Positions 1 through 64,000 of a stretch of 64,000 bases of DNA are shown here, one piece after another; position 1 is the first letter of the stretch, and each line of letters begins with the position of its first letter. This stretch comes from a virus, in IMG/VR virus record IMGVR_UViG_3300042566_000180, positions 1 to 64,000 of that record; one strand, written 5' to 3'. A program made the translations under genes and the position numbers. The notes under the pieces are model-generated. The model searched no databases. It was given only the letters and a program-made list of their open reading frames with translations, and was not told the DNA's origin.

Positions 1-22
1 AAACTCTCTGATAATCAATCAG

Positions 23-175
23 TTAGTACGTAATAACTACTAACACTTTGGAATTATAACCTGGTGCTAGTCTAGCAAGTACAAGTCTGAGCTTGTTAAA
101 GCTAGTTTTCATGTATGCATACCAGTTGCGGAATACTTCCCAGGTATGAAACATAAGAGTTTTAGATCTTAACAT
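23..175 (-). CDS. possible small phage protein (50 aa)
   Basis: A 50-codon minus-strand reading frame runs from an ATG at 175 to a TAA at 23. The predicted peptide begins MLRSKTLMFHTWEVFR and is basic, with aromatic residues near the start (Trp, Phe, Tyr) and a C-terminal half rich in Leu and Arg. Its orientation matches the better supported minus-strand gene at 316-561, so it could be the next gene of the leftward module. No family is recognised and there is no Shine-Dalgarno. It is short enough to occur by chance. The case for it is orientation and position; the case against is length and the lack of a recognisable motif. Confidence 0.3.
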   Translation of the reverse strand: MLRSKTLMFHTWEVFRNWYAYMKTSFNKLRLVLARLAPGYNSKVLVVITY

Positions 176-209
176 AAGAAATAAATTTAGTGATGGATGA
201 ATAGATAGT

Positions 210-231
210 GTATACGGTGAAGTATACGGTG
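210..231. repeat. direct repeat GTATACGGTG x2
   Basis: The 10-mer GTATACGGTG occurs at 210-219 and again at 222-231, two bases apart. Each copy contains the palindrome GTATAC. The pair lies between two minus-strand reading frames. It could be an operator or part of a promoter for the leftward small gene, but there is no further support. Confidence 0.4.
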
Positions 232-309
232 GTTAGTAACGGTAGAGTACATGGTAACGTACACACAGCTCGTCTATAAAGATAAGCTGCGTGTACTACC
301 AATGGTCAC

Positions 310-325
310 CCCAGATTACTCTGGG
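310..325 (-). terminator. stem-loop at the end of the minus-strand gene
   Basis: CCCAGA at 310-315 pairs perfectly with TCTGGG at 320-325 across a 4-base loop. The hairpin overlaps the TAA stop of the minus-strand gene at 316-561, where a terminator would be expected. There is no T-run on the minus-strand side, so intrinsic termination is uncertain. Confidence 0.35.
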
Positions 326-561
326 TTACACCAATATAGATTACCGTCAATGCAAGACTCAGATAGTACTACTGGTACTTTCTCGCCTTTCTCATACCCT
401 AGTTCACTAGGATTTTCTACTGCGAAGAATCCGAACTTCAAGTCTGACGCTTGTGTGGATACTGTACGCTTGATACCGTTCTTGAAGGTTACTTCCTTAG
501 TAGTCAATTTCTGGTTTACTACTACGATACCTCTGTCTGTGTTTTTTACGAAATACATCAT
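316..561 (-). CDS. small conserved-looking phage protein (81 aa), leftward module
   Basis: The minus-strand frame starts MMYFVKNTDRGIVVVNQKL and ends in NLYWCNPE. It reads as a globular protein with alternating beta-prone segments and a Gly/Lys/Pro-rich middle (GYEKGEKVPVV). The start lies just after an A-rich leader (AAAATTTAAAACC), the usual context in this phage. The overlapping plus-strand frame at 251-586 has low-complexity Ser/Thr/Phe composition and is taken as a shadow. This gene is transcribed away from the structural genes, so it probably belongs to the phage's other (early or replication) gene block. I do not recognise the family and assign no function. Confidence 0.6.
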   Translation of the reverse strand: MMYFVKNTDRGIVVVNQKLTTKEVTFKNGIKRTVSTQASDLKFGFFAVENPSELGYEKGEKVPVVLSESCIDGNLYWCNPE

Positions 562-586
562 GGTTTTAAATTTTAAATGTGGATAA

Positions 587-807
587 ATTTGCTACCCGGG
601 CTATCCGGTCTGACTGTAAGTGGGGGAGCTGATGGTTAGTAGTCAATCACACTCTCTACTATAGTGGGGGTCTATACCAGTAGAAAGTAATAGGGGGTTG
701 TTAACACTATGTTGAAAAATATAAAATTGGTTTCTAAATATATATTATTAAATTTGTTAAGTTTAAACTTATTAAGTATATTATACTGTAGACCAAACAA
801 ATAACCA
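587..807. promoter_or_regulatory. divergent control region between leftward and rightward modules
   Basis: About 220 bases separate the start of the minus-strand gene at 561 from the first rightward gene at 808. The left part is GC-richer, with a CCCGGG palindrome at 595-600 and several G-runs (GTGGGGG, AGGGGG). The right part is nearly pure A/T, ending in the promoter-like motif at 776-791. This looks like the divergent promoter region between two oppositely transcribed gene blocks. No coding frame of note is seen in it. Confidence 0.6.
776..791 (+). promoter_or_regulatory. candidate promoter, GTATATTATA class
   Basis: GTATATTATACTGTAG lies 17 bases before the ATG at 808. Near-copies occur at 10406, 17200, 35889, 36516 and 62273, each in a gap upstream of a gene. 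Here the first 11 bases form a perfect palindrome (GTATA-T-TATAC). Recurrence in spacers is the only evidence for promoter function, and the polymerase or sigma factor is unknown. Confidence 0.55.
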
Positions 808-1110
808 ATGATACATTCTTGCAACATCCACTGTCACACGGTGGAGATACAAAAAGCTGAACTTTTAGGGATTGATGATAAGGGTAGATGGATGCCGTTT
901 GCATTCCATGTAGGTATAGTTATATCTGTTAAGCTTACATCAGATGATCCAGAAGCTTTAGTTAATGGCTGCACCACTATTTTTACAGAGCAGGGGGATA
1001 CATATATTATAGACACACCTTATGAGGAGTTTCATGAGATATTTGTAAATTACAACACAGACCACGATCTTCCTAGGAAGAAAAAGGATAATGATGATTT
1101 AGAATTTTAA
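808..1110 (+). CDS. conserved small protein, first gene of the rightward operon (100 aa)
   Basis: A 100-residue acidic protein. The central stretch GCTTIFTEQGDTYIIDTPYE looks like a small beta-barrel or SH3-like fold, and the C-terminus is charged (KKKDNDD). His and Cys residues cluster at the N-terminus (HSCNIHCH), which might bind metal. It is the promoter-proximal gene of the operon, behind the ACCAAACAAA leader at 792-801 and the promoter motif at 776-791. The overlapping minus-strand frame is a shadow. The family is not identified; a regulatory or DNA-processing role is only suggested by its neighbours (winged-helix-like and IHF-like genes). Confidence 0.75.
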   Translation: MIHSCNIHCHTVEIQKAELLGIDDKGRWMPFAFHVGIVISVKLTSDDPEALVNGCTTIFTEQGDTYIIDTPYEEFHEIFVNYNTDHDLPRKKKDNDDLEF

Positions 1111-1116
1111 CTATTT

Positions 1117-1130
1117 AAAAACCAAACAAA
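1117..1130 (+). promoter_or_regulatory. ACCAAACAAA leader (translation start context)
   Basis: AAAAACCAAACAAA directly abuts the ATG at 1131. The same element precedes the starts at 808 (792-801), 10448 (10433-10447), 13588 (13568-13587, a doubled version) and 17832 (17817-17831). It replaces a Shine-Dalgarno at these genes and probably marks efficient translation starts. Confidence 0.6.
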
Positions 1131-1496
1131 ATGTCAGAGCAAACAGTAAACGAGCAACAAGAACAAAACGTTCCTACTAAAGAAGAGCTAATTGCTTTCT
1201 TTAAAGAGCAGATTGAGGTTAAGAAAGTGCAGTTAGAATTGCAAGAACTTAACACCAATTTAGCTGTAGCTAAAGCAGATGAGTTAAAAGCCTTAGCTTT
1301 TATTTCACAGATGACCAACCCTCCACAGGCTGGACAGAGAAGTGAACAACCACAGGGTGTTCCTCACACTATTACACAGGAAGACTTAGATCTTAACCCA
1401 GAGTTAGTAGAAGCTGGCGTACAAGTGGGTGACGATATTATGATTCCGGCACAAGAGCCTCAAGAAGCTCCCGTTAAAAAGTTAAAAAAGAAGTAG
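1131..1496 (+). CDS. acidic coiled-coil protein (121 aa)
   Basis: Residues 10-70 are rich in Glu, Lys, Gln and Leu (EQIEVKKVQLELQELNTNL) and should form a coiled coil. A Pro/Gln-rich linker and a basic tail (KKLKKK) follow. The start is fixed by the ACCAAACAAA leader immediately upstream. The gene ends two bases before the next ATG, so it is translationally linked to the winged-helix-like gene. No enzymatic motif is visible. A structural or adaptor role fits the composition, but no family is recognised. Confidence 0.75.
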   Translation: MSEQTVNEQQEQNVPTKEELIAFFKEQIEVKKVQLELQELNTNLAVAKADELKALAFISQMTNPPQAGQRSEQPQGVPHTITQEDLDLNPELVEAGVQVGDDIMIPAQEPQEAPVKKLKKK

Positions 1497-1498
1497 TA

Positions 1499-1861
1499 AT
1501 GGCTATAGTAAACCAAGTAGATAAGCGTGTACGGATGACAACCTGGGACATAGTAAAGTACCAGCTGATTACGCATTGCTATTTGTATAAAATACCAGTG
1601 AGTGATGCAGATTTGAACTGCCTAACATTGCTAGCTATAGAAGGTGAACAAGAGCTTACATCTTTTTGTAACAAAGCTAGTGATAAGGACATATTTTCTA
1701 GTACACAGTCGGTACGTAATTGTCTGACAAAAGCTGAAAAGAAATCCCTTATTGTAAAGGAAGGTAAGAATAAGAAAAAGATAAGTATTAACCCTGGCAT
1801 AAAAGTTTATGCCAGTGGTAATATTTTATTAGACTTTAAATTCTTGTGCGTTGAAGCCTAA
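1499..1861 (+). CDS. winged-helix-like DNA-binding protein (120 aa), probable
   Basis: The C-terminal half contains SSTQSVRNCLTKAEKKSLI followed by a Lys-rich turn and the strand-like ISINPGIKVYASGNILLDF. This is the recognition-helix-plus-wing pattern of winged-helix domains found in phage and plasmid replication or regulatory proteins. The N-terminal half is helical and may dimerise. The gene overlaps the IHF-like gene by 11 bases, suggesting coupled translation. Seen: the helix/wing pattern and the basic charge. Inferred: DNA binding. The specific role is unknown. Confidence 0.7.
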   Translation: MAIVNQVDKRVRMTTWDIVKYQLITHCYLYKIPVSDADLNCLTLLAIEGEQELTSFCNKASDKDIFSSTQSVRNCLTKAEKKSLIVKEGKNKKKISINPGIKVYASGNILLDFKFLCVEA

Positions 1862-2282
1862 AAAACCTAAAGAGCTAATTCCTGAAGTTGCTAAAGAGCT
1901 AGAAGTTAGTGAACATCTTGTAAAGGAGATAACAGAGTTTTATTGGCAAGAGATTAGAAAAAGTTTAGCTAGTCTAAAACATGCTAGAATACATGTCACT
2001 AATTTAGGTGACTTTACTATCAAGCATTGGAAGATAGACAGTAAGATAGAAATGCTGGAGAAGTTTGAAGAAACCAACCGGCAGAAGGGTCTACAGCAGA
2101 TGACTGCTAGATTCAAAACGGTGGAAACTTTGTTTGATCTAAAGGCTGTTAAGAAACTAATGGATGAAGAAAAGCAAAGAAAGGATTTTATCAAACTTCA
2201 CAAAACTAAAACTAATGAGTCTAAAAGAGAATATAATAAAACTGTGGAAAAGCAAGGGTCAGATCCTGGAGGGAGTGACTAA
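1851..2282 (+). CDS. IHF/HU-like DNA-bending protein (143 aa)
   Basis: The N-terminal ~75 residues match the HU/IHF fold: two helices (PEVAKELEVSEHLVKEITEF and the helix after it), then the hallmark beta turn around HARIHVTNLGDFTIKHWKI. The C-terminal ~60 residues are a long Lys/Glu-rich helix unlike ordinary HU and typical of phage versions. IHF-like proteins are among the conserved late-region genes of crAss-like phages. The start is a TTG at 1851 inside the end of the previous gene; no in-frame ATG gives the full fold. Likely role: bending or compacting DNA for packaging or transcription control. Confidence 0.8.
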   Translation: MKPKKPKELIPEVAKELEVSEHLVKEITEFYWQEIRKSLASLKHARIHVTNLGDFTIKHWKIDSKIEMLEKFEETNRQKGLQQMTARFKTVETLFDLKAVKKLMDEEKQRKDFIKLHKTKTNESKREYNKTVEKQGSDPGGSD

Positions 2283-2544
2283 TTCTATATTCAAGAAAGA
2301 AGATGTAGAAGAGATTGCACAACACAGAATGCAGATTTGTAAAGATTGTGCACTTTACACTATGCAGAATGAAGGATGTATGGTGGCTGGCACAGGTCCA
2401 TGTTGTAATATGCAGCTAGATGGATGTGGATGCAGCTTAGGTTTTAAAACCAGATCATTATCTTCAGAATGTCCTATGGGTCATTGGAAAGCTGAAGTGA
2501 CACAGGAAGAAGAAGATATGATTAATCAGAAGTTAGGAATATAA
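2215..2544 (+). CDS. Cys-rich zinc-binding protein (109 aa)
   Basis: From the ATG at 2215 the protein begins MSLKENIIKLWKSKGQILEG. A Cys-rich core follows: CKDCALY, CMVAGTGPCC, CGCS and SECPMGHW. The many Cys pairs suggest a small zinc-ribbon or multi-Cys fold of a type common in Bacteroidota phages. The longer frame from 2164 would add a basic stretch and lengthen the overlap with the IHF-like gene; I prefer 2215, which still overlaps it by 68 bases. A GTG at 2275 is possible but has too short an SD spacing (GGAGG at 2268-2272). Function unknown; nucleic-acid binding or a structural clamp is plausible. Confidence 0.7.
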   Translation: MSLKENIIKLWKSKGQILEGVTNSIFKKEDVEEIAQHRMQICKDCALYTMQNEGCMVAGTGPCCNMQLDGCGCSLGFKTRSLSSECPMGHWKAEVTQEEEDMINQKLGI

Positions 2545-2555
2545 ACAATAAACAT

Positions 2556-3395
2556 ATGAGCATTTTGAGATTCACCCCACAAGACCACAAATACACAAGT
2601 ATAGATGCAAAGGATACAACAGACTGGTTGTCTGTTACAAGCTTCATTTCTAATTTTAAACAACCATTTGACGCAGATACAATTGCTGAGAAATCTTCTA
2701 AGTCTAAGAAGAGTAAGTGGTATGGTATGACACCAGAAGAAATTAAGCAAGCTTGGTCTAATGAAGCTTTACGTGCAACAACATTAGGAACATGGTATCA
2801 CAATTGTAGAGAAACAGACATCTGTGAGTTTTCTACAATGGAAAGACATGGTAAAACTATTCCCGTAATCACTCCTATAGAAAAGGATGGAATTAAATAT
2901 TCACCTTCTCAAAAACTTACAGACGGTGTATATCCAGAACATTTAGTATATTTAAAGAGTGCAGGTATATGTGGTCAGTCTGATTTAGTAGAAGTGATTA
3001 ATGGAGAAGTTCATATCACAGACTACAAGACTAACAAAGAAATTAAGACAGAAGCATACACTAGTTGGGATGGTAAGGTACAGAAGATGTCAGCACCTAT
3101 ATCACATTTAGATGATTGTAACTTGATGCACTATGCATTACAGTTAAGTATGTATTTGTTTATTATTCTTAAGCATAATCCAAGACTTAAGCCAGGTACA
3201 CTCACTATACATCATATTACGTTTGAGCAAGTTGGGTCAGATAAATTTGGTAATCCTATCACTGCTTTAGACTCAAATGGAGATCCTATTGTAAAAGATA
3301 TTATTCCTTACGATCTTCCATATTTAAAATCAGAAGCTATTGCTTTAATACATTGGTTAGAAGATAACAGAAGCAAATTAAAACCAAAGCATTAA
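2556..3395 (+). CDS. PD-(D/E)XK nuclease, RecB/Cas4-like (279 aa)
   Basis: Nuclease motifs are in the right order: LGTWYH with His82, then ICGQSDLVEV with Asp143, a beta hairpin, and ITDYKTNK with Asp156 and Lys158. This is the His...Asp...Asp-x-Lys metal-binding core of RecB/Cas4-type PD-(D/E)XK enzymes. The helix after it (MHYALQLSMYLFIIL) resembles the usual Q-x-x-x-Y motif (Gln192, Tyr196). A PD-(D/E)XK protein is a conserved gene of crAss-like phages. It probably cuts or resects phage DNA during replication, recombination or packaging. Start at 2556 follows an A-rich spacer; its stop overlaps the next ATG. Confidence 0.85.
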   Translation: MSILRFTPQDHKYTSIDAKDTTDWLSVTSFISNFKQPFDADTIAEKSSKSKKSKWYGMTPEEIKQAWSNEALRATTLGTWYHNCRETDICEFSTMERHGKTIPVITPIEKDGIKYSPSQKLTDGVYPEHLVYLKSAGICGQSDLVEVINGEVHITDYKTNKEIKTEAYTSWDGKVQKMSAPISHLDDCNLMHYALQLSMYLFIILKHNPRLKPGTLTIHHITFEQVGSDKFGNPITALDSNGDPIVKDIIPYDLPYLKSEAIALIHWLEDNRSKLKPKH

Positions 3396-4018
3396 TGGTA
3401 TTAAACCACAATATTGACAATATGAAGTGTCTAGTGAGACTATCACACTTCACTCATAAGCCAGAAGATCATGATAAGTTTCATGAAGCTTACTTATTTG
3501 GTATTCAATCTGTAGCTGGAAAGATTCTTACATTCCATATTATGACTGATTACGGGATGATGAGAAGTAGAGTGCCACTTAGTGAGATATTTTTATCAGA
3601 ACCAACTAAAGATATTCCATTTCATTTTAAACAACTTTGGGACTGTTTTAGTGAGAATGTTTCAGTGATCACATATACGTATTTATATGAAAGAAGATGT
3701 CAAGTGGTTCTAAAGGATGGTTCTAAGGTGTGGGCCACTTATCTATTTACAGTGGATTGGTACAACAATGCATATTCTGATGAACCAAGTGATTACAAAT
3801 GTGGGCATATATTAGTAGCTGATGATGGTTATCTACTGTGCCAACCAAACAATAGAATATTCTGGAAGGACTCTAACTGGGTAACTAAACCTTTTCCAAT
3901 GGATCTAAAAGAAATAAAGGTGGATAGAGTGTTGCCAAGTGTAGAAACAATGTCTGACAGATGGGTGAGTGAAGATAGTGATTCTTACTACTACGATATA
4001 AAAGAACAAAATGATTAG
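3395..4018 (+). CDS. conserved crAss-like protein, function unknown (207 aa)
   Basis: The ATG overlaps the stop of the nuclease gene. A second in-frame ATG at 3422 gives the more natural start MKCLVRLSHFTHKPEDHD. The protein is rich in aromatic residues and beta-prone, with an acidic Tyr-rich tail (SDSYYYDIK). The overall look resembles a family that I associate with the packaging-side operon of crAss-like phages, but I cannot name it. The 3' end overlaps the next gene by 8 bases. No catalytic motif is seen. A virion portal-region or head-assembly role is possible from position only. Confidence 0.75.
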   Translation: MVLNHNIDNMKCLVRLSHFTHKPEDHDKFHEAYLFGIQSVAGKILTFHIMTDYGMMRSRVPLSEIFLSEPTKDIPFHFKQLWDCFSENVSVITYTYLYERRCQVVLKDGSKVWATYLFTVDWYNNAYSDEPSDYKCGHILVADDGYLLCQPNNRIFWKDSNWVTKPFPMDLKEIKVDRVLPSVETMSDRWVSEDSDSYYYDIKEQND

Positions 4019-4523
4019 ATTATTTGATATACAGAACGGACAGGTGGTTCCAAGTGAACATTGTCACACATTGAAGTCATTAAGTGACATCATGTTAGAA
4101 TACCCATTAGATTATATGAAGGTGTATGCATATGTGTTTTATATGACATGTCCTAACCCAGATCTTAATCCATTCTTTGATGTACCAGAAGCAGACAAAG
4201 AAGAACTTATACTTGCAGAGGTAGATGCTGATTTTTCTACAGATGATGAGGTTATAAGCAACGCAATTAAGTTTTGTGAGAAGTTATATCAGACACCAAC
4301 TTATCGTGCCTACATGGGTATGAAAAGCATGGTGGAGAGACTTGGTAAATACATGGAGACCACAGAGATTGAACATGGTAGAGATGGTAACATTACAGCA
4401 CTTATAAATGCTGCTGCTAAGTTTGATCAAATTAGACAATCTTTTAAAGCTACATATAGAGATTTACAAGATGAGCAACAATCACAAGTTAGAGGAGGTC
4501 AGAATCTAGCTTATGATCAATAG
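4011..4523 (+). CDS. conserved protein upstream of TerL, candidate small terminase (170 aa)
   Basis: The N-terminal half contains the distinctive TCPNPDLNPFFDVP and DADFSTDDE segments. The C-terminal half is helical and ends in a Gln-rich VRGGQNLAYDQ tail. It appears to belong to a family retained in crAss-like phages just before the terminase. The position two genes upstream of TerL, the size and the helical content would suit a small terminase subunit, but no helix-turn-helix can be read with confidence, so this is inference. It is followed after 6 bases by the tRNA-like RNA element. Confidence 0.7.
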   Translation: MIRLFDIQNGQVVPSEHCHTLKSLSDIMLEYPLDYMKVYAYVFYMTCPNPDLNPFFDVPEADKEELILAEVDADFSTDDEVISNAIKFCEKLYQTPTYRAYMGMKSMVERLGKYMETTEIEHGRDGNITALINAAAKFDQIRQSFKATYRDLQDEQQSQVRGGQNLAYDQ

Positions 4524-4529
4524 ATAAAT

Positions 4530-4673
4530 TGTAGAGTGACGAAATTGGCAAACGTGCCCTCCTGTCTCGGGGGTGTGGAGCTAACTGATAAAGACAGAAT
4601 AACGGGTTGACCACAAGCTAGCACACTGTTCTGTTCCTAAAGTCCACTTGGTGGTTCGACTCCATCCTCTACA
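4530..4673 (+). ncRNA. tRNA-like RNA of unusual length (144 nt), pseudoknot potential
   Basis: A perfect 7-bp acceptor-like stem joins TGTAGAG (4530-4536) to CTCTACA (4667-4673). A D-arm-like ACG-AAATTGGCAAA-CGT lies at 4539-4555. An anticodon-arm-like hairpin CCCTC/GGGGG (4557-4573) has a 7-base loop CTGTCTC, giving anticodon GTC (Asp) if real, with an unusual U at position 37. The T arm is at 4650-4666 with loop TTCGACT. Between the anticodon arm and the T stem lie 76 bases instead of the usual 4-24. In them TGTGG (4574-4578) can pair with CCACA (4611-4615) and ACAGAA (4594-4599) with TTCTGT (4629-4634), a crossing arrangement. CCA is not encoded. Confidence 0.55.
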
Positions 4674-4684
4674 GCATATTAGGT

Positions 4685-4784
4685 TAACTGGAATGGCGTA
4701 CTTACAAAGCTGTAAAAGGTTGTACGTGATCGGTTAGAAATGCCAGTTGTAAAAGCAGATGTCCACGCACCCATCTTCTGCTTT
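4685..4784 (+). other. structured non-coding segment with nested hairpins
   Basis: TAACTGG (4685-4691) pairs with CCAGTTG (4743-4749). Inside are GCGTAC (4696-4701) with GTACGT (4722-4727) and a nested TTAC/GTAA hairpin (4702-4715). A separate strong hairpin follows: AAAGCAGA (4752-4759) with TCTGCTTT (4777-4784). It resembles no tRNA I can complete, since there is no TTC T-loop. The last hairpin covers an upstream ATG at 4759, which argues that the next gene starts at 4810. The whole 4524-4809 gap has no convincing coding frame. Confidence 0.45.
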
Positions 4785-4809
4785 CCTAAAACATTTAAAC
4801 ATTAAAACT

Positions 4810-5088
4810 ATGTCACAAGAAGTTTACACAGATTATGAAATCAAAGAGTTTGCAGCTGTACCAGATGTAAAACATGAATTCATGCATGATTGGATATTTC
4901 ATTTTAATCCATACACTGAGCTATGGAATGCTATTCCAAGAAACTTATACAATGCTTATTGGAGTAATTATGAAATAAAAGGTATATTACGTAGCAAAGA
5001 AATTAACACACTCTTGTATTTATTGCATAGAGCTAAGGGTGATATTGATGCTGTACATAAATTCACCAATACTGACGAACAGAAATAA
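4810..5088 (+). CDS. small protein before TerL, unknown (92 aa)
   Basis: Begins MSQEVYTDYEIKEFAAVPDV after an A-rich leader (AACATTAAAACT). The frame extends upstream to 4759, but that ATG sits inside a stable hairpin and would add a Ser/His/Leu stretch unlike the rest, so 4810 is preferred. The protein is acidic and rich in Tyr, Trp and Asn, probably helical in the second half (EINTLLYLLHRAKGDIDAV). Its stop codon overlaps the TerL start, so the two are translationally coupled. This suggests a packaging role, possibly as a terminase accessory. Family not recognised. Confidence 0.7.
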   Translation: MSQEVYTDYEIKEFAAVPDVKHEFMHDWIFHFNPYTELWNAIPRNLYNAYWSNYEIKGILRSKEINTLLYLLHRAKGDIDAVHKFTNTDEQK

Positions 5089-7280
5089 TGTTTAAAGAAG
5101 TACCTACATATGAGAATGGTGTATGGGGTGTAACTACATTCTATACAAGAGAAGAATTTAGGGATTTCTTATTATCTATTTTTAAAGAACCAGGTAAGTA
5201 TGAGTTTAATGAGACTAGTAAGATCTTTAATGAAGAAGGACGCAAGTTTCAGAAACAAGGATTTTATTGTGCAGCTCCTGTAAAAACCAAAGATTTTATT
5301 GCATATTGGGATGATCAGAAAAATAAATGTCGTAACGGTATTATTGTAAAAGACGGTGAACATAAATGGTATGTTAGTAGAGACTACTACATGTGGTTAA
5401 ACTTTTTACCAATCTACGATAAAGAAGAAAAGAGGTTTGACTTTGCTAAGATAAGGGACGCTCAGTATCATATGGCTCTATATGAACATCTAGCTGAGCT
5501 GCATTGGAAGCATGCTATTATTCTAAAGAAACGTCAGATAGCCTCCTCTTATTTCCATATGGCTAAACTAATTAACCAGTGGGTATTTGAACCTGGTGCT
5601 GTATTAAAGATTGGAGCAAGTTTAAAAGACTATATTAACGAGAAAGGATCATGGAAGTTTCTTAATGAATACCGTAACTTTCTTAATGAACACACTGCTT
5701 GGTATAGACCGGCAGAACCAGATAAGGTGGGGGCGTGGAACCAACAGATTAAAGTGAGAATAGGTGGTCGTGATAGTTATAAAGGTTTGAAATCTACGAT
5801 CAATCTCTACTCATTTGAGAAAGATCCTACACATGGTGTCGGTGGACCTGTAACGTATTTTTTTCACGAGGAAGCAGGTATTGCTCCTAAGATGGATGAT
5901 ACTTATGGTTTCATGAAACCTGCCTTAAAATCTGGTCATATCATTACAGGTCAGTTTATAGCTGCTGGATCAGTCGGTGATCTTGATCAGTGTGAACCAA
6001 TGAAGGAATACATCCTACATCCAGAAGAGAATGGCTTTTATGGGGTAGAATCGACCCTTATAGACAAGGAAGGAACAATTGGTGTTACAGGTCTATTTAT
6101 TCCTGAACAGTGGTCTATGCCCCCTTATATTGACCAATACGGCAACTCTAAGGTAGAAGAAGCTCTAGAAGCTTTGGAGACAGAGTTTACTAGAATGAAA
6201 AAAGAGCTAGATCCGGCAGCTTATCAATTGACAGTTTCTCAGCAACCACGTAATATTGAAGAAGCTTTTGCTACCCGTAAGGTGAGTGTGTTCCCTCCAC
6301 ACTTGGTAGCTAAACAAATGCAACGTATTCAGGATAAAGAGTATTCAGTAGAATATTTGGAATTATCTAGAGATGCAGAAGGAAAGATTGTAGACAAACC
6401 GTCTAGAAAAATTCCTATTATGGATTTTCCAATATCTAAGAAGACAGAAGACAAAGAGGGAGTGATCTGTATTTATGAACGTCCAGCTAAGAATCCACCA
6501 TTTGGGATGTACTATGCTTCTGTGGATCCAGTTGGTGAAGGAAAGACTACTACATCAGAATCATTATGTTCTATATACGTGTATAAGAATCCTGTAGAAG
6601 TTATTAAGGATGACGGTAATGGAAAGGTAACTAGCACTTTAGAACGTGATGGTATCGTAGCTTCATGGTGTGGACGTTTTGATGATCTTAACAAAACTCA
6701 TGAGCGTCTTGAGATTCTCATAGAGTGGTATAACGCATGGACGGTAGTGGAAAATAACGTAGCTTTGTTTATACAGTATATGATATCCAAGAAGAAGCAG
6801 CGTTACTTAGTACCAAAAGACATGATCTTGTTCCTAAAAGATATTGGTGCCAACCGTAACGTGTTCCAAGAGTATGGTTGGAAGAACGTTGGTACACTTT
6901 TTAAAGGAACAGTGCTTTCATATGGTATAGAATATCTTAAAGAAGAGATAGATCATGAGACCAAACCAGATGGTGAGATAGTAAAAACCATTTATGGTGT
7001 AGAACGCATACCAGATATTATGTTACTTAAAGAGATGCAGGCTTACAGAGATGGACTAAACGTGGATAGACTTGTAACTTTTTGTGCTCTTATAGCCTTT
7101 GCAAAGGTGCAACAATCTAACCGTGGAGTGTCTAAACGTGTAGAAGTTACAAAAGAAAACTTGGATAACTCCCAGAAATTTAGTAAATTAAATTGGAGCC
7201 CCTTTAGACATATTGGTGGTTCTAAAGCTAATTCTGGTAACAATCGTCCCCCTAGAAACGCTTTTAAAAATATGAGATAA
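5088..7280 (+). CDS. terL: terminase large subunit (730 aa)
   Basis: Packaging ATPase-nuclease. The ATPase half has the P-loop region KKRQIASSYFHMAK at residues ~147-160 and a Walker B-like strand VTYFFHEEAG with two acidic residues. The nuclease half has the RNase H-like strand YYASVDPVGEG with Asp480, and the late acidic motif NVDRLVTF with Asp660. Length and domain order fit TerL. The P-loop lacks the usual GK pair: RQIASS replaces RQxGK(S/T). The preceding KKR may supply the lysine, as in other deviant TerL P-loops. The protein docks on the portal, cleaves concatemers and pumps DNA into proheads. Confidence 0.88.
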   Translation: MFKEVPTYENGVWGVTTFYTREEFRDFLLSIFKEPGKYEFNETSKIFNEEGRKFQKQGFYCAAPVKTKDFIAYWDDQKNKCRNGIIVKDGEHKWYVSRDYYMWLNFLPIYDKEEKRFDFAKIRDAQYHMALYEHLAELHWKHAIILKKRQIASSYFHMAKLINQWVFEPGAVLKIGASLKDYINEKGSWKFLNEYRNFLNEHTAWYRPAEPDKVGAWNQQIKVRIGGRDSYKGLKSTINLYSFEKDPTHGVGGPVTYFFHEEAGIAPKMDDTYGFMKPALKSGHIITGQFIAAGSVGDLDQCEPMKEYILHPEENGFYGVESTLIDKEGTIGVTGLFIPEQWSMPPYIDQYGNSKVEEALEALETEFTRMKKELDPAAYQLTVSQQPRNIEEAFATRKVSVFPPHLVAKQMQRIQDKEYSVEYLELSRDAEGKIVDKPSRKIPIMDFPISKKTEDKEGVICIYERPAKNPPFGMYYASVDPVGEGKTTTSESLCSIYVYKNPVEVIKDDGNGKVTSTLERDGIVASWCGRFDDLNKTHERLEILIEWYNAWTVVENNVALFIQYMISKKKQRYLVPKDMILFLKDIGANRNVFQEYGWKNVGTLFKGTVLSYGIEYLKEEIDHETKPDGEIVKTIYGVERIPDIMLLKEMQAYRDGLNVDRLVTFCALIAFAKVQQSNRGVSKRVEVTKENLDNSQKFSKLNWSPFRHIGGSKANSGNNRPPRNAFKNMR

Positions 7281-7283
7281 CAT

Positions 7284-7592
7284 ATGGAAAACAATTCAGA
7301 AAGCCTTCACGTACAGAAGGTTGCTATTCTTTCTAGACTAATTAAGGAAACCTCTCTCACTTTGGAAGAGGCACTACTGCTTTTAAAGGAAGAAGATAAA
7401 GAAGAAAAGTCTATATCTGTTGGAACAAGTGGATATGGCACCTTAACAGTTGGAAGCTATCCTCCACTTGGAACTTGGAGTACAGGCACTAGTACTAGCA
7501 CCACCTACGTTACACCACCTTCTTTTATTTCTATGTCAGGCAGCTCTACTATTAATAATACCGCTGAGGAATCAGCAGACTTAAATAATTAA
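7284..7592 (+). CDS. small Ser/Thr/Gly-rich protein between TerL and portal (102 aa)
   Basis: Residues 1-45 are helical and acidic (LTLEEALLLLKEEDKEEK). Residues 50-100 are a low-complexity Ser/Thr/Gly/Tyr tail (GTSTSTTYVTPPSFISMSGS). The gene starts 4 bases after TerL and stops 5 bases before the portal ATG, so it is in the same operon. It could be a small portal- or head-associated protein. No family is recognised. The minus-strand frame across its start is a shadow. Confidence 0.65.
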   Translation: MENNSESLHVQKVAILSRLIKETSLTLEEALLLLKEEDKEEKSISVGTSGYGTLTVGSYPPLGTWSTGTSTSTTYVTPPSFISMSGSSTINNTAEESADLNN

Positions 7593-7597
7593 ATATC

Positions 7598-10336
7598 ATG
7601 CAAATATACAATGCTCTAGACCTAAAAGCTGGTAAGAAAGCGGATTATAACAAGATGGGTACACTTACCCAACCTATCCAGTTTTTACCTGAGAAAGAGA
7701 AAGATGAGGAATGGAGAGCTTGGAACCTAGATTGGTTAGAGTTTCAGGGCATGAAGCAACTTAGACGTAATGCTCGTAGACTTATGAAGAACTACAAGCT
7801 AGCTAAGGGTATTATTGATAAGACTGATTACATTGTAGAAGAAGATAATGAGATGGCTGATTTGATTGATACTCTTACAAAAGAGGACGAATCAGCTTTA
7901 GAACTTAAGTTTTACCCAATCATTCCTAATGTAGTGAATGTATTGTGTAATGAATTTTCTAAACGTAGTTCTAGAATTATGTTTAGAGCTGTTGATGACA
8001 TTTCATACAACGAAATGTTAGAAGCTAAGCGTCAAATGGTAGAGGACGTATTGGTTCAACAAGCTCAAATGAAGATGATGACTCAAATGATGGAGCAAGG
8101 TGTTGACTTTCAATCAGAAGAAGCTCAGCAAGCTATGGCTCCAGAGACTCTTAAAACTCTACCTGAGATTGAATCTTTTTTTAAGAAGGACTACCGTTCT
8201 ATGATTGAAGAGTGGGCTACCCACCAAATGGCTGTAGATGAAGAACGTTTTAAAATGCAAGAGCTTGAAGAGCGTGCATTTAGAGATATGCTTATTACAG
8301 ACCGTGAGTTCTGGCATTTTAACATGAAAGAAGATGATTATGAGCTAGAACTTTGGAACCCTCTTCTTACATTCTATCATAAGTCTCCAGATATCCGTTA
8401 CATCTCTCAAGGAAACTGGGTAGGAAAGATGGATATGATGTCTGTATCAGACGTTATTGACAAGTATGGATGGATGATGAACCAAGAACAATTGGAGGCT
8501 TTAGAAGCCATCTATCCAGTTCGTTCTGCCGGTTACGCTGTACAAGGATACCAGAATGACGGTACATATTACGATCCTACAAGATCTCATGAGTGGAATA
8601 CTCAGATGCCAAGTCTTGCATATAGACAATTTACTTCTTTATATGACACTAAGTTTGGTACAGGTGATATTGTAGAGTGGATATTATCAGATTCTGAAGA
8701 CACTGTAGACTTTGGTAAAGGTCACTTACTACGTGTATCTACAATCTATTGGAAGTCACAGCGTAAGGTGGGTCACTTAACTAAGATTACAGAAGAGGGA
8801 GAAACTATACAAGAGGTTATATCTGAAGACTATAAGGTTACAGATAAACCAATGTATAACACTACAATTTATAAAGATAAGACCAAAGACAACTTAATCT
8901 TTGGTGAACATATTGATTGGATATGGATTAACGAAACCTGGGGTGGTATTAAGATTGGACCAAACAGACCTGCTTTTTGGGGTATGAATAATCCAGGAGG
9001 TATTAATCCTGTTTATCTTGGTCTTAACGGAGGTAAACCAGGACGTATTCCATTCCAGTTTAAAGGAGACACTACACTCTATGGTTGTAAGTTACCAGTG
9101 GAAGGTGCTGTATTTGGTGATAGAAACACTCGCAGTATTTCACTAGTAGATCTTATGAAGCCATACCAGATAGGCTATAACATTGTAAATAACCAAATTG
9201 CAGACATCTTGGTTGATGAACTGGGTACGGTTATTATGTTAGACCAGAACTCTTTGCCACGTCACTCTATGGGAGAAGACTGGGGTAAAAATAATCTGGC
9301 TAAAGCCTATGTGGCTATGAAAAACTTCCAGATGTTACCGCTTGATACAAGTATTACTAACACTGAGAATGCTCTTAACTTCCAACATTATCAAGTGTTA
9401 AACCTAGAACAAACTAATCGTTTACTATCTAGAGTTAACTTAGCTGGCTACTTTAAGAACCAAGCGTTTGAGACTATTGGTCTTAACCCACAACGTATGG
9501 GTCAGACTATTGCTCAGCAAACTGCTACTGGTGTAGAGCAAGCTATGAACGCTTCTTATGCACAGACAGAGCAGTATTTTATTCAACACTCAGATAACTT
9601 GATGCCAAGAGTTCACCAAATGAGAACTGATTTGGCTCAATACTACCATGCTACTAAACCTAATATTCGTTTACAGTATATTACTGGTGCAGATGAGAAG
9701 ATTAACTTTGAGATGAATGGCACAGATTTTTTAATGCGTGATCTAAATATTTTCTGTACAACTAAGACTAACTCTCGTGCTATTATGGAACAGCTAAAAC
9801 AATTAGCTATCAGTAATAATACTATGGGTGCATCTATCTATGATTTAGGTAATGTGATTAAGTCTGAGTCTATTGCAGAACTTACAAGTGTACTTAAATC
9901 GGCTGAAGAAAAGACTAATGCTCAGAAACAAGCTGAGATGCAACAACAGCAGCAGATGCAGCAAGAAATGCTTGAGAGTCAAGAGCGTCAGAAGCAGATG
10001 GATCTTCAGTTTAGAGCTGAGCAAGCTGATCTTGATAGACAAACTCAGCTTACAGTGGCAGAAATTAGAGCTGCTGGTTATGGAGCTAGTGCAGATATTA
10101 ATCAAAACCAGATGTCTGATTATCAAGATGCTATGGCTAACATCCAAAAGCAGGATAACTATCAAGACACCATGAACTTTAAACGTGAACAAGAGATTAA
10201 TAAGAACGGTGCTAATCAGCAAAAGATGAATATTGATCGTGAAAAGATACAAGCTCAGAAAGAAATAGCAGATAAACAACTTCAAATTGCTAGAGAAAAC
10301 AAAAATAAATATGATGTTCGGGGAGGGAAGAAATAA
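7598..10336 (+). CDS. portal protein (912 aa)
   Basis: The position directly after TerL and before the scaffold and capsid genes, the length, and the sequence all indicate the portal. The N-terminal part (EEWRAWNLDWLEFQGMKQL; NYKLAKGIIDKTDYIV) resembles portals of crAss-like phages. The middle holds long helices and Trp-rich strands (WIWINETWGGIKIGP) that would form stem and wing. Residues ~770-912 are a Gln/Met/Asn-rich helical tail (AEMQQQQQMQQEMLES), expected to line the barrel inside the head. It forms the dodecameric DNA channel at one vertex and docks TerL. The minus- and plus-strand frames across the 3' end are shadows of the Gln-rich repeat. Confidence 0.85.
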   Translation: MQIYNALDLKAGKKADYNKMGTLTQPIQFLPEKEKDEEWRAWNLDWLEFQGMKQLRRNARRLMKNYKLAKGIIDKTDYIVEEDNEMADLIDTLTKEDESALELKFYPIIPNVVNVLCNEFSKRSSRIMFRAVDDISYNEMLEAKRQMVEDVLVQQAQMKMMTQMMEQGVDFQSEEAQQAMAPETLKTLPEIESFFKKDYRSMIEEWATHQMAVDEERFKMQELEERAFRDMLITDREFWHFNMKEDDYELELWNPLLTFYHKSPDIRYISQGNWVGKMDMMSVSDVIDKYGWMMNQEQLEALEAIYPVRSAGYAVQGYQNDGTYYDPTRSHEWNTQMPSLAYRQFTSLYDTKFGTGDIVEWILSDSEDTVDFGKGHLLRVSTIYWKSQRKVGHLTKITEEGETIQEVISEDYKVTDKPMYNTTIYKDKTKDNLIFGEHIDWIWINETWGGIKIGPNRPAFWGMNNPGGINPVYLGLNGGKPGRIPFQFKGDTTLYGCKLPVEGAVFGDRNTRSISLVDLMKPYQIGYNIVNNQIADILVDELGTVIMLDQNSLPRHSMGEDWGKNNLAKAYVAMKNFQMLPLDTSITNTENALNFQHYQVLNLEQTNRLLSRVNLAGYFKNQAFETIGLNPQRMGQTIAQQTATGVEQAMNASYAQTEQYFIQHSDNLMPRVHQMRTDLAQYYHATKPNIRLQYITGADEKINFEMNGTDFLMRDLNIFCTTKTNSRAIMEQLKQLAISNNTMGASIYDLGNVIKSESIAELTSVLKSAEEKTNAQKQAEMQQQQQMQQEMLESQERQKQMDLQFRAEQADLDRQTQLTVAEIRAAGYGASADINQNQMSDYQDAMANIQKQDNYQDTMNFKREQEINKNGANQQKMNIDREKIQAQKEIADKQLQIARENKNKYDVRGGKK

Positions 10337-10405
10337 TTATAGCTCTATTATCCACACCTTAGATACAAATATTTTAAAATAAGTAAATTTATAAGATTTA
10401 AAGTT

Positions 10406-10422
10406 GTATATTTTTAATGTAG
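10406..10422 (+). promoter_or_regulatory. candidate promoter upstream of scaffold/capsid genes
   Basis: GTATATTTTTAATGTAG matches the GTATATT...TGTAG pattern at 776 and 36516. It sits in the 111-bp spacer between portal and scaffold, 25 bases before the ATG at 10448, followed by an ACCAAACAAA leader (10433-10447). It would allow separate, stronger expression of the scaffold and capsid genes. Confidence 0.5.
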
Positions 10423-10447
10423 AGATACACATAAAACCAAACAAAAC

Positions 10448-11728
10448 ATGACTGATAATCAAACCAATGTGCAGACATCTGTGCAGCAAGTAGATCTTGA
10501 CATTGATAGTTGGTTAGGAGCCCCAGGAGCTGAGAGTATTGTTACTCCAGTTGATGGGAAAAAAGAAAGTCCTAAACCTAACATCTTTAGTCAAGGAAAA
10601 GTGGATCTAAATTTTCTAGATGAAGAAGATGAAGATGATTCCACAGATGAAGGAAAAGACGGTGATGACGTTCCACGTGGAACAAAGACCGTTAGTAAAG
10701 AAGAAACAGATAATCTTCTTAACAGTTTAGATAGTGATGATTCTGATGAAGACTTTACATCTAAAGGAAAAGGAGGAAGACCTAAGACAGAAAAGTCTGG
10801 ATTAGTAGAGTTTCTTAAAAAACGTATAGAGTCAAAGGAAATGTTTGCCTTTGATGACTATGACGAAAGTAAACAATCTCTAGATGAGTACTTAAGTACA
10901 CTTGGAGAGAAAGATATAGAAGAGTTGTGGCAAGCCAACGTAGACAACATGAAGTCTGAGGTGGCAGCTAAAACTCCAAAAGAGTTCTTTGAAGCATTAC
11001 CGGATGAGTTACAATATGCTGCAAAGTATGTAATGGACGGTGGTCAAGATCTTAGAGGTTTATTCCAAGCTTTAGCTCAAGTAGAGCAAGTGAGGGCTTT
11101 AGATCCTAGAGATGAGAATGATCAAGAAGGTATTGTAAGATCATACTTACAAGCTACCAACTTCGGTAATGAAGAAGAAATTGAAGAAGAATTAACTACC
11201 TGGAAAGATCTAGGTGTGTTAGAAAAGAAAGCTAAACAGTTCAAGCCGAAGCTTGATTCTATGCAAGAAGAAATTGTACAGAGTCAGATTGCTGAACAAG
11301 AAGCTAGAAAAGTACAACAGGAACAAGCTGCTGAAGCATACATGCAGAATGTATTTGAAGCTCTTAGACCTGCTGAGATTAACGGATTAAAGCTAGATAA
11401 GAAGACACAAGCTCAATTATATAGCGGTTTAGTTCAACCTCAGTACCCATCTATCAGTGGACGTCCAACTAACTTGTTAGGACACCTTTTAGAGAAGTAC
11501 CAGTTTGTAGAACCAAACTATCCATTGATTGCAGAAGCTCTTTGGTTGTTATCTAATCCTGAAGAATACCGTCAAACGTTGACTAAACAGGGTAAGAATC
11601 AAGCAGTTGAGCAAACAGTTAGACAGTTAAAAACTGAACAATCTAGAAAGAACACATCTACTTATCAAGATGATGATGAACCAAGATCTAGAAAGTTAGT
11701 TAGACCTGCTAACATATTTAAAAGATGA
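10448..11728 (+). CDS. probable capsid scaffold protein (426 aa)
   Basis: It lies between portal and major capsid genes, the classic scaffold position. Residues 1-110 are very acidic and disordered (NFLDEEDEDDSTDEGKDGDD). The middle and C-terminal parts are long Gln/Glu-rich helices (QEARKVQQEQAAEAYMQ), ending in a basic segment (KLVRPANIFKR) that could bind the capsid interior. This charge layout is typical of scaffold proteins. No protease motif is seen, so it is probably not a fused protease-scaffold. It would shape the prohead and then leave. Confidence 0.7.
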   Translation: MTDNQTNVQTSVQQVDLDIDSWLGAPGAESIVTPVDGKKESPKPNIFSQGKVDLNFLDEEDEDDSTDEGKDGDDVPRGTKTVSKEETDNLLNSLDSDDSDEDFTSKGKGGRPKTEKSGLVEFLKKRIESKEMFAFDDYDESKQSLDEYLSTLGEKDIEELWQANVDNMKSEVAAKTPKEFFEALPDELQYAAKYVMDGGQDLRGLFQALAQVEQVRALDPRDENDQEGIVRSYLQATNFGNEEEIEEELTTWKDLGVLEKKAKQFKPKLDSMQEEIVQSQIAEQEARKVQQEQAAEAYMQNVFEALRPAEINGLKLDKKTQAQLYSGLVQPQYPSISGRPTNLLGHLLEKYQFVEPNYPLIAEALWLLSNPEEYRQTLTKQGKNQAVEQTVRQLKTEQSRKNTSTYQDDDEPRSRKLVRPANIFKR

Positions 11729-11730
11729 TA

Positions 11731-11773
11731 TTAACCCTTAAATAATTTATTAACCCTTAAATTTTAAAGCCTT
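11731..11773 (+). promoter_or_regulatory. leader of the capsid gene, repeated TTAACCCTTAAAT
   Basis: TTAACCCTTAAAT occurs at 11731-11743 and again at 11750-11762, then TTTAAAGCC leads into the ATG at 11774. The second copy plus AAAGCC is nearly identical to the leader of the abundant-looking virion gene at 15774 (15752-15773). No other start in the window has it. It probably acts as a strong translation or mRNA stability element. Confidence 0.55.
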
Positions 11774-13393
11774 ATGGCAACTCCAGTTTTGAACAATGGT
11801 ATATTTCTACGTGATACCAGTTATCAAACTAGTTCACACGTAGACTCGTATCACCTATCAAACTTACTGAAGTCAGCTGAGCCTACAGACTTAGGTCCTG
11901 TAGACTTATGGGCTATGGCACAAAAAGTAGAAATGCCTTTGTACCAGATGTCTAGCTTCGGTGGTAAGAATGTTATCTCTGTAGATAACAATCGTGGTGA
12001 GTACAAATGGCAGATTCCGGTAACTCAGGATCTTCCATACATTACAGAGGATGTAGAATCAGCTAATGCCACTAAAGGTATTGATGGTCAAGCATTCAAA
12101 ATCAAAGTAAACAAGCGTTCTTTTGGACATGGTGATATCATCACTTATGACAAATACAACGGTGTTGAAATGTACATTACTGCTGACGATATCATCCCAG
12201 CAGGTGATGGTTTCATCTACACAGTTCAGTTGGTGAACAATGACAACGCTAAGTTCTTGGATAACAAGTATCTTAAAGTTGGTACTAAAGTGTTCCGTAA
12301 AGGTTCTGCTCGTGGTGAATACGGTGAAAGATTCTCTGACATCGGTAACGTTAACGCAGGTTTCCGTGAATTCTACAACTATGTAGGTGGTGCTGAAGCT
12401 CACGTTCATTATTCTGTTAGCTCTCGTGCTGACTTGATGATGAAAGGTGGTATGAAAGCAGACGGTACAGTTCCTGTAGTTGAACTTTGGAGAAACTTTG
12501 ACAAGAGTGTAGATCCTTCTGTTTCTAACCTAGAAGACATGGCGTCTAAAATGGGTAAAGATTATGTAAAGAAAGCTTACCAGTCTGGTCAGTTGACTCG
12601 TACATTCTTGACTTCTTTAGAAGCTGCTCATTTGACTAAGATTGCTAACGACATTGAGACTTACCTAATGTGGGGTCAAGGTGGTAAGGTTAAGCAAGAT
12701 GGTCCAGATGACATCCGTCTTTCTGTAGGTCTTTGGAAGCAGTTAGATAACTCTTTCAAGCGTATCTACAACAAAGGTTCATTTAACCTAGATTTGTTTA
12801 AATCTGAAATCTTTAACTTCTTTAACGGTAAGGTTGAGTTCCAAGGACCAGATCCTAAGCGTCAGTTGATCGTTCAGACTGGTTTGGGTGGTATGAAACT
12901 TGTTAACGAAGCTATTAAGAAAGAAGCTATCAACTCTGGCTTGGTAATTAATGCATCAGAGGTAGGAGCTATCACTGGTAAAGGTATGGATCTAAACTTT
13001 GGTTTTGCATACACTCAATACGTTATTCCGTTCTTGGCTAACGTTAAGTTTGTATTGAACCCAGCGTTTGATAACATCCACACTAATGACATTGAGAATC
13101 CAATTATTGATGGTTTCCCTCTAAGTTCTTATAATTTTATTATCTTTGATATCACAGAGAACACTAACGACAACATCTTCTTGTTGAAGTTATCTTGGGA
13201 TAATCAATTGAAGTGGTTCTACCAAAACGGTACAATGGACTACATGGGTCGTACACAAGGCTTCCAGTCTTCTGGAAACTTCAACGGTTACCGTGTATTC
13301 ATGACACAAACAATGCCTGCTATCTGGGTTAAAGACCCAACCAAGGTGTTGAAGATTGTTATGAGAAACCCAGTTACTGGCGGATCATTCTAA
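11774..13393 (+). CDS. major capsid protein candidate, HK97-type (539 aa)
   Basis: Position after the scaffold, size, and high-expression features support the MCP. The N-terminus (RDTSYQTSSHVDSYHLSNLL) and the long central region with a helix (DIETYLMWGQGGKVKQDGPD) and beta-rich C-terminus fit an HK97-fold subunit. Residues ~110-200 look like a beta-rich insertion or E-loop region. Codons lean to AAC, TTC and GGT more than in the nearby fibre genes, as expected for a very abundant protein. It is preceded by a doubled leader and followed by a stem-loop at 13408-13431. The minus-strand frame inside it is a shadow. It forms the icosahedral shell. Confidence 0.82.
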   Translation: MATPVLNNGIFLRDTSYQTSSHVDSYHLSNLLKSAEPTDLGPVDLWAMAQKVEMPLYQMSSFGGKNVISVDNNRGEYKWQIPVTQDLPYITEDVESANATKGIDGQAFKIKVNKRSFGHGDIITYDKYNGVEMYITADDIIPAGDGFIYTVQLVNNDNAKFLDNKYLKVGTKVFRKGSARGEYGERFSDIGNVNAGFREFYNYVGGAEAHVHYSVSSRADLMMKGGMKADGTVPVVELWRNFDKSVDPSVSNLEDMASKMGKDYVKKAYQSGQLTRTFLTSLEAAHLTKIANDIETYLMWGQGGKVKQDGPDDIRLSVGLWKQLDNSFKRIYNKGSFNLDLFKSEIFNFFNGKVEFQGPDPKRQLIVQTGLGGMKLVNEAIKKEAINSGLVINASEVGAITGKGMDLNFGFAYTQYVIPFLANVKFVLNPAFDNIHTNDIENPIIDGFPLSSYNFIIFDITENTNDNIFLLKLSWDNQLKWFYQNGTMDYMGRTQGFQSSGNFNGYRVFMTQTMPAIWVKDPTKVLKIVMRNPVTGGSF

Positions 13394-13407
13394 AAAATAG
13401 TATCTAA

Positions 13408-13431
13408 AGCAGGGGGTTAAAATCCCCTGCT
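13408..13431 (+). terminator. stem-loop after the capsid gene
   Basis: AGCAGGGG (13408-13415) pairs perfectly with CCCCTGCT (13424-13431), an 8-bp stem 14 bases after the capsid stop codon. There is no T-run, so it may be a processing or mRNA-protecting hairpin rather than a true intrinsic terminator. Confidence 0.55.
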
Positions 13432-13449
13432 AAGGATACAACAACCCTC

Positions 13450-13558
13450 CCTGTAGATAGTATCTGCAGGCCACCTATTGTACGCATACCATGATGATCA
13501 CATGGGGAGCTTGCAACTCCTAATAGGTTCAAAATATAAAAGGTTACATGTTGTAACC
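13450..13558. other. hairpin cluster in the 194-bp spacer after the capsid gene
   Basis: CCTGTAGAT (13450-13458) pairs with ATCTGCAGG (13462-13470). A weaker GGAG/CTCC hairpin lies near 13506-13519. GGTTACA (13542-13548) pairs with TGTAACC (13552-13558), just before the doubled ACCAAACAAA leader. No coding frame is convincing here; the minus-strand frame through it (13404-13763) runs into the next gene and is a shadow. This could be a small structured RNA or an untranslated regulatory region. Confidence 0.45.
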
Positions 13559-13587
13559 CGTTATAGTAAAAACCAAACAAACCAAAC

Positions 13588-14604
13588 ATGAGTAATTTGA
13601 CAATGGTGGAGAAGTATCCACAGAACAAACGTTCAAGTATTGCTATCCGTCCATTCTTTGATCCTGTTGTAGATAACATGGGTTTACAGAAATATGGACT
13701 AAGTCTTTTTGACGGAGCGTTCCACGAGGAACCAATAGCTTGTTTAGAAATTAATGGTATCAAAAGATACCTTACAGGTTTAAACGAGTATGCTCCTGAG
13801 ATTAAAGATCTACCAATGGATGAACAAGAAGCTAAGATTAAGCAGATTCGTGCAGTCGTAGCTCAACTTGAAAAAGAACTAGCATCAAACGTAGTAGATC
13901 CTACAGATGAGCAGTTTTGGAACAAGTTAAAATTACTTAAACCAGATAATAACGATTTCTGGGATAGAATTAAAGTGAGATGTGGTAACGAACCTCTTTA
14001 TCTTGAACCTGATAAAGACCCATATGATCTAATTAGATTGTATGCTATTGAAGCAGGAGGTTTTTCAATCGTAGCTAAAAGCTTAGAAGAAGCACGCAGA
14101 ATGCCAGTTCCTCCTAAGTTCTACCTAGATAAACTAGAAGAAACTGCATCTATACAAACTGAGGTTAAGAAGCTTCGTAACAAAGCTCTTGCAGAACTTC
14201 AGAAGTTATTTGACAAGAACCAGAATAAGTTACTTTATGTAGCTAAAGTGCTAGATCCTAACAGTGCTCAGTACAAGAAGTCAACACCTAATGACGTTGT
14301 TTATGATAACATGGACAAATTTATTAACGGTGATCTTGTAGAGAAGGATAAGCGTAAAACTGCACAAAGATTCTTAGATGCTGCTAATCTAGATATGGAA
14401 ACATTAAAGATTAGAGCAATTGTAAAAGATAGTAATTACTTTAAGTTTATTGCTACTAAAGCTGACGGATTTATTTATCATATGCAAACTAGCACAATGT
14501 TAGGTAGAACTCCAGCTGATATTGTAGAATATCTTAAGAATCCTTTGAATGAAGAGATCTTGGTAGATTTGACTAAGAAAGTAGAAAAGTACTGGAATCA
14601 GTAA
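13588..14604 (+). CDS. conserved virion protein after MCP, unknown (338 aa)
   Basis: The start is set by the doubled ACCAAACAAA leader. The protein has a compact N-terminal domain (RSSIAIRPFFDPVVDNMGLQ) and a long helical region with repeated Lys/Glu (IKQIRAVVAQLEKELAS; TEVKKLRNKALAELQKLF). The C-terminus resembles a small DNA- or protein-binding bundle (MLGRTPADIVEYLKNPLNE). It lies between the capsid gene and the first ring-protein candidate, so a head-completion or capsid-associated role is likely. I recognise no enzyme motif and give no family name. Confidence 0.75.
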   Translation: MSNLTMVEKYPQNKRSSIAIRPFFDPVVDNMGLQKYGLSLFDGAFHEEPIACLEINGIKRYLTGLNEYAPEIKDLPMDEQEAKIKQIRAVVAQLEKELASNVVDPTDEQFWNKLKLLKPDNNDFWDRIKVRCGNEPLYLEPDKDPYDLIRLYAIEAGGFSIVAKSLEEARRMPVPPKFYLDKLEETASIQTEVKKLRNKALAELQKLFDKNQNKLLYVAKVLDPNSAQYKKSTPNDVVYDNMDKFINGDLVEKDKRKTAQRFLDAANLDMETLKIRAIVKDSNYFKFIATKADGFIYHMQTSTMLGRTPADIVEYLKNPLNEEILVDLTKKVEKYWNQ

Positions 14605-14612
14605 AATAGTAT

Positions 14613-15317
14613 ATGAACAACAATCTTTTACAAATTAAGATAAAACAAAGGCTAAATAAACTAGCTAGCTTTGATTATGACAACATTGAATGTTGGATGA
14701 TCCAAGAAGCATTTAATAAAGCTCAGTTGGAATGGGTACGTAGACGTCTCCATGGTCTTAATGCGTTAAGAGAGTCTTCTGAACAAAGTGTTACTGTTGT
14801 TGATGACCTGCAAATTCTTCTTAATGAAGTAGATTTAAAAGGTAATGAATTCAACTTATACTTTGAGACTAGTACAATACCAGCTAATTATTTACACTTT
14901 GTAAGAATTAGTGCTAAAGCTAAGACAGATTGTTGTCCAGCAAGAACCTTTTCAAGTATTTATCAAGCTGAAGAAGCAAACGTAGATATGTTGTTAGGTG
15001 ATAGTTTTAAGTCACCGTCTTTTGAATGGGCAGAAACTTTCTGTACTATTTTAGGAGACAAGGTGAGAATATACACAAATGGTAAGTTTAGTGTAGTGGA
15101 ACCAAGATTGGTTTATTACAGAAAACCAAAAGATATTCAGATTCAAGGTTGTATCAATATTACAACTGGACAGACATTTACTACAAATGTAGAATGTGAA
15201 TTGAAAGATGACATTTGTGAAATATTAGTAGACGAAGCTGCAGCTATTTTAGCAGGTGATATAGAAAGTTTAAATCAGTACCAGAGAGATCTACAGAACG
15301 CACAAAGAAATAGTTAA
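14613..15317 (+). CDS. ring/connector protein candidate (234 aa)
   Basis: The N-terminal helix pair (IKIKQRLNKLASFDYDNIEC, then MIQEAFNKAQLEWVRRRL) is typical of head-tail adaptor proteins in crAss-like and P22-like phages. A beta-rich middle and a C-terminal helix (ICEILVDEAAAILAGDIESL) complete the usual adaptor layout; the same C-terminal pattern is seen in many connector proteins. The two genes at 43699 and 44370 have comparable size and layout. The stop codon overlaps the next ATG. It is likely a ring under the portal. The exact ring number cannot be assigned from sequence. Confidence 0.65.
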   Translation: MNNNLLQIKIKQRLNKLASFDYDNIECWMIQEAFNKAQLEWVRRRLHGLNALRESSEQSVTVVDDLQILLNEVDLKGNEFNLYFETSTIPANYLHFVRISAKAKTDCCPARTFSSIYQAEEANVDMLLGDSFKSPSFEWAETFCTILGDKVRIYTNGKFSVVEPRLVYYRKPKDIQIQGCINITTGQTFTTNVECELKDDICEILVDEAAAILAGDIESLNQYQRDLQNAQRNS

Positions 15318-15730
15318 TGATGCAGAAGTTACAAAGACCCGGCCCAATGGGACCATGTATGGAAACAGCAGCTATGATTGCTCACGCACAAGCTCTCACT
15401 GTAAGTATGCATCAGTTACATCTGAAAATTACAGGACCTGGTTCTTTATCAGTACATAAAGCTCTTGGTGAGTTTTATGAAGGTCTACCAGGACTAATTG
15501 ACTCTGTAGCTGAACAGTATCAAGGTGCTCGTGAGAAGTTGTTAGAGTATCCTACAGTGACACCTTATAAGTGTGGATCTGTACAAGAAGCTCTTAGTCA
15601 TATGAAAGAATTATATACAGAAGTAAACGAGCTACAAAAGCTTATGCCTTTTTCAGAAGTTACAAACCAACTTGATGAGGTGAAGAGTTTGATAGCTTCA
15701 ACCAAGTATAAATTAATGTTTTTAAGTTAA
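15317..15730 (+). CDS. ferritin/Dps-like phage protein, DUF5856-type (137 aa)
   Basis: A four-helix, ferritin-like pattern: AHAQALTVSMHQLHLK, then SVHKALGEFYEGLPGLIDSV, then an EQYQGAREKL helix and a C-terminal helix. The His...His...HKALGEFY...LIDS(V)AEQYQG arrangement is the signature I know from the phage DUF5856 family, which has a Dps-like fold. His, Glu and Asp residues could bind metal. The gene overlaps its upstream neighbour by one base and sits within the head/connector block, suggesting a virion or DNA-protecting role. Whether it binds iron cannot be told here. Confidence 0.65.
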   Translation: MMQKLQRPGPMGPCMETAAMIAHAQALTVSMHQLHLKITGPGSLSVHKALGEFYEGLPGLIDSVAEQYQGAREKLLEYPTVTPYKCGSVQEALSHMKELYTEVNELQKLMPFSEVTNQLDEVKSLIASTKYKLMFLS

Positions 15731-15751
15731 AATTTTGTTTTTATTTATTTA

Positions 15752-15773
15752 TAACCCTTAAATTTAAAGCCCT
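15752..15773 (+). promoter_or_regulatory. leader shared with the capsid gene
   Basis: TAACCCTTAAAT (15752-15763) followed by TTAAAGCC matches the capsid leader at 11751-11772 almost base for base, at the same distance from the ATG. See the leader at 11731. Confidence 0.55.
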
Positions 15774-17120
15774 ATGTATTTTCCAAATGCATTCCGCAAG
15801 TCTTTCTTGCCTGCTAGCACTACACTTGCTAGCTCTGGATCAACTGCTGCTTTAACTGCTGGACAGATTGGTTTCTTTGATGCCAAGACGTATGCTGCAG
15901 TTACTGCTCAAGCTGCTCCTTTTATTTTAGCTCAAGGTAGTTACTTTGCTGCTGACAAAATTGGTCCCGTTCACGGTGGCTACAAAGAGTCAGTTAAGTC
16001 TAAAGTAATTAACCCTAAGTACATCAGCCGTTTGATCAAAGTTTCTGCTAAGGCTGCTGTAAACCAAATCATCAAAGTAGAAGCTAATGCTTGTGCAGGT
16101 CTTGCTTGTGATAGCACTATCCGTCTACGTCTTGACGTTAAAGGTTCTCCTGCTCTCCGTTTCTTAAACCACCAGTTGTATCAAACATTGGATGCATACA
16201 CAGGATGTTGTGATGCAAACAATGCTGCTATTGATCACACTGTAGCGTTGTTGAAATGGGCAGATCAGATTAACGAAGAGCCTTTAGTAAAAGAGTTTGT
16301 ACAAGCTAAAGTATGGGTTGAAGCTCACGCTAGCGTAGCTATTGATCCAACTGCTGCTTCTGCAACAATTGTTGTAGCTAATGCTGACCGTACTAAGTTT
16401 ACAGTTGGTGACAAGGTGGTAGCTGCTGGTATTCCTGCTAATACAGTTATTGTATCTGTAGGTGCTGCTGATTCAGCTTCTTCTGGTAACGCTAACGTAG
16501 TTCTTAGCAAAGCTGCTACTTCTTCTACAAACGTTAACGCAGCTATCTTTGATCCTGCTGTATCTGCAACTTATGTTCCTGCTACTTCTAGCTTAGCTGC
16601 TGTAAATAGCCACATGGACATTATTGCTGCTTATGTAGACACAACTTTTGGTAACTGTACTTTCACTCCTACTGATTTTTATGGTCTTGAACCATTGTTC
16701 ATCTACGCTTCTGTAGTTGACGAGTCTGGTGAGCCATGTAAAGTAGAGTGTCTTACTGTATCTGAGTCTCAGACTCCTGTACAAGTATCTGGTCTTGGTG
16801 AGACTGTACTTCGTGAGTTGATCTTAGATGGTCGTTACTTACAAAATGCATATCCTGATAGCTCTCGTGTAGATAGCTTACGTATGCGTGAGATTGAAGC
16901 TGACCCAGCTTTGGCAACTGTTAACCGTGCTGCTTTGTACGATCAAGTATTGATCTTACACAACGTACCACGTTTTAACAACCCAACTAGTACATTTGAC
17001 AATGATCAGTATTTGATCGTAGTTCACGTACCAACTGGTACTGCAACCACTTCAATTACTAACTTCATTGTATCTAGTGCAAGTGCGGCTGGTAATGCAG
17101 TTTCTCTTGAGACTGTATAA
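15774..17120 (+). CDS. abundant virion protein candidate with Ig-like insert (448 aa)
   Basis: The capsid-type leader and a good terminator after it suggest high expression as its own unit. The protein is Ala-rich and beta-prone. Residues ~196-260 form an inserted beta-sandwich module (ATIVVANADRTKF...GIPANTVIVSV) that also appears in the tail protein at 38907. The flanking parts, with CDSTIRLRLDVKGSP, are not recognised. Position three genes after MCP would suit an auxiliary capsid or major tail/adaptor protein. An alternative is a sheath- or tube-like protein, less likely in a crAss-like podovirus. Confidence 0.65.
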   Translation: MYFPNAFRKSFLPASTTLASSGSTAALTAGQIGFFDAKTYAAVTAQAAPFILAQGSYFAADKIGPVHGGYKESVKSKVINPKYISRLIKVSAKAAVNQIIKVEANACAGLACDSTIRLRLDVKGSPALRFLNHQLYQTLDAYTGCCDANNAAIDHTVALLKWADQINEEPLVKEFVQAKVWVEAHASVAIDPTAASATIVVANADRTKFTVGDKVVAAGIPANTVIVSVGAADSASSGNANVVLSKAATSSTNVNAAIFDPAVSATYVPATSSLAAVNSHMDIIAAYVDTTFGNCTFTPTDFYGLEPLFIYASVVDESGEPCKVECLTVSESQTPVQVSGLGETVLRELILDGRYLQNAYPDSSRVDSLRMREIEADPALATVNRAALYDQVLILHNVPRFNNPTSTFDNDQYLIVVHVPTGTATTSITNFIVSSASAAGNAVSLETV

Positions 17121-17142
17121 GGATATCTGAATATCTAAACAT

Positions 17143-17175
17143 AAAGGGAGCGGACTTAGGTCCCTCCCTTTTTTG
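17143..17175 (+). terminator. intrinsic terminator
   Basis: AAAGGGAG (17143-17150) pairs with CTCCCTTT (17164-17171), with an inner GGAC/GTCC extension, and the T-run continues to 17175. It lies 23 bases after the stop of the 448-aa virion gene and is a textbook rho-independent terminator. Confidence 0.8.
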
Positions 17176-17199
17176 TTTTGGAGAAGTCAGAAAAAATGG

Positions 17200-17218
17200 G
17201 TATATTATTATTGAGAAC
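17200..17218 (+). promoter_or_regulatory. candidate promoter after terminator
   Basis: GTATATTATTATTGAGAAC starts 25 bases after the T-run of the terminator and 59 bases before the ATG at 17259. It belongs to the GTATATTATA class seen at 776, 36516 and 62273. Confidence 0.45.
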
Positions 17219-17258
17219 TTGTACTCTCAAGTTTATTAAATATTTAAAGTTTATAACA

Positions 17259-17807
17259 ATGGCAAGCAAACATCAGCTAAGTTTAGAGCTTCCTGATACC
17301 AATAATATCAAGGTTTTACGTCTATTTGATACTAGTTTATACGCACCAGATCTTGCTGTAGACTGTGGTACTCTTAGGATTACATCTCCAGGTTTTAATC
17401 TACCTGTAGCTATAGAAATTCTGAAAGGTTTTAACATTGTATTAAATGCCTGCAGTTTAGGTTTACAACGTACAAGTTGTCAAGATGCTTCTCAACCTCT
17501 TCCTGATGGTATTTATGTTATTAACTATTCTGTTAGTCCTAATACAAATGTTTTTGTAGAATATAATCATTTACGCACAACACAAACAACTAATAAATAT
17601 TTTAACTTACTTTGTGATCTAGAAATGTCTGGTTGTGAACCAGGTGCTGATATAAAAGAAAAACTAGAAGAGCTTAGATTAATTAAAAGTTTTATTGATG
17701 CAGCTAAAGCAAAAGTGGAATATGGACATGAACCTCAAGCTGGAATGGAACTTTTAATCTATGCACAAAAAAGATTAAATAGGTACGCTACAGAGTGTGC
17801 GTGCTAG
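17259..17807 (+). CDS. adaptor-like virion protein, unknown (182 aa)
   Basis: The first half is beta-rich (HQLSLELPDTNNIKVLRLFD) with a few Cys. The second half is helical (ADIKEKLEELRLIKSFIDAA) and ends in a Cys-containing tail. The frame opens at 17178, but a promoter-like motif at 17200 and an ACAATGG start at 17259 make the shorter form (MASKHQLSLELPD) more likely. It is the first gene of the block leading into the fibre region, followed by a small Zn ribbon protein. The look is of a tail or head-tail adaptor. The family is not named. Confidence 0.7.
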   Translation: MASKHQLSLELPDTNNIKVLRLFDTSLYAPDLAVDCGTLRITSPGFNLPVAIEILKGFNIVLNACSLGLQRTSCQDASQPLPDGIYVINYSVSPNTNVFVEYNHLRTTQTTNKYFNLLCDLEMSGCEPGADIKEKLEELRLIKSFIDAAKAKVEYGHEPQAGMELLIYAQKRLNRYATECAC

Positions 17808-17831
17808 TATTATAACAAAAACCAAACAAAT

Positions 17832-18014
17832 ATGAGAATATGTAACAATTGTGGAGCTGCAATTACATGTAGCTGTCAAGACAGAATAGCATCAGACGGT
17901 AAACGAGTTTGCACTAGTTGTTCTGTAAAGTATGAACAAGAGCTTTTACTTATTAAAGCTCAAAACATTATTAATCAAAATAGTCTAGGACAAAATGAGA
18001 ACGCTACTTCCTAA
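17832..18014 (+). CDS. small zinc-ribbon protein (60 aa)
   Basis: MRICNNCGAAITCSCQDR is followed by VCTSCSVKYEQ. The CxxC...CxC...CxxC arrangement is a small zinc-ribbon of a kind common in Bacteroidota phages, with the residue order CNNCG/ASDGKRVCTSC. The rest is a short helical tail. The start is fixed by the ACCAAACAAA leader at 17817-17831. It overlaps the next gene by 20 bases. It may be a zinc-stabilised clamp or an RNA/DNA-binding peptide; the function is unknown. Confidence 0.75.
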   Translation: MRICNNCGAAITCSCQDRIASDGKRVCTSCSVKYEQELLLIKAQNIINQNSLGQNENATS

Positions 18015-18612
18015 AAAAGAAAAATACTATAAAGAGTTTGCTGATGTAGTTAATAAAACTTATCGTAAGCTTCGTTATGGTATTACTGCTTGTAAACCAA
18101 GTGTTAGTGAAGATTTAGCTTTTATGAGAAAGCATATTGTTGATTGGCAAGATTTGGAAGATGAAGATGCATTATGCAAATCTAACATTAACTATACTAC
18201 ATGGTTACCCATTAGTTATAGAAATGATACTTCTGTACAATTTGACCAAAGCTTAGATTTATGGGGTGCTGGTTATTTAAGAGGTGGTACACCAAATTCA
18301 CCTAACCAAGTAGGAGTAGGTTTTGCTTATGGTCAAAATAATCAAAACATTATTGAAGTAAATACAGGTGGATGTATTACAAGAATTAATCTTAATCCGG
18401 CTATTAACATCAATAATAATAGTTCATTTGAGTTTACTCAACAAACTCCTGCAACAGTGTGGAATATTGTTCACGGTATGGGTTTAAAACCTAATGTTAA
18501 ATTAGAAGACTTATTGGGTAATGATATAGTTGGTGCTGTGGATTATTTAGATAACAATACAGTTAGAGTAACTTTTAATCAGGCAGTAGCCGGTAAAGCA
18601 TACTTATCATAA
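17995..18612 (+). CDS. fibre-adaptor protein with shared C-terminal beta domain (205 aa)
   Basis: The N-terminal ~60 residues are charged and helical (KKEKYYKEFADVVNKTYRKL), possibly a docking region. The middle is Gly/Asn-rich (GGTPNSPNQVGVGFAYGQNN). The last ~55 residues (TVWNIVHGMGLKP...VRVTFNQAVAGKAYLS) form a compact beta domain. The same W-x-I-x-H...V-x-F...GKA-(Y/F)L pattern ends the next gene (18612-19139), and a weaker version ends the one after (19156-20367). Overlaps its neighbours at both ends. Probably anchors or caps fibres. Confidence 0.7.
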   Translation: MRTLLPKKEKYYKEFADVVNKTYRKLRYGITACKPSVSEDLAFMRKHIVDWQDLEDEDALCKSNINYTTWLPISYRNDTSVQFDQSLDLWGAGYLRGGTPNSPNQVGVGFAYGQNNQNIIEVNTGGCITRINLNPAININNNSSFEFTQQTPATVWNIVHGMGLKPNVKLEDLLGNDIVGAVDYLDNNTVRVTFNQAVAGKAYLS

Positions 18613-19139
18613 TGGCAGTACAGAAGATATATGTAGACTATGATTTTAACAAGAATAGTATTCTTAATGCTAAGTTACAACCTGTAACAACTGCAGAAAG
18701 AAATGCATTAGCTTCTGGTTATAATTCATCTGATGCAGGTCTTGTTGTATATGACACAACGTTGCATCTACTATATGCTTGGGATGGTAATCAATGGGAC
18801 CAAATGAGTGTGTCTCAAGATCAAATATCTCAAATAGCTGATGCTTTTAATAAAACAGTAGTAGCTATTGATATTACTGCTGATAATCAAAACAGAACTA
18901 TAACACTGACATATAGAGATAACCTTTCTATACAAGACACTTATAAGTTCTCACATATTCATAATCAAACTGTATCATCTTCCACGTGGAACATTACACA
19001 TAATTTAAATAAATACCCATCTGTTTCTATTGTGGATTCTAGTAATGAAGAAGTAATTGGAGAAGTAGAGCATATTAATTCTAATTCATTAACAGTAAAG
19101 TTTTCTGCACCATTCAGTGGGAAAGCATTTTTGAACTAA
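18612..19139 (+). CDS. short fibre protein with shared C-terminal beta domain (175 aa)
   Basis: The N-terminal region (YVDYDFNKNSILNAKLQPV; SDAGLVVYDTTLHLLYAWDG) is the repeat-prone trimer type of phage fibre heads, in which Asp/Asn-rich turns precede a short W-D-G strand. The C-terminal domain (STWNITHNLNKYPSVSIVDS...GKAFLN) is homologous to that of the upstream gene. Stop and start codons overlap the upstream gene by one base. It probably forms a small spike or fibre attached to head or tail. Confidence 0.7.
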   Translation: MAVQKIYVDYDFNKNSILNAKLQPVTTAERNALASGYNSSDAGLVVYDTTLHLLYAWDGNQWDQMSVSQDQISQIADAFNKTVVAIDITADNQNRTITLTYRDNLSIQDTYKFSHIHNQTVSSSTWNITHNLNKYPSVSIVDSSNEEVIGEVEHINSNSLTVKFSAPFSGKAFLN

Positions 19140-19155
19140 TTATAATATAAATACT

Positions 19156-20367
19156 ATGTCTAAAAAGTTTTTAACCAATCTGGACCTCACACAAAACCAG
19201 ATTTTAAACGTAGCGGTTCACAATAAAGTTGGCCCTCCCGCTAGCCCAGTAGTTGGTCAAATCTATTTTGACACTACTCCTTCAGTTTTAAGAATGTTCT
19301 TCTGGGATGGTACCCAATGGGTAGACATGTCAGGAGATATCCAAGACGTTCTTGGTGGTGCTGGTCTTACAGCATCTACATCTGCTAATGGAGATGTAAT
19401 TACATTGGATGTAAACGTAGATAACGCTACTATTGAGATTAACTCTGATAGTTTAAGAGTTAAAGATCTTGGTATTGTTACTGGTAAGTTAGCTAACTCT
19501 GCAGTTACCACTGTAAAGATTAACGCTAATGCTGTAACTTTTGATAAGTTACAACAAGTTGCTAATCTAACAGTAATTGGTAACGTATCAGGAGCTACTG
19601 CTAATCCAGCTGAGGTTACCATTATCACAGATATGGCTAACTCTAGCTCTACTACACTTGCTACATCTACAGCAATCAAAACTTATATTGATGCTAACGT
19701 AGGTAGTTTAGGTAATTTAGAAGGAGCGTGGGACGCATCTAGTGGTTTATTTCCTGTAGGATCAAGCCCAGTTGCCGGTACAAAAGCTGGTGATTACTGG
19801 TATGTATCTGTAGCAGGAACTACAGGTGGTGTAGCATTTAATATTGGTGACGTAGTTGTTGCTAAAGTTAATAATGCTTCTACATCTTCTGCTGCTGACT
19901 GGATTCAGTTAGAAGTTAATAGAGATCAAGCTACTACAACTGTATTAGGTCTTGTATATCTTGCTACAAATGCAGAGACACAAACTGGTACAGATTCTAA
20001 TAAAGCAGTAACTCCTGCAAGTCTATCTTCTCGTACAGCTACAGAAACTCGTACAGGTATTGCAGAAATTGCAACTGACGCTGAGTTAACAGCTGGTACA
20101 GATGATTCTAGAATCGTTACTCCTTTAAAATTAAAGACTTATTTAGATAACAGAACTGGTGGTTACGCTGTAAACATTGGTGGAGCTGGCACATCTTATG
20201 CTATTTCCCACGGCTTGAACACTATTGATGTAATCGTGATGATTAAAGACAACGCTACATTAGAAGAGGTTATTACTGACGTAGTAATCACAGATGCTTC
20301 TACTGTAACTGTAAGTTTTGCAGTGGCTCCTTCAGCTAACGCATACCGTGTAATCATCAAGAAATAA
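19156..20367 (+). CDS. tail or head fibre protein (403 aa)
   Basis: The start region (KKFLTNLDLTQNQILNVAVH) and the VVGQIYFDTTPSVLRMFFWD segment match the common phage fibre N-terminal module. The middle has the collar-like repeat TRTGIAEIATDAELTAGTDD, with SRIVTPLKLKTYLD after it. The C-terminal beta domain (AGTSYAISHGLNTIDVIVMI) is a diverged relative of those in the two upstream genes. Codons resemble those of the capsid gene more than those of the next fibres, hinting at higher copy number. The minus-strand frame inside it is a shadow. Confidence 0.75.
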   Translation: MSKKFLTNLDLTQNQILNVAVHNKVGPPASPVVGQIYFDTTPSVLRMFFWDGTQWVDMSGDIQDVLGGAGLTASTSANGDVITLDVNVDNATIEINSDSLRVKDLGIVTGKLANSAVTTVKINANAVTFDKLQQVANLTVIGNVSGATANPAEVTIITDMANSSSTTLATSTAIKTYIDANVGSLGNLEGAWDASSGLFPVGSSPVAGTKAGDYWYVSVAGTTGGVAFNIGDVVVAKVNNASTSSAADWIQLEVNRDQATTTVLGLVYLATNAETQTGTDSNKAVTPASLSSRTATETRTGIAEIATDAELTAGTDDSRIVTPLKLKTYLDNRTGGYAVNIGGAGTSYAISHGLNTIDVIVMIKDNATLEEVITDVVITDASTVTVSFAVAPSANAYRVIIKK

Positions 20368-20377
20368 TAAACTCTGA

Positions 20378-23300
20378 ATGAAATTTCTATCTGACATACT
20401 AGCTAAAGCTGGTCTGACAGTAGATGGTGTAGTTACACTTAACAATACTGCTACTGGTCAGACCCCTGCTGCTAATGATAATTCTACTAAGTTAGCAACC
20501 ACTGCATGGGTTAGAACTTTTGTTCAACCCTACAGCTTACCTATTGCCTCTGCAAGTATACTTGGAGGTATTAAAGTTGGTACTGGTCTGTCAATAGATT
20601 CAGGCACAGGAATACTATCAGTAACTGGTGCTAGTGCTAGTTCTATTAAGTCTACACAAACATTTGTTGTTACAGAAGGACAAACTGTATTCACTGTAAC
20701 AAATGGTTATGCACCAGGACTTATTGATATATTCTTAAATGGTGTATACTTATCTCCTAATCAAAGTACAGCAACTAACGGTAGTACATTTACATTAAAC
20801 GAAGCTGCAGCAACTGGGGATATTATAGATGTAATTGTAGTTAGTCCTGTTTATCAAGGAACATCTACTACTACTGATCAACTTCCTGAAGGAGTTGTAA
20901 ACTTATATTATACAAATGCTCGTGCAAGAGCAGCTATTACACTAACCGTTAATGGATCATCTGGAGCTTCTTCATATAGTTCTAGTACAGGTGTATTAAA
21001 TGTACCTACATATACTTTAGCCGGCTTAGGTGGTATTGGTGGAAGTGGTACAACAGGATATGTTTCTAAGTTTACAAATAGTACAACTATTGCTAATAGT
21101 TTAATCTATGACAATGGTTTTGGAATAGGAATTAATACCTCATCACCTTATAATAGTTCTTTTTATAGTTTAGATGTTAACGGAGCTTTACTTGTTAAAA
21201 ACGTAGGTAAAACTGCAAACATTACATTAATTAACTCTGATCCTGCAGGTGGTGGTAACAATGCATTTGTTATTCATACTGTAGGTGGTACATTTGGTGA
21301 CTCTTATGTAGATATACAAGGTTACTATGGTGCTTCTATAACTGGCAGCACTACAATTAGATTAAACGCAGCAGGGGGTAATCTTCTTGTTGGTAGTTTA
21401 ATTGGTACAGGAACTAGAATGGTTGTAGCCAGTTCTACTGGTGTACTAAGCACTCAAGATATTGTTACTTATGTAAGCCAAGTAAAGCATCAAGTAAAAT
21501 CTGCTCAAGTAATTACTAAAGGTCAAGCTGTATATGTATCATCTGCTGATGGTACAAATATGATTGTTTCTAAAGCATCTAATGCTGCAGAAATGACATC
21601 TAGTAAGACAATGGGTCTTTTAGATGCTAGTGTTTCTATAAATGGTTTTGCAAATGTAGTTACTGAAGGTTTACTAGCTGGATTAAATACAGCTTCAGCA
21701 AATGCAGGAGATCCTGTATGGTTAGGAACAGATGGCAATCTTATTTATGGATTACTTAATAAACCTTCTGCACCTGCTCATTTAGTATTTATTGGTATAG
21801 TAACTAGAGCAAATTCTAATAACGGTGAGATTTTTGTAAAAGTACAGAATGGTTTTGAGTTAGATGAACTTCACGATCTTTCTGTAAAGAATCCATCAGA
21901 TGGAGATATGATTAAATATGTAGCATCTACAGGTCTATGGACTAAGGTTGCTGCATCAACTACAAACATTGTAGAAGGTACTAACTTATATTACACGGAT
22001 GCACGTGTAGGAACTTATCTTACAAACAATTCTTACGCTACTCAATCTTATGTAAACACAGCTGTTTCTAATTTAGTAGATGCTGCTCCTGGTACATTAG
22101 ATACATTGAATGAGTTAGCAGCTGCCCTTGGAGACGATCCTAACTTTGCTACTACAGTAGCCGCAAGTATAGGTACAAAAGAACCTATTATTACTGCTGG
22201 TACGACTAGTCAGTACTGGAGAGGAGACAAGACATGGCAAACACTTCCTGTATACACTTTATCAGGATTGGGGGGACAACCACAACTTAATGGTACAGGC
22301 TTTGTAAAAGTAAGTGGTACTACAGTGAGTTATGATAACTCAACTTATTACTTAGCTTCAAACCCTAATGGTTATATAACAGGTATTTCTTTTGCAAACG
22401 TATCTGCAAAACCTACTACTATTGCTGGATACGGTATTACAGATAGTTTAGTATATACTACTAGTACATACTCAAACCCTTCTTGGATTACAGCTTTAGC
22501 ATGGTCAAAAATTACAGGAGCTCCTGCATTTATTACTGGTTATACTGAGACTGACACTCTTGCTACAGTTACTGCACGTGGTGCTAGTACATCTACTAAC
22601 TCAATTTTTACTGGTGGATTACAAGCTAGAAAAAATCAAACTGATAATGATTATACTACAGCTGCACTTTGGACTGAATCTTATGGAAACACTACAACAG
22701 GTATAGCATTTCACATTAGTGGTGTAGTAGGTAAGTTCTTAGAAATGAGAACTAATGGTATTCTTTACTGGGAAAATGGTCAAGTTTGGACATCTAGTAC
22801 ATTAACTAATCTAAACCAACTTAGTAACGGACCTGGATATATTACTCAAACTAATGCTCTTAGACCAGTTTATGGTGATTCTGGTGCTCATGACTTAAAC
22901 ATAAGTGGTCAGCATGCAACTATTCGTTTTAGCACAGGTGTTTGGGTTAATGCTCCAGTTTCTGGAAACTATTCACACGTGCTTAGTTTTAACATGGCAT
23001 CTGATAACAGAACAGTCCAGATGTATTTGGGAGATGTACCAGGTTATTTATGGTGGAGACCAAACCAGGGCGGTACATGGCATCCTTGGGAAAGAATTTG
23101 GACAAGTAATAATCTTACTAACTTAAATCAACTTTCTAATGGACCTGGTTACATAACAGGATACACTGAAACAGACACGCTTGCTAGTGTCACAGGTCGT
23201 GGAGCTAGTACTTCTACTGCAATTTCATTGAGTGGTAACCTGACAATGACTGGAGCTGGTAACTCAACTTCTGTTATTTTTGGAGATACCTCAAAACGAA

Positions 23301-25753
23301 TAAACGTTGAAGGTTATTGGATGATGTTTAAAGGCCACGAAAATGAAGGTTTTAGATGGCAGACAGCAGGTCAAGATGGTGTTACATACACAACACGTAT
23401 GCAACTTACTTCTTCTGCGTTGACAGTGAACGGTAATACAGTATTGCATGCAAGTAATTATTCTTCATATGCTTTGCCACTTTCAGGTGGTACAATGAGT
23501 GGAGGAATAACTTTTACTGCACCAGGTGGTTCTATATTATTAAAACATGCTGTATCTGAAGTTGATGCATGGATATTCCAAGAGAATGCTGCTAACTGGG
23601 GTATATATTGGAAGAATGCTCCCTCTGGTCATCACACTTTTGGAGGATATACAACTGTAGGAGCTGAGACTTTTGGTATGTCTGCTGTTAACGCAAGTGG
23701 AAACGGAGTGTCTACCACTAATTTTGTAGGAGCTACGTCAGCAGTTGCTCAGTGGATGTTATCAAATTATACTGGTTATATTTGGTCAGCTAGTACAATA
23801 TTTGCAGCTGGAGACATGCGTGCTCCAAGATTTTATTCTAGCTTAAGTAGTGGTACTATGTTTTCACATGGTGCAATGACTGATGCTTTTGGATATAATG
23901 GTAGTTATGGTACATATATAGGGTCACCAGTTGGAGGTACATATTATATTTACGCTAATGGTACTTTTTTTGATAATGGTACTATAAGAACATTAATACA
24001 TTCAGGAAGTATTGGTTCTCAATCAGTAAACTATGCAAATTTTTCTGGAGCATTAAGTTTACAAAGTTTAGGAAATGGTTCTGTAAATGTAAATAATGGA
24101 AGTTCTGCTGTATACAGAAATGAAAATGGTTCTGGTGGTAATTTAAGTTATGCTCCTGTATTACACTTAGGTGGTGGAGATACCATGTGGCAAATTCAGG
24201 GTGATTATTATGATAGTTCTACATTAAGATGGAGAGCAGGTTATGCTGGAACTTGGTATACTTGGAGAAATATCATACATAGTGGAAATATTGGTTCTCA
24301 GTCAGTAGCTAATGCAAATACAGTTGATAATAGATCTATTGGTACTTCAACAAATAATATTCCTTTTTTAAGTGGTACTAGAAACTTAGTTATAAATAAT
24401 CCAGAATCTTATTCTGGAGAAGTTAGACTTGGAGCTGCTTGGGATAGAGGTGGTGTATTTGCTAGTAGTACATTAACAATGTCTACTTCTTCAGGTAATA
24501 TAAACTTTGTATCTAATGATACAGCTATAGGTGGTTTTAGATGGGACGGTACAAATGGAACTAGATTTATTGTTTCAAATAATGATATACAAACTCCATA
24601 TACATTAATTGATGCTAATAGACGTCCTATAATGTATGCTAGAGGAGCATATCCTGCATTAGTATTAGATCACACAGAAACTTCTAATGCTGCTCATGGT
24701 CCTACTATTCAGTTTGCACACAATGGATTAGACCAAAGACAATGGGTAATTGGATCATCTGGTAATGGTAGTAGACTAGACTTTGGTATGTCTAATACTG
24801 CTTACGGTAACAGTAACTATAATCCTCATAATGGTATTGGAGGTTATTTAGGTAAAACTGTTATGAGAATAACAGAAACTGGTGTGGGTATTGGTAACTT
24901 GGGAACATTTCCTACAATACTTTCCCCAAGTAGACCTTTACAGGTTTTTGGTAGATCATATTTTAGTGATAATATGGTTATAATACCAACTTCAGAATCT
25001 TGGGCAGAAGGTTTATCATTTATTGTTACAAGTACAAATACTTGGGCTGGATTAAGATGGAGAAGAGAAAGAGGAGGAAATGATGGTAACTGGTATGTTG
25101 GTTATACAGCATTAGATGCAACAGATGATTTAGTATTTGGAGCTAATAATGGGGGTAGTCAAGTAGATAATATTATTAGACTTACTAAAGCAGGTAATGT
25201 TACTTTAGGTGGAAGTGGTGGTACAACAACAGTTACTACACAACTTAACATTAATAGACATATTGATGCTTATACAGCATGGGGGTCTTGTACTTCTATA
25301 TTTGTTGGTTGGAGTAGTGGTAAAGTAATATTAGGAAATGGTAATAGTGGTGGGCATGATTATGCTCTTAATCTTGGATGTAGTACTGTAGTATCTACTA
25401 ACCCTTTCTTTTGTTATCAAGATATTACAGCATATTCAGACTCACGAGTTAAAGATAATGTAGAAATAATTGAAGATGCTGTAGAAAAAGTAAAAGCTAT
25501 ACGAGGAGTAACATTTACTCGTAACGATATACCAGATGTTAACAAACGTCATGCTGGAGTTATTGCACAGGAAGTATTAGCTATATTACCCGAAGTTGTA
25601 TCTGAAGATGACAGAGGACATTATTCAGTAGCTTATGGCAACCTTTCAGCTTTACTTATTGAAGCAGTAAAAGAACAACAATCTCAGATAGAGTCTCAAA
25701 AGACAGAAATAGAAGAACTTAAAGATTTAGTAAAACAACTTATAAATAGATAA
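20378..25753 (+). CDS. giant tail fibre 1 with S74 intramolecular chaperone (1791 aa)
   Basis: A trimeric fibre. The N-terminus has typical adaptor repeats (NDNSTKLATTAWVRTF; VNLYYTNARARAAI). The shaft has the recurrent AAPGTLDTLNELAAALG module and LTNLNQLSNGPGYI repeats. The C-terminal ~105 residues are an intramolecular chaperone that trims itself after trimer folding: AYSDSRVKDN with catalytic-type Ser1687, then HAGVIAQEVLAILPEVV and a C-terminal coiled coil. The variable centre (residues ~700-1600) should carry the receptor-binding surface. First of three similar fibres; starts 10 bases after the previous gene. Confidence 0.88.
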   Translation: MKFLSDILAKAGLTVDGVVTLNNTATGQTPAANDNSTKLATTAWVRTFVQPYSLPIASASILGGIKVGTGLSIDSGTGILSVTGASASSIKSTQTFVVTEGQTVFTVTNGYAPGLIDIFLNGVYLSPNQSTATNGSTFTLNEAAATGDIIDVIVVSPVYQGTSTTTDQLPEGVVNLYYTNARARAAITLTVNGSSGASSYSSSTGVLNVPTYTLAGLGGIGGSGTTGYVSKFTNSTTIANSLIYDNGFGIGINTSSPYNSSFYSLDVNGALLVKNVGKTANITLINSDPAGGGNNAFVIHTVGGTFGDSYVDIQGYYGASITGSTTIRLNAAGGNLLVGSLIGTGTRMVVASSTGVLSTQDIVTYVSQVKHQVKSAQVITKGQAVYVSSADGTNMIVSKASNAAEMTSSKTMGLLDASVSINGFANVVTEGLLAGLNTASANAGDPVWLGTDGNLIYGLLNKPSAPAHLVFIGIVTRANSNNGEIFVKVQNGFELDELHDLSVKNPSDGDMIKYVASTGLWTKVAASTTNIVEGTNLYYTDARVGTYLTNNSYATQSYVNTAVSNLVDAAPGTLDTLNELAAALGDDPNFATTVAASIGTKEPIITAGTTSQYWRGDKTWQTLPVYTLSGLGGQPQLNGTGFVKVSGTTVSYDNSTYYLASNPNGYITGISFANVSAKPTTIAGYGITDSLVYTTSTYSNPSWITALAWSKITGAPAFITGYTETDTLATVTARGASTSTNSIFTGGLQARKNQTDNDYTTAALWTESYGNTTTGIAFHISGVVGKFLEMRTNGILYWENGQVWTSSTLTNLNQLSNGPGYITQTNALRPVYGDSGAHDLNISGQHATIRFSTGVWVNAPVSGNYSHVLSFNMASDNRTVQMYLGDVPGYLWWRPNQGGTWHPWERIWTSNNLTNLNQLSNGPGYITGYTETDTLASVTGRGASTSTAISLSGNLTMTGAGNSTSVIFGDTSKRINVEGYWMMFKGHENEGFRWQTAGQDGVTYTTRMQLTSSALTVNGNTVLHASNYSSYALPLSGGTMSGGITFTAPGGSILLKHAVSEVDAWIFQENAANWGIYWKNAPSGHHTFGGYTTVGAETFGMSAVNASGNGVSTTNFVGATSAVAQWMLSNYTGYIWSASTIFAAGDMRAPRFYSSLSSGTMFSHGAMTDAFGYNGSYGTYIGSPVGGTYYIYANGTFFDNGTIRTLIHSGSIGSQSVNYANFSGALSLQSLGNGSVNVNNGSSAVYRNENGSGGNLSYAPVLHLGGGDTMWQIQGDYYDSSTLRWRAGYAGTWYTWRNIIHSGNIGSQSVANANTVDNRSIGTSTNNIPFLSGTRNLVINNPESYSGEVRLGAAWDRGGVFASSTLTMSTSSGNINFVSNDTAIGGFRWDGTNGTRFIVSNNDIQTPYTLIDANRRPIMYARGAYPALVLDHTETSNAAHGPTIQFAHNGLDQRQWVIGSSGNGSRLDFGMSNTAYGNSNYNPHNGIGGYLGKTVMRITETGVGIGNLGTFPTILSPSRPLQVFGRSYFSDNMVIIPTSESWAEGLSFIVTSTNTWAGLRWRRERGGNDGNWYVGYTALDATDDLVFGANNGGSQVDNIIRLTKAGNVTLGGSGGTTTVTTQLNINRHIDAYTAWGSCTSIFVGWSSGKVILGNGNSGGHDYALNLGCSTVVSTNPFFCYQDITAYSDSRVKDNVEIIEDAVEKVKAIRGVTFTRNDIPDVNKRHAGVIAQEVLAILPEVVSEDDRGHYSVAYGNLSALLIEAVKEQQSQIESQKTEIEELKDLVKQLINR

Positions 25754-25762
25754 TAGTAGGTT

Positions 25763-28700
25763 ATGAACAAACAAAGGAAGACCTCCCATATACTCAATAT
25801 ATTTCAGTATGACGCAGATGGACACGTTGTGTTACCAGCTAGTCTTACTTTGGGTATAGTTCCCGGAGCAGAAGATAACAGTGGTAAGGTTCCTTCTACT
25901 GCATGGGTAAGAAGTTTGGTAACCACTACTGGTAATTCTTTAGTGCCTACTAGTAGATCTATAACTATTAACGGTACTTCATATGATTTATCTAGCAACC
26001 GTTCTTGGTCTATTGATACAGGTGTTTTAACAGCTTCTGCAGGTTTAGGTATATCCGTAAGTGTTGTTAATCAGAATTTAAATATAGTAAACACCGGTTT
26101 GTTAACAGGTACAGCAGGTGCTGGTATATCCGTTACCACGGTTAACCAGAACCTCAACATTGTCAATACAGGTTTACTTACCGCTAGCTCAGGGGTCGGT
26201 ATCAGCGTAACTACAGTCAATCAGAACCTGAACATTGTAAACACTGGTCTGCTTACCGCCACTTCTGGATTGGGTATTAGTGTAACTACAGTAAACCAGA
26301 ATCTGAATATCGTTAACACCGGTCTATTGACAGCGTCATCCGGAGCAGGTATCAGCGTAACTACAGTAGGTCAGAATCTAAACATTGTTAATACCGGTAT
26401 ACTCACTGCTACAGCCGGAGCAGGTATAAGTCTTAGTGTAGTTAGCGGTAATCTTAATATTGTTAATACTATTACAAATAACAACCAGCTTGATAATGGA
26501 GCTGGTTATGCTACTACTAGTTATGTAACTACACAGATTAATAATCTTGTAGATGCAGCACCTGGAACTCTTGATACACTTAACGAACTTGCTGCAGCTC
26601 TTGGTGATGACCCAAATTTTGCAACAACTATTGCTGCATCTATTGGTACCAAACAAGCTCAGCTTAACGGTACTGGTTTTGTAAAAGTAACAGGAACTAC
26701 TGTAAGCTATGACAACTCTACATACTTAACAACAGGTGCTGCAGCTTCAACTTACGTATCTCTTACTGGATCATATTCTAATCCATCATGGATCACAGCT
26801 TTAGGATGGGGTAAGATTACAGGTACGCCTACAACTATATCTGGCTACGGTATAACAAATGCTTATACAGACGCACAGATCCAAAACTTTTTCAACGGAG
26901 CTAACGCTATTACCGGTTATAATAAATCTAACTGGGATACAGCATACGGCTGGGGTAATCATGCTTCTGTTGGTTATTTAACAGGAATAACATCTTCTCA
27001 AGTTACTACAGCTCTTGGTTACACTCCATATAATTCTTCTAATCCATCTGGTTATATTACATCAGCTGCATTAAGTTCTTATTTACCACTATCTGGTGGT
27101 ACTGTATCAGGACCTTTAACAATAAATACCACAAGTGATATAATTGCTAACGGTGACACCTTCCGTATGAAAGGTGGTGGAGGTTCTGCTGAATTTATAT
27201 GGTATAGAAATTACTCAGGAGATCCTTCTCATCCTGGATTTGTAATTATTAACAGATCAGGTACTACTACATTTAGTCATAACTCAAATGGAGGTGGGAC
27301 AAGTATAAGTGGTAATTTTTCTGCTGCAAACTTTAGTGGTTCATCTAGTGGTACTAACACAGGAGACCAAACTTTATCTGGTTTAGGTGGTGTTCCTACA
27401 AGTGGATATGCATTTGGAACATCTTTTACATTAGGTACAATGTATGTAGGAACTGGAGAACAATTTACTCCAACTACTTTATTAGGAGTTTATTCTAATG
27501 GATATGCTTATAAATTTCCTGTTGCCGGAGTACAAGCATGGTTAGGTCTTGGTTCTTTAGCTTATAGTTCAGCTACTATTCCTACAAATAATAATCAACT
27601 AACAAATGGTGCTGGATATATAACAGGATATTCTGAAACAGATACTCTTTCTTCAGTAACTGGTAGGGGAGCTACAACTTCAAGTCCAATAACTATTAAC
27701 GGTGGAGGTGCTCAACCTCTTGCTTTAACAACAGCTAATGGTTCTCCTTGGCATATTGCTTTAGTACGTAATGATTTAGGTCTTACTAGTAGAGTGTTTG
27801 CCCATAACTCACCTTATAATGGATGGTACTTTGAACATAATATATCAATTGCTGGTAGTACAAACTGGCATAGTGGTAACTTGACTAATTTAAATCAACT
27901 TAGTAATGGACCTGGATATATAACATCTTCAGGTAGTATTTCTGGTAATGCTGCTACTGCAACTAGTGCAGGAACGGTAACTGGATCTTCTACTATAAAT
28001 GGGTATCTTACATTAGCTACTAACTGGGCTGTAAGTCCTTATACATCAGCTCTTACTATTATTGGTACACACCCATCAATGACATTTAGAGGTAGTAATG
28101 GAGATACACATTACTTAATCCATATGGATTCTAATGGAGATATGCAATATTATTTTGGTCCAGGTCATACAACAAATAACTGGACTAGACGATATGAGTT
28201 TACTAAGAGTGGAAACTTTAATGTAGTTACTGGAAATATTTCAGCATCAGGTACTGTTACAGGTTCAAATTTATCTGGAACAAATACAGGAGACCAAACT
28301 AATATTAGTGGTAATGCTGGAACTGTAACTATTAATTATAATAACGACTCTAACTCTACTTACCAACTTTTATGGGGTTCTGGTAATTCAGTTTATGGAA
28401 CAGCTCAAGTTTATGTAAATCCTAGTTCAGATATTATTTATGCTAGAGGTGGATATATAAGTCCAGGAAATGCATGGGGAACTTCAGACTCTGCTTTTTT
28501 CCCTAACGGTATTACAACAGCAGGTGGAACAAACTGGATATATGGCTTAACATTTATTGGTAATGCTCCAGGAAATGGTGCAGGACATGAGTTTTATACT
28601 TCTGGTAGTTCGTATTCTACGGGAAATATGGAAGCTGGTTCATCTATGCGAGCTCCAATATTTTATGACAGAAATGATACTACATATTATGGAGACTTTG

Positions 28701-30547
28701 CTAGTACATCTAGAATAAGGTCTTTAAACATGGGTTATGTAGGTGGGCAAGTATATCTTAATTCAGATGGAGGTACATTATTTTTTAATGCTAATGGTGA
28801 AAGTGATATACAGGGTTATTCTATAGGAACGACTATGGAAAACTATGGAGGTAACTACACAAAGCTTACTATTGATTGGCACACTGGTATAAGAATAGGA
28901 GCAGCAAGTGGTTATGGTGGTATAAGATTTTATAATAACTCCGTAAAATATTACGGAGGCTCTCAAGTTTTTTCTGTAGCAGAAGGAGATAGTAATGTTA
29001 GAGTAAGTAATACTTTATTTGTAAATGGAGATGTTCGTTCTCCAATTTATTATGACTCAAATGACACAGCTTATTACTTAAACCCAGCAGGAGGTTCACG
29101 TTTAAGAAATCTTTATGTAGGAGATAGTGGAGACGATTGGTCAGATCCAGGAGGATGGGGTACACAAGTAAGATTTAGTAATGGCCCTCATGTTAGATTT
29201 GTTCTACACGCCCGTAGTCCAGGTATTGAAGCAGGTATGTATGTTCACACTCCTGGTTCTGTATTCATAGGAAGTTATACAGGACACGATGTTAGTATGA
29301 TGTGGGCAGGTAGTAGAAGAATACATATTACTGGTTCTTATGTTTATACTGATGTATATTTAGAAGCAGCTGGCTCTATGCGGGCTCCTATATTTTATGA
29401 TTCTAATGATACAGGATATTACCTAGACCCTAATAGTAATTCTAATCTTTGGAAGTTTACTGCTGGTACCATGGCTAGAAATGACATGAATCCACTTAGT
29501 GTTAACTCTCCATGGTCAACAAGAGCATCACAAGCTGGTCCTTATATAAATGGAACTATGGGGTGGGGTCAAGTAGATTTAAATACAATAGGTTCTTATT
29601 GGGGCTCAGGTTTTATTGATACTTGGTCTAGTCCAGGTAATGCACCTGGAGGTTCTAGTCACTATGTTGGTATGCAGGCTATGCACTATAATGACCAAAA
29701 TGGAAACTTCCATGGTTGGCAGATGGTTTGTGCTCAAGAAGCTTCTAATAGATGGTTTTGGAGAAGCTCTTGGAACGTACCAAATAGACCATGGGTAGAA
29801 ATGATTCACTCTGGTAATATAGGTTCCCAAACAGTTAGTAACTCTGATATGGTTGATGGATATCATGCTTCTAACTTTCTTGGTTATAATGGTAATTCAT
29901 ATTATCAAGTAAATACTTGGTTACAAATGAATGGTACTCATGGTATTTACTGGCCTTCATACTATGGACTACATCTTTATGCAAATACTACATCAACATA
30001 TACACCATTAAGAATGGATGGTCAAAAAAATAGTTATGATGGTGTATGGTTAAGTTATAGTGCTGTTAACGGCATGATGTATGATGGTGGAGGTAATGGT
30101 GGTGTATATAGAGAAGCTAATGGACGGTGGTATTGGTACCACCATGTAGGAAATAACTGTACAGGTATTTCAACTTCAAGTACATCATCTTCATACAGAG
30201 CTTATATTGGTGGGGCGTTATATGCTGAAGGAGATATTGTTGCTTATTCTGATGTTAGAAAGAAAACAGATATTGTTACTATAGATAATGCTTTAGAAAA
30301 AGTTATTAACCTACGTGGTGTTTATTATACAAGAATAGATGACGTAGCACGTGGTAGACAAACAGGTGTTATTGCACAAGAAATAAATGAAGTGTTACCT
30401 GAAGTTGTTACTTATGCTGCTGACGTAGATGAGTATGGTGTATCATATGGAAATATAGTAGGTGTGCTTATTGAAGCTATTAAAGAACAACAGTTACAAA
30501 TTGAAAAACTACAAAACAAGTTAGATAATGTCTTATCAAGTAGATAG
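25763..30547 (+). CDS. giant tail fibre 2 with S74 intramolecular chaperone (1594 aa)
   Basis: Residues ~87-236 are six tandem copies of a 25-residue beta repeat (GLLTASSGVGISVTTVNQNL as core). A collar-like AAPGTLDTLNELAAALG module, LNQLSNGPGYI shaft repeats and three PI(F/Y)YDxNDTxYY modules near 28653, 29041 and 29389 follow. The last ~99 residues are the self-cleaving chaperone: VAYSDVRKKT with Ser1496, then QTGVIAQEINEVLPEVV and a coiled-coil end. It overlaps the next fibre gene by 20 bases. It probably recognises a different surface structure from fibre 1. Confidence 0.87.
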   Translation: MNKQRKTSHILNIFQYDADGHVVLPASLTLGIVPGAEDNSGKVPSTAWVRSLVTTTGNSLVPTSRSITINGTSYDLSSNRSWSIDTGVLTASAGLGISVSVVNQNLNIVNTGLLTGTAGAGISVTTVNQNLNIVNTGLLTASSGVGISVTTVNQNLNIVNTGLLTATSGLGISVTTVNQNLNIVNTGLLTASSGAGISVTTVGQNLNIVNTGILTATAGAGISLSVVSGNLNIVNTITNNNQLDNGAGYATTSYVTTQINNLVDAAPGTLDTLNELAAALGDDPNFATTIAASIGTKQAQLNGTGFVKVTGTTVSYDNSTYLTTGAAASTYVSLTGSYSNPSWITALGWGKITGTPTTISGYGITNAYTDAQIQNFFNGANAITGYNKSNWDTAYGWGNHASVGYLTGITSSQVTTALGYTPYNSSNPSGYITSAALSSYLPLSGGTVSGPLTINTTSDIIANGDTFRMKGGGGSAEFIWYRNYSGDPSHPGFVIINRSGTTTFSHNSNGGGTSISGNFSAANFSGSSSGTNTGDQTLSGLGGVPTSGYAFGTSFTLGTMYVGTGEQFTPTTLLGVYSNGYAYKFPVAGVQAWLGLGSLAYSSATIPTNNNQLTNGAGYITGYSETDTLSSVTGRGATTSSPITINGGGAQPLALTTANGSPWHIALVRNDLGLTSRVFAHNSPYNGWYFEHNISIAGSTNWHSGNLTNLNQLSNGPGYITSSGSISGNAATATSAGTVTGSSTINGYLTLATNWAVSPYTSALTIIGTHPSMTFRGSNGDTHYLIHMDSNGDMQYYFGPGHTTNNWTRRYEFTKSGNFNVVTGNISASGTVTGSNLSGTNTGDQTNISGNAGTVTINYNNDSNSTYQLLWGSGNSVYGTAQVYVNPSSDIIYARGGYISPGNAWGTSDSAFFPNGITTAGGTNWIYGLTFIGNAPGNGAGHEFYTSGSSYSTGNMEAGSSMRAPIFYDRNDTTYYGDFASTSRIRSLNMGYVGGQVYLNSDGGTLFFNANGESDIQGYSIGTTMENYGGNYTKLTIDWHTGIRIGAASGYGGIRFYNNSVKYYGGSQVFSVAEGDSNVRVSNTLFVNGDVRSPIYYDSNDTAYYLNPAGGSRLRNLYVGDSGDDWSDPGGWGTQVRFSNGPHVRFVLHARSPGIEAGMYVHTPGSVFIGSYTGHDVSMMWAGSRRIHITGSYVYTDVYLEAAGSMRAPIFYDSNDTGYYLDPNSNSNLWKFTAGTMARNDMNPLSVNSPWSTRASQAGPYINGTMGWGQVDLNTIGSYWGSGFIDTWSSPGNAPGGSSHYVGMQAMHYNDQNGNFHGWQMVCAQEASNRWFWRSSWNVPNRPWVEMIHSGNIGSQTVSNSDMVDGYHASNFLGYNGNSYYQVNTWLQMNGTHGIYWPSYYGLHLYANTTSTYTPLRMDGQKNSYDGVWLSYSAVNGMMYDGGGNGGVYREANGRWYWYHHVGNNCTGISTSSTSSSYRAYIGGALYAEGDIVAYSDVRKKTDIVTIDNALEKVINLRGVYYTRIDDVARGRQTGVIAQEINEVLPEVVTYAADVDEYGVSYGNIVGVLIEAIKEQQLQIEKLQNKLDNVLSSR
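26021..26470 (+). repeat. six tandem 75-bp (25-aa) repeats in fibre 2
   Basis: Six head-to-tail copies, each coding G(L/V/I)LTASAGxGISV...NLNIVNT. Copies 2-5 are nearly identical as protein but differ at many synonymous positions (for example AACATTGTCAAT, AACATTGTAAAC and AATATCGTTAAC for the same Asn-Ile-Val-Asn). The borders are exact multiples of 75 bases. Confidence 0.85.
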
Positions 30548-33500
30548 TTATGGTAATGCTTATTTTCCTGCAGGCGTATCTGTAGCTTCTATACCTGCTA
30601 CTACTGGTACGCAGAATAAAGTTCTTGTGCCCGGAGTTAATGGTAGGATATCATCTGCTACAGTAGCACAGCTTATCACACAGAGTGGTGGCAACCTTGT
30701 TACTTCTGTATATGGTAGAACAGGTGCAGTTACAGCTCTTAGAGGAGATTATAATACAGATCAAGTTACAGAAGGTCAAGCCTTATATTTTTCTGACGGA
30801 AGAGCTAGAAAAGCTATTAACTTAACTACTTTTAATACATCTGGTCCAGCTACTTATGATAGCACTACAGGTATACTTAATATACCACAGTATGGTTCAG
30901 GTATAGTGGGTAACTATGTACCTGTAACAAGAACTATTACTATTAATGGTCAGACCGCTGATTTATCTGCCAATAGAACATTTACTATAGATGCAATGGT
31001 CTATCCATCTGCTGGTATACCTTTATCTAATGGAACAGCATGGGGAACTAGTATAGTTGATAATTCTACTAACTGGAACACTGCGTTTGGATGGGGTAAT
31101 CATACACTTGCCGGATACTTAACATCATTTACTGAAACTGATCCTACAGTTTCATCTCATGTTAAAGCTATCACCACTACAAATATTAGTAATTGGAATA
31201 CAGCGTACACTTGGGGCAACCATGCGTTAGCTGGTTATCTAACTTCTTACACAGAAACAGATCCTATATGGACGTCAGAAAAAATAAACTATTATACTAA
31301 AACACAAGCGGACGGAAGATACTTACAATCTTTTACAGAGACTGATCCTATTTGGACATCTGAGAAAGCTAACTATGCTTTAAAGACATATGTAGATACA
31401 AGTATAGCTAATCTTGTAGACGCAGCTCCAACTACACTTAATACTCTTAATGAGCTTGCAGCTGCATTAGGAGATGATGCTAACTTTAGTACAAGCATTA
31501 CTACGTTAATAGGTACTAAAGAACCAGCTATTATCGCAGGAACAACTGCTCAATATTGGAGAGGTGATAAAACGTGGCAGACATTACCTACTTATGATTT
31601 AAGTCCTTATGTACCATACACTGGTGCAACATCTAACGTTGATTTAGGATTATATGGATTAACATCAAGAGGGTTAACAATATCAAAATATGGTAGTTCA
31701 GTAAATGGTTTAATTTTTGAACAAGCTGCAGGTCTTGGATTAGGTGGTTCAGGATATACTACGATTGGACCAGTAGGAACAGATGGTTTTGGATTTTATT
31801 TTAGTGGTGCTACAAAAGCATTTTACTTTAGTGCTACTGCTATAACAACACAAAGATTTTACTCATTACCTGATGCTTCAGGTACTATAGCATTAACTTC
31901 TAATATTCCTACATTATCAGGACTTGGTGGTGTACCTACAACTCGTTCATTAACAATTAACGGTGTAAGTTATGATTTATCAGCTGATAGATCGTGGACT
32001 ATATCTACTGGTATTTCTGGTTCAGGTACAACTAACTATCTTTCTAAATGGACAGGTTCTACATCTGTTGGTAATAGTGTAGCGTTTGATAACGGAAGTG
32101 CTATAGGTATTAATACAGCTTCTCCGTTTGAATCTTCAGCTTTTAAGTTAGATGTAAATGGTGGACTAATTATTAAAAATACTTCAGGTGTACCTGCACA
32201 GTTAATATTAATAGATTCTAATCCTGCAACAGGTGGTAATAATGGATTTGTTCAACTAGTAGCTGGTGGTAATACTGCTACAGCATTTGGTCAGTGGCAA
32301 ACATATTATGGTACATCTATTGCTTCTGGTACATTAAGACTTCAGCCAGCAGGTGGTGTTGTACTAGTAGGATCTTCAACAGCTATTACAGGAGCTGGTT
32401 TATTACAAGTTGCTGGTGATGTAAATATTACAGGAACATTTAGAGTTAATGGTGTAGCAATTAGTTCTGGTACAACATTAAATGGAACAGGGTTTGTAAA
32501 AGTTTCAGGTACAACTGTATCTTATGATAATAATACATATTTAACTTCTTTGCCATCTCATAACCATGATGGAAGATATATTAGACTTGATACTGTAAAT
32601 GAACAAGATGGTATTGTAGCTCACTTTAGACCAACTACATCTGGTGGTTACACCATGATGAAATTTGAGTCCAAGGTTAACCAAACTTCAGATTATGGTT
32701 GGATATTAATGCAGGATGATTCTGCTAATACAAATGGTGCTCCAACTACTGAGGACATTAGAATGACTATTGGAGTTTTTAATGATTTTCAAGGACCTGG
32801 AGTGCATTCTGATGAACTTTGGTTTCAAGGTGGTGCAAGACTTGTACAAAACGTAGGATCGTGGGATTCAGAATATAATACTATTATTGGTACACCTGCT
32901 GCTAAAACTAACGGTACTACTTATGAATGGAGAATAAACAATAGTTCAGTAATGGCTATTAGTTTTGGTGGTGTTTTATCTGTTGGTGGTAATACAGTAT
33001 ATCATGCAGGAAACTTGACTAATTTGAACCAGCTTACAAATGGTCCAGGATATCTTACTAGTATTACATCTACACAAGTAACTAATGCTTTAGGATATAT
33101 ACCATACAATAGTACAAATCCAAGCGGTTATATAACTGGATACACAGAAACTGATACACTTTCCTCAGTAACTGGTAGAGGTGCAAGTACAAGTACCGCT
33201 ATAACAATAAATGGTATTGACTCAGCTTTAAAAGTTCAGCATGATGGTACTTCTACAGCATGGAGAGGTAGGATAGGTTCATTTAATGCTAGTGCTGATA
33301 AGTCATCTTTTCTTGGAAACTATACAGGTAGACCTGGTGTATTTGGACACAATAATTCACTATCAGCTTGGGCTGAACTTTATGTTAACACATTAGGGGT
33401 ATACGGTCAAGGTACTTTATATTTATCTTGGTTTACTTATGTAAAAGCAAATGGAGGAGATACTGACTATGCTATTTGGCATGCGGGCAATCTAACTAAT

Positions 33501-35123
33501 TTAAACCAATTAAGTAACGGCCCAGGTTATATTACATCATCAGCAACATCATTAACTTTAACTGGTAATTTGACTGTATCATCTGGAAATGCTACAGGAG
33601 GTGGTATTATATTAGCAGATGATGGAGACATAGTAGATCTTAATGATGCTTATTGTTCAATGAGATTTAGTGCTGGTGTAAGAATATTTTCTGCAAATAG
33701 AGGCGGTACACCAGTAATTACATTATCAAATACTGGAGCTATATCAGGAAGCAGTGTAGCAGCAGGAAATATAACAACAGGTGTTAATGGTAGTCATATT
33801 GTACAACGTGATGCTAATGGTTATATTTATGCTAATCATATTAATTTTAATACAACTGAAACAGAAAATCCTACTATTAGTAGCTTTATTACTTCTAATG
33901 GTGATGGGTGGTCTAGAAAATCTACATTAGCTCATGTTAAAAACTCTATTCGTGGTATAGCCGATGGTACTTGGAGTATTAATATTGCAGGTTCTGCAAC
34001 AGACTCATCTACTGATTTTTTACATAGTAATAGAGATTTTCCAAATGGTACTCTTGTTCAAACTAGTATAGTATACGGGGAGTATGGTGATCCTTTTGTA
34101 TTAGAAATACGTGGTAATTCCTATTTTAATCAAATGTTGATTGATATACAAATTCAAGGGTATATATATGGTGGTACTATTATAGCAACTGCTGGTTTAT
34201 CTAACGGTAAACCAATAAGTGTAAGAGCTATAAGAGTTGGTGGAAACTTAGCTTTTTGGTGGCCTACTGGTGGTTATTGGGAAGGTTTTAATATTAAAGT
34301 TTATACAGCTTATGCAGGTAGAGTAATTAATAAAGTAACAAGTATAACAAATAGTTCTCAACCTACTACAGATAAACAAGTAGATTTTAGTCTTGTTCAA
34401 TCTTTACATTCAAGTAATTATAACTCATATTCTCCTACATTAACTGGTGGCAATGCTTCAGGAACGTGGGGTATAAATATTACAGGAAGTGCAGGTAGTG
34501 CCGGTACATTATCTAACAATGCAACTGTTAATGGACTAAACTTTGGTGGTGTTTTAGCATTAACTGGATCAGGAGCTTCTACTAGTAATAGTACTGGGGC
34601 TAGATTATCTGAATCATATGGTGCATTATGGAACTTTAGTAACTCAGCAACTTGGCATCATCAAATAATAAATGGTTCTTCATTAGTTGGATTTCAATCT
34701 AGCGGAGGTGAGTTTGGAAATGGTAATATATTAGCTTCTGGAGATATTACAGCATACTATTCTGATGAAAGATTAAAAACTAAGATAAATACTATTACAG
34801 ATGCTATAGAAAAAATTAAATCATTAGAAGGTTTTGTATACGTAGAAAATGATTTAGCACGTAGTCTTGGATATACTAATCAAAAAGAACAAGCTGGGGT
34901 TTCTGCACAACAGATTCAAGCCGTACTACCTCAAGCAGTTTCGTTAGCTCCATTTGATATGCAGGGTATAGCTGAGACAGGAGAAGTAATATCTAAGACT
35001 GGAGAAAATTATCTTACTGTAAAATATGATCGTATTGTACCTTTGTTAATAGAAGGTATTAAAGAGCAGCAATCTCAGATAGAAGAGTTAAAGAAAGAAA
35101 TCAAAGAACTAAAAAATAAATAA
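30528..35123 (+). CDS. giant tail fibre 3 with S74 intramolecular chaperone (1531 aa)
   Basis: Begins MSYQVDSYGNAYFPAGVSV inside the end of fibre 2. It repeats W-N-T-A-(F/Y)-x-W-G-N-H blocks (residues ~180-240), then the AAPTTLNTLNELAAALG collar module and LNQLxNGPGY shaft repeats. The last ~120 residues are the chaperone: AYYSDERLKTKI with Ser1412, then QAGVSAQQIQAVLPQAV, an inserted loop (FDMQGIAETGEVISKTGENY) and a coiled-coil end. The insertion makes its chaperone the longest of the three. It probably carries a third receptor specificity. Confidence 0.87.
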   Translation: MSYQVDSYGNAYFPAGVSVASIPATTGTQNKVLVPGVNGRISSATVAQLITQSGGNLVTSVYGRTGAVTALRGDYNTDQVTEGQALYFSDGRARKAINLTTFNTSGPATYDSTTGILNIPQYGSGIVGNYVPVTRTITINGQTADLSANRTFTIDAMVYPSAGIPLSNGTAWGTSIVDNSTNWNTAFGWGNHTLAGYLTSFTETDPTVSSHVKAITTTNISNWNTAYTWGNHALAGYLTSYTETDPIWTSEKINYYTKTQADGRYLQSFTETDPIWTSEKANYALKTYVDTSIANLVDAAPTTLNTLNELAAALGDDANFSTSITTLIGTKEPAIIAGTTAQYWRGDKTWQTLPTYDLSPYVPYTGATSNVDLGLYGLTSRGLTISKYGSSVNGLIFEQAAGLGLGGSGYTTIGPVGTDGFGFYFSGATKAFYFSATAITTQRFYSLPDASGTIALTSNIPTLSGLGGVPTTRSLTINGVSYDLSADRSWTISTGISGSGTTNYLSKWTGSTSVGNSVAFDNGSAIGINTASPFESSAFKLDVNGGLIIKNTSGVPAQLILIDSNPATGGNNGFVQLVAGGNTATAFGQWQTYYGTSIASGTLRLQPAGGVVLVGSSTAITGAGLLQVAGDVNITGTFRVNGVAISSGTTLNGTGFVKVSGTTVSYDNNTYLTSLPSHNHDGRYIRLDTVNEQDGIVAHFRPTTSGGYTMMKFESKVNQTSDYGWILMQDDSANTNGAPTTEDIRMTIGVFNDFQGPGVHSDELWFQGGARLVQNVGSWDSEYNTIIGTPAAKTNGTTYEWRINNSSVMAISFGGVLSVGGNTVYHAGNLTNLNQLTNGPGYLTSITSTQVTNALGYIPYNSTNPSGYITGYTETDTLSSVTGRGASTSTAITINGIDSALKVQHDGTSTAWRGRIGSFNASADKSSFLGNYTGRPGVFGHNNSLSAWAELYVNTLGVYGQGTLYLSWFTYVKANGGDTDYAIWHAGNLTNLNQLSNGPGYITSSATSLTLTGNLTVSSGNATGGGIILADDGDIVDLNDAYCSMRFSAGVRIFSANRGGTPVITLSNTGAISGSSVAAGNITTGVNGSHIVQRDANGYIYANHINFNTTETENPTISSFITSNGDGWSRKSTLAHVKNSIRGIADGTWSINIAGSATDSSTDFLHSNRDFPNGTLVQTSIVYGEYGDPFVLEIRGNSYFNQMLIDIQIQGYIYGGTIIATAGLSNGKPISVRAIRVGGNLAFWWPTGGYWEGFNIKVYTAYAGRVINKVTSITNSSQPTTDKQVDFSLVQSLHSSNYNSYSPTLTGGNASGTWGINITGSAGSAGTLSNNATVNGLNFGGVLALTGSGASTSNSTGARLSESYGALWNFSNSATWHHQIINGSSLVGFQSSGGEFGNGNILASGDITAYYSDERLKTKINTITDAIEKIKSLEGFVYVENDLARSLGYTNQKEQAGVSAQQIQAVLPQAVSLAPFDMQGIAETGEVISKTGENYLTVKYDRIVPLLIEGIKEQQSQIEELKKEIKELKNK

Positions 35124-35126
35124 CAT

Positions 35127-35594
35127 ATGCCATTACCATCATCAGGTGCTATAAGCATCAGTCAAATTAGAACAGAACTTGGAACAAGTGATGGAAGTCT
35201 TAGAAACCTTTCAGGATTAGCTGGTAAATCTACACCAGATGCTATGAGTGAGTTCTATGGATATAGTGCATCAGTTACTGTAAACATTGATGTATATCTT
35301 CCAGCTTATGTTGGTTGTTATAATTATTATACTTTTGCAGCAACATCATCACAGGTTGTAAATACAAATGTAAACGTTGGTATAAACTGGTATGGTGATT
35401 TAGGTGGATTTTTTACAGGTAGTGTAACTATACCTTCTGGAACTGCTTGCGGTAGTGCATCAGTATACTCAGGAGGAGGTGTTAACTGTATAGGAGAAGT
35501 TAGACAAAATGAATTTTGGTCTATCTTTCCAACAAGTAGTGGTAGTCAAAACTATTTTCCTAATGTTGCTTATAGTGATATTGTACCTTGTTAA
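35127..35594 (+). CDS. small tail/fibre-tip protein (155 aa)
   Basis: The N-terminus (GAISISQIRTELGTSDGSLR, ending in STPDAMSEFYGY) is the recurring phage virion module in which an ISxSQIRTELG start leads to an MSxFYG end. The remaining ~110 residues are Ser/Gly/Tyr-rich beta with several Cys, perhaps disulfide-linked. It follows fibre 3 by three bases and precedes a 75-aa protein; both probably cap or attach to the fibre tip. The receptor-contact role is inference. Confidence 0.7.
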   Translation: MPLPSSGAISISQIRTELGTSDGSLRNLSGLAGKSTPDAMSEFYGYSASVTVNIDVYLPAYVGCYNYYTFAATSSQVVNTNVNVGINWYGDLGGFFTGSVTIPSGTACGSASVYSGGGVNCIGEVRQNEFWSIFPTSSGSQNYFPNVAYSDIVPC

Positions 35595-35611
35595 TTAATA
35601 AATAAAATAAT

Positions 35612-35839
35612 ATGATAATTTACAAACTAAGACCAGATTCGATTCCAGTTAGAATTGATACGGATGCTAAAACAATTACTAATGTTGTAAACAAACCTAC
35701 TGAAAAAATTTTAGGGTTTATGACTAATGAAGAGTACTATACAAGATATGTAGCTGGTGCTGAAGAATGGCCTCTTACTACAGAAGAAGTGTTTAATACT
35801 GCTAAGTCAGAAGTGTTAGCAGCATTGTCTGTCATATAG
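35612..35839 (+). CDS. small protein near the fibres, unknown (75 aa)
   Basis: A 75-residue protein beginning MIIYKLRPDSIPVRIDTDAK and ending in a helix (TTEEVFNTAKSEVLAALSVI). Pro/Lys- and Tyr-rich N-terminal strands suggest a small globular fold. It is co-directional with the fibres but not overlapping. It could be a fibre-assembly or tip protein. Family not recognised. Confidence 0.6.
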   Translation: MIIYKLRPDSIPVRIDTDAKTITNVVNKPTEKILGFMTNEEYYTRYVAGAEEWPLTTEEVFNTAKSEVLAALSVI

Positions 35840-35888
35840 TCATTCACATTTGTGGATAACTAATTTGGTCTAACAATTGCATATCTTT

Positions 35889-35901
35889 GTATATTCGTAA
35901 C
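35889..35901 (+). promoter_or_regulatory. candidate promoter, GTATATT class
   Basis: GTATATTCGTAAC in the 88-bp spacer before the gene at 35928, preceded by TTT. It is a shorter match to the GTATATTATA class than those at 776 and 36516. It would start a small block (35928) that ends in the strong terminator at 36469. Confidence 0.4.
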
Positions 35902-35927
35902 AGATTAATCTAAAAATTTAAAAACAC

Positions 35928-36440
35928 ATGGAAAAAATTTCTTTGAAACTGTTTGAGTTCTACAATCTAGATGCAGAACTTAACGGTTTAACCAACCAGC
36001 AAACTGGTGAAAAAATTGCTTCTGGTCTTATCCAGGAAAAACTGTCTTTAGTTACTAAGTACTGGTTAACAGAACTAGGTAAGAAGGTGGCTGCTGAAAA
36101 GGCTGCTGTCGAAGAACTAAAGAATGACCTTATCAAGAAGTACGGTAAGGAAGATGAAAAGGGTGGTATTTCTATCCCTATGGTTATTGAAGAGCTTGAC
36201 TCAGAAGGTCAACCTATGAAAGACGTAGATAAGGATGGTAACTGGTTTACTAAGAAAGTTATTAACCCTGACTTTCAATTATTTGAGAAAGAGTTTAACG
36301 ACTTGCTTCAAACAGAGAAAGAGTTGGAGTATAAAGCTTTTACTCTTGAGGACTTTGAAAAAGTGGAAACCTCTGAGAACTACGGAACCTTCTTTAAGCT
36401 TATTAAGGTTGAAGAAACTAAGGTGGTTCCTTTGAACTAA
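35928..36440 (+). CDS. helical protein, single-gene unit, unknown (170 aa)
   Basis: Long amphipathic helices (LVTKYWLTELGKKVAAEKAA; EFNDLLQTEKELEYKAFTLE) with an Asp/Gly-rich middle (DSEGQPMKDVDKDGNWFTKK). Codons lean to those seen in the capsid gene. It has its own promoter candidate and terminator, suggesting separate expression. A tail-assembly chaperone or a small structural subunit would fit the position between fibres and tail tip, but no family motif is visible. The two short frames over its 3' end (plus and minus) are shadows. Confidence 0.7.
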   Translation: MEKISLKLFEFYNLDAELNGLTNQQTGEKIASGLIQEKLSLVTKYWLTELGKKVAAEKAAVEELKNDLIKKYGKEDEKGGISIPMVIEELDSEGQPMKDVDKDGNWFTKKVINPDFQLFEKEFNDLLQTEKELEYKAFTLEDFEKVETSENYGTFFKLIKVEETKVVPLN

Positions 36441-36468
36441 CTCCTGCCCCTCTTTATATATAGAAAAG

Positions 36469-36495
36469 ACCATCCCATCTGGGGTGGTTTTTTTT
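36469..36495 (+). terminator. strong intrinsic terminator
   Basis: ACCATCCC (36469-36476) pairs with GGGGTGGT (36481-36488) with an ATCT loop, followed by eight T's. It ends the gene at 35928-36440. Confidence 0.85.
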
Positions 36496-36515
36496 GTTAT
36501 TTCCACAAAAATAAT

Positions 36516-36531
36516 GTATATTATATTGTAG
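36516..36531 (+). promoter_or_regulatory. candidate promoter, GTATATTATA class
   Basis: GTATATTATATTGTAG begins 21 bases after the terminator T-run and ends 27 bases before the ATG at 36559. It is the best match to the motif at 776 (15 of 16 positions). Confidence 0.6.
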
Positions 36532-36558
36532 ACTACTTAAAATCTAAACATAAATAAT

Positions 36559-37065
36559 ATGGCACTTAAAATTACTACCCAGATTGGAACCGATAAAGGT
36601 ATTACATCTGAGGCTTATGTAAGAATTGCTGATTATCAGATCTCTAAATATGGGTCTGCTAACTTCAGAATTGAACTTTTCCAAAGTCAAGAGGATGCAA
36701 CACCTCCTACTTCTTACCCAGGAATGGGTGGCGGTGTAGCTCGTAACCAACAAATTGGTGAGAGTTTGTATGTAGCTTTAACTAAACAAGTAGAAGAAAC
36801 CATTACGGTAAAGCGTATGGTTCCTGTACAAGTAGAGTTTGAAGAAGAAGTTGCTGGTCCTTTGGATTCTGACGGTAATCCTACAACTAATACGGTTACT
36901 AGAACTCGTACAGAAATGCAAGAGCAAGATGTAGAAGAAACAATCACTAAGACTGTTCCTGATCTAACTTCTGCTGAAGGTGTAGATGTATTTGAGTTTG
37001 GTTACGGTCATTTAAAAATGAAACTAGAAGGTCTGTTTGGTGCAGCCAACGTGGTTGATTGTTAA
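36559..37065 (+). CDS. tail protein candidate (168 aa)
   Basis: A beta-rich protein: MALKITTQIGTDKGITSEAY, an Arg/Glu-rich strand set, then Thr/Glu-rich repeats (TVTRTRTEMQEQDVEETITK) and a hydrophobic C-terminus. It opens the tail-tip block after a strong terminator/promoter pair. The PGMGGGVARNQ loop suggests a flexible Gly-rich turn. A structural tail subunit is likely; the family is not recognised. The minus-strand frames over it are shadows. Confidence 0.7.
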   Translation: MALKITTQIGTDKGITSEAYVRIADYQISKYGSANFRIELFQSQEDATPPTSYPGMGGGVARNQQIGESLYVALTKQVEETITVKRMVPVQVEFEEEVAGPLDSDGNPTTNTVTRTRTEMQEQDVEETITKTVPDLTSAEGVDVFEFGYGHLKMKLEGLFGAANVVDC

Positions 37066-37089
37066 TAACTCTTTGATATCCAATACATT

Positions 37090-38325
37090 ATGTTACCTAC
37101 GAAATCTAATACTGCTGATCAGGGCTGTTCCCCAGTATCTTCAAACTGTGTCATATGGCAAGGTCCAGACTTGTCATGTATTAACCTCTGCAACGGTGAC
37201 ACTATATCGAGTGTAGTATACAAGGTAGCAACGGACCTTTGTACGATTAAGACATCTTTAGATTTAACTAATCTGGACCTAGCATGTCTCGTATCTTTTT
37301 GCTCGTCCGTAAATCCTGCTCCAACTACTAAGACCCTGTCAGCAGTATTGGATTTCATTATTGATAAAGTATGTTGTCTTAATGCAAAAGTAGATGCTTT
37401 ACCTAGTGGTGGTGGTTCTTCTTTTACAGAACCTAATATAGCTTTACCTACTTGTTTACAATATAATGATCCAACAACAGGTCAACCTGTTACTAGTTTG
37501 ATTCATAATCAATACACTTTAAGACTTGGTAATCAGTTTTGTACTTTAAAAGCTACCGTAGATAGTCATGCTACTACTATTGCTTCTCATAATACTAGAA
37601 TTACTGCTTTAGAAAATAGACCTACAACAACTCTTCCTTTAGTAACTCCTAATTGTATTTTAACTCCTGGTACACCTACAGCTATGAATTTAGTTCTTGA
37701 TGAACTAGAAGCTCAGTATTGTACATTAAGAGGTGTATTAGGAACAAACACTGCGTTAACAACAGCTATTGCTCAGCAGTGTCAAGGACTTGGAGCATCT
37801 AGTGCTTTAAGTACTACAGGAACTATTAGTAGCCTACCTGGATGGAACGCTGCTTCTACTACAGTTGCTTCTGCAGTTCAAAACCTTTGGGTTGTATTAT
37901 GTGATATGCGTCAAACAATTTTTGATCTTAAAACTTCAGTTGGTGCTACAGATTGTTCTGCATTTCTTCTTGGATTTAGTGCAGCAACTAATCAAGACCG
38001 TACTCAAGTTACTGTATTTTTTAATGGTGGTGGTACTGTAATTCCTTCTGGATTTACTAACTGTACAGCTCAAGGATCTAAAATCACTATTAAAGATGCT
38101 TCAGGTAAAACATATACTGATTTTGTAAATCTTGTAACAGCTGTTACAGATACTGATGGTATTACATACACTGTTTCTGGAGCTGCACTTAATACTTCAC
38201 AAGCATATACAATTACTGTAGAAGGATGTCTTACTAAGAACGGTAACAGTTGTTCTAAGACAGCTACATTTACAGTTGCTGTACCTTGTCCAATTATTTC
38301 ATCAGTAACTGCAACACTAACATAG
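37090..38325 (+). CDS. Cys-rich tail-hub/tip protein of crAss-like type (411 aa)
   Basis: The N-terminal third has many Cys and the characteristic SNCVIWQGPDLSCINLCNGD segment, resembling a family of crAss-like tail proteins. Repeated short helices (TDLCTIKTSL; YTLRLGNQFCTLKATVDS) with TALENRP coiled-coil turns form the stalk. The C-terminal ~100 residues are a beta domain (SKITIKDASGKTYTDFVNLV) that may present binding loops. Likely a trimeric tail-tip protein. The minus-strand frames across it are shadows. Confidence 0.7.
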   Translation: MLPTKSNTADQGCSPVSSNCVIWQGPDLSCINLCNGDTISSVVYKVATDLCTIKTSLDLTNLDLACLVSFCSSVNPAPTTKTLSAVLDFIIDKVCCLNAKVDALPSGGGSSFTEPNIALPTCLQYNDPTTGQPVTSLIHNQYTLRLGNQFCTLKATVDSHATTIASHNTRITALENRPTTTLPLVTPNCILTPGTPTAMNLVLDELEAQYCTLRGVLGTNTALTTAIAQQCQGLGASSALSTTGTISSLPGWNAASTTVASAVQNLWVVLCDMRQTIFDLKTSVGATDCSAFLLGFSAATNQDRTQVTVFFNGGGTVIPSGFTNCTAQGSKITIKDASGKTYTDFVNLVTAVTDTDGITYTVSGAALNTSQAYTITVEGCLTKNGNSCSKTATFTVAVPCPIISSVTATLT

Positions 38326-38326
38326 T

Positions 38327-38881
38327 ATGAACGTAACATTAGCCTGGACACCTGGCGTAGGGTCTACATCTCAGAGTGTGCAATATAAACTTGCAACAAC
38401 TACTTCATGGACTACTTTTAGTACTGTGTCGGGTACAACTGCTACGGTGAATGTTACTGGACTTAGTGATAATTTAATTTATGATTTTAGAATCACTACT
38501 GCTTGTAATGGTGGAACATCTACAGTAAGTCCTACTGTACAAAAGATTAATATAATTTGTCCAACGGTTACTATAACACCAGCTTCTACAAGTTTGTCTT
38601 ATAGTTTTCCAGAGATTGGTGGATCAGTGACAACTTATTCTGTTAAGTTATTTGACTCAACAGGTAACTCAGAACTAGCTTCACAAACTCCTACAGGAAC
38701 TACAACTCTTACAGGAACTTTTAGTAGTTTAACTGCTAGTACAACTTATAAACTTAGAGTGATTCCTACAGCAGGAACATTTACTAAAACTGATTGTGCG
38801 TTTACAACTGGTGTGACATCTGCTCCTCCTGTATGTAACGCTCCTACAAACGTAACTGCTGAATTAACAGCTCAACCATAA
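38327..38881 (+). CDS. tandem fibronectin-III-like tail protein (184 aa)
   Basis: Two Fn3-like domains: residues ~1-80 (VTLAWTPGVGSTSQSVQYKL with LSDNLIYDFRITTAC) and ~81-165 (LSYSFPEIGGSVTTYSVKLF with LTASTTYKLRVIP). Tyr-x-(F/L)-R-(I/V) near the end of each repeat is the Fn3 hallmark. It starts one base after the upstream gene's stop and probably decorates the tail tip, giving weak carbohydrate contacts. Confidence 0.75.
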   Translation: MNVTLAWTPGVGSTSQSVQYKLATTTSWTTFSTVSGTTATVNVTGLSDNLIYDFRITTACNGGTSTVSPTVQKINIICPTVTITPASTSLSYSFPEIGGSVTTYSVKLFDSTGNSELASQTPTGTTTLTGTFSSLTASTTYKLRVIPTAGTFTKTDCAFTTGVTSAPPVCNAPTNVTAELTAQP

Positions 38882-38906
38882 TATAAACTTTTAATAATAT
38901 AAGACT

Positions 38907-39563
38907 ATGTCATGCGGTTGTAACGATACTCCCCTACCATTAGGTAACTGCAACGATGGTTGTGCAGATTGCCAACCTACTAACGCAATTAATTTGACAC
39001 CATGTGTTGGTGGAGAAGTTTGTGATGAACTTATTGTAGCTGATTGCACCAAGTTTATTGGTTCAAATTTACCTGCATTATCTATTTTAGATGGTGATAG
39101 ATTGACAACTGTATTGACTAAGTTACATAAAGTTGTTAATTCATTATTAGTTACTCCAATTGCTAGAATCAATTATACAGCTACTTCAACTACTACTACA
39201 CCAATGGTAGTAAGATATTTAGGTTTAGGTCCAATTTATACATCAGCTGCTGGAGCAACCGGATCTACTACAACTATTGTTGTAGGTTCAACTACAGGTC
39301 TTGTTGCTGGCATGACTGTTGAAGTTACTGCTGGTGTTGGAGCTTTTCCTGCAAACACTACAGTTGTTTCTGTTACTAATGCTACAGCTTTTGTAGTTTC
39401 TGCTGCACCGACTACAGCATTGTCTGGTGGTGCTACAGTTATTACTGCAACAGGAACTGATCATCAAATATTTACAATTACAGTAGTTCAAGGAACACCA
39501 AGAATATTTAGAGCATTTGTCGGCTCACCAGTTAAAGTGAGTGGTACAGGTACAATTCTATAA
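38907..39563 (+). CDS. Cys-rich tail protein with Ig-like insert (218 aa)
   Basis: N-terminal CGCNDTPLPLGNCNDGCADC is a dense Cys cluster, perhaps metal- or disulfide-stabilised. A helix (GDRLTTVLTKLHKVVNSLLV) follows. Residues ~120-185 (TTIVVGSTTGLVAGMTVEVT, with PANTTVVSV) are the same beta-sandwich module inserted in the virion protein at 15774. The end is a beta hairpin (FRAFVGSPVKVSGTGTIL). A tail-tip component by position. The minus-strand frames are shadows. Confidence 0.7.
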   Translation: MSCGCNDTPLPLGNCNDGCADCQPTNAINLTPCVGGEVCDELIVADCTKFIGSNLPALSILDGDRLTTVLTKLHKVVNSLLVTPIARINYTATSTTTTPMVVRYLGLGPIYTSAAGATGSTTTIVVGSTTGLVAGMTVEVTAGVGAFPANTTVVSVTNATAFVVSAAPTTALSGGATVITATGTDHQIFTITVVQGTPRIFRAFVGSPVKVSGTGTIL

Positions 39564-39574
39564 TAAATAACCAT

Positions 39575-40012
39575 ATGCCAGTAGCACCTTGTAATGTATT
39601 AAAGACTTTAACTATTCAGTATTCTACAGCTAGTATTATGCCTGATAGTGGATATACTGTTCAGTGGAAAATTGTAGGAGATGATGTTTGGTATACAGAA
39701 CCTAATAAAAGAGCTAACCCTATTGTAATATCTGGAGTACCAGCTTGTTATCCTTTAGAAGTTAAACTATTAGTTGATTGTGGTTCAGGTTTAGAAGTAG
39801 TCGAAACATTTGGCGTACAAGGAACTGGTGGTTCTGTTTGTTACGAATTTGAACTTCTTGATAATGCTGAATACTCATATACACCATGCGGTGGTTCAAC
39901 AGCTGTAACAGTATTTAATTCTACAGGCTTATCAACACCACAAATAGTATGTGCCATTGACGGATCAGTTAGTGGTGGTAGCTACACTCGTAAAAATCAA
40001 TGTTTAGGATAA
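39575..40012 (+). CDS. Fn3-like tail protein (145 aa)
   Basis: A single Fn3-like domain at residues ~8-85 (LTIQYSTASIMPDSGYTVQW, with VKLLVDCGSGLEVVETF). A Cys/Pro-rich C-terminal segment of ~55 residues has no recognised fold. It sits in a row of small tail genes; the neighbours at 38327, 40017 and 41338 share the GY-x-V-(Q/R/K)-(W/Y) start of the Fn3 strand B. Probable adhesin-like decoration. Confidence 0.7.
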   Translation: MPVAPCNVLKTLTIQYSTASIMPDSGYTVQWKIVGDDVWYTEPNKRANPIVISGVPACYPLEVKLLVDCGSGLEVVETFGVQGTGGSVCYEFELLDNAEYSYTPCGGSTAVTVFNSTGLSTPQIVCAIDGSVSGGSYTRKNQCLG

Positions 40013-40016
40013 TTAG

Positions 40017-41135
40017 ATGGCTAATCAATTAACTATAAATTTTACTGCAGCTAGTCCAGCACCGTCTGGAGGATATCTAGTTAGATATTGGGAAACTAGT
40101 ACACCTGGAACAGTATTAACTACAACTGTTACAAGTAGTCCTGCCGTTATAAGTAATTTATCTGGATATGATTATACTGGTACTATTGAGTCAGTTTGTA
40201 GCTTTGGTAACTCTACTAGAGTAAACTTTACAGACGTTGTTTGTAATGTAACATTTAATATTTCTTCTACATCTCCAACTAATCAGCAAGGTACTAATGG
40301 TACTGCTACAATTAGTAATATTGTAGGCGGTTCTGGTTCATATACATATAGCTGGAATACATCTCCTGTACAAACAACAATAACTGCTACTGGTTTAACT
40401 GGTGGTCAAACATATATTGCTACTGTTACAGATACTATTACGGGTTGTGTAAATACAGAAAACATTGTAATTGGTGAAACAAACTTTACGTTTGATGCTG
40501 ATTACATGGTAGTAACTTATCAGTTTACTAATGGTACAGACTTAGATACACGTACAAGAATAGTATCTATTGATGGTACAACTTATGCTGATCAAAATGG
40601 TCAAGGTAAACATATTGGTTATGGTCAGTACTTAAGAACTCCGCAATCTGCAGGGTATATAAACAGTGGTAATGTTTGTGATATGGTTGTTAAACCATTA
40701 GCAATGTGGGGTGGAGATAATCAACTTCAAGGTTTTGAAACTGTATTAATTGACTTTACACAGCTTGGAGCTGGTCAAAATGAGGTAGTAATTGATTGTC
40801 GTGCGTTATGGTGGGTAACTTTAGGTACTAATCCTGTTAATATAAGTTTTACTCTTTATAAAGGAGGATGTATGATTAAGCAAGGTCCTTCTCCAGGTAG
40901 TCCAGCATTTGGTTATACTAACCCTACAGCTACAGCAACTTTAGTAGGAACATCTGCAAGTAAAGTTATTACAGCTAGAAATAATGGCGGCACGGCTACA
41001 GGATCTTCTGATTTAGAAAGTCCTAATGTTAATGCGGCTATATCAAGAGGTCAGCGTTTAGCTGTTATTACATATAACAGATCTACAAACGTAGGTAACA
41101 TAGATACTAATGATACAACAACACCTGTCGTATAA
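40017..41135 (+). CDS. tail adhesin with Fn3 and SprB-like repeat (372 aa)
   Basis: Residues ~3-75 are an Fn3-like domain (LTINFTAASPAPSGGYLVRY). Residues ~92-146 match a SprB-type repeat: NGTATISNIVGGSGSYTYSW, then LTGGQTYIATVTDTITGC. SprB repeats are best known in cell-surface adhesins of gliding Bacteroidota. Residues ~155-372 are an unrecognised beta-rich domain with Trp and Gly-rich loops, the likely binding head. The stop overlaps the next start. This supports a Bacteroidota host. Confidence 0.75.
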   Translation: MANQLTINFTAASPAPSGGYLVRYWETSTPGTVLTTTVTSSPAVISNLSGYDYTGTIESVCSFGNSTRVNFTDVVCNVTFNISSTSPTNQQGTNGTATISNIVGGSGSYTYSWNTSPVQTTITATGLTGGQTYIATVTDTITGCVNTENIVIGETNFTFDADYMVVTYQFTNGTDLDTRTRIVSIDGTTYADQNGQGKHIGYGQYLRTPQSAGYINSGNVCDMVVKPLAMWGGDNQLQGFETVLIDFTQLGAGQNEVVIDCRALWWVTLGTNPVNISFTLYKGGCMIKQGPSPGSPAFGYTNPTATATLVGTSASKVITARNNGGTATGSSDLESPNVNAAISRGQRLAVITYNRSTNVGNIDTNDTTTPVV

Positions 41136-41338
41136 TGAAAGAATTAACAGCTATAGTAGAAAATAATTTAGGAATGGATAATGTAATCCATGCTTCATAT
41201 GATCTTAACGGTTCCCACTATACTATTTATAAAGAATATGATGGTATGAAAAACGTGGTAATGAAAGATTATAATACACTTAGTCCATTCTTTAATAATC
41301 TTATTGAAGCAGATAACTGGATAAATACTAATTCATAA
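41135..41338 (+). CDS. small tail-cluster protein, unknown (67 aa)
   Basis: A 67-residue protein, MKELTAIVENNLGMDNVIHA, with Tyr-rich strands (YTIYKEYDGMKNVVMKDYNT) and a helical end. One-base overlaps on both sides bind it to its two neighbours. It could be a small chaperone for the adhesins or a tip subunit. No family is recognised. Confidence 0.6.
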   Translation: MKELTAIVENNLGMDNVIHASYDLNGSHYTIYKEYDGMKNVVMKDYNTLSPFFNNLIEADNWINTNS

Positions 41339-41565
41339 TGCCAACTTTAAATATAACTTTTCCAGCAGTAGTACCGACTCCTTCGTTGGGGTATAGGGTA
41401 AAGTATTGGCCTACTACTAATCCTTCAGACGTAACTACAACTCTTACACCTACAAATTTATTAATAGTTACAGGATTAACAGAATCATCGTATACTGGTA
41501 CTGTAGAAGCAAATTGTGGTGGTGGAACTTATGGATCACCAAGGAGCTTTACTACAGTAGTTTAA
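41338..41565 (+). CDS. single-domain Fn3 protein (75 aa)
   Basis: The whole protein is one Fn3-like domain (LNITFPAVVPTPSLGYRVKY, with YTGTVEANCGGGTYGSPRSF). It is clearly paralogous to the N-terminal domain of the protein at 40017: Y-(R/L)-V-(K/R)-Y-W and SYTGT(V/I)E are shared. Probably a duplication that became free-standing. It is the last gene before the terminator at 41613. Confidence 0.7.
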   Translation: MPTLNITFPAVVPTPSLGYRVKYWPTTNPSDVTTTLTPTNLLIVTGLTESSYTGTVEANCGGGTYGSPRSFTTVV

Positions 41566-41612
41566 AATATAAAAAAGTCAGTGGTTTTGTTGGTTTCCAT
41601 CTGGCAAACAAG

Positions 41613-41646
41613 ACCCCTGGTGTTTCTACATCGGGGGTTTCTTTTT
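41613..41646 (+). terminator. intrinsic terminator of the tail-tip block
   Basis: ACCCCTGGTG (41613-41622) pairs over 10 positions, two of them G-T, with CATCGGGGGT (41629-41638), followed by TT-C-TTTTT. It lies 48 bases after the stop at 41565. Confidence 0.8.
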
Positions 41647-41732
41647 AACCAATGTTAGTAAGTTGTGTATAAAAAATAATTAGAGTGATAAATTACGTCT
41701 AGCTTTATACACCATATACCAAAATACAACGT

Positions 41733-43049
41733 ATGACACTAATCAACCAGGTGTATGGCTCCTTCAAATGGAAAAAAACAGATGAGTTCTGTGCCATAAA
41801 ATTAGGGATTTCTTTAGAGAAATACCAAGAAATCAAAAAACAAATTTTACAAACTAAGAGTCTTTTACAAGACGAACTGGACACACAACTAATAAACTTT
41901 GCTGGACAAAGAATGTTAGAACTCATTGATGATGAGGCAATTAAGTCACAGTATATCACCCAACTTGAAGATAGTTTAGTAGAAGCTATCAATCAAAACA
42001 AAGAAAAGGTGGTAGAGTTTAAAGAAAACTTGGATGATGGTACAGCAGAAATAAAAGGTATAGCCTTTGCTGAACCTAAAAGTCCAGAAGAAATTATTAG
42101 AATACTTAAGATAGACACTGATAAGTGGAAGCTTAGTTCTTATTGGAATAAACAACACAAAGATTACTGGTTGGTTTCTGCTATGGTCACTCAGAAACAA
42201 CTGGAGCCGAAAGACTTTTTAGCTGAAACGCTAAAGTCATTTCAACCTGTATATAAACCCGTTGCAGAGGTTTTTATAAATGAAAGTTTTGACCAGCCTA
42301 CGGTGGGGATCTTGTCTATACAGGATCTCCATTTTGGTAAAGAGGGTAACCTATCTATAGTAGATGACTTTAAAGAAAGCATTAAGAGTCTTGTACTAAG
42401 ATCTTATCATGCTCATATGGTCGAAAAGATCATATATGTGATTGGAGGGGACCTTCTTAACATGGATACCTTTAGTGGACTAACTACTAAGGGAACACCT
42501 GTAGACTCTGACCTTAGAGCTCAGGATGCCTATGATGAGGCTTTTGACGCAATGTTCTGGTCAATTAACTTTATTAAGCAGTTCTGTAAAGAACTAGAGG
42601 TGGTTTACCTACCTGGTAACCATGACCGTTTATCTTCCTACCATTTAGTACATGCACTATCTAAGTGCTTTACACAAGAAATTTCTATTACGTTTAATGC
42701 CAACTACGCTGAAAGAAAGGTTATCACATGGGGTGAGAACTTCTTTGCATTTGAACATGGTGACGTAACTAAGAAAAACACACCTCTCGTTTATGCTACT
42801 GAGTTCCCTTTACAATGGGGTATGACTAGCTTTAGAACTTGTTACACTGGACACTTTCATACTAAGAAAGTAGTAGAATTTGTAACAGATAATGAGGTAC
42901 ATGGCTTCTCAATTAAACATCTTCCTTCTTTATCTAAGTCAGATTATTGGCATTATCACAACAAGTTTACGGGGTCTAAGCGTCAAGCAGTTATGGAAAT
43001 CCACCACTTGACCAAAGGTAAAATATCAGAGTTTACTCATAATGCTTAA
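41733..43049 (+). CDS. calcineurin-like metallophosphoesterase (438 aa)
   Basis: The metal-binding motifs are complete and in order: SIQDLHFGK (Asp198, His200), GGDLLN (Asp240), LPGNHDR (Asn296, His297, Asp298), EHGD (His342) and GHFH (His374, His376). This is the SbcD/Mre11-like calcineurin superfamily. The N-terminal ~60 residues are a helix-turn-helix-like region (LGISLEKYQEIKKQILQ). A DNA exonuclease or phosphodiesterase role in genome processing is most likely. It is the first gene after the tail-tip terminator. The minus-strand frames are shadows. Confidence 0.85.
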   Translation: MTLINQVYGSFKWKKTDEFCAIKLGISLEKYQEIKKQILQTKSLLQDELDTQLINFAGQRMLELIDDEAIKSQYITQLEDSLVEAINQNKEKVVEFKENLDDGTAEIKGIAFAEPKSPEEIIRILKIDTDKWKLSSYWNKQHKDYWLVSAMVTQKQLEPKDFLAETLKSFQPVYKPVAEVFINESFDQPTVGILSIQDLHFGKEGNLSIVDDFKESIKSLVLRSYHAHMVEKIIYVIGGDLLNMDTFSGLTTKGTPVDSDLRAQDAYDEAFDAMFWSINFIKQFCKELEVVYLPGNHDRLSSYHLVHALSKCFTQEISITFNANYAERKVITWGENFFAFEHGDVTKKNTPLVYATEFPLQWGMTSFRTCYTGHFHTKKVVEFVTDNEVHGFSIKHLPSLSKSDYWHYHNKFTGSKRQAVMEIHHLTKGKISEFTHNA

Positions 43050-43111
43050 ACCCTGAAAGTTTAAGTAGGAAACCTCGTAGATTTTTCGTAAATTATTAAT
43101 GTAGCGGAATA

Positions 43112-43696
43112 GTGAAAACATATAAAAGACCTGACCTCAATGCTCCTAGGTATAGATCTAAGAAGTTAAACTTTACAAACGTAGAGTTTTACAATAGGTT
43201 CATACAAGAGCACCCAAAGAACGCTTCTTTAACCATAGACAAGTTTAAAGAAGTAATATCCACATTTAATGGTAAACTTTGGGAAACAGCTATTAATGAA
43301 CGTGATGGTGTAGAACTACCAGAACAGTTAGGTAATTTATTTATTGGATCTTGCCCACGAAAGAAAAGACACAATACTAACTACAAGATATCTAACGAAC
43401 TTGGTTCTAAGGTACAGTTTCAGAACTGGGAAAGTGATAACTACGTAGCTAAAATTTTGTACACAAACTATGAGACTAAGTATCGTTTTAAAAACAATGA
43501 GATGTGGTCTTTTACTGGTGTAAGAGATTTTAAAAGAACGGTGGCTAAAACATATCCTGAAAACTGGAAAAGATATATACTACTTGATAACATGATTAAA
43601 GTGAGTAGAATCTTTAGAAAGCAGAAAATTCAGGACTTTATTAAAAATGAAACGGAACAACTGTTAGAACAGTATGATGAGTTTAATCTGGATTAA
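43112..43696 (+). CDS. conserved crAss-like protein, unknown (194 aa)
   Basis: A basic protein beginning MKTYKRPDLNAPRYRSKK, with the distinctive RDGVELPEQLGNLFIGSCPR and a basic C-terminal half (WSFTGVRDFKRTVAKTYPEN, NWKRYILLDN). I recognise it as a family retained near the ring and muzzle genes of crAss-like phages, without a named function. The start is GTG at 43112, preceded by a TTTTTCGTAAATT-type AT-rich stretch. The charge suggests DNA or RNA contact. It is followed two bases later by the ring-protein candidate. Confidence 0.75.
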   Translation: MKTYKRPDLNAPRYRSKKLNFTNVEFYNRFIQEHPKNASLTIDKFKEVISTFNGKLWETAINERDGVELPEQLGNLFIGSCPRKKRHNTNYKISNELGSKVQFQNWESDNYVAKILYTNYETKYRFKNNEMWSFTGVRDFKRTVAKTYPENWKRYILLDNMIKVSRIFRKQKIQDFIKNETEQLLEQYDEFNLD

Positions 43697-43698
43697 CC

Positions 43699-44373
43699 AT
43701 GGCTAAAACTACTATAGGAGATGTAATCTCTAGAATGCGTACACAGATAAAAGCAGTTAGACAAGATGCTTTCTTGACTGACAGAGCTATCTATGCTTTT
43801 ATATTAAAGCATGCTAAGTGGTTGATGAAACGTGAAGATGGTAAGAACCAACTTCTTAGTTATTCTGGTGTTGTTCAAACTATGGATTATGTAGAACTTA
43901 TTGAAGTGGATAAAGTGGAGGCATGCTGCACAGGCTTAACTTCTGATTGTAAAATCAAACGTACAAAAGAGAAGATGCCAATTTTTATGCAGGGTTTTTA
44001 TGGTCCACTAATTAGAGCTACCACATCTATTGATGGTTCTCAAAGCGTAAGTTCAACCAATCCAGGTACTTACATGGCAATGACTAAATCTAAAAACTTT
44101 AAGTTTAATAAGTCAAAATACTTTTGGTATTTAAATGACTACTTATACTTTCCTAATTTAGAATGGGATGCTGTACGTATAGAGGGAATCTTTGAAGAAG
44201 ATATTTCTATGTTTACTTGTGCAGATGACAGTTGTGTTCAAAAAACAGATCAACCGTTTAATGTACCAGATTATTTATTTGGTGAGATAGAGAACAACGT
44301 ATTTAAGGATCTTATGGGAATGATGCAAATTCCTTCAGATACTGCTCAAGATAAACAAAGTGGATTACGATGA
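43699..44373 (+). CDS. ring/tail-adaptor protein candidate A (224 aa)
   Basis: Opens with the adaptor helix MAKTTIGDVISRMRTQIKAV and a second helix (DRAIYAFILKHAKWLMKRED), followed by a beta-rich body with Cys (KVEACCTGLTSDCKIKR). This is the usual layout of crAss-like ring proteins next to the muzzle gene. It overlaps the next gene by 4 bases (ATGA). Together with the genes at 14613 and 44370 it probably builds the tail ring stack beneath the portal. Confidence 0.7.
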   Translation: MAKTTIGDVISRMRTQIKAVRQDAFLTDRAIYAFILKHAKWLMKREDGKNQLLSYSGVVQTMDYVELIEVDKVEACCTGLTSDCKIKRTKEKMPIFMQGFYGPLIRATTSIDGSQSVSSTNPGTYMAMTKSKNFKFNKSKYFWYLNDYLYFPNLEWDAVRIEGIFEEDISMFTCADDSCVQKTDQPFNVPDYLFGEIENNVFKDLMGMMQIPSDTAQDKQSGLR

Positions 44374-45263
44374 AAACTGAATTACAATATAGAACTTTTA
44401 ACCAACTTCTTGATGAAGTTTCGGTGGATTTTAGTACGTATAGTAATGAGGGCATGATTGAAGCTGGTCAGCTTATTAAGGTGGCTCAGCGTGTAAGTTA
44501 TGATTTAGGTTTAAGAATTCATGGAACTAAAGAAAAGATAATTGACATAGAAAAGAATAAGGCTAAGTTACCTGATGATTTCTATGTGTTAAACTATGCA
44601 TACTTGTGTGGAGAGGTAACAGCTACTTATCCTGTAATGCATGGTCGTCATACTGAGAATGTTATACTTGATCCTAGACATTGCAAAACTGTAGATGGTA
44701 AGAATGTATGTAATAAATGCGGAGAAGTTGACACTACTTGTCTTTGTGAAAGAACATACAGTGTAGAGTGTAAGACAGGTGAGAAGATATATGTACAGGT
44801 TGTAGAAAAGCGTAAGTATGAAACTAGGACTTACAACAACTTTGAAAAGATAAGTATCTCTACTTCTACAGGAAGAATAGATGCTTTAAACGATAGTGGT
44901 AAAAACGGATATATTAAGAATGGTTTTGTTTATAGTAATGTAGAAGAAGGAAAACTATTTATATCATATCAAGGTGCATTACAAGATGATGATGGTAATT
45001 TATTGGTATTAGATCATCCTGTAATTAATGAGTATTATGAATATGCTATGAAGCAGCGTATTCTAGAAAACTTATACATGAACGGGGAGGATGTTTCTCA
45101 AAGAATTCAGCTAGTAGAGCAGCGTTTAAGAGCAGCAAGAAATAATGCATTAAGTATTGTTAACACTCCTGACTTTGCAGAAATGTATAAGTTATGGCAA
45201 ACAAATCGTAAAGCTATGTATAGTAAGTATTACGATATGTTTAAATCAACAGAGGGATTGTAA
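44370..45263 (+). CDS. ring/tail-adaptor protein candidate B (297 aa)
   Basis: Begins with adaptor-type helices (YRTFNQLLDEVSVDFSTYSN; IKVAQRVSYDLGLRIHGTKE). A metal-binding-looking segment follows (CKTVDGKNVCNKCGEVDTTC, a Zn ribbon of CxxC type), then a beta domain and a C-terminal helical bundle (QRILENLYMNGEDVSQRIQL). The Zn-ribbon insertion is the visible peculiarity. It is translationally coupled to its upstream partner and precedes the HExxH protein and the muzzle. Likely another ring of the tail barrel. Confidence 0.7.
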   Translation: MKTELQYRTFNQLLDEVSVDFSTYSNEGMIEAGQLIKVAQRVSYDLGLRIHGTKEKIIDIEKNKAKLPDDFYVLNYAYLCGEVTATYPVMHGRHTENVILDPRHCKTVDGKNVCNKCGEVDTTCLCERTYSVECKTGEKIYVQVVEKRKYETRTYNNFEKISISTSTGRIDALNDSGKNGYIKNGFVYSNVEEGKLFISYQGALQDDDGNLLVLDHPVINEYYEYAMKQRILENLYMNGEDVSQRIQLVEQRLRAARNNALSIVNTPDFAEMYKLWQTNRKAMYSKYYDMFKSTEGL

Positions 45264-45266
45264 TGT

Positions 45267-45626
45267 ATGAAGCTAAGCACCACGATAAATTTACCTACTT
45301 ATAGTTGTAAGATAATTATAAGTATAGTTGACAGTGTTGCTGCTGAAGCAGAGAAGATTTACAAGAAGTGCAAAATAAAAGATGATTTTGGTGATGAAGC
45401 AGAAGGAGCTTTGATTATGCATGATATAGATGTTTACTATTTATTACTAGGTGTTAAATATCTAACGCATAACACAATAGCTCACGAGATGTTTCACGCT
45501 GTAGTTAGAGTGACAGAAGATAGAGGAATATCAGATGAAGAAGCTCAAGCATGGTTAGCTGGACATTTAACCGCAGTGGTATATAAATTTTTAGAAAAGA
45601 AGAAGCTGGAAATAAAACATGGCTGA
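45267..45626 (+). CDS. minimal zinc metalloprotease-like protein, HExxH (119 aa)
   Basis: Residues 69-77 (NTIAHEMFH) give the HExxH motif with His73, Glu74 and His77. A second helix, SDEEAQAWLAGHLT, provides a candidate third ligand (Glu91 or Glu92). This is the pattern of a minimal gluzincin-type peptidase. The gene lies directly before the muzzle gene and overlaps it by 8 bases, so it may process tail or cargo proteins, or have become structural. It could be inactive; the motif is intact. Confidence 0.7.
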   Translation: MKLSTTINLPTYSCKIIISIVDSVAAEAEKIYKKCKIKDDFGDEAEGALIMHDIDVYYLLLGVKYLTHNTIAHEMFHAVVRVTEDRGISDEEAQAWLAGHLTAVVYKFLEKKKLEIKHG

Positions 45627-48600
45627 ACAAGAATCACAAAATCCGGGAGCTACAACTAATACCTTTAATAAGGGTATGGTTAAAGACTATAACGAGACTT
45701 TCGTTGGTGAGGGATTGTATACGCATGCACGTAACGCAGTTAATAACTCACATGATGGACAAGTGGGAGTAATTGGAAACGAACCAGCTAATTTATATTG
45801 TGCTACACTTCCTTATACATTAATTGGTACTGTACATCTTGGGGATGATCAATGGGCTGTATTTACTACAGATGATCTTAACTCTGAGATTGGAATTTTT
45901 GATGAGTCAGCTTGTTCTTATACTAAGATTATAAATGATCCATGTTTAAACTTTAAACGTACAAACTTAATCACTGGTGTGTCACGTTCAAGATTTGATT
46001 GTGATACATTACTTTATTGGGACGATGGTCTAAACCCTACTAGAGTTCTGAATATTAATGACATACCTTATGTATGTACAGATAGTACAGTAAATACAGC
46101 ACAACAACCTTTTAAGTATAAACTTATTGGAGCTACTTGTCCTGCTAAAACGGCTAGGACAACCATTATATATAAAGACATTAATTATGTTTCTCAGACT
46201 AAATATTTAGTTGATGGAGAAGTATTTGAGTTTTTATCTTTTGATAAAGCTTCTGATATGCAGGTTACTACGCAATCCTGTGTTGCAGAACCATGTTATA
46301 CTCACATAATTAATATTACAATTCCTACAGCTGGTCGTACTGCTTATGAGTTATGTCTTACAGATCAACAAGCTTACGAACAACAGTTTCCAGGAGGAGT
46401 TCTTGATGCATTAACTGTTATATCTAGAAAATTAGATAATAATGGAAATTCTATACCTTGTGGATGTATATCTCAAAGTACAACCACAACTCCATATAGT
46501 TTAAACGATGTTACAGTTATATCTCCAACTAGTAATGGTATTGGATGTACAACTCCTATCTGTTCAGACAGACTTGATTGTGAAAAGATAAGATTAGCAA
46601 GTATTGTAAAACATCCTTGCGTGTCTTTACAAAAGGGTAAAGGTGCTGGTACGTTAGCCAATGGTTCTTACCAAGTGGCATTAGCGTATACAGTAGATCA
46701 AGTTAAAGTGACTGACTACTTTGGTTTAAGTGAAGTGCAGTCATTGTTTAGTCATCAGAACTTATCTGGTTCTTTAGAAGTGACTATTACAGACATTGAT
46801 AAAAACTTTGACGAGTTTGAGTTAATAGTTATATCTAATATTAACCAGCAGACAGTAGCTAAAAGTCTTGGTTACTATTCTACTAGTCAAGGAGTTATTT
46901 ATATAAGCAGTGTAGGTCCAGAATTAATTACTGTACCTCTTACAATGGTTGTTCTTAGAACAGAACCAATTGAAAAATCAGATGCATTATATTCTGTAAC
47001 TGATTATTTAATACGTGTAGGTACATATACTAAGTTTAGATTTAACTATCAACAACAAGCTAACGCTATTAGATCGAAGTGGGTAGCTGTACAGTATCCA
47101 TCTACATATTACGTAAAGGGAGGAAACAATCCTTCTTTTATGAGAGATGAACAATATGCATTTTTTATTAGATGGGTATACAATACAGGTGAGCGTTCTG
47201 ATTCATATCATATTCCAGGTAGACCTGCTGTAGCATCTGATAGAGCTACTGTTGCAGGAGAAGATGTATTTGAAATAGAAGATGGTGTAACACCACAACG
47301 TTGGAAAGTAGAAAACACAGCAACAATAGACAATTTAACAACAAGAACATTAGCGGATGGTGGTAAAGTTATTGCAAGTGGGCAAATGGGTTATTGGGAA
47401 TCTACAGAATTATATCCTGATAATAAACCACAAATATGGGGAGCTTTGTGTGGTCAACCTATTAGACATCATAAGTTTCCTGATGCCACTGTAGATCCTA
47501 TTATTAATCACTTTAATACAGATGGTCAAAACATTGTTGTTTTAGGTGTACAGTTTGAAAACATTACACATCCATTAGGTATAGATGGTAAGCCAATTGC
47601 TTCTGTGGTTGGATATGAAATATTAAGAGGAACAAGAGAAGGTCATAAAACTATTGTAGCTACAGGTGTATTTAACAATATGCGTGAGTATACAATTCAA
47701 GAGGGTACAGTAGGTGTTCAAGGATTGTTCCAGAACTATCCGTATAATGACTTATCAGATGACTACTATTTAACTTCTAATGAAGAGATCATTAATGACG
47801 GTTCATTTACTAATCGTAAGAAAGATCCTTTAAGAGATTATAGAAAAGATATATTTTCTTTTCATAGTCCTGATACAACGTTTACTAAACCATTTTTATC
47901 TGTACAGGAAGTAAAACTGTATGGTGAAGTTTATGGTAAATCTCAAGGAGCTTTTGAGCATCCTTGGAGACATCCTAAAAATAAGTTTATTGGTAAAGAT
48001 ATAGAATTCATAAATAAAGCTTTACAAATAGTTAGAATTATTAATAGTATATCTAGTGAATTACCTCCAGGTGCTGTAGAATTTACAGGTAATGATAAAC
48101 TTCCTGTTAAACTTAATGTTACTCCTGTAAAACCTGAACCAAAGAAAACAGTATTAGGATCGGTTCTTGGAGGTATAACAAATCTAATTGCTCCTGGTGC
48201 AGGATCATTAGTATCAGGTTTAGTTGATAATATAGCTTATGGTATTAATCAATTTAGTTATGCAGCTCAACTAGTTGTAGTAAAATACATACATACTGAA
48301 ACTACTAGTGCTCAGATACAAATTTTAGTTTATGGTTTAATTCCTAGACGTCAGTATGCTTTACAATATAACTCTCATGGATTTTTTAATAAGTTTACTC
48401 AGTCACAAACTGGTAACAGAAGAAGAAAAATTGATGATAGTTTATATGTAGGAGGAAACGTTCAAGGTTTTAATAATGGATTTAGAATCAATAACTTATA
48501 CAGAGGAAACTTTGTAGTTATTAAACTTCCATCTGGAAAGACTTTTGCAAACCCTAGGAATGTTGATAATAGTAGAGTGCTTATTAGTGATGCTGGTGTA

Positions 48601-50661
48601 GAACCTAGAAAAGGATTTCAAAGAAATATATCATGTCACTATGGTGCTATTAAAATTCCTTTACCAGCACAGTATGGTCAGTTAGAGTCTATTAAACAAG
48701 TACCAGTTTCTACCTGTGTTGGAAAGACTAATGGTGCAACAGGAGTTAAGTTTACTTCTGATATTTTATTTGGAGGTGATGTATACATCAATAAGTTTAC
48801 TGAGAAGAACACTATGCCATTCTTTAATGACTGGATGATTGACTTCCCAGATGAAACTGCTTATGACTATAGAAACTATATAAATGTACCTTATCCAAGA
48901 TATTGGATGAATACTGCTGAAGCAGAATATAAACTTTTACAGAGTTCAGCTAAAGAACATCATCACCTAGATAAAAGTGTAAGTAGATTCTTTTATATCC
49001 ACCAAGGATATATTTACTTGTTTAACTCTGGTGTAAGAGAGTTTTTTGTTGAGTCTGAGATTAACTTAGCTTACCGTGATTGGGAAGACGAAACATCTAA
49101 GCGTCACTATGATAGCAGTTCATTTACTGATCTAAGCTTGATGTTTAGAAGTGATATTATTAGAAGCGGTAACTATTACAAGTATGATTACTCTTTAAGT
49201 GTATCTAAACTATACAGTAATTTTATTTCATGGGGTAACGTACTTCCTAGGAACTATGATCCTGAGACTTACTCTACATGCTATACATATAGACCTAACC
49301 GTGCAATCTATTCTCTTCCTCAACAGGATGAGATTAGCAAAGATAACTGGAGAGTATTCTTAGCTAATAACTATAAAGACTTTAGCTCTAGAATATCTAA
49401 TATTAAGTCTGTTAATAAAAACGGTGCGTTGTTCATGTTAGCTGATCAAAGTCCTATACAGTTTATGGGAGTAGATCAGTTACAGACAGATGCAGGTACT
49501 AAGATTACTATTGGTGATGGCGGATTGTTTAGTCAACCTTTCCAGAACTTAGTAAATGCTGATGACTCATATGAGTATGGATCAAACCAAGGTAGATATT
49601 GTTCTGTAGGTACTACACATGGTGTATTCTGGGTAAGTCAGAACCAGGGTAAAGTATTTCAGTATGCCGGTGGGTTAAATGAAATATCTCGTAATGGAAT
49701 GAAATGGTGGTTTGCTAAGTATTTACCTAGTGAGTTACTAAAAGCTTTTCCAGATTATCCATTATATGATAATCCAGTATCTGGTGTTGGCGTACAGATG
49801 ATCTATGACAATACACACGAGATTTTATATATTACTAAGAAAGATTACAAACCAAAGTTTTCTGACTTAGCATATGACTCTAATGGATTTTATAGAACTA
49901 TAAACGGAACCAAGACTTATTACACATTTAAGAGTGAAGCATTTGAAGAAGCTTCTTGGACTATAAGTTATGATCCTAAAAGCAAGATGTGGATTTCTTT
50001 CCATGATTGGATTCCTACATTCTTACTTCCTGGTAGAGCTCATTTCTTAAGTGTGAATTCTAATACGGTGTGGAAGCATAATCAGCGTTGTGATAAGTTT
50101 GCTAACTTCTATAATAAAGATTATCCGTTTGAGGTTGAGTTTATATCGTCTACAGGTCAGACAGTTACAACTGTAAGGAATATAGAATACTTGCTTGAAA
50201 CTTATAAATATCATAATGGATGTGCTGATAAATTTCATATCTTAGATGAGAACTTTGATCAAGCTATTATATATAACTCTGAACAAGTATCTGGTTTATT
50301 AGAGATGACTTTAAAGAGTAAGGTTAATCCAGTAGATATGCTATCTTATCCTCAAGTAGGCACATCTTCTATAAAGATTAATTATTCTAAAGAAGAGAAT
50401 AAATATAGATTTAATCAGTTCTGGGATATAACTAAAAATCGTGGAGAGTTTGCTAGTAATAATGTACCTATGTTTAATACAAGAGCTAATGGTTATCAGT
50501 TTCAAATTAACCCAGCTTACGTAAACTATCAGAAACCTGTATTAGAACGTAAGAAGTTTAGACATAATGTAAATAAAGTGTTGCTTAGAAAACTAACTAG
50601 CAATGATTTAAAAATGATCTTTAAGATATCTAATCAGAAAATACAACAATCTTTTAGGTAA
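45619..50661 (+). CDS. tail muzzle/tubular protein, P22 gp10-like (1680 aa)
   Basis: The N-terminus (TTNTFNKGMVKDYNETFVGE, then LYTHARNAVNNSHDGQVGVI) is characteristic of the very long crAss-like muzzle proteins related to P22 gp10. Many beta-strand blades follow, with a hydrophobic Gly/Ala segment at residues ~850-880 (GGITNLIAPGAGSLVSGLVD). The C-terminal third is rich in Tyr/Trp blades. The length far exceeds P22 gp10 but fits crAss-like versions. It probably forms the outer end of the tail that opens during DNA release. It follows ring candidates and is followed by cargo genes. The minus-strand frames are shadows. Confidence 0.82.
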   Translation: MAEQESQNPGATTNTFNKGMVKDYNETFVGEGLYTHARNAVNNSHDGQVGVIGNEPANLYCATLPYTLIGTVHLGDDQWAVFTTDDLNSEIGIFDESACSYTKIINDPCLNFKRTNLITGVSRSRFDCDTLLYWDDGLNPTRVLNINDIPYVCTDSTVNTAQQPFKYKLIGATCPAKTARTTIIYKDINYVSQTKYLVDGEVFEFLSFDKASDMQVTTQSCVAEPCYTHIINITIPTAGRTAYELCLTDQQAYEQQFPGGVLDALTVISRKLDNNGNSIPCGCISQSTTTTPYSLNDVTVISPTSNGIGCTTPICSDRLDCEKIRLASIVKHPCVSLQKGKGAGTLANGSYQVALAYTVDQVKVTDYFGLSEVQSLFSHQNLSGSLEVTITDIDKNFDEFELIVISNINQQTVAKSLGYYSTSQGVIYISSVGPELITVPLTMVVLRTEPIEKSDALYSVTDYLIRVGTYTKFRFNYQQQANAIRSKWVAVQYPSTYYVKGGNNPSFMRDEQYAFFIRWVYNTGERSDSYHIPGRPAVASDRATVAGEDVFEIEDGVTPQRWKVENTATIDNLTTRTLADGGKVIASGQMGYWESTELYPDNKPQIWGALCGQPIRHHKFPDATVDPIINHFNTDGQNIVVLGVQFENITHPLGIDGKPIASVVGYEILRGTREGHKTIVATGVFNNMREYTIQEGTVGVQGLFQNYPYNDLSDDYYLTSNEEIINDGSFTNRKKDPLRDYRKDIFSFHSPDTTFTKPFLSVQEVKLYGEVYGKSQGAFEHPWRHPKNKFIGKDIEFINKALQIVRIINSISSELPPGAVEFTGNDKLPVKLNVTPVKPEPKKTVLGSVLGGITNLIAPGAGSLVSGLVDNIAYGINQFSYAAQLVVVKYIHTETTSAQIQILVYGLIPRRQYALQYNSHGFFNKFTQSQTGNRRRKIDDSLYVGGNVQGFNNGFRINNLYRGNFVVIKLPSGKTFANPRNVDNSRVLISDAGVEPRKGFQRNISCHYGAIKIPLPAQYGQLESIKQVPVSTCVGKTNGATGVKFTSDILFGGDVYINKFTEKNTMPFFNDWMIDFPDETAYDYRNYINVPYPRYWMNTAEAEYKLLQSSAKEHHHLDKSVSRFFYIHQGYIYLFNSGVREFFVESEINLAYRDWEDETSKRHYDSSSFTDLSLMFRSDIIRSGNYYKYDYSLSVSKLYSNFISWGNVLPRNYDPETYSTCYTYRPNRAIYSLPQQDEISKDNWRVFLANNYKDFSSRISNIKSVNKNGALFMLADQSPIQFMGVDQLQTDAGTKITIGDGGLFSQPFQNLVNADDSYEYGSNQGRYCSVGTTHGVFWVSQNQGKVFQYAGGLNEISRNGMKWWFAKYLPSELLKAFPDYPLYDNPVSGVGVQMIYDNTHEILYITKKDYKPKFSDLAYDSNGFYRTINGTKTYYTFKSEAFEEASWTISYDPKSKMWISFHDWIPTFLLPGRAHFLSVNSNTVWKHNQRCDKFANFYNKDYPFEVEFISSTGQTVTTVRNIEYLLETYKYHNGCADKFHILDENFDQAIIYNSEQVSGLLEMTLKSKVNPVDMLSYPQVGTSSIKINYSKEENKYRFNQFWDITKNRGEFASNNVPMFNTRANGYQFQINPAYVNYQKPVLERKKFRHNVNKVLLRKLTSNDLKMIFKISNQKIQQSFR

Positions 50662-50664
50662 GAC

Positions 50665-53600
50665 ATGAATAAGTTATTACAACATATTATTAATGCAGGT
50701 GATGTAGATCACAAGATTCTTCCTGGGCTTCCAAAAATGCAGAGGGCTGGTACAGTAATGTTTAAAGTTCCAGTTAACGAAAGACCTGTCTATGATAACA
50801 TACCTAATCCTGCTGTTGTTAGAGCAAAAATACAAAAGGATGCTATAGCTAAACAAGTTTTAGCTAAACGTGCTGCAGATCAAGCTGCTAGAGATAGACA
50901 AGGATATATTAGACAAGCAGAACCTGCACAATCCATGGCTTCTAAAGCTTGGTCTATTGCTACTAATCCTATGACAGCTTTAGCTTATAAAGTTCAAGGA
51001 AGAGATATACCTGATCATTTAGAGAGAGGAAAAAAGAACTCTTTAGATTTAGCTGCAAATTTGGTTAATCCTTTTTTCTATATGAATGAAGCAAAAGAGT
51101 TTGGTAAAGGTGTTGGCAATATAGCATATAAAGGAGTAACTGATCCATTTAGTTTAAGTGGAATGGATTTTTTAAATACAGCAATGCATGGTTTAGGAGC
51201 TATTCCTTTTGTAGCAGAAGGTGTTCAAGGAGCTAACTTTGTTTCTAAAGGATTACAAGGAGCTACTAAAGCATATAAGGGTACAGCAGGAATGACTAGT
51301 GGCTTGGGTAGAATAAGAAATGCAGCTAATGCTGGAGCTCTTGAACTTAGTGGTACAAGACCAGGTGATATATATGGTCACTCATATTTTAATATACCTG
51401 CGGATGAAGTGTCTAGAATGATGTCTCAAGAAATGGCTTCACTACCTAAAGGAGCATTTACTTTTGATGGAAATATGAGTAAAAACTCAGCTCCATTATT
51501 TTGGACACAAGCTGCTAGATCTCCAAAAGGATTTACTGTAGTTAATCCTGGTACAACTCAAACATTAAACTGGTCAGGTAATATGGGTAAAAGGGTTAGT
51601 AACGCCCTACCAAAAAACGTAGAAAGTACAATACCTGGTGCAGCTACTTACGCTGAGAATTTAAAAAATCGTGTTGACTATTTAAAGAAACTAGGTGATC
51701 CTCAATCTTTACAAAAAGCTGCTCAGTTAGAAAGAGATGGTATAAGTTCTCAAATTATAAGTGATTTACCGTATGCAGCTCAGACAGATTATAACGCTAA
51801 AAAGTCTTTTGAAGAGTTTTTAAATAATTATAAACCTACATTAGATAAACCTATTATTGAAGTTAATAGAAAGACAGGTTTAAACTTTCCTATGACTAAA
51901 ATATTAGATGAAAACATTGGAAATAATGCATGGGCTTCATATTATGAACAACCTAGTATTTACATGGTAAAAGGTAATCCTTTATCTAGAATTCCTAGTG
52001 TTGTTGGTGACTATGCTAAAAGAAGAACTAATGCTTTTTTTGGACGTAATAGAAATTATGAAAATCCACGTATACCTTTTATTCTAACTAATGCTGCATA
52101 CAATGCTGGTATGAATATGGCTGGTCAAAAAGAACAAAGATATGGTGGAGAAAACAATATGTTTAGAGTGTTTGCTCAAGAAGGTTTAGAATATAAAGGA
52201 CCAAGTATTGTAGATTATTTAGCTACTAGAGGATATTCTGGTAAGAAAGCATTTAGAAAAGAACTTGCTGATAAGTATGGTATAGAAGGTTATGATTATT
52301 CTGCTGCTAAGAATACAGAGCTTCTTAATAAACTTCGTGAGAATGATGATTTATTAGAACAAAGTTATCAACCAACACAGGCTCCAATATCTGTAGAAAG
52401 AATAATGGAGATGGAGAACCAAGCTAGAGCTGCAAGACAAGCTGCTGCTCAAAATGCTGCTCCACCACCAGCTCAACGACCTGTTAATCCTGGTAATTAT
52501 TATACGTTTAGTCCTGAATATGGAGATATGAGAATAACTCCTCCAAAGATAAATGTATCTTTACAACCTAAAGTTAAGTATGATAAGTTTTCTTTAAAGC
52601 CTCAAATGGTTATTCCTTTACCTTTTGGATTTGGTAAACGAAATACTACTACTCAAATAACACCTGAAGTTACACCTGAAGTTACTCGTCCTGTAACTGG
52701 TGCTACTCCAAAATCAACACTAACTTTTCCTCAATACAATCCTTTTGTTCCAGCTACTAGAAAACCAATACTGGGTCCGCTTACTTCTGAGGTATACAAT
52801 ACTGAAGAAGAAGTAAGTCCTATGAATCAAGAATCAGGATTTGGTGTAAAAAATTTAATGGGTCAAAACAATATGTTTACTAACCCAAATTTTTATTCTT
52901 TCTATAGACCACAACAAAAAAACTTACTTCCATATATACCAGCTAATAAACCAGCTGTAAAAACTGAGAAGGTTACAACTGAAGTAGAAAAACCTTGGTA
53001 TGAAGAATTTATTGATAATACATCAAACTTCTTTTCAGATCTTTATGATTCTTATTCAGAAGCTGTAAATAAAAGTGGTCTTGATTTTAGCAACATGAGT
53101 TTTGGACCATCGGGTATGTCTCCACAAGGAGCTAATGAGATAACAAGAGACGTTACTAAAAAAGCAATAGGTTTGTTTTCTCCAGACATGGCTCAAAAGT
53201 ATGAAAACTGGTTAGACCGTCAACAGGCTATTAAGAACATGGCTAACGATCCTAAGAGTAGAATCATAGTTCCTAAGTATGATTTTGCTCCTATGTATGT
53301 TACAGGAGATACTATTCCTGATGCTGGTGGTCGTCAATACCATATACCAGAAAGTATGGATATTGATGCATTACGTTTTGGTGTACGTAACAGAGGAGAC
53401 TTTACCCCTATAGATTCAGAAGCTGCTTCTATTACAGCATTCCATCCTTTTGAAAATGCTAAAACATATTTTGCTAGTGCTAAAGATGATCCAGCTAACG
53501 CTACATATTTAGCTTATAGTCCAGATGGTAAAATACAAGTTGGTCAACGTAAAGACTTTGAAAATAAAGATGTACAAGTAAGTCGTGTATTTTCTAATAG

Positions 53601-56600
53601 AGTAGTAGATTTTATTAGAGAACCATCAGGAAGTATTAAAAAAGTTGCTGCTGGATCTAAGGTTAGTAAGAACGCTTTTTCACCAGCTGTTACAGTACTT
53701 GATGACCAAGGTAAACAAGTACAAGGAAAGCTTAATTTAGTGCTACCTAAAGGAGATAAAGCTGATGAAGCTTTTGGTGTAGCAACAGGTGGACGTTTTA
53801 TTTTTAAGACTCCTGATGGACAGACTCGTTTAGTAAGTGGATCTTTAAAAAATATTGAAGAAGAGTTTAAACGTATTAAAGGAAAGAATCCATATGTAAC
53901 TGTAGTTAGTTTAGATAATGGTTCTTATTCTCGTGGACTTCGTACAAAAGATCAAAAATTTACTGCTGCTGATTTAAGAGCATATGATAATTTAAATACA
54001 GGTGGTGGTAACTTTGCTTATTTACTACCTGGTCAACAAACTAGTAGACCATTGGCTAAGTTTGCAGAGTTTGAACAAGAAGCTACTAAGAAACTTCAAT
54101 CATTATATCCTGGTAAAAAGGTTAGTGTTGGCTATCAAAACACTGGTCTTTATGATAAGACTGGTGGACGTGATATACAATCACAACTTGAGATTCAGAA
54201 AAAAGGTAACTCTCAAACTCCAGTATCTCTTCATAATTTTGATGCAGCAAAAGATTACGTTCTATATGTAGATGGTAAACCTATTGATGCTAATGTAAAT
54301 AAAAAGTTATATAAAGATGTTCTTTGGAGTGCTGCTGATAAAACAGGAATGTATCATCTTGAAGACTGGGACGTTGCACATATTGGCTTAGCTAAAGAAG
54401 GACAAAAGACTGCGTTTGATGAACTTAAAGCTAAGTATCCTGAGATCTTTACAAATCCTAACTTTGTTAAAAGTTTAGAATATATTAATAAGAATAAATC
54501 TAATCCTACTTATGCAGAGTATTATGAGTTGTTAAATAACATTCAACCGTTTACTGGACAACCTCGTATTACTGAATTTGAAAAACAAAAGGGTAGTGCT
54601 AAGAAGCAACGAGGTGGTCAAACTGATTCTACTTTAGAAAATATATTTGAAATAATTGATCCAACAGGACTAAGTTCTTGGGATGATGTTTACAAATCAT
54701 ACAAAGAAACTGGAATGTCTCCTCAAACAGAACTTGAAATATTTGGTGCACTTCCTTTGTTAGGAAAGGTAGGTAAATTTGGTAAGATGATGAGTAATGC
54801 ATCTAAAGTTGGTTTGAAAGCCCGTCATAAAATTGGATTAGATGCAGTTAGTAAAGTTATACAGGGAGTACCCTATGCAGGTCGTGGTACAGATGCTATA
54901 CAAGCTATTCAACAAGCTCCTAATGTTCCATTTTTTCCTTCAGCTCCCCCAGCTGAAGTAGGTCAATTTGGAGTGTATGCAGGAATGCAAAATTATAAAA
55001 AACAAGGTGGACCTATATTAGATCCTCGTGGTCAATGGGCTCACCCTGGTAAAGTTACTCGTATACCTGGATCAGATATTACAATGCAAGGTGTACCATA
55101 TCCTGTATTAGGAATAGGTAACAACGGTAAGAAACAAGTAATGTATCCTGGTAAGGATTATAACTTTGGTGGTGCATCTTATGTAGATGAATATCCAATG
55201 ATGCAAAAAGGTGGGTGGTCAGGTGGTGGTCTATCTAGATCTGACTTGGCAACTATGGCAGCTCTTAATAAAAACGTTAATAAGAAAAAGTATGCTCATA
55301 ATCATGACACTAGAATAACAGTTGAAGATGGTTCTTTAAAAGAAGGTTACAAAGATATGCGTAATTTTATGCAGTATTGGTTAACTGAAAGAGCTAAGGA
55401 TCCTAAGTTTACTGAATGGGCTAATAGCAGATTATCTGTTTTAGATAATTTATCAGGAAAATATAAAACATACACTAATAAAGATATAGAGACAAATGAA
55501 AATCTATATAATACTCAGGCTTTTTATACCCCTAAAGATTCTTCATTAAACTTTAATACTGATTATCCAACAAGTTTTAGTGCCCCTACTCAAATTCATG
55601 AACTTACTCATAAAATGGATTATGAGGATAATACTTTTTATGATCAACCTAGATGGTTTTGGGATGCTAATTTATACAGTACTCCTAGTAGTTTTATTTC
55701 TAAACAAGTAATTCCTAAAAACAAAAATTTTAAAACTGATAGATATGTTAGTACCAGAAATGAATATGATTATCTTTCTACTCCAACTGAAATAAATGCT
55801 CGTCTTAATGAGTTTAGATATCAGTATAATCTAGATCCAAAAAAGAAGTATACAGCAGAGGATATGAAAAAGATCATTAATGATCATAATAACTATAAGG
55901 GAAGTTTTAAAAATTTTCGTGATGAACTTTTTAAGAGCAAAGAAAATAGTCTGAATAGTTTAGATGATATTTTAAAGATAATTGGAAACGATCCTCAAAA
56001 GCTTGCAGATCTTCATAATAATGTAGTAAAGAATAAAACATCTTATGCTTCTGATGCTATACCTCAAGTTAAGAATGGTGGACTTTTAAGCAAGAATGTT
56101 TCTTGTTCTAATTGTGGATGGTCATGGAAAGCTGCTGATGGTGGTTATGATCCAATGACTTGTCATAAGTGTGGTGGTACTGTTAAGATGAAAAGTGGTG
56201 GACAACATGGTGGTTTAGATAGATGGTTTGCAGAGAAGTGGGTAGATGTAAAGACTGGTAAAGCGTGCGGTAGACAAGAAGGAGAAAAGAGAGCCGGCTA
56301 TCCAGCATGTCGTCCTTCTAAAAGAGTAAACTCTCAGACACCTAAGACATCATCTGAAATGAGTTCTGCAGAAAAAGATAAATTTAAAAGGACTAAAACA
56401 AGTAGTGAACGTATTCCATACAATCATAAAAAAATGCAGTTTGCTGGTCAAGTTTCTTCAGCTGATAGTGTAAGAAACATTGCTGGAAATATATTAAAGT
56501 ATGAGGAACTTAGAGGTGGTCCTGGCGGTTCTCCTTTACCATATTATAGTGATCCTAGTTACATGAAAATGTTAATGGAAAAGGTTTATCCAGAAGTAAA

Positions 56601-57018
56601 AAAGATAATGCCAGGTGCAAGTGCTATGGAAGCTGGTGAAGCTATGGATTTTATATTTAATGCTGGTTGGGATAAAACTAATAATAAAATAACTAAAGAT
56701 CCTAGAGCATATGCTTTACAAGAATATTACAGACAATATGATCCATCTAAATTAGATGCTGATGGCAAATGGTCTGGTAGAAAAAATCCAGCTTATTCTT
56801 TTGATAAAGAGTATGCTAATACTATTGGTAAACTTCCTGAAAATAAGAGAAGAGTTTTAATGAATAAAGGTAGAGATTGGTATTATAGAAATATAAATAA
56901 CCCAGCACCGGGTGTACCTAATAGTGATTATTATGATACATGGTATGGACGTATATGGAACACTAATCAGTATGCTCCTTTTAATCCTAATAATCCTAAA
57001 TTTAAATACAAAAAATAA
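50665..57018 (+). CDS. giant cargo protein, multidomain (2117 aa)
   Basis: An internal or ejected virion protein. The N-terminal ~700 residues are helical and Ala/Gly-rich (IPFVAEGVQGANFVSKGLQG). Residues 1645-1649 (HELTH) are an HExxH metalloprotease motif. Residues ~1814-1836 (CSNCGWSW...CHKCGG) are a Zn ribbon. Residues ~1849-1920 (GLDRWFAEKWVDVKTGKACG, CRPSKRVNSQTPKT) match the DUF5872 type. Residues ~1935-2100 (SAMEAGEAMDFIFNAGWD) look like a lysozyme-type peptidoglycan hydrolase. Short Gly-Gly motifs (QRGGQ, KQGGP, QKGGW, KSGGQ) recur between domains. Starts three bases after the muzzle. The small plus-strand frames inside are shadows. Confidence 0.75.
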   Translation: MNKLLQHIINAGDVDHKILPGLPKMQRAGTVMFKVPVNERPVYDNIPNPAVVRAKIQKDAIAKQVLAKRAADQAARDRQGYIRQAEPAQSMASKAWSIATNPMTALAYKVQGRDIPDHLERGKKNSLDLAANLVNPFFYMNEAKEFGKGVGNIAYKGVTDPFSLSGMDFLNTAMHGLGAIPFVAEGVQGANFVSKGLQGATKAYKGTAGMTSGLGRIRNAANAGALELSGTRPGDIYGHSYFNIPADEVSRMMSQEMASLPKGAFTFDGNMSKNSAPLFWTQAARSPKGFTVVNPGTTQTLNWSGNMGKRVSNALPKNVESTIPGAATYAENLKNRVDYLKKLGDPQSLQKAAQLERDGISSQIISDLPYAAQTDYNAKKSFEEFLNNYKPTLDKPIIEVNRKTGLNFPMTKILDENIGNNAWASYYEQPSIYMVKGNPLSRIPSVVGDYAKRRTNAFFGRNRNYENPRIPFILTNAAYNAGMNMAGQKEQRYGGENNMFRVFAQEGLEYKGPSIVDYLATRGYSGKKAFRKELADKYGIEGYDYSAAKNTELLNKLRENDDLLEQSYQPTQAPISVERIMEMENQARAARQAAAQNAAPPPAQRPVNPGNYYTFSPEYGDMRITPPKINVSLQPKVKYDKFSLKPQMVIPLPFGFGKRNTTTQITPEVTPEVTRPVTGATPKSTLTFPQYNPFVPATRKPILGPLTSEVYNTEEEVSPMNQESGFGVKNLMGQNNMFTNPNFYSFYRPQQKNLLPYIPANKPAVKTEKVTTEVEKPWYEEFIDNTSNFFSDLYDSYSEAVNKSGLDFSNMSFGPSGMSPQGANEITRDVTKKAIGLFSPDMAQKYENWLDRQQAIKNMANDPKSRIIVPKYDFAPMYVTGDTIPDAGGRQYHIPESMDIDALRFGVRNRGDFTPIDSEAASITAFHPFENAKTYFASAKDDPANATYLAYSPDGKIQVGQRKDFENKDVQVSRVFSNRVVDFIREPSGSIKKVAAGSKVSKNAFSPAVTVLDDQGKQVQGKLNLVLPKGDKADEAFGVATGGRFIFKTPDGQTRLVSGSLKNIEEEFKRIKGKNPYVTVVSLDNGSYSRGLRTKDQKFTAADLRAYDNLNTGGGNFAYLLPGQQTSRPLAKFAEFEQEATKKLQSLYPGKKVSVGYQNTGLYDKTGGRDIQSQLEIQKKGNSQTPVSLHNFDAAKDYVLYVDGKPIDANVNKKLYKDVLWSAADKTGMYHLEDWDVAHIGLAKEGQKTAFDELKAKYPEIFTNPNFVKSLEYINKNKSNPTYAEYYELLNNIQPFTGQPRITEFEKQKGSAKKQRGGQTDSTLENIFEIIDPTGLSSWDDVYKSYKETGMSPQTELEIFGALPLLGKVGKFGKMMSNASKVGLKARHKIGLDAVSKVIQGVPYAGRGTDAIQAIQQAPNVPFFPSAPPAEVGQFGVYAGMQNYKKQGGPILDPRGQWAHPGKVTRIPGSDITMQGVPYPVLGIGNNGKKQVMYPGKDYNFGGASYVDEYPMMQKGGWSGGGLSRSDLATMAALNKNVNKKKYAHNHDTRITVEDGSLKEGYKDMRNFMQYWLTERAKDPKFTEWANSRLSVLDNLSGKYKTYTNKDIETNENLYNTQAFYTPKDSSLNFNTDYPTSFSAPTQIHELTHKMDYEDNTFYDQPRWFWDANLYSTPSSFISKQVIPKNKNFKTDRYVSTRNEYDYLSTPTEINARLNEFRYQYNLDPKKKYTAEDMKKIINDHNNYKGSFKNFRDELFKSKENSLNSLDDILKIIGNDPQKLADLHNNVVKNKTSYASDAIPQVKNGGLLSKNVSCSNCGWSWKAADGGYDPMTCHKCGGTVKMKSGGQHGGLDRWFAEKWVDVKTGKACGRQEGEKRAGYPACRPSKRVNSQTPKTSSEMSSAEKDKFKRTKTSSERIPYNHKKMQFAGQVSSADSVRNIAGNILKYEELRGGPGGSPLPYYSDPSYMKMLMEKVYPEVKKIMPGASAMEAGEAMDFIFNAGWDKTNNKITKDPRAYALQEYYRQYDPSKLDADGKWSGRKNPAYSFDKEYANTIGKLPENKRRVLMNKGRDWYYRNINNPAPGVPNSDYYDTWYGRIWNTNQYAPFNPNNPKFKYKK

Positions 57019-57027
57019 TTATATATT

Positions 57028-58419
57028 ATGGCAAACAAACCTAATAATCCTGCCTTGTGGTCTAGAGCTAAGTCTATGGCTAAACAAAAATTTGATGTCT
57101 ACCCTAGTGCTTATGCTAACGGATGGGCTGCTAAGTGGTATAAATCTAAAGGCGGCACTTGGCGTAAAGCTGAATACGGTATGGAAGTAATGGGAGGTGG
57201 TGGAGAAAAAATGCCACCTGAAATAGCTCGTGCACGTTTTGCAGCAGCTGGTAATCTAGATCAAATGGATAATTACGGTTATGCCTATGGTGGATATGCT
57301 CCAGAAATGATGTATGGTGGAAACCAATATATGCAGCAGGGTGGACAACAAGATCAGATTATGATGGTTATTCAGCAGTTTGCTCAAATGAACCAAGTAG
57401 AACCTGAAAAGATTTTACAGCAATTACAGCAGATGTCTCCAGAAGATCAGCAAAGAGCTTTTGAACAAATGGTTCAAGCTGTACAACAACAAGGAGCTGG
57501 TTCACAACAACCTGGTATGCAACAACCAGACATGCAGCAAGCTGCTATGAGATATGGTGGTTATATGACAGGAGTGTTTGCTGAAGGTGGTGAACCAAAC
57601 GGTGGTATGGCACTAGGTCAAATGTCTGCTGTTGCTGATAAGATGAATAAACTACGTCAGTTTGTTTCTCCAGAACAAAACTTAGATCCATGGATTGCTT
57701 CTAAGCTTGCTGTGATTGATGATAGTGTAAATAGTATTTCAGATTATATGATGTATAATCCTGAAGCTCAAGGTGAAGAAATGGAAGATGAAGAGTATGA
57801 GCAAGAAGATGAAAAAGAAATGATGGCAAGAGGTGGATACACTGTAACTAGAAGTAATGATCGTAAGGGTAAGACACATAAAGTGACAGGACCTGGTGGA
57901 GTTGTTAAATATTTTGGTGATTCTAAGTTAGGTCAGCATCCTAAAGATCCAGAAAGAAAGAAAGCTTTCTATGCTCGTCATAAAAAGAACTTAGCTAATA
58001 ATCCTTTCTTTAGAGCATTTGCTAGAGCTACATGGAAAGAAGGTGGTACTACATTTAGTGGTAATGCTTTTTATGAGAAAGGTGGTACTAACAATGCAGG
58101 TTTTAGAGCTCTACCTGAATTTGTACAACAACAGATATTATCTAATATGGCATACGGTGGTATACAATTAGATCCTGCTAAAGCTGGCACATTTAAAGCA
58201 CAGGCTACTCGTATGGGTATGGGAGTACAAGAAGCTGCATCAGCAATACTTAACGCACCAGAAGGAAGATATAGTCCTGCTATGAGGAAAAAAGCTAACT
58301 TTGCTAGGAACTTTGCTAAGCAAATGGGTGGTCCAGTAGAAGGTGATATATTAGATGTCACTCCAGAAGAACTACAAATGTTAAAACAAGGTGGTTATAA
58401 CTTTGAAATTATTGACTAA
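57028..58419 (+). CDS. Gln/Gly-rich cargo protein (463 aa)
   Basis: Residues 4-48 (NNPALWSRAKSMAKQKFDVY, then SAYANGWAAKWYKSKGGTWR) form a small basic module common in large phages and algal viruses. The centre is Gln/Met-rich and low complexity. Residues ~275-335 (KGKTHKVTGPGGVVKYFGDS; DPERKKAFYARHKKNLANNP) are a second basic module. Gly-Gly motifs are dense: YAYGGY, MYGGN, QQGGQ, RYGGY, AEGGE, ARGGY, KEGGT, EKGGT, AYGGI, KQGGY. Acidic tail section EDEEYEQEDEKE. It probably coats or accompanies DNA in the head. The stop overlaps the next start. Confidence 0.7.
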   Translation: MANKPNNPALWSRAKSMAKQKFDVYPSAYANGWAAKWYKSKGGTWRKAEYGMEVMGGGGEKMPPEIARARFAAAGNLDQMDNYGYAYGGYAPEMMYGGNQYMQQGGQQDQIMMVIQQFAQMNQVEPEKILQQLQQMSPEDQQRAFEQMVQAVQQQGAGSQQPGMQQPDMQQAAMRYGGYMTGVFAEGGEPNGGMALGQMSAVADKMNKLRQFVSPEQNLDPWIASKLAVIDDSVNSISDYMMYNPEAQGEEMEDEEYEQEDEKEMMARGGYTVTRSNDRKGKTHKVTGPGGVVKYFGDSKLGQHPKDPERKKAFYARHKKNLANNPFFRAFARATWKEGGTTFSGNAFYEKGGTNNAGFRALPEFVQQQILSNMAYGGIQLDPAKAGTFKAQATRMGMGVQEAASAILNAPEGRYSPAMRKKANFARNFAKQMGGPVEGDILDVTPEELQMLKQGGYNFEIID

Positions 58420-60179
58420 TGAAAATACGTATTACAGGAAAAGGTTTACCTAAAGCTCAACTTGCTGGACAACAGAAAAGTAATGTCCCTACTACTTTAA
58501 GTTATAATGGTGAATTAATATCTCCTAATGATCCTAGATATGCTCAACTTATGAGTCAGTCTTCATTATTTTTAAATTCTGGTAGACAAAAACTCGGTTT
58601 GCAAAATGGTAATAAGATAGATGCTCTTAAAGCCGCTGGTCCTAAGTTTCCTAGTTTAACTTTTAAACCGTTTGGTCAAGCACCTGTACAACCTAGTGGT
58701 AGTTCTTCTATAGTTACTCCTACTGTACAACCTACTAATACTACTGCTGCTCCAGCTGCAAATACAACATCTACAACTCCTAAAAGATTTTGGCATTCTG
58801 AATGGGATGATGAGGAGTTTGATACAGATCCTGCTTCACCGTTTTATCAAGCACCACAAGCTGCAGCAGCTAATACTCAATCTAATACATCCACAAATCC
58901 AGTTAGTTGGTACAGTAAAAATATAGGTCAACCAGTAGAAAAAGCTTTTCAAGATATTAATAGATTAACATCATGGGGAAACTTTGGTACTGAACTTGTA
59001 AATAGTTATAAAAGAAAACAAGAATTTGATAAAAGGTTAAGACGCCAAACATCTACAGATTCTTTGTTTCCTGAAGTACCTAGTGAGATGTCAGGTAACC
59101 GTGGAGACTATGTAGTTAGTGGTAGCAGATTTGGAGAGTTTAGACCTGATGAGTATGTTGTAAATAAAGGCATGTATACTGGTCAATTCTTACCAAGAAT
59201 GGCACAGTATGGTGGAGGCATTATACCTGATGAGTTAATGTTACCGGTTGACCAAATTCCTTTTTCTATGCCTTTACAGAGTCCAATGGCTACAGGTGAA
59301 GCTTACGCTACTTCTGAAAATGCTTCTCCAGCTCCAGTTAAATCTAGTGGTGCTAATCCGGTTGCAGAACAAACATGGAAAGAAGTTTCTTCTCAGTTTC
59401 AAGGAGTTCAAAATTGGGGGATATGGGGTGATGCAAACCATAAGAAATCAGTAAGTGATCATAATACTGGAGATGCTTTAGATATTGGTATAACAGGTTT
59501 AGATCAAGGAAACGAAATAGCTCAAAAGCTTATTAAAGAAGCTCAAGATAAAAATATTAAATATATTATTTGGAATAAACAGATTTGGAATCCATCTGTT
59601 TCTAATTCATGGAGACCATATAATGGCAAAAGTCCACATACAGATCATGTTCATGTAAGTTTTAATAGAGCATCTGGTGGTAATGTGGATGGTGAAATTG
59701 CTTTAAGTCATAATAATCCTTTGAATATACATCATGGTGATTTTACTTCTAAGTATGGTGGTGTACAAGGTGCTAAAGATAGTGGTGGTTTTGTAAGTAA
59801 ATTTCCAGATTTTCAAACAGGTATTAGAGCAGCTCAAGATCTTTTATTTGGTCCGGCTTATTCTAACCTTACAATATCTCAAGCTAGAAACAAATGGGTT
59901 AGTGGTAGTCCAGATAAAACTAATGCGTCTACCCCAGATATTGTAAAAGCTATGGGGACAGATAAAGTGTTAGCAGATCTTACTCCTGAAGAACGTGATA
60001 AGTTAATAAAACAATTTGCTAGATGGGAAGGTAAGCAAGCATACAATAAATTAAGTGGTATGAAGTTGTATGCTGATGGCGGTACAATATCACAATATGA
60101 ATCTGGAGGTATATATGAACTAACAGAGGATGAAATAAAAAGTATATTAGCTTCAGGTGGTGAAGTAGAATTTCTATAA
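58419..60179 (+). CDS. virion peptidoglycan hydrolase, M15-like plus lysozyme-like (586 aa)
   Basis: Two cell-wall domains. Residues ~316-415: SVSDHNTGDALDIGI (His348, Asp355) and HTDHVHVSF (Asp409, His410, His412) are the zinc ligands and catalytic set of M15-type peptidases. Residues ~430-530: HNNPLNIHHGDFTSKYGG with FPDFQTGIRAAQDLLFG resembles the N-N-P-(G/L)-N-(I/L) lysozyme-like family that cleaves glycan. The N-terminal ~200 residues are disordered (Thr/Pro/Ala-rich). Gly-Gly motifs: QYGGGI, ADGGTI, ESGGI, ASGGE. Probably ejected to open the wall during entry. Confidence 0.8.
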   Translation: MKIRITGKGLPKAQLAGQQKSNVPTTLSYNGELISPNDPRYAQLMSQSSLFLNSGRQKLGLQNGNKIDALKAAGPKFPSLTFKPFGQAPVQPSGSSSIVTPTVQPTNTTAAPAANTTSTTPKRFWHSEWDDEEFDTDPASPFYQAPQAAAANTQSNTSTNPVSWYSKNIGQPVEKAFQDINRLTSWGNFGTELVNSYKRKQEFDKRLRRQTSTDSLFPEVPSEMSGNRGDYVVSGSRFGEFRPDEYVVNKGMYTGQFLPRMAQYGGGIIPDELMLPVDQIPFSMPLQSPMATGEAYATSENASPAPVKSSGANPVAEQTWKEVSSQFQGVQNWGIWGDANHKKSVSDHNTGDALDIGITGLDQGNEIAQKLIKEAQDKNIKYIIWNKQIWNPSVSNSWRPYNGKSPHTDHVHVSFNRASGGNVDGEIALSHNNPLNIHHGDFTSKYGGVQGAKDSGGFVSKFPDFQTGIRAAQDLLFGPAYSNLTISQARNKWVSGSPDKTNASTPDIVKAMGTDKVLADLTPEERDKLIKQFARWEGKQAYNKLSGMKLYADGGTISQYESGGIYELTEDEIKSILASGGEVEFL

Positions 60180-60200
60180 ATTTGTAATATCTATAAGAAT

Positions 60201-62234
60201 ATGAAAAAGTATAAAGTAAGAATTAAAAGTGCTCCAGAATCTATGGCGTATGGTGGTCAAAAAAACTATGGTCTAGATCTTGGGCAACGAGATGTATACA
60301 CTGATATGAACCAAAATCCATATGAGTCAGTATCTAACACTCTTCAACCTGTTGATAGAGCTGAAGCTAATATTGAAGCTGAGCTTGGTGAAACAGCATA
60401 TGGAGACTTTAATAATGATGGTCGTAAAGAACATATGAAGATTGGTGGTGAAAGACATACTAATGGTGGTACACCTTTAAATGTTCCTGAAGGTACTTTT
60501 ATTTATTCTGATACAAAGAAGTTACGAATAGGTGGACCTGTACTTGCAAAGTTTGGTAAGTCAGAAAACACTAAACAGAAATTTACCCCAGCAGCTTTAG
60601 CTAAGCAGTATGATGTTAACAAGTACAGAGCTATACTTGATGATCCTTATGCTGATAAGATGGCTAAACGTACAGCTGAAAGAATGATTGATAACTATGA
60701 AAAAAAACTTGGTGGACTTGCATTAGTACAAGAGTCTATGAAAGGATTTCCTCAAGGTATTCCTGATGTAGCTATGTCTGTATTACCAGAAGGTATGGGA
60801 CAACAACTTGCTGAGATGGGAGGTTTTTATGGTGGTGATGAAGGTTATTATCAAGGTGGTGGAACTACTCCTAAAAAAGTTAAGAAGGAAGAAATAAGTA
60901 AATATGAGAAAGAAGGATATAAGCGTGTAGGTAATACTAATGTATGGAGAAAAGCAACATCTGGTAAAGATACTAAAGATATTATTATAACTCCTGGTAA
61001 ACCAGGTACTATATCTGGGGGTACACCAGGAACATTAACTCCAGGATATAATATTCCAACTGGTGGCAGTAGTAGAGGTGGTAGTGGACCATGTGCTAAT
61101 CTTAAGTACACAGTCGCTGATATGAATGCTAGACCTAATTGTTATAGTACTTTTTTAAATAAACAAGGTTTTAAAGATGCTTCAGATGGGGAAAAGCAAA
61201 AAGGATTAGATGAGCTTTTACGTGGTAGAATGCCAAAGTATACACCTGGTACTAAACCTACAACTACACCTACAACACCTGAGACTAAAACTTGTCCTGA
61301 AGGTTATACACCAGATCCTAATGATCCTACTAAGTGTATAAAAGCATGGGAAAAGATGGATGAGATTACCTATGAAGAAGATCCTACTACTATAACTACA
61401 ACCGGTGGCGGTGGTGGAGGCGGTGGTAGAAGACCGTTCTTTGGTATGCAGTTTATGGTTCCTCCTAAACGTTACACTCCTTATGCAGCACCTCTTAATG
61501 CTATGATACCAGAACCTACGTTCTACGATCCTAATAGAGAGTTAGCTGAAGGTGCATCTAATCGTAACATGATGGCGGCTTATATGTCTCAAATGGATCC
61601 TCAGCAGTTTTCTGCTAGAGCTAGTGCATTAAATGCACAAGGAGCTGAGCAAGCAGCTAACACTATGGGTAGATATCAAAACATGAATGTTGGGGTAGCT
61701 AATCAGTTTAGTCCTTTACAAACTGATATTATGAATAGAGTGATGGCTTATAGAGCAGATGCTGGAGACAAGTTAGCATTTAATGCTCAGCAAGAAGATA
61801 AAGCTTATCGTAATACTATGAGAATGGATCTTAAAGCTAGAGAAATGTATAATATGAATGAGCGTGATAGATACAGTAAGCTTAACATGCTTAATGAAAC
61901 TAATCCGTATTATTCTATAGAAGAAGGACCACAAGGTGAAACTCTTAAATGGAAAGATAAGAATAACTGGATGAGTATGATTACTGGACAAAGTGCTGCA
62001 CCATCTGAACAAAGTTTAGCAGCTATGAGAAGATTTGCTCTTGAATTAAAAAATGAAGGACATGATGCTGCTACTATTAATGGGTTTTTAAGATCTCAAT
62101 TTCCTAATGCTTTTCAATCTAATAGGGGTGCAGGTAATGCTGCAGCTATTAATGCTCAATATGCTGCTTTAAATAGAGCACCTATGGCTCAAAGTGCATA
62201 CCCATTTGGTTATGATGATGGATATGGTTATTAA
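60201..62234 (+). CDS. cargo protein, crAss-like (677 aa)
   Basis: Begins MKKYKVRIKSAPESMAYGG. The segment MKIGGERHTNGGTPLNVPEG, followed by TFIYSDTKKLRIGGPVLAKFG, is characteristic of crAss-like cargo proteins. Further: a helical module (LAKQYDVNKYRAILDDPYAD), a Pro/Thr-rich linker with Cys (CPEGYTPDPNDPTKC), a Gly run (GGGGGGGG), and a long helical Asn/Gln/Ala-rich C-terminus (RASALNAQGAEQAANTMGRY). Starts 22 bases after the hydrolase gene. Probably packaged with the genome. Minus-strand frames are shadows. Confidence 0.72.
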   Translation: MKKYKVRIKSAPESMAYGGQKNYGLDLGQRDVYTDMNQNPYESVSNTLQPVDRAEANIEAELGETAYGDFNNDGRKEHMKIGGERHTNGGTPLNVPEGTFIYSDTKKLRIGGPVLAKFGKSENTKQKFTPAALAKQYDVNKYRAILDDPYADKMAKRTAERMIDNYEKKLGGLALVQESMKGFPQGIPDVAMSVLPEGMGQQLAEMGGFYGGDEGYYQGGGTTPKKVKKEEISKYEKEGYKRVGNTNVWRKATSGKDTKDIIITPGKPGTISGGTPGTLTPGYNIPTGGSSRGGSGPCANLKYTVADMNARPNCYSTFLNKQGFKDASDGEKQKGLDELLRGRMPKYTPGTKPTTTPTTPETKTCPEGYTPDPNDPTKCIKAWEKMDEITYEEDPTTITTTGGGGGGGGRRPFFGMQFMVPPKRYTPYAAPLNAMIPEPTFYDPNRELAEGASNRNMMAAYMSQMDPQQFSARASALNAQGAEQAANTMGRYQNMNVGVANQFSPLQTDIMNRVMAYRADAGDKLAFNAQQEDKAYRNTMRMDLKAREMYNMNERDRYSKLNMLNETNPYYSIEEGPQGETLKWKDKNNWMSMITGQSAAPSEQSLAAMRRFALELKNEGHDAATINGFLRSQFPNAFQSNRGAGNAAAINAQYAALNRAPMAQSAYPFGYDDGYGY

Positions 62235-62264
62235 ACTTTAAAGGTTTAGTTTTAAACTTTAAAG
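62231..62264. repeat. direct repeat TTAAACTTTAAAG x2
   Basis: TTAAACTTTAAAG at 62231-62243 (covering the stop codon of the preceding gene) and again at 62252-62264. Each copy contains the palindrome CTTTAAAG. It lies just before the promoter-like motif at 62273 and could be a binding site. Confidence 0.5.
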
Positions 62265-62272
62265 ATTTTATT

Positions 62273-62290
62273 GTATATTATATATGTAAA
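62273..62290 (+). promoter_or_regulatory. candidate promoter before the last gene
   Basis: GTATATTATATATGTAAA matches the GTATATTATA class (776, 36516). It ends only 2 bases before the ATG at 62293, so if transcription starts downstream of it the mRNA would be leaderless, or the motif works differently from the others. Confidence 0.4.
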
Positions 62291-62292
62291 CT

Positions 62293-64000
62293 ATGGCACA
62301 ATACCTTCCTTATATACCAGAGACAATTCCTGAACCGGCTTTATATAAACCGGACTTTAACTTCTATGATAGAATGCTTCAAAGGAAGCAATCTATGTTT
62401 GAACAAGGAGCTAGTAGAGTTAGATCTGCGTATACCTCAGTGCTTAACGCACCTCTTTCTAATAAGAATCTTATTCCTTTAAGAGATCAGTATATTAAAG
62501 ATGCACAAGAAAAGTTGACAAAACTTTCTTCATCTGATCTTTCTCTTATGGAAAATGTAAATGCTGCAGAACAAATCTTTTCTCCTTTTTGGCAGAACAA
62601 GTTTATGGTTCAAGACATTGCTATGACTAAGTCTTATCAGAATGAGATGCAGAAATATATGTCATGGAAAGATTCAGCTAAACCAGAAGAGCGTGAGAAG
62701 TATAACAACATTGGTATGATGTATCTTCAAAACGGTTTAAGCAAACTTCAGAATGCTGAGTTAACACCTGAAGCGTTTGGTGCTATAGAAATGCGTAAAG
62801 CTGAACCGTTTACTAATATTGAAGCTTGGTTACAAAAACAAGCTAAAGATCAAGGTATGGATGTTAAGTATGATGATCCTAATGGACCATATTTAATTGA
62901 GACTGTTAATGGACAGCGTTCTCAAAAGAAATATGCTACTTGGGCATCTGCTATGATTGGTAATAACTTTCAAGGTCAGTTTGAAATAACTGGTACTGTT
63001 GAGAATGAAGAGCGTGCTAAAATATTAAAACGTAATAATCCAAACCTTACAGAACCTGATATACAAAAACTAATTGCTAAAGATATTATATCAGAATTAA
63101 ATCAAGGATATACTAAAAGAAATCAAGAGATTGATGTAGAAGTAGCTAGAATTGATAGTTTGTTATCTTCAATAGGTCAGACAGGTGGTCCGAATAATCA
63201 AGCAATGTTTAATAAACTTGTTGAAGAACGTTCTGAATTAATGGGTAGAAAAGCTTCAATTGGTGAAGAGTATAAATATTTTGATAAAGAAAAAGGTAAA
63301 GTGGAAGAAGCTGTATTAGCTGCTCCAAAACAATATTTTAGTGTATTAGCTAAACAACGTCTTGTTAACAACTGGGCTACAGGTAGAGCTAGTATTGATC
63401 AAAAACTTATTAAAGAAAACGCTGCTTTTACAGCTGCACAAAGTCTTGAACTTAGAAGAGCTGAACATAACTTGGCAGTAAGTAATGCTGCATTTGATCA
63501 ATGGTATAAGACTGAAGACTTAAAGATAAAAGCTGCTAAAGGTGCTACAGGAACTGGCACAGGAACTGGTACTGGAACAGGTACAGGAACTAATGCTGAT
63601 GGTACACCTGTACCTGGAGTAGATGAAAGTGGTTCATTAATTTATTCTGGTTTATCAGGTATAGATATTACTAAGACTGCTGAAACAGCTTTTGATATTT
63701 ATTCTAAAAATCAAAAGCAAGCTTTTCTTGATGCTCATAATTTGATCTTTGATCAAAAAGGTATTTTAGGTTTTGCATCAAAACTTGGATTAGATCCTGC
63801 AGAAATAGCACATGTAGCTACAGCTTTACAAACTGAGGTGGCTACTGATTATGCTCACAAGTTTACTAAAGAACAAGCAGCTGCTAGTAAAAAATTAGAA
63901 ACAGCCTTACTTAATAGTCAAGGTGTTAAAACTGCAGGTATAACTACTATAACTGGACCTGGTACATTAAGAAATGCTCTTATTGCATATGCTGGAGATT
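62293..64000 (+). CDS. cargo protein, partial, runs off the window (at least 569 aa)
   Basis: Open from ATG 62293 to the window end with no stop. Begins MAQYLPYIPETIPEPALYKP, then FNFYDRMLQRKQSMFEQGAS and SLMENVNAAEQIFSPFWQNK. Predicted mostly helical with coiled coils (ELRRAEHNLAVSNAAFDQWY). A Gly-Thr repeat at 63541-63591 forms a flexible linker. The N-terminal layout (Y-I-P-E...D-F-x-F-Y-D...KQ) resembles large crAss-like cargo proteins, some of which carry virion RNA polymerase domains further on. The part seen has no such catalytic motif. Confidence 0.7.
   Translation, partial: MAQYLPYIPETIPEPALYKPDFNFYDRMLQRKQSMFEQGASRVRSAYTSVLNAPLSNKNLIPLRDQYIKDAQEKLTKLSSSDLSLMENVNAAEQIFSPFWQNKFMVQDIAMTKSYQNEMQKYMSWKDSAKPEEREKYNNIGMMYLQNGLSKLQNAELTPEAFGAIEMRKAEPFTNIEAWLQKQAKDQGMDVKYDDPNGPYLIETVNGQRSQKKYATWASAMIGNNFQGQFEITGTVENEERAKILKRNNPNLTEPDIQKLIAKDIISELNQGYTKRNQEIDVEVARIDSLLSSIGQTGGPNNQAMFNKLVEERSELMGRKASIGEEYKYFDKEKGKVEEAVLAAPKQYFSVLAKQRLVNNWATGRASIDQKLIKENAAFTAAQSLELRRAEHNLAVSNAAFDQWYKTEDLKIKAAKGATGTGTGTGTGTGTGTNADGTPVPGVDESGSLIYSGLSGIDITKTAETAFDIYSKNQKQAFLDAHNLIFDQKGILGFASKLGLDPAEIAHVATALQTEVATDYAHKFTKEQAAASKKLETALLNSQGVKTAGITTITGPGTLRNALIAYAGD
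63541..63591 (+). repeat. Gly-Thr dipeptide repeat
   Basis: An alternating GG(A/T/C)-AC(T/A/C) run codes roughly seven Gly-Thr pairs inside the last gene. Synonymous third bases vary, so it is not a perfect DNA microsatellite. Probably a flexible linker between helical domains. Confidence 0.7.

Follow-up and report, generated by a model that had tools for sequence, protein, structure and literature searches.

The window, a 64,000-nt stretch, belongs to a 92.8 kb virus record that encodes a Crassvirus major capsid protein and a terminase with relatives in crAss-like and Flavobacterium phages; no direct DNA similarity was found between the window and deposited phages. A tRNA-like gene, called here the giant-arm tRNA, sits between a 170-aa ORF (4011-4523) and a small ORF with the terminase (from ~4800). 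A 207-aa ORF at 3395-4018 matched phrog_3704, which is labelled ferredoxin. Positions 4677-4820 are intergenic and conserved; they contain one hairpin (AACTGG...CCAGTT) and another, terminator-like one ahead of the terminase cassette, and this stretch keeps with the cassette in two relatives (L031 and L018) despite ~700 nt inserted behind the tRNA. The parts of the tRNA-like gene are as follows:

4530-4674, + strand: entire tRNA-like gene including the discriminator G73, defined by sequence, homologues and covariation
4530-4536, + strand: 5' strand of the acceptor stem, TGTAGAG; U1, G2 and U3 are invariant in 80 phage-type cores, partly through the scan pattern
4537-4556, + strand: positions 8-26, with T8, G9 and a Leu-type D arm (ACG/CGT stem, AAATTGGCAAA loop)
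4557-4573, + strand: anticodon arm CCCTC-CTGTCTC-GGGGG, with G34 U35 C36, U37 and C38
4574-4649, + strand: giant variable arm of 76 nt, from the anticodon stem to the T stem
4575-4578 with 4644-4647, + strand: variable-arm helix P1, GTGG with CCAC
4584-4586 with 4641-4643, + strand: helix P1b, ACT with AGT, paired in 16/16 arms and covarying
4587-4593 and 4635-4640, + strand: conserved A-rich internal loop, GATAAAG on the 5' side and TCCTAA on the partner side
4594-4601 with 4627-4634, + strand: helix P2, ACAGAATA with TGTTCTGT
4604-4614, + strand: near-invariant apical motif GGGTTGACCAC
4650-4666, + strand: T arm GGTGG-TTCGACT-CCATC
4667-4674, + strand: 3' strand of the acceptor stem, CTCTACA, and the discriminator G73; C74 comes next and CCA is not encoded

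As evident from these parts, the ends of the gene resemble a tRNA in the way that the earlier note had described, with a 7-bp acceptor stem, a D arm containing TTGG and a T arm with TTCGACT, and the centre holds exactly the 76 nt that it had counted between the anticodon stem and the T stem. The hallmarks T8, the D-loop GG, a T loop of the form TTC(G/A)A and N73 followed by C74 were all present, and the window gene itself carries U33 and U37. ARAGORN called no tRNA in the window. Rfam 15, including the tRNA, tRNA-Sec and tmRNA models, gave no window match at gathering and none in 4400-4850 at E up to 5, and its tRNA model had no match anywhere in the whole record. The suggestion of a new RNA element agrees with these results, and no description of a giant-arm tRNA was found in the open-access literature searched.

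Single-sequence folding of the window gene was uninformative (z = -0.1), and the structure was assessed by comparing relatives. In 45 diverse cores, 96.6% of the cloverleaf cells were paired, versus 77.6% after shuffling and 43-60% after sliding; both-sided changes occurred at 18/25 pairs, and two-sided cells numbered 226 against 57 expected. The 7-bp acceptor stem and the D, anticodon, variable and T arms were all supported by compensatory changes. With dozens of homologous copies at an identical position and strong compensatory change across related phage loci, the tRNA-like RNA is beyond chance. The variable-arm domain was likewise well paired (96.2% in 16 long arms, with 71 two-sided cells versus 20), and RNAalifold, run on these 16 arms, recovered P1 with 4 bp, P1b with 3 bp and P2 with 8 bp unaided, the same helices having been drawn by hand shortly before the run. 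Between the helices we found an A-rich internal loop (AUAAA / CUAA) and the apical motif GGGUUGACCAC. The variable region ranged from 15 to 102 nt in relatives.

The H-type pseudoknot that had been proposed for the arm was not confirmed. Its ACAGAA/TTCTGT pair is conserved and covarying, and is therefore real, whereas TGTGG/CCACA is not conserved, this pairing being possible in 4/42 phage and 0/24 bacterial arms with the motif. The GTGG of the TGTGG strand (4575-4578) pairs with CCAC at the 3' end of the arm (4644-4647) in 42/42 phage and 20/24 bacterial arms. The alternative fold between the anticodon loop and AGACAG fared poorly, with complementarity in only 3/42 phage and 1/24 bacterial arms, and the pseudoknot with the anticodon/AGACAG switch was rejected because of this poor conservation. 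The notion of an intron-like insert was abandoned, as the extra sequence is a class II variable arm whose length differs among relatives. An intron, including a group I intron, was rejected because the insert is placed in the variable arm and not in the anticodon loop, and tmRNA was rejected because the D and anticodon arms are complete and no tmRNA was called. ARAGORN called tRNA-Asp(gtc) in L004, a natural relative whose arm is 26 nt long, which indicates that the body of the giant-arm tRNA is a tRNA body. The conclusion that the giant-arm tRNA is a class II tRNA on a tRNA-Leu-like scaffold, apparently of an undescribed family, is well supported.

We also observed a second hairpin inside the D loop of some relatives (L006, L007, L008, L011-L018, L021, L022, L026 and L040; 11 of 80 distinct cores), which has a UCUCAG-containing loop on a changing stem and resembles an anticodon loop.

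Searching IMG/VR for terminase homologues yielded 80 loci, of which 60 had 1200 nt or more of sequence ahead of terL and were counted. The giant-arm tRNA occurred at the same site in 41/60 of these related crAss-like loci and was missing from 19/60. A pattern scan revealed further phage-type members, some on contigs without a crAss-like terminase hit, and the phage-type elements were collapsed to 80 distinct cores for base counts. U1-A72, G2-C71, U3-A70, G73, C74, U35 and C36 were invariant in 80/80 cores; the scan pattern itself imposed some of the conservation seen in the acceptor stem and D arm. C38 was found in 79/80 cores, G34 in 75/80 with A34 in 5/80, U33 in 70/80 with another base in 10/80, and U37 in 77/80, position 37 being U or C in 79/80. 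All near-terminase elements of the terminase-based set, which was detected without an anticodon constraint, carried GTC. Members with an AUC anticodon (L085, L097, L112, L172 and L179) lie on contigs without a crAss-like terminase hit. In several relatives, the phage copy is located within a tRNA cluster beside ordinary Cys, Met and Leu tRNAs, and canonical tRNA-Asp and tRNA-Asn are likewise encoded in one phage record with a large tRNA set (G018). None of the phage copies was observed to have a neighbouring asnC. A phage-encoded aminoacyl-tRNA synthetase (aaRS) partner in crAss-like genomes was rejected, since PF00152 was absent from the window's record and from 24 other element-bearing records.

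The placement upstream of the terminase genes described in the earlier note is correct for the window and is a setting specific to the phages; the same RNA is also found in Bacteroidota chromosomes beside asnC. A GTDB scan with a stricter pattern gave at least 145 copies in at least 120 loci, and nearly all of the matches listed were from Bacteroidota, with one Ignavibacteriales MAG; the carriers listed include Pedobacter, Sphingobacterium, Fulvivirga, Marivirga, Aquirufa, Flammeovirga, Chitinophagaceae and Cyclobacteriaceae. Two to five copies per locus were present in 15 loci among the at least 120 matches listed. At L295, L316, L224, L245 and L293, three to five near-identical copies stood in tandem on the bacterial chromosome. 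Eight bacterial loci gave no Rfam hit at gathering score, and thirteen gave no ARAGORN call. With a looser pattern, 3/247 genomes of a phylum-wide sample were positive besides the centre, which points either to a narrow distribution of the family or to an overly strict pattern. Among the bacterial elements listed, U33 was found in 100/117 and A34 in 3/117, in a set where the search pattern partly fixes UGUA, U35 and the 3' end of the loop. The canonical tRNA-Asp loop TGTCAC was present in 10/10 element-bearing bacterial genomes examined, and the giant-arm tRNA is thus an extra tRNA; canonical TGTTAA-loop tRNAs coexist with it as well.

Clustering of neighbouring proteins revealed one family, divergent to the tRNA, in 90/120 of the GTDB loci listed, while the second-commonest family was present in 21/120. 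The regulator scored 163 bits as AsnC versus 68 for the next Lrp-type family, and its top PDB match was E. coli AsnC. Of the 106 listed loci that had 700 nt or more of upstream sequence, 87 had a divergent asnC, and the asnC-tRNA gap was below 300 bp in 85 loci and mostly 122-165 bp among the matches listed. A Bacteroidota-type promoter (TTG-N17-20-TAnnTTTG) was found in 75/114 listed upstream regions versus 2 after shuffling. When 248 Bacteroidota were searched with an AsnC-only probe and no RNA pattern, about one in two genomes whose AsnC identity was ~52% or more had the tRNA adjoining asnC. This probe also revealed AsnC-linked variants outside the RNA pattern, with acceptors UGUUGGG and UGUGGGG and loops GUCGC, GUCCC and CUCUC, the last in a single copy with the anticodon CUC. 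By-eye inspection of the ORFs beside asnC in element-free AsnC genomes revealed no asnA. In E. coli, AsnC is encoded divergently to asnA and activates it unless asparagine is present (PMC8707732).

The identity bases were compared with those of known tRNAs. AspRS recognises G73, G34, U35, C36 and C38, and further G10 and G2-C71; bacterial tRNA-Asp has a strict G1-C72, and in tRNA-Asn, U1-A72 is the determinant for the amidotransferase GatCAB (PMC9976931, PMC4206432). We found the set G34 U35 C36 C38 G73 in the window gene and most relatives. The G1-C72 pair, a constant G10 and the short variable loop of tRNA-Asp were lacking; position 10 was G or A, about half each. U1-A72 with G73, as in a GatCAB substrate, was present. 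The anticodon was GUC in the crAss-like set and not the GUU of tRNA-Asn, which appeared only in cyanophage-type relatives, and G73 in 80/80 cores excluded the A73 of tRNA-Leu. The giant-arm tRNA combines the AspRS anticodon set with the GatCAB acceptor mark U1-A72. The combination of U33 and a purine at 37, which marks efficient decoding, did not hold across the phage cores. Among 96 other phage tRNAs called by ARAGORN, U33 was present in 94 and a purine at 37 in 90, and the cyanophage-type tRNA accounted for three of the six without that purine. U33 was kept in 70/80 phage cores, and some decoding is therefore possible. We infer that a GUC tRNA bearing asparagine would misread Asp codons, which would fit the relaxed positions 33 and 37.

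The cyanophage-type tRNA is a class II element with GUU and U37 that was found in the Prochlorococcus phages P-SSM2 and P-SSM7, where it is annotated as tRNA-Asn, and in environmental contigs (L200 688-1586 and L201 696-1586 for P-SSM2 and P-SSM7; L082, L084, L088, L099, L132, L139, L146 and L162). Each copy lies directly behind a class IIb aaRS reduced to its catalytic core (PF00152). The best curated match of this aaRS-like protein was a non-discriminating AspRS, a weak match, and its structure was predicted with low confidence (mean pLDDT 45). The 265-aa protein corresponds to phrog_29758 (function not annotated) and forms a candidate phage aaRS-tRNA pair with the tRNA-Asn. Whether by homology or by convergence, a U1-A72 class II tRNA is here again linked to Asp/Asn chemistry. 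A further class II-looking gene, annotated 'tRNA-OTHER', was observed in Streptococcus phage phiARI0462 (L202 545-628), and lies ahead of the terminase gene of pneumococcal prophages.

GatB was present in 27/27 distinct element-bearing bacterial genomes tested. Both GatB and GlnRS were found in 23/27 element-bearing versus 0/13 element-free genomes (eight with GatB only and five with GlnRS only), a difference (Fisher p about 2e-7) that is not corrected for phylogeny and is confounded by it, as the element-bearing genomes were chosen by the element and the element-free ones came from a phylum-wide sample; the comparison covered GatB and GlnRS. As these 23 genomes have GlnRS, they do not need GatCAB to make Gln-tRNA. 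AsnB scored above the cut-off in 31/37 element-bearing genomes, AsnA was found in 4, and six had neither above the cut-off. The giant-arm tRNA is thus not the only asparagine route in the 31 genomes, and a simple complementarity with the loss of asparagine synthetase was rejected. In these six genomes, the GatCAB route could be the sole source of asparagine.

With a probability of about 0.45, we consider the giant-arm tRNA to be an AspRS-charged, GatCAB-amidated carrier for asparagine supply that is carried by phages too. Host AspRS would charge the tRNA with aspartate, GatCAB would convert the tRNA-bound aspartate to asparagine by way of U1-A72, and the product would be released or handed on and not used efficiently at Asp codons. 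AsnC would turn the tRNA on at asparagine shortage, as E. coli AsnC does with asnA, and the phage's own copy would secure a supply of asparagine (or Asx-tRNA) while the infection proceeds. The frequent A at position 10, the absence of G1-C72, the A34 variants and the one CUC copy speak against this carrier, as do the U33 kept in most phage cores and the AsnB of most element-bearing genomes. We put forward more tentatively that the tRNA may be a dedicated metabolic carrier and not an ordinary decoder, with all four of charging by AspRS through the anticodon, amidation by GatCAB through U1-A72, control by AsnC and capture by phages.

Other explanations of the same observations were weighed. The giant-arm tRNA might be a specialised Asp isoacceptor whose GUC anticodon reads GAY codons during asparagine stress or amino-acid stress, with the giant arm as a decoration. 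The nearly invariant GUC, the frequent U33 in the phage cores and listed bacterial elements, and the clusters of ordinary tRNAs in which several relatives keep the phage copy are consistent with decoding; the pyrimidine at 37 in 79/80 phage cores and the several lineages without U33 are not, canonical tRNA-Asp is already there, and U1-A72 invites amidation to Asn and hence Asn-for-Asp misreading, so we regard the isoacceptor as unlikely. An AsnC-regulated tRNA that donates activated Asp or Asn to a non-ribosomal transfer (to lipid, peptidoglycan, a protein N-terminus or a peptide natural product) would likewise account for the aspartyl/asparaginyl identity with relaxed decoding positions, and a transferase could dock on the class II arm. 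No neighbour comes near the frequency of asnC, however (21 versus 90 of 120 listed loci), and such a donor seems improbable to us.

We see little chance that the RNA is a decoy or replacement tRNA, in which the altered loop and the arm protect against anticodon nucleases or tRNA-targeting defence. It is borne by phages, and some relatives have the D-loop hairpin with its UCUC-containing loop. Colicin E5-like nuclease targets have a GU dinucleotide, which the tRNA shares at 34-35; the AUC variants lack this GU step, and the gene is also found on Bacteroidota chromosomes with a conserved asnC linkage and promoter. A structured RNA for packaging upstream of terL, comparable to a pRNA, is the least credible reading and scarcely worth retaining: crAss-like relatives hold it at a constant site, with the 170-aa ORF on one side and the small ORF/terL on the other, but the RNA is missing from 19/60 related crAss-like loci, other tRNAs share the site, and the presence of the same RNA in bacterial chromosomes without a terminase makes such a role unlikely.

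If the tRNA is a carrier for asparagine supply, it would explain why GatCAB is retained despite GlnRS, and perhaps despite AsnRS and asparagine synthetase; in genomes that have AsnRS and GlnRS as well as asparagine synthetase, GatCAB has been considered possibly vestigial (PMC4206432). Amino-acid biosynthesis would then have a tRNA as a regulated cofactor, encoded beside asnC where E. coli has asnA, and phages that keep a single tRNA-like gene would be seen in a new light. A tRNA family with a structured variable arm in many Bacteroidota and phages that was missed by Rfam and ARAGORN was unexpected.

We compared the giant-arm tRNA with known systems. It shares G34 U35 C36, C38, G73 and G2-C71 with bacterial tRNA-Asp (GUC), but has a class II arm, U1-A72, an unfixed G10, U37 and a Leu-like D arm. 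Bacterial tRNA-Asn (GUU), a GatCAB substrate, has the same U1-A72 and G73, whereas the giant-arm tRNA carries the Asp anticodon and a class II arm and is not the cell's tRNA-Asn. The D-arm type, the large variable arm and the two unpaired nucleotides before the T stem are those of bacterial class II tRNA-Leu, from which it differs in G73 instead of A73, the GUC anticodon and U1-A72. The tRNA-Asn of P-SSM2 and P-SSM7 resembles it in the UGURAGG-type acceptor, U1-A72, G73, a similar D arm and U37, and is distinguished by GUU, a short arm and the adjacent PF00152 aaRS. The likeness to plant-virus tRNA-like structures is one of principle only, namely an aminoacylation identity (here predicted) in a non-standard RNA architecture, whereas the giant-arm tRNA is a free-standing gene with a complete cloverleaf. 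In the asnC-asnA pair of E. coli, an AsnC regulator is likewise divergent to an asparagine-supply gene, which in our case is a candidate; the partner there is asparagine synthetase A (PMC8707732), while in Bacteroidota the partner is a tRNA.
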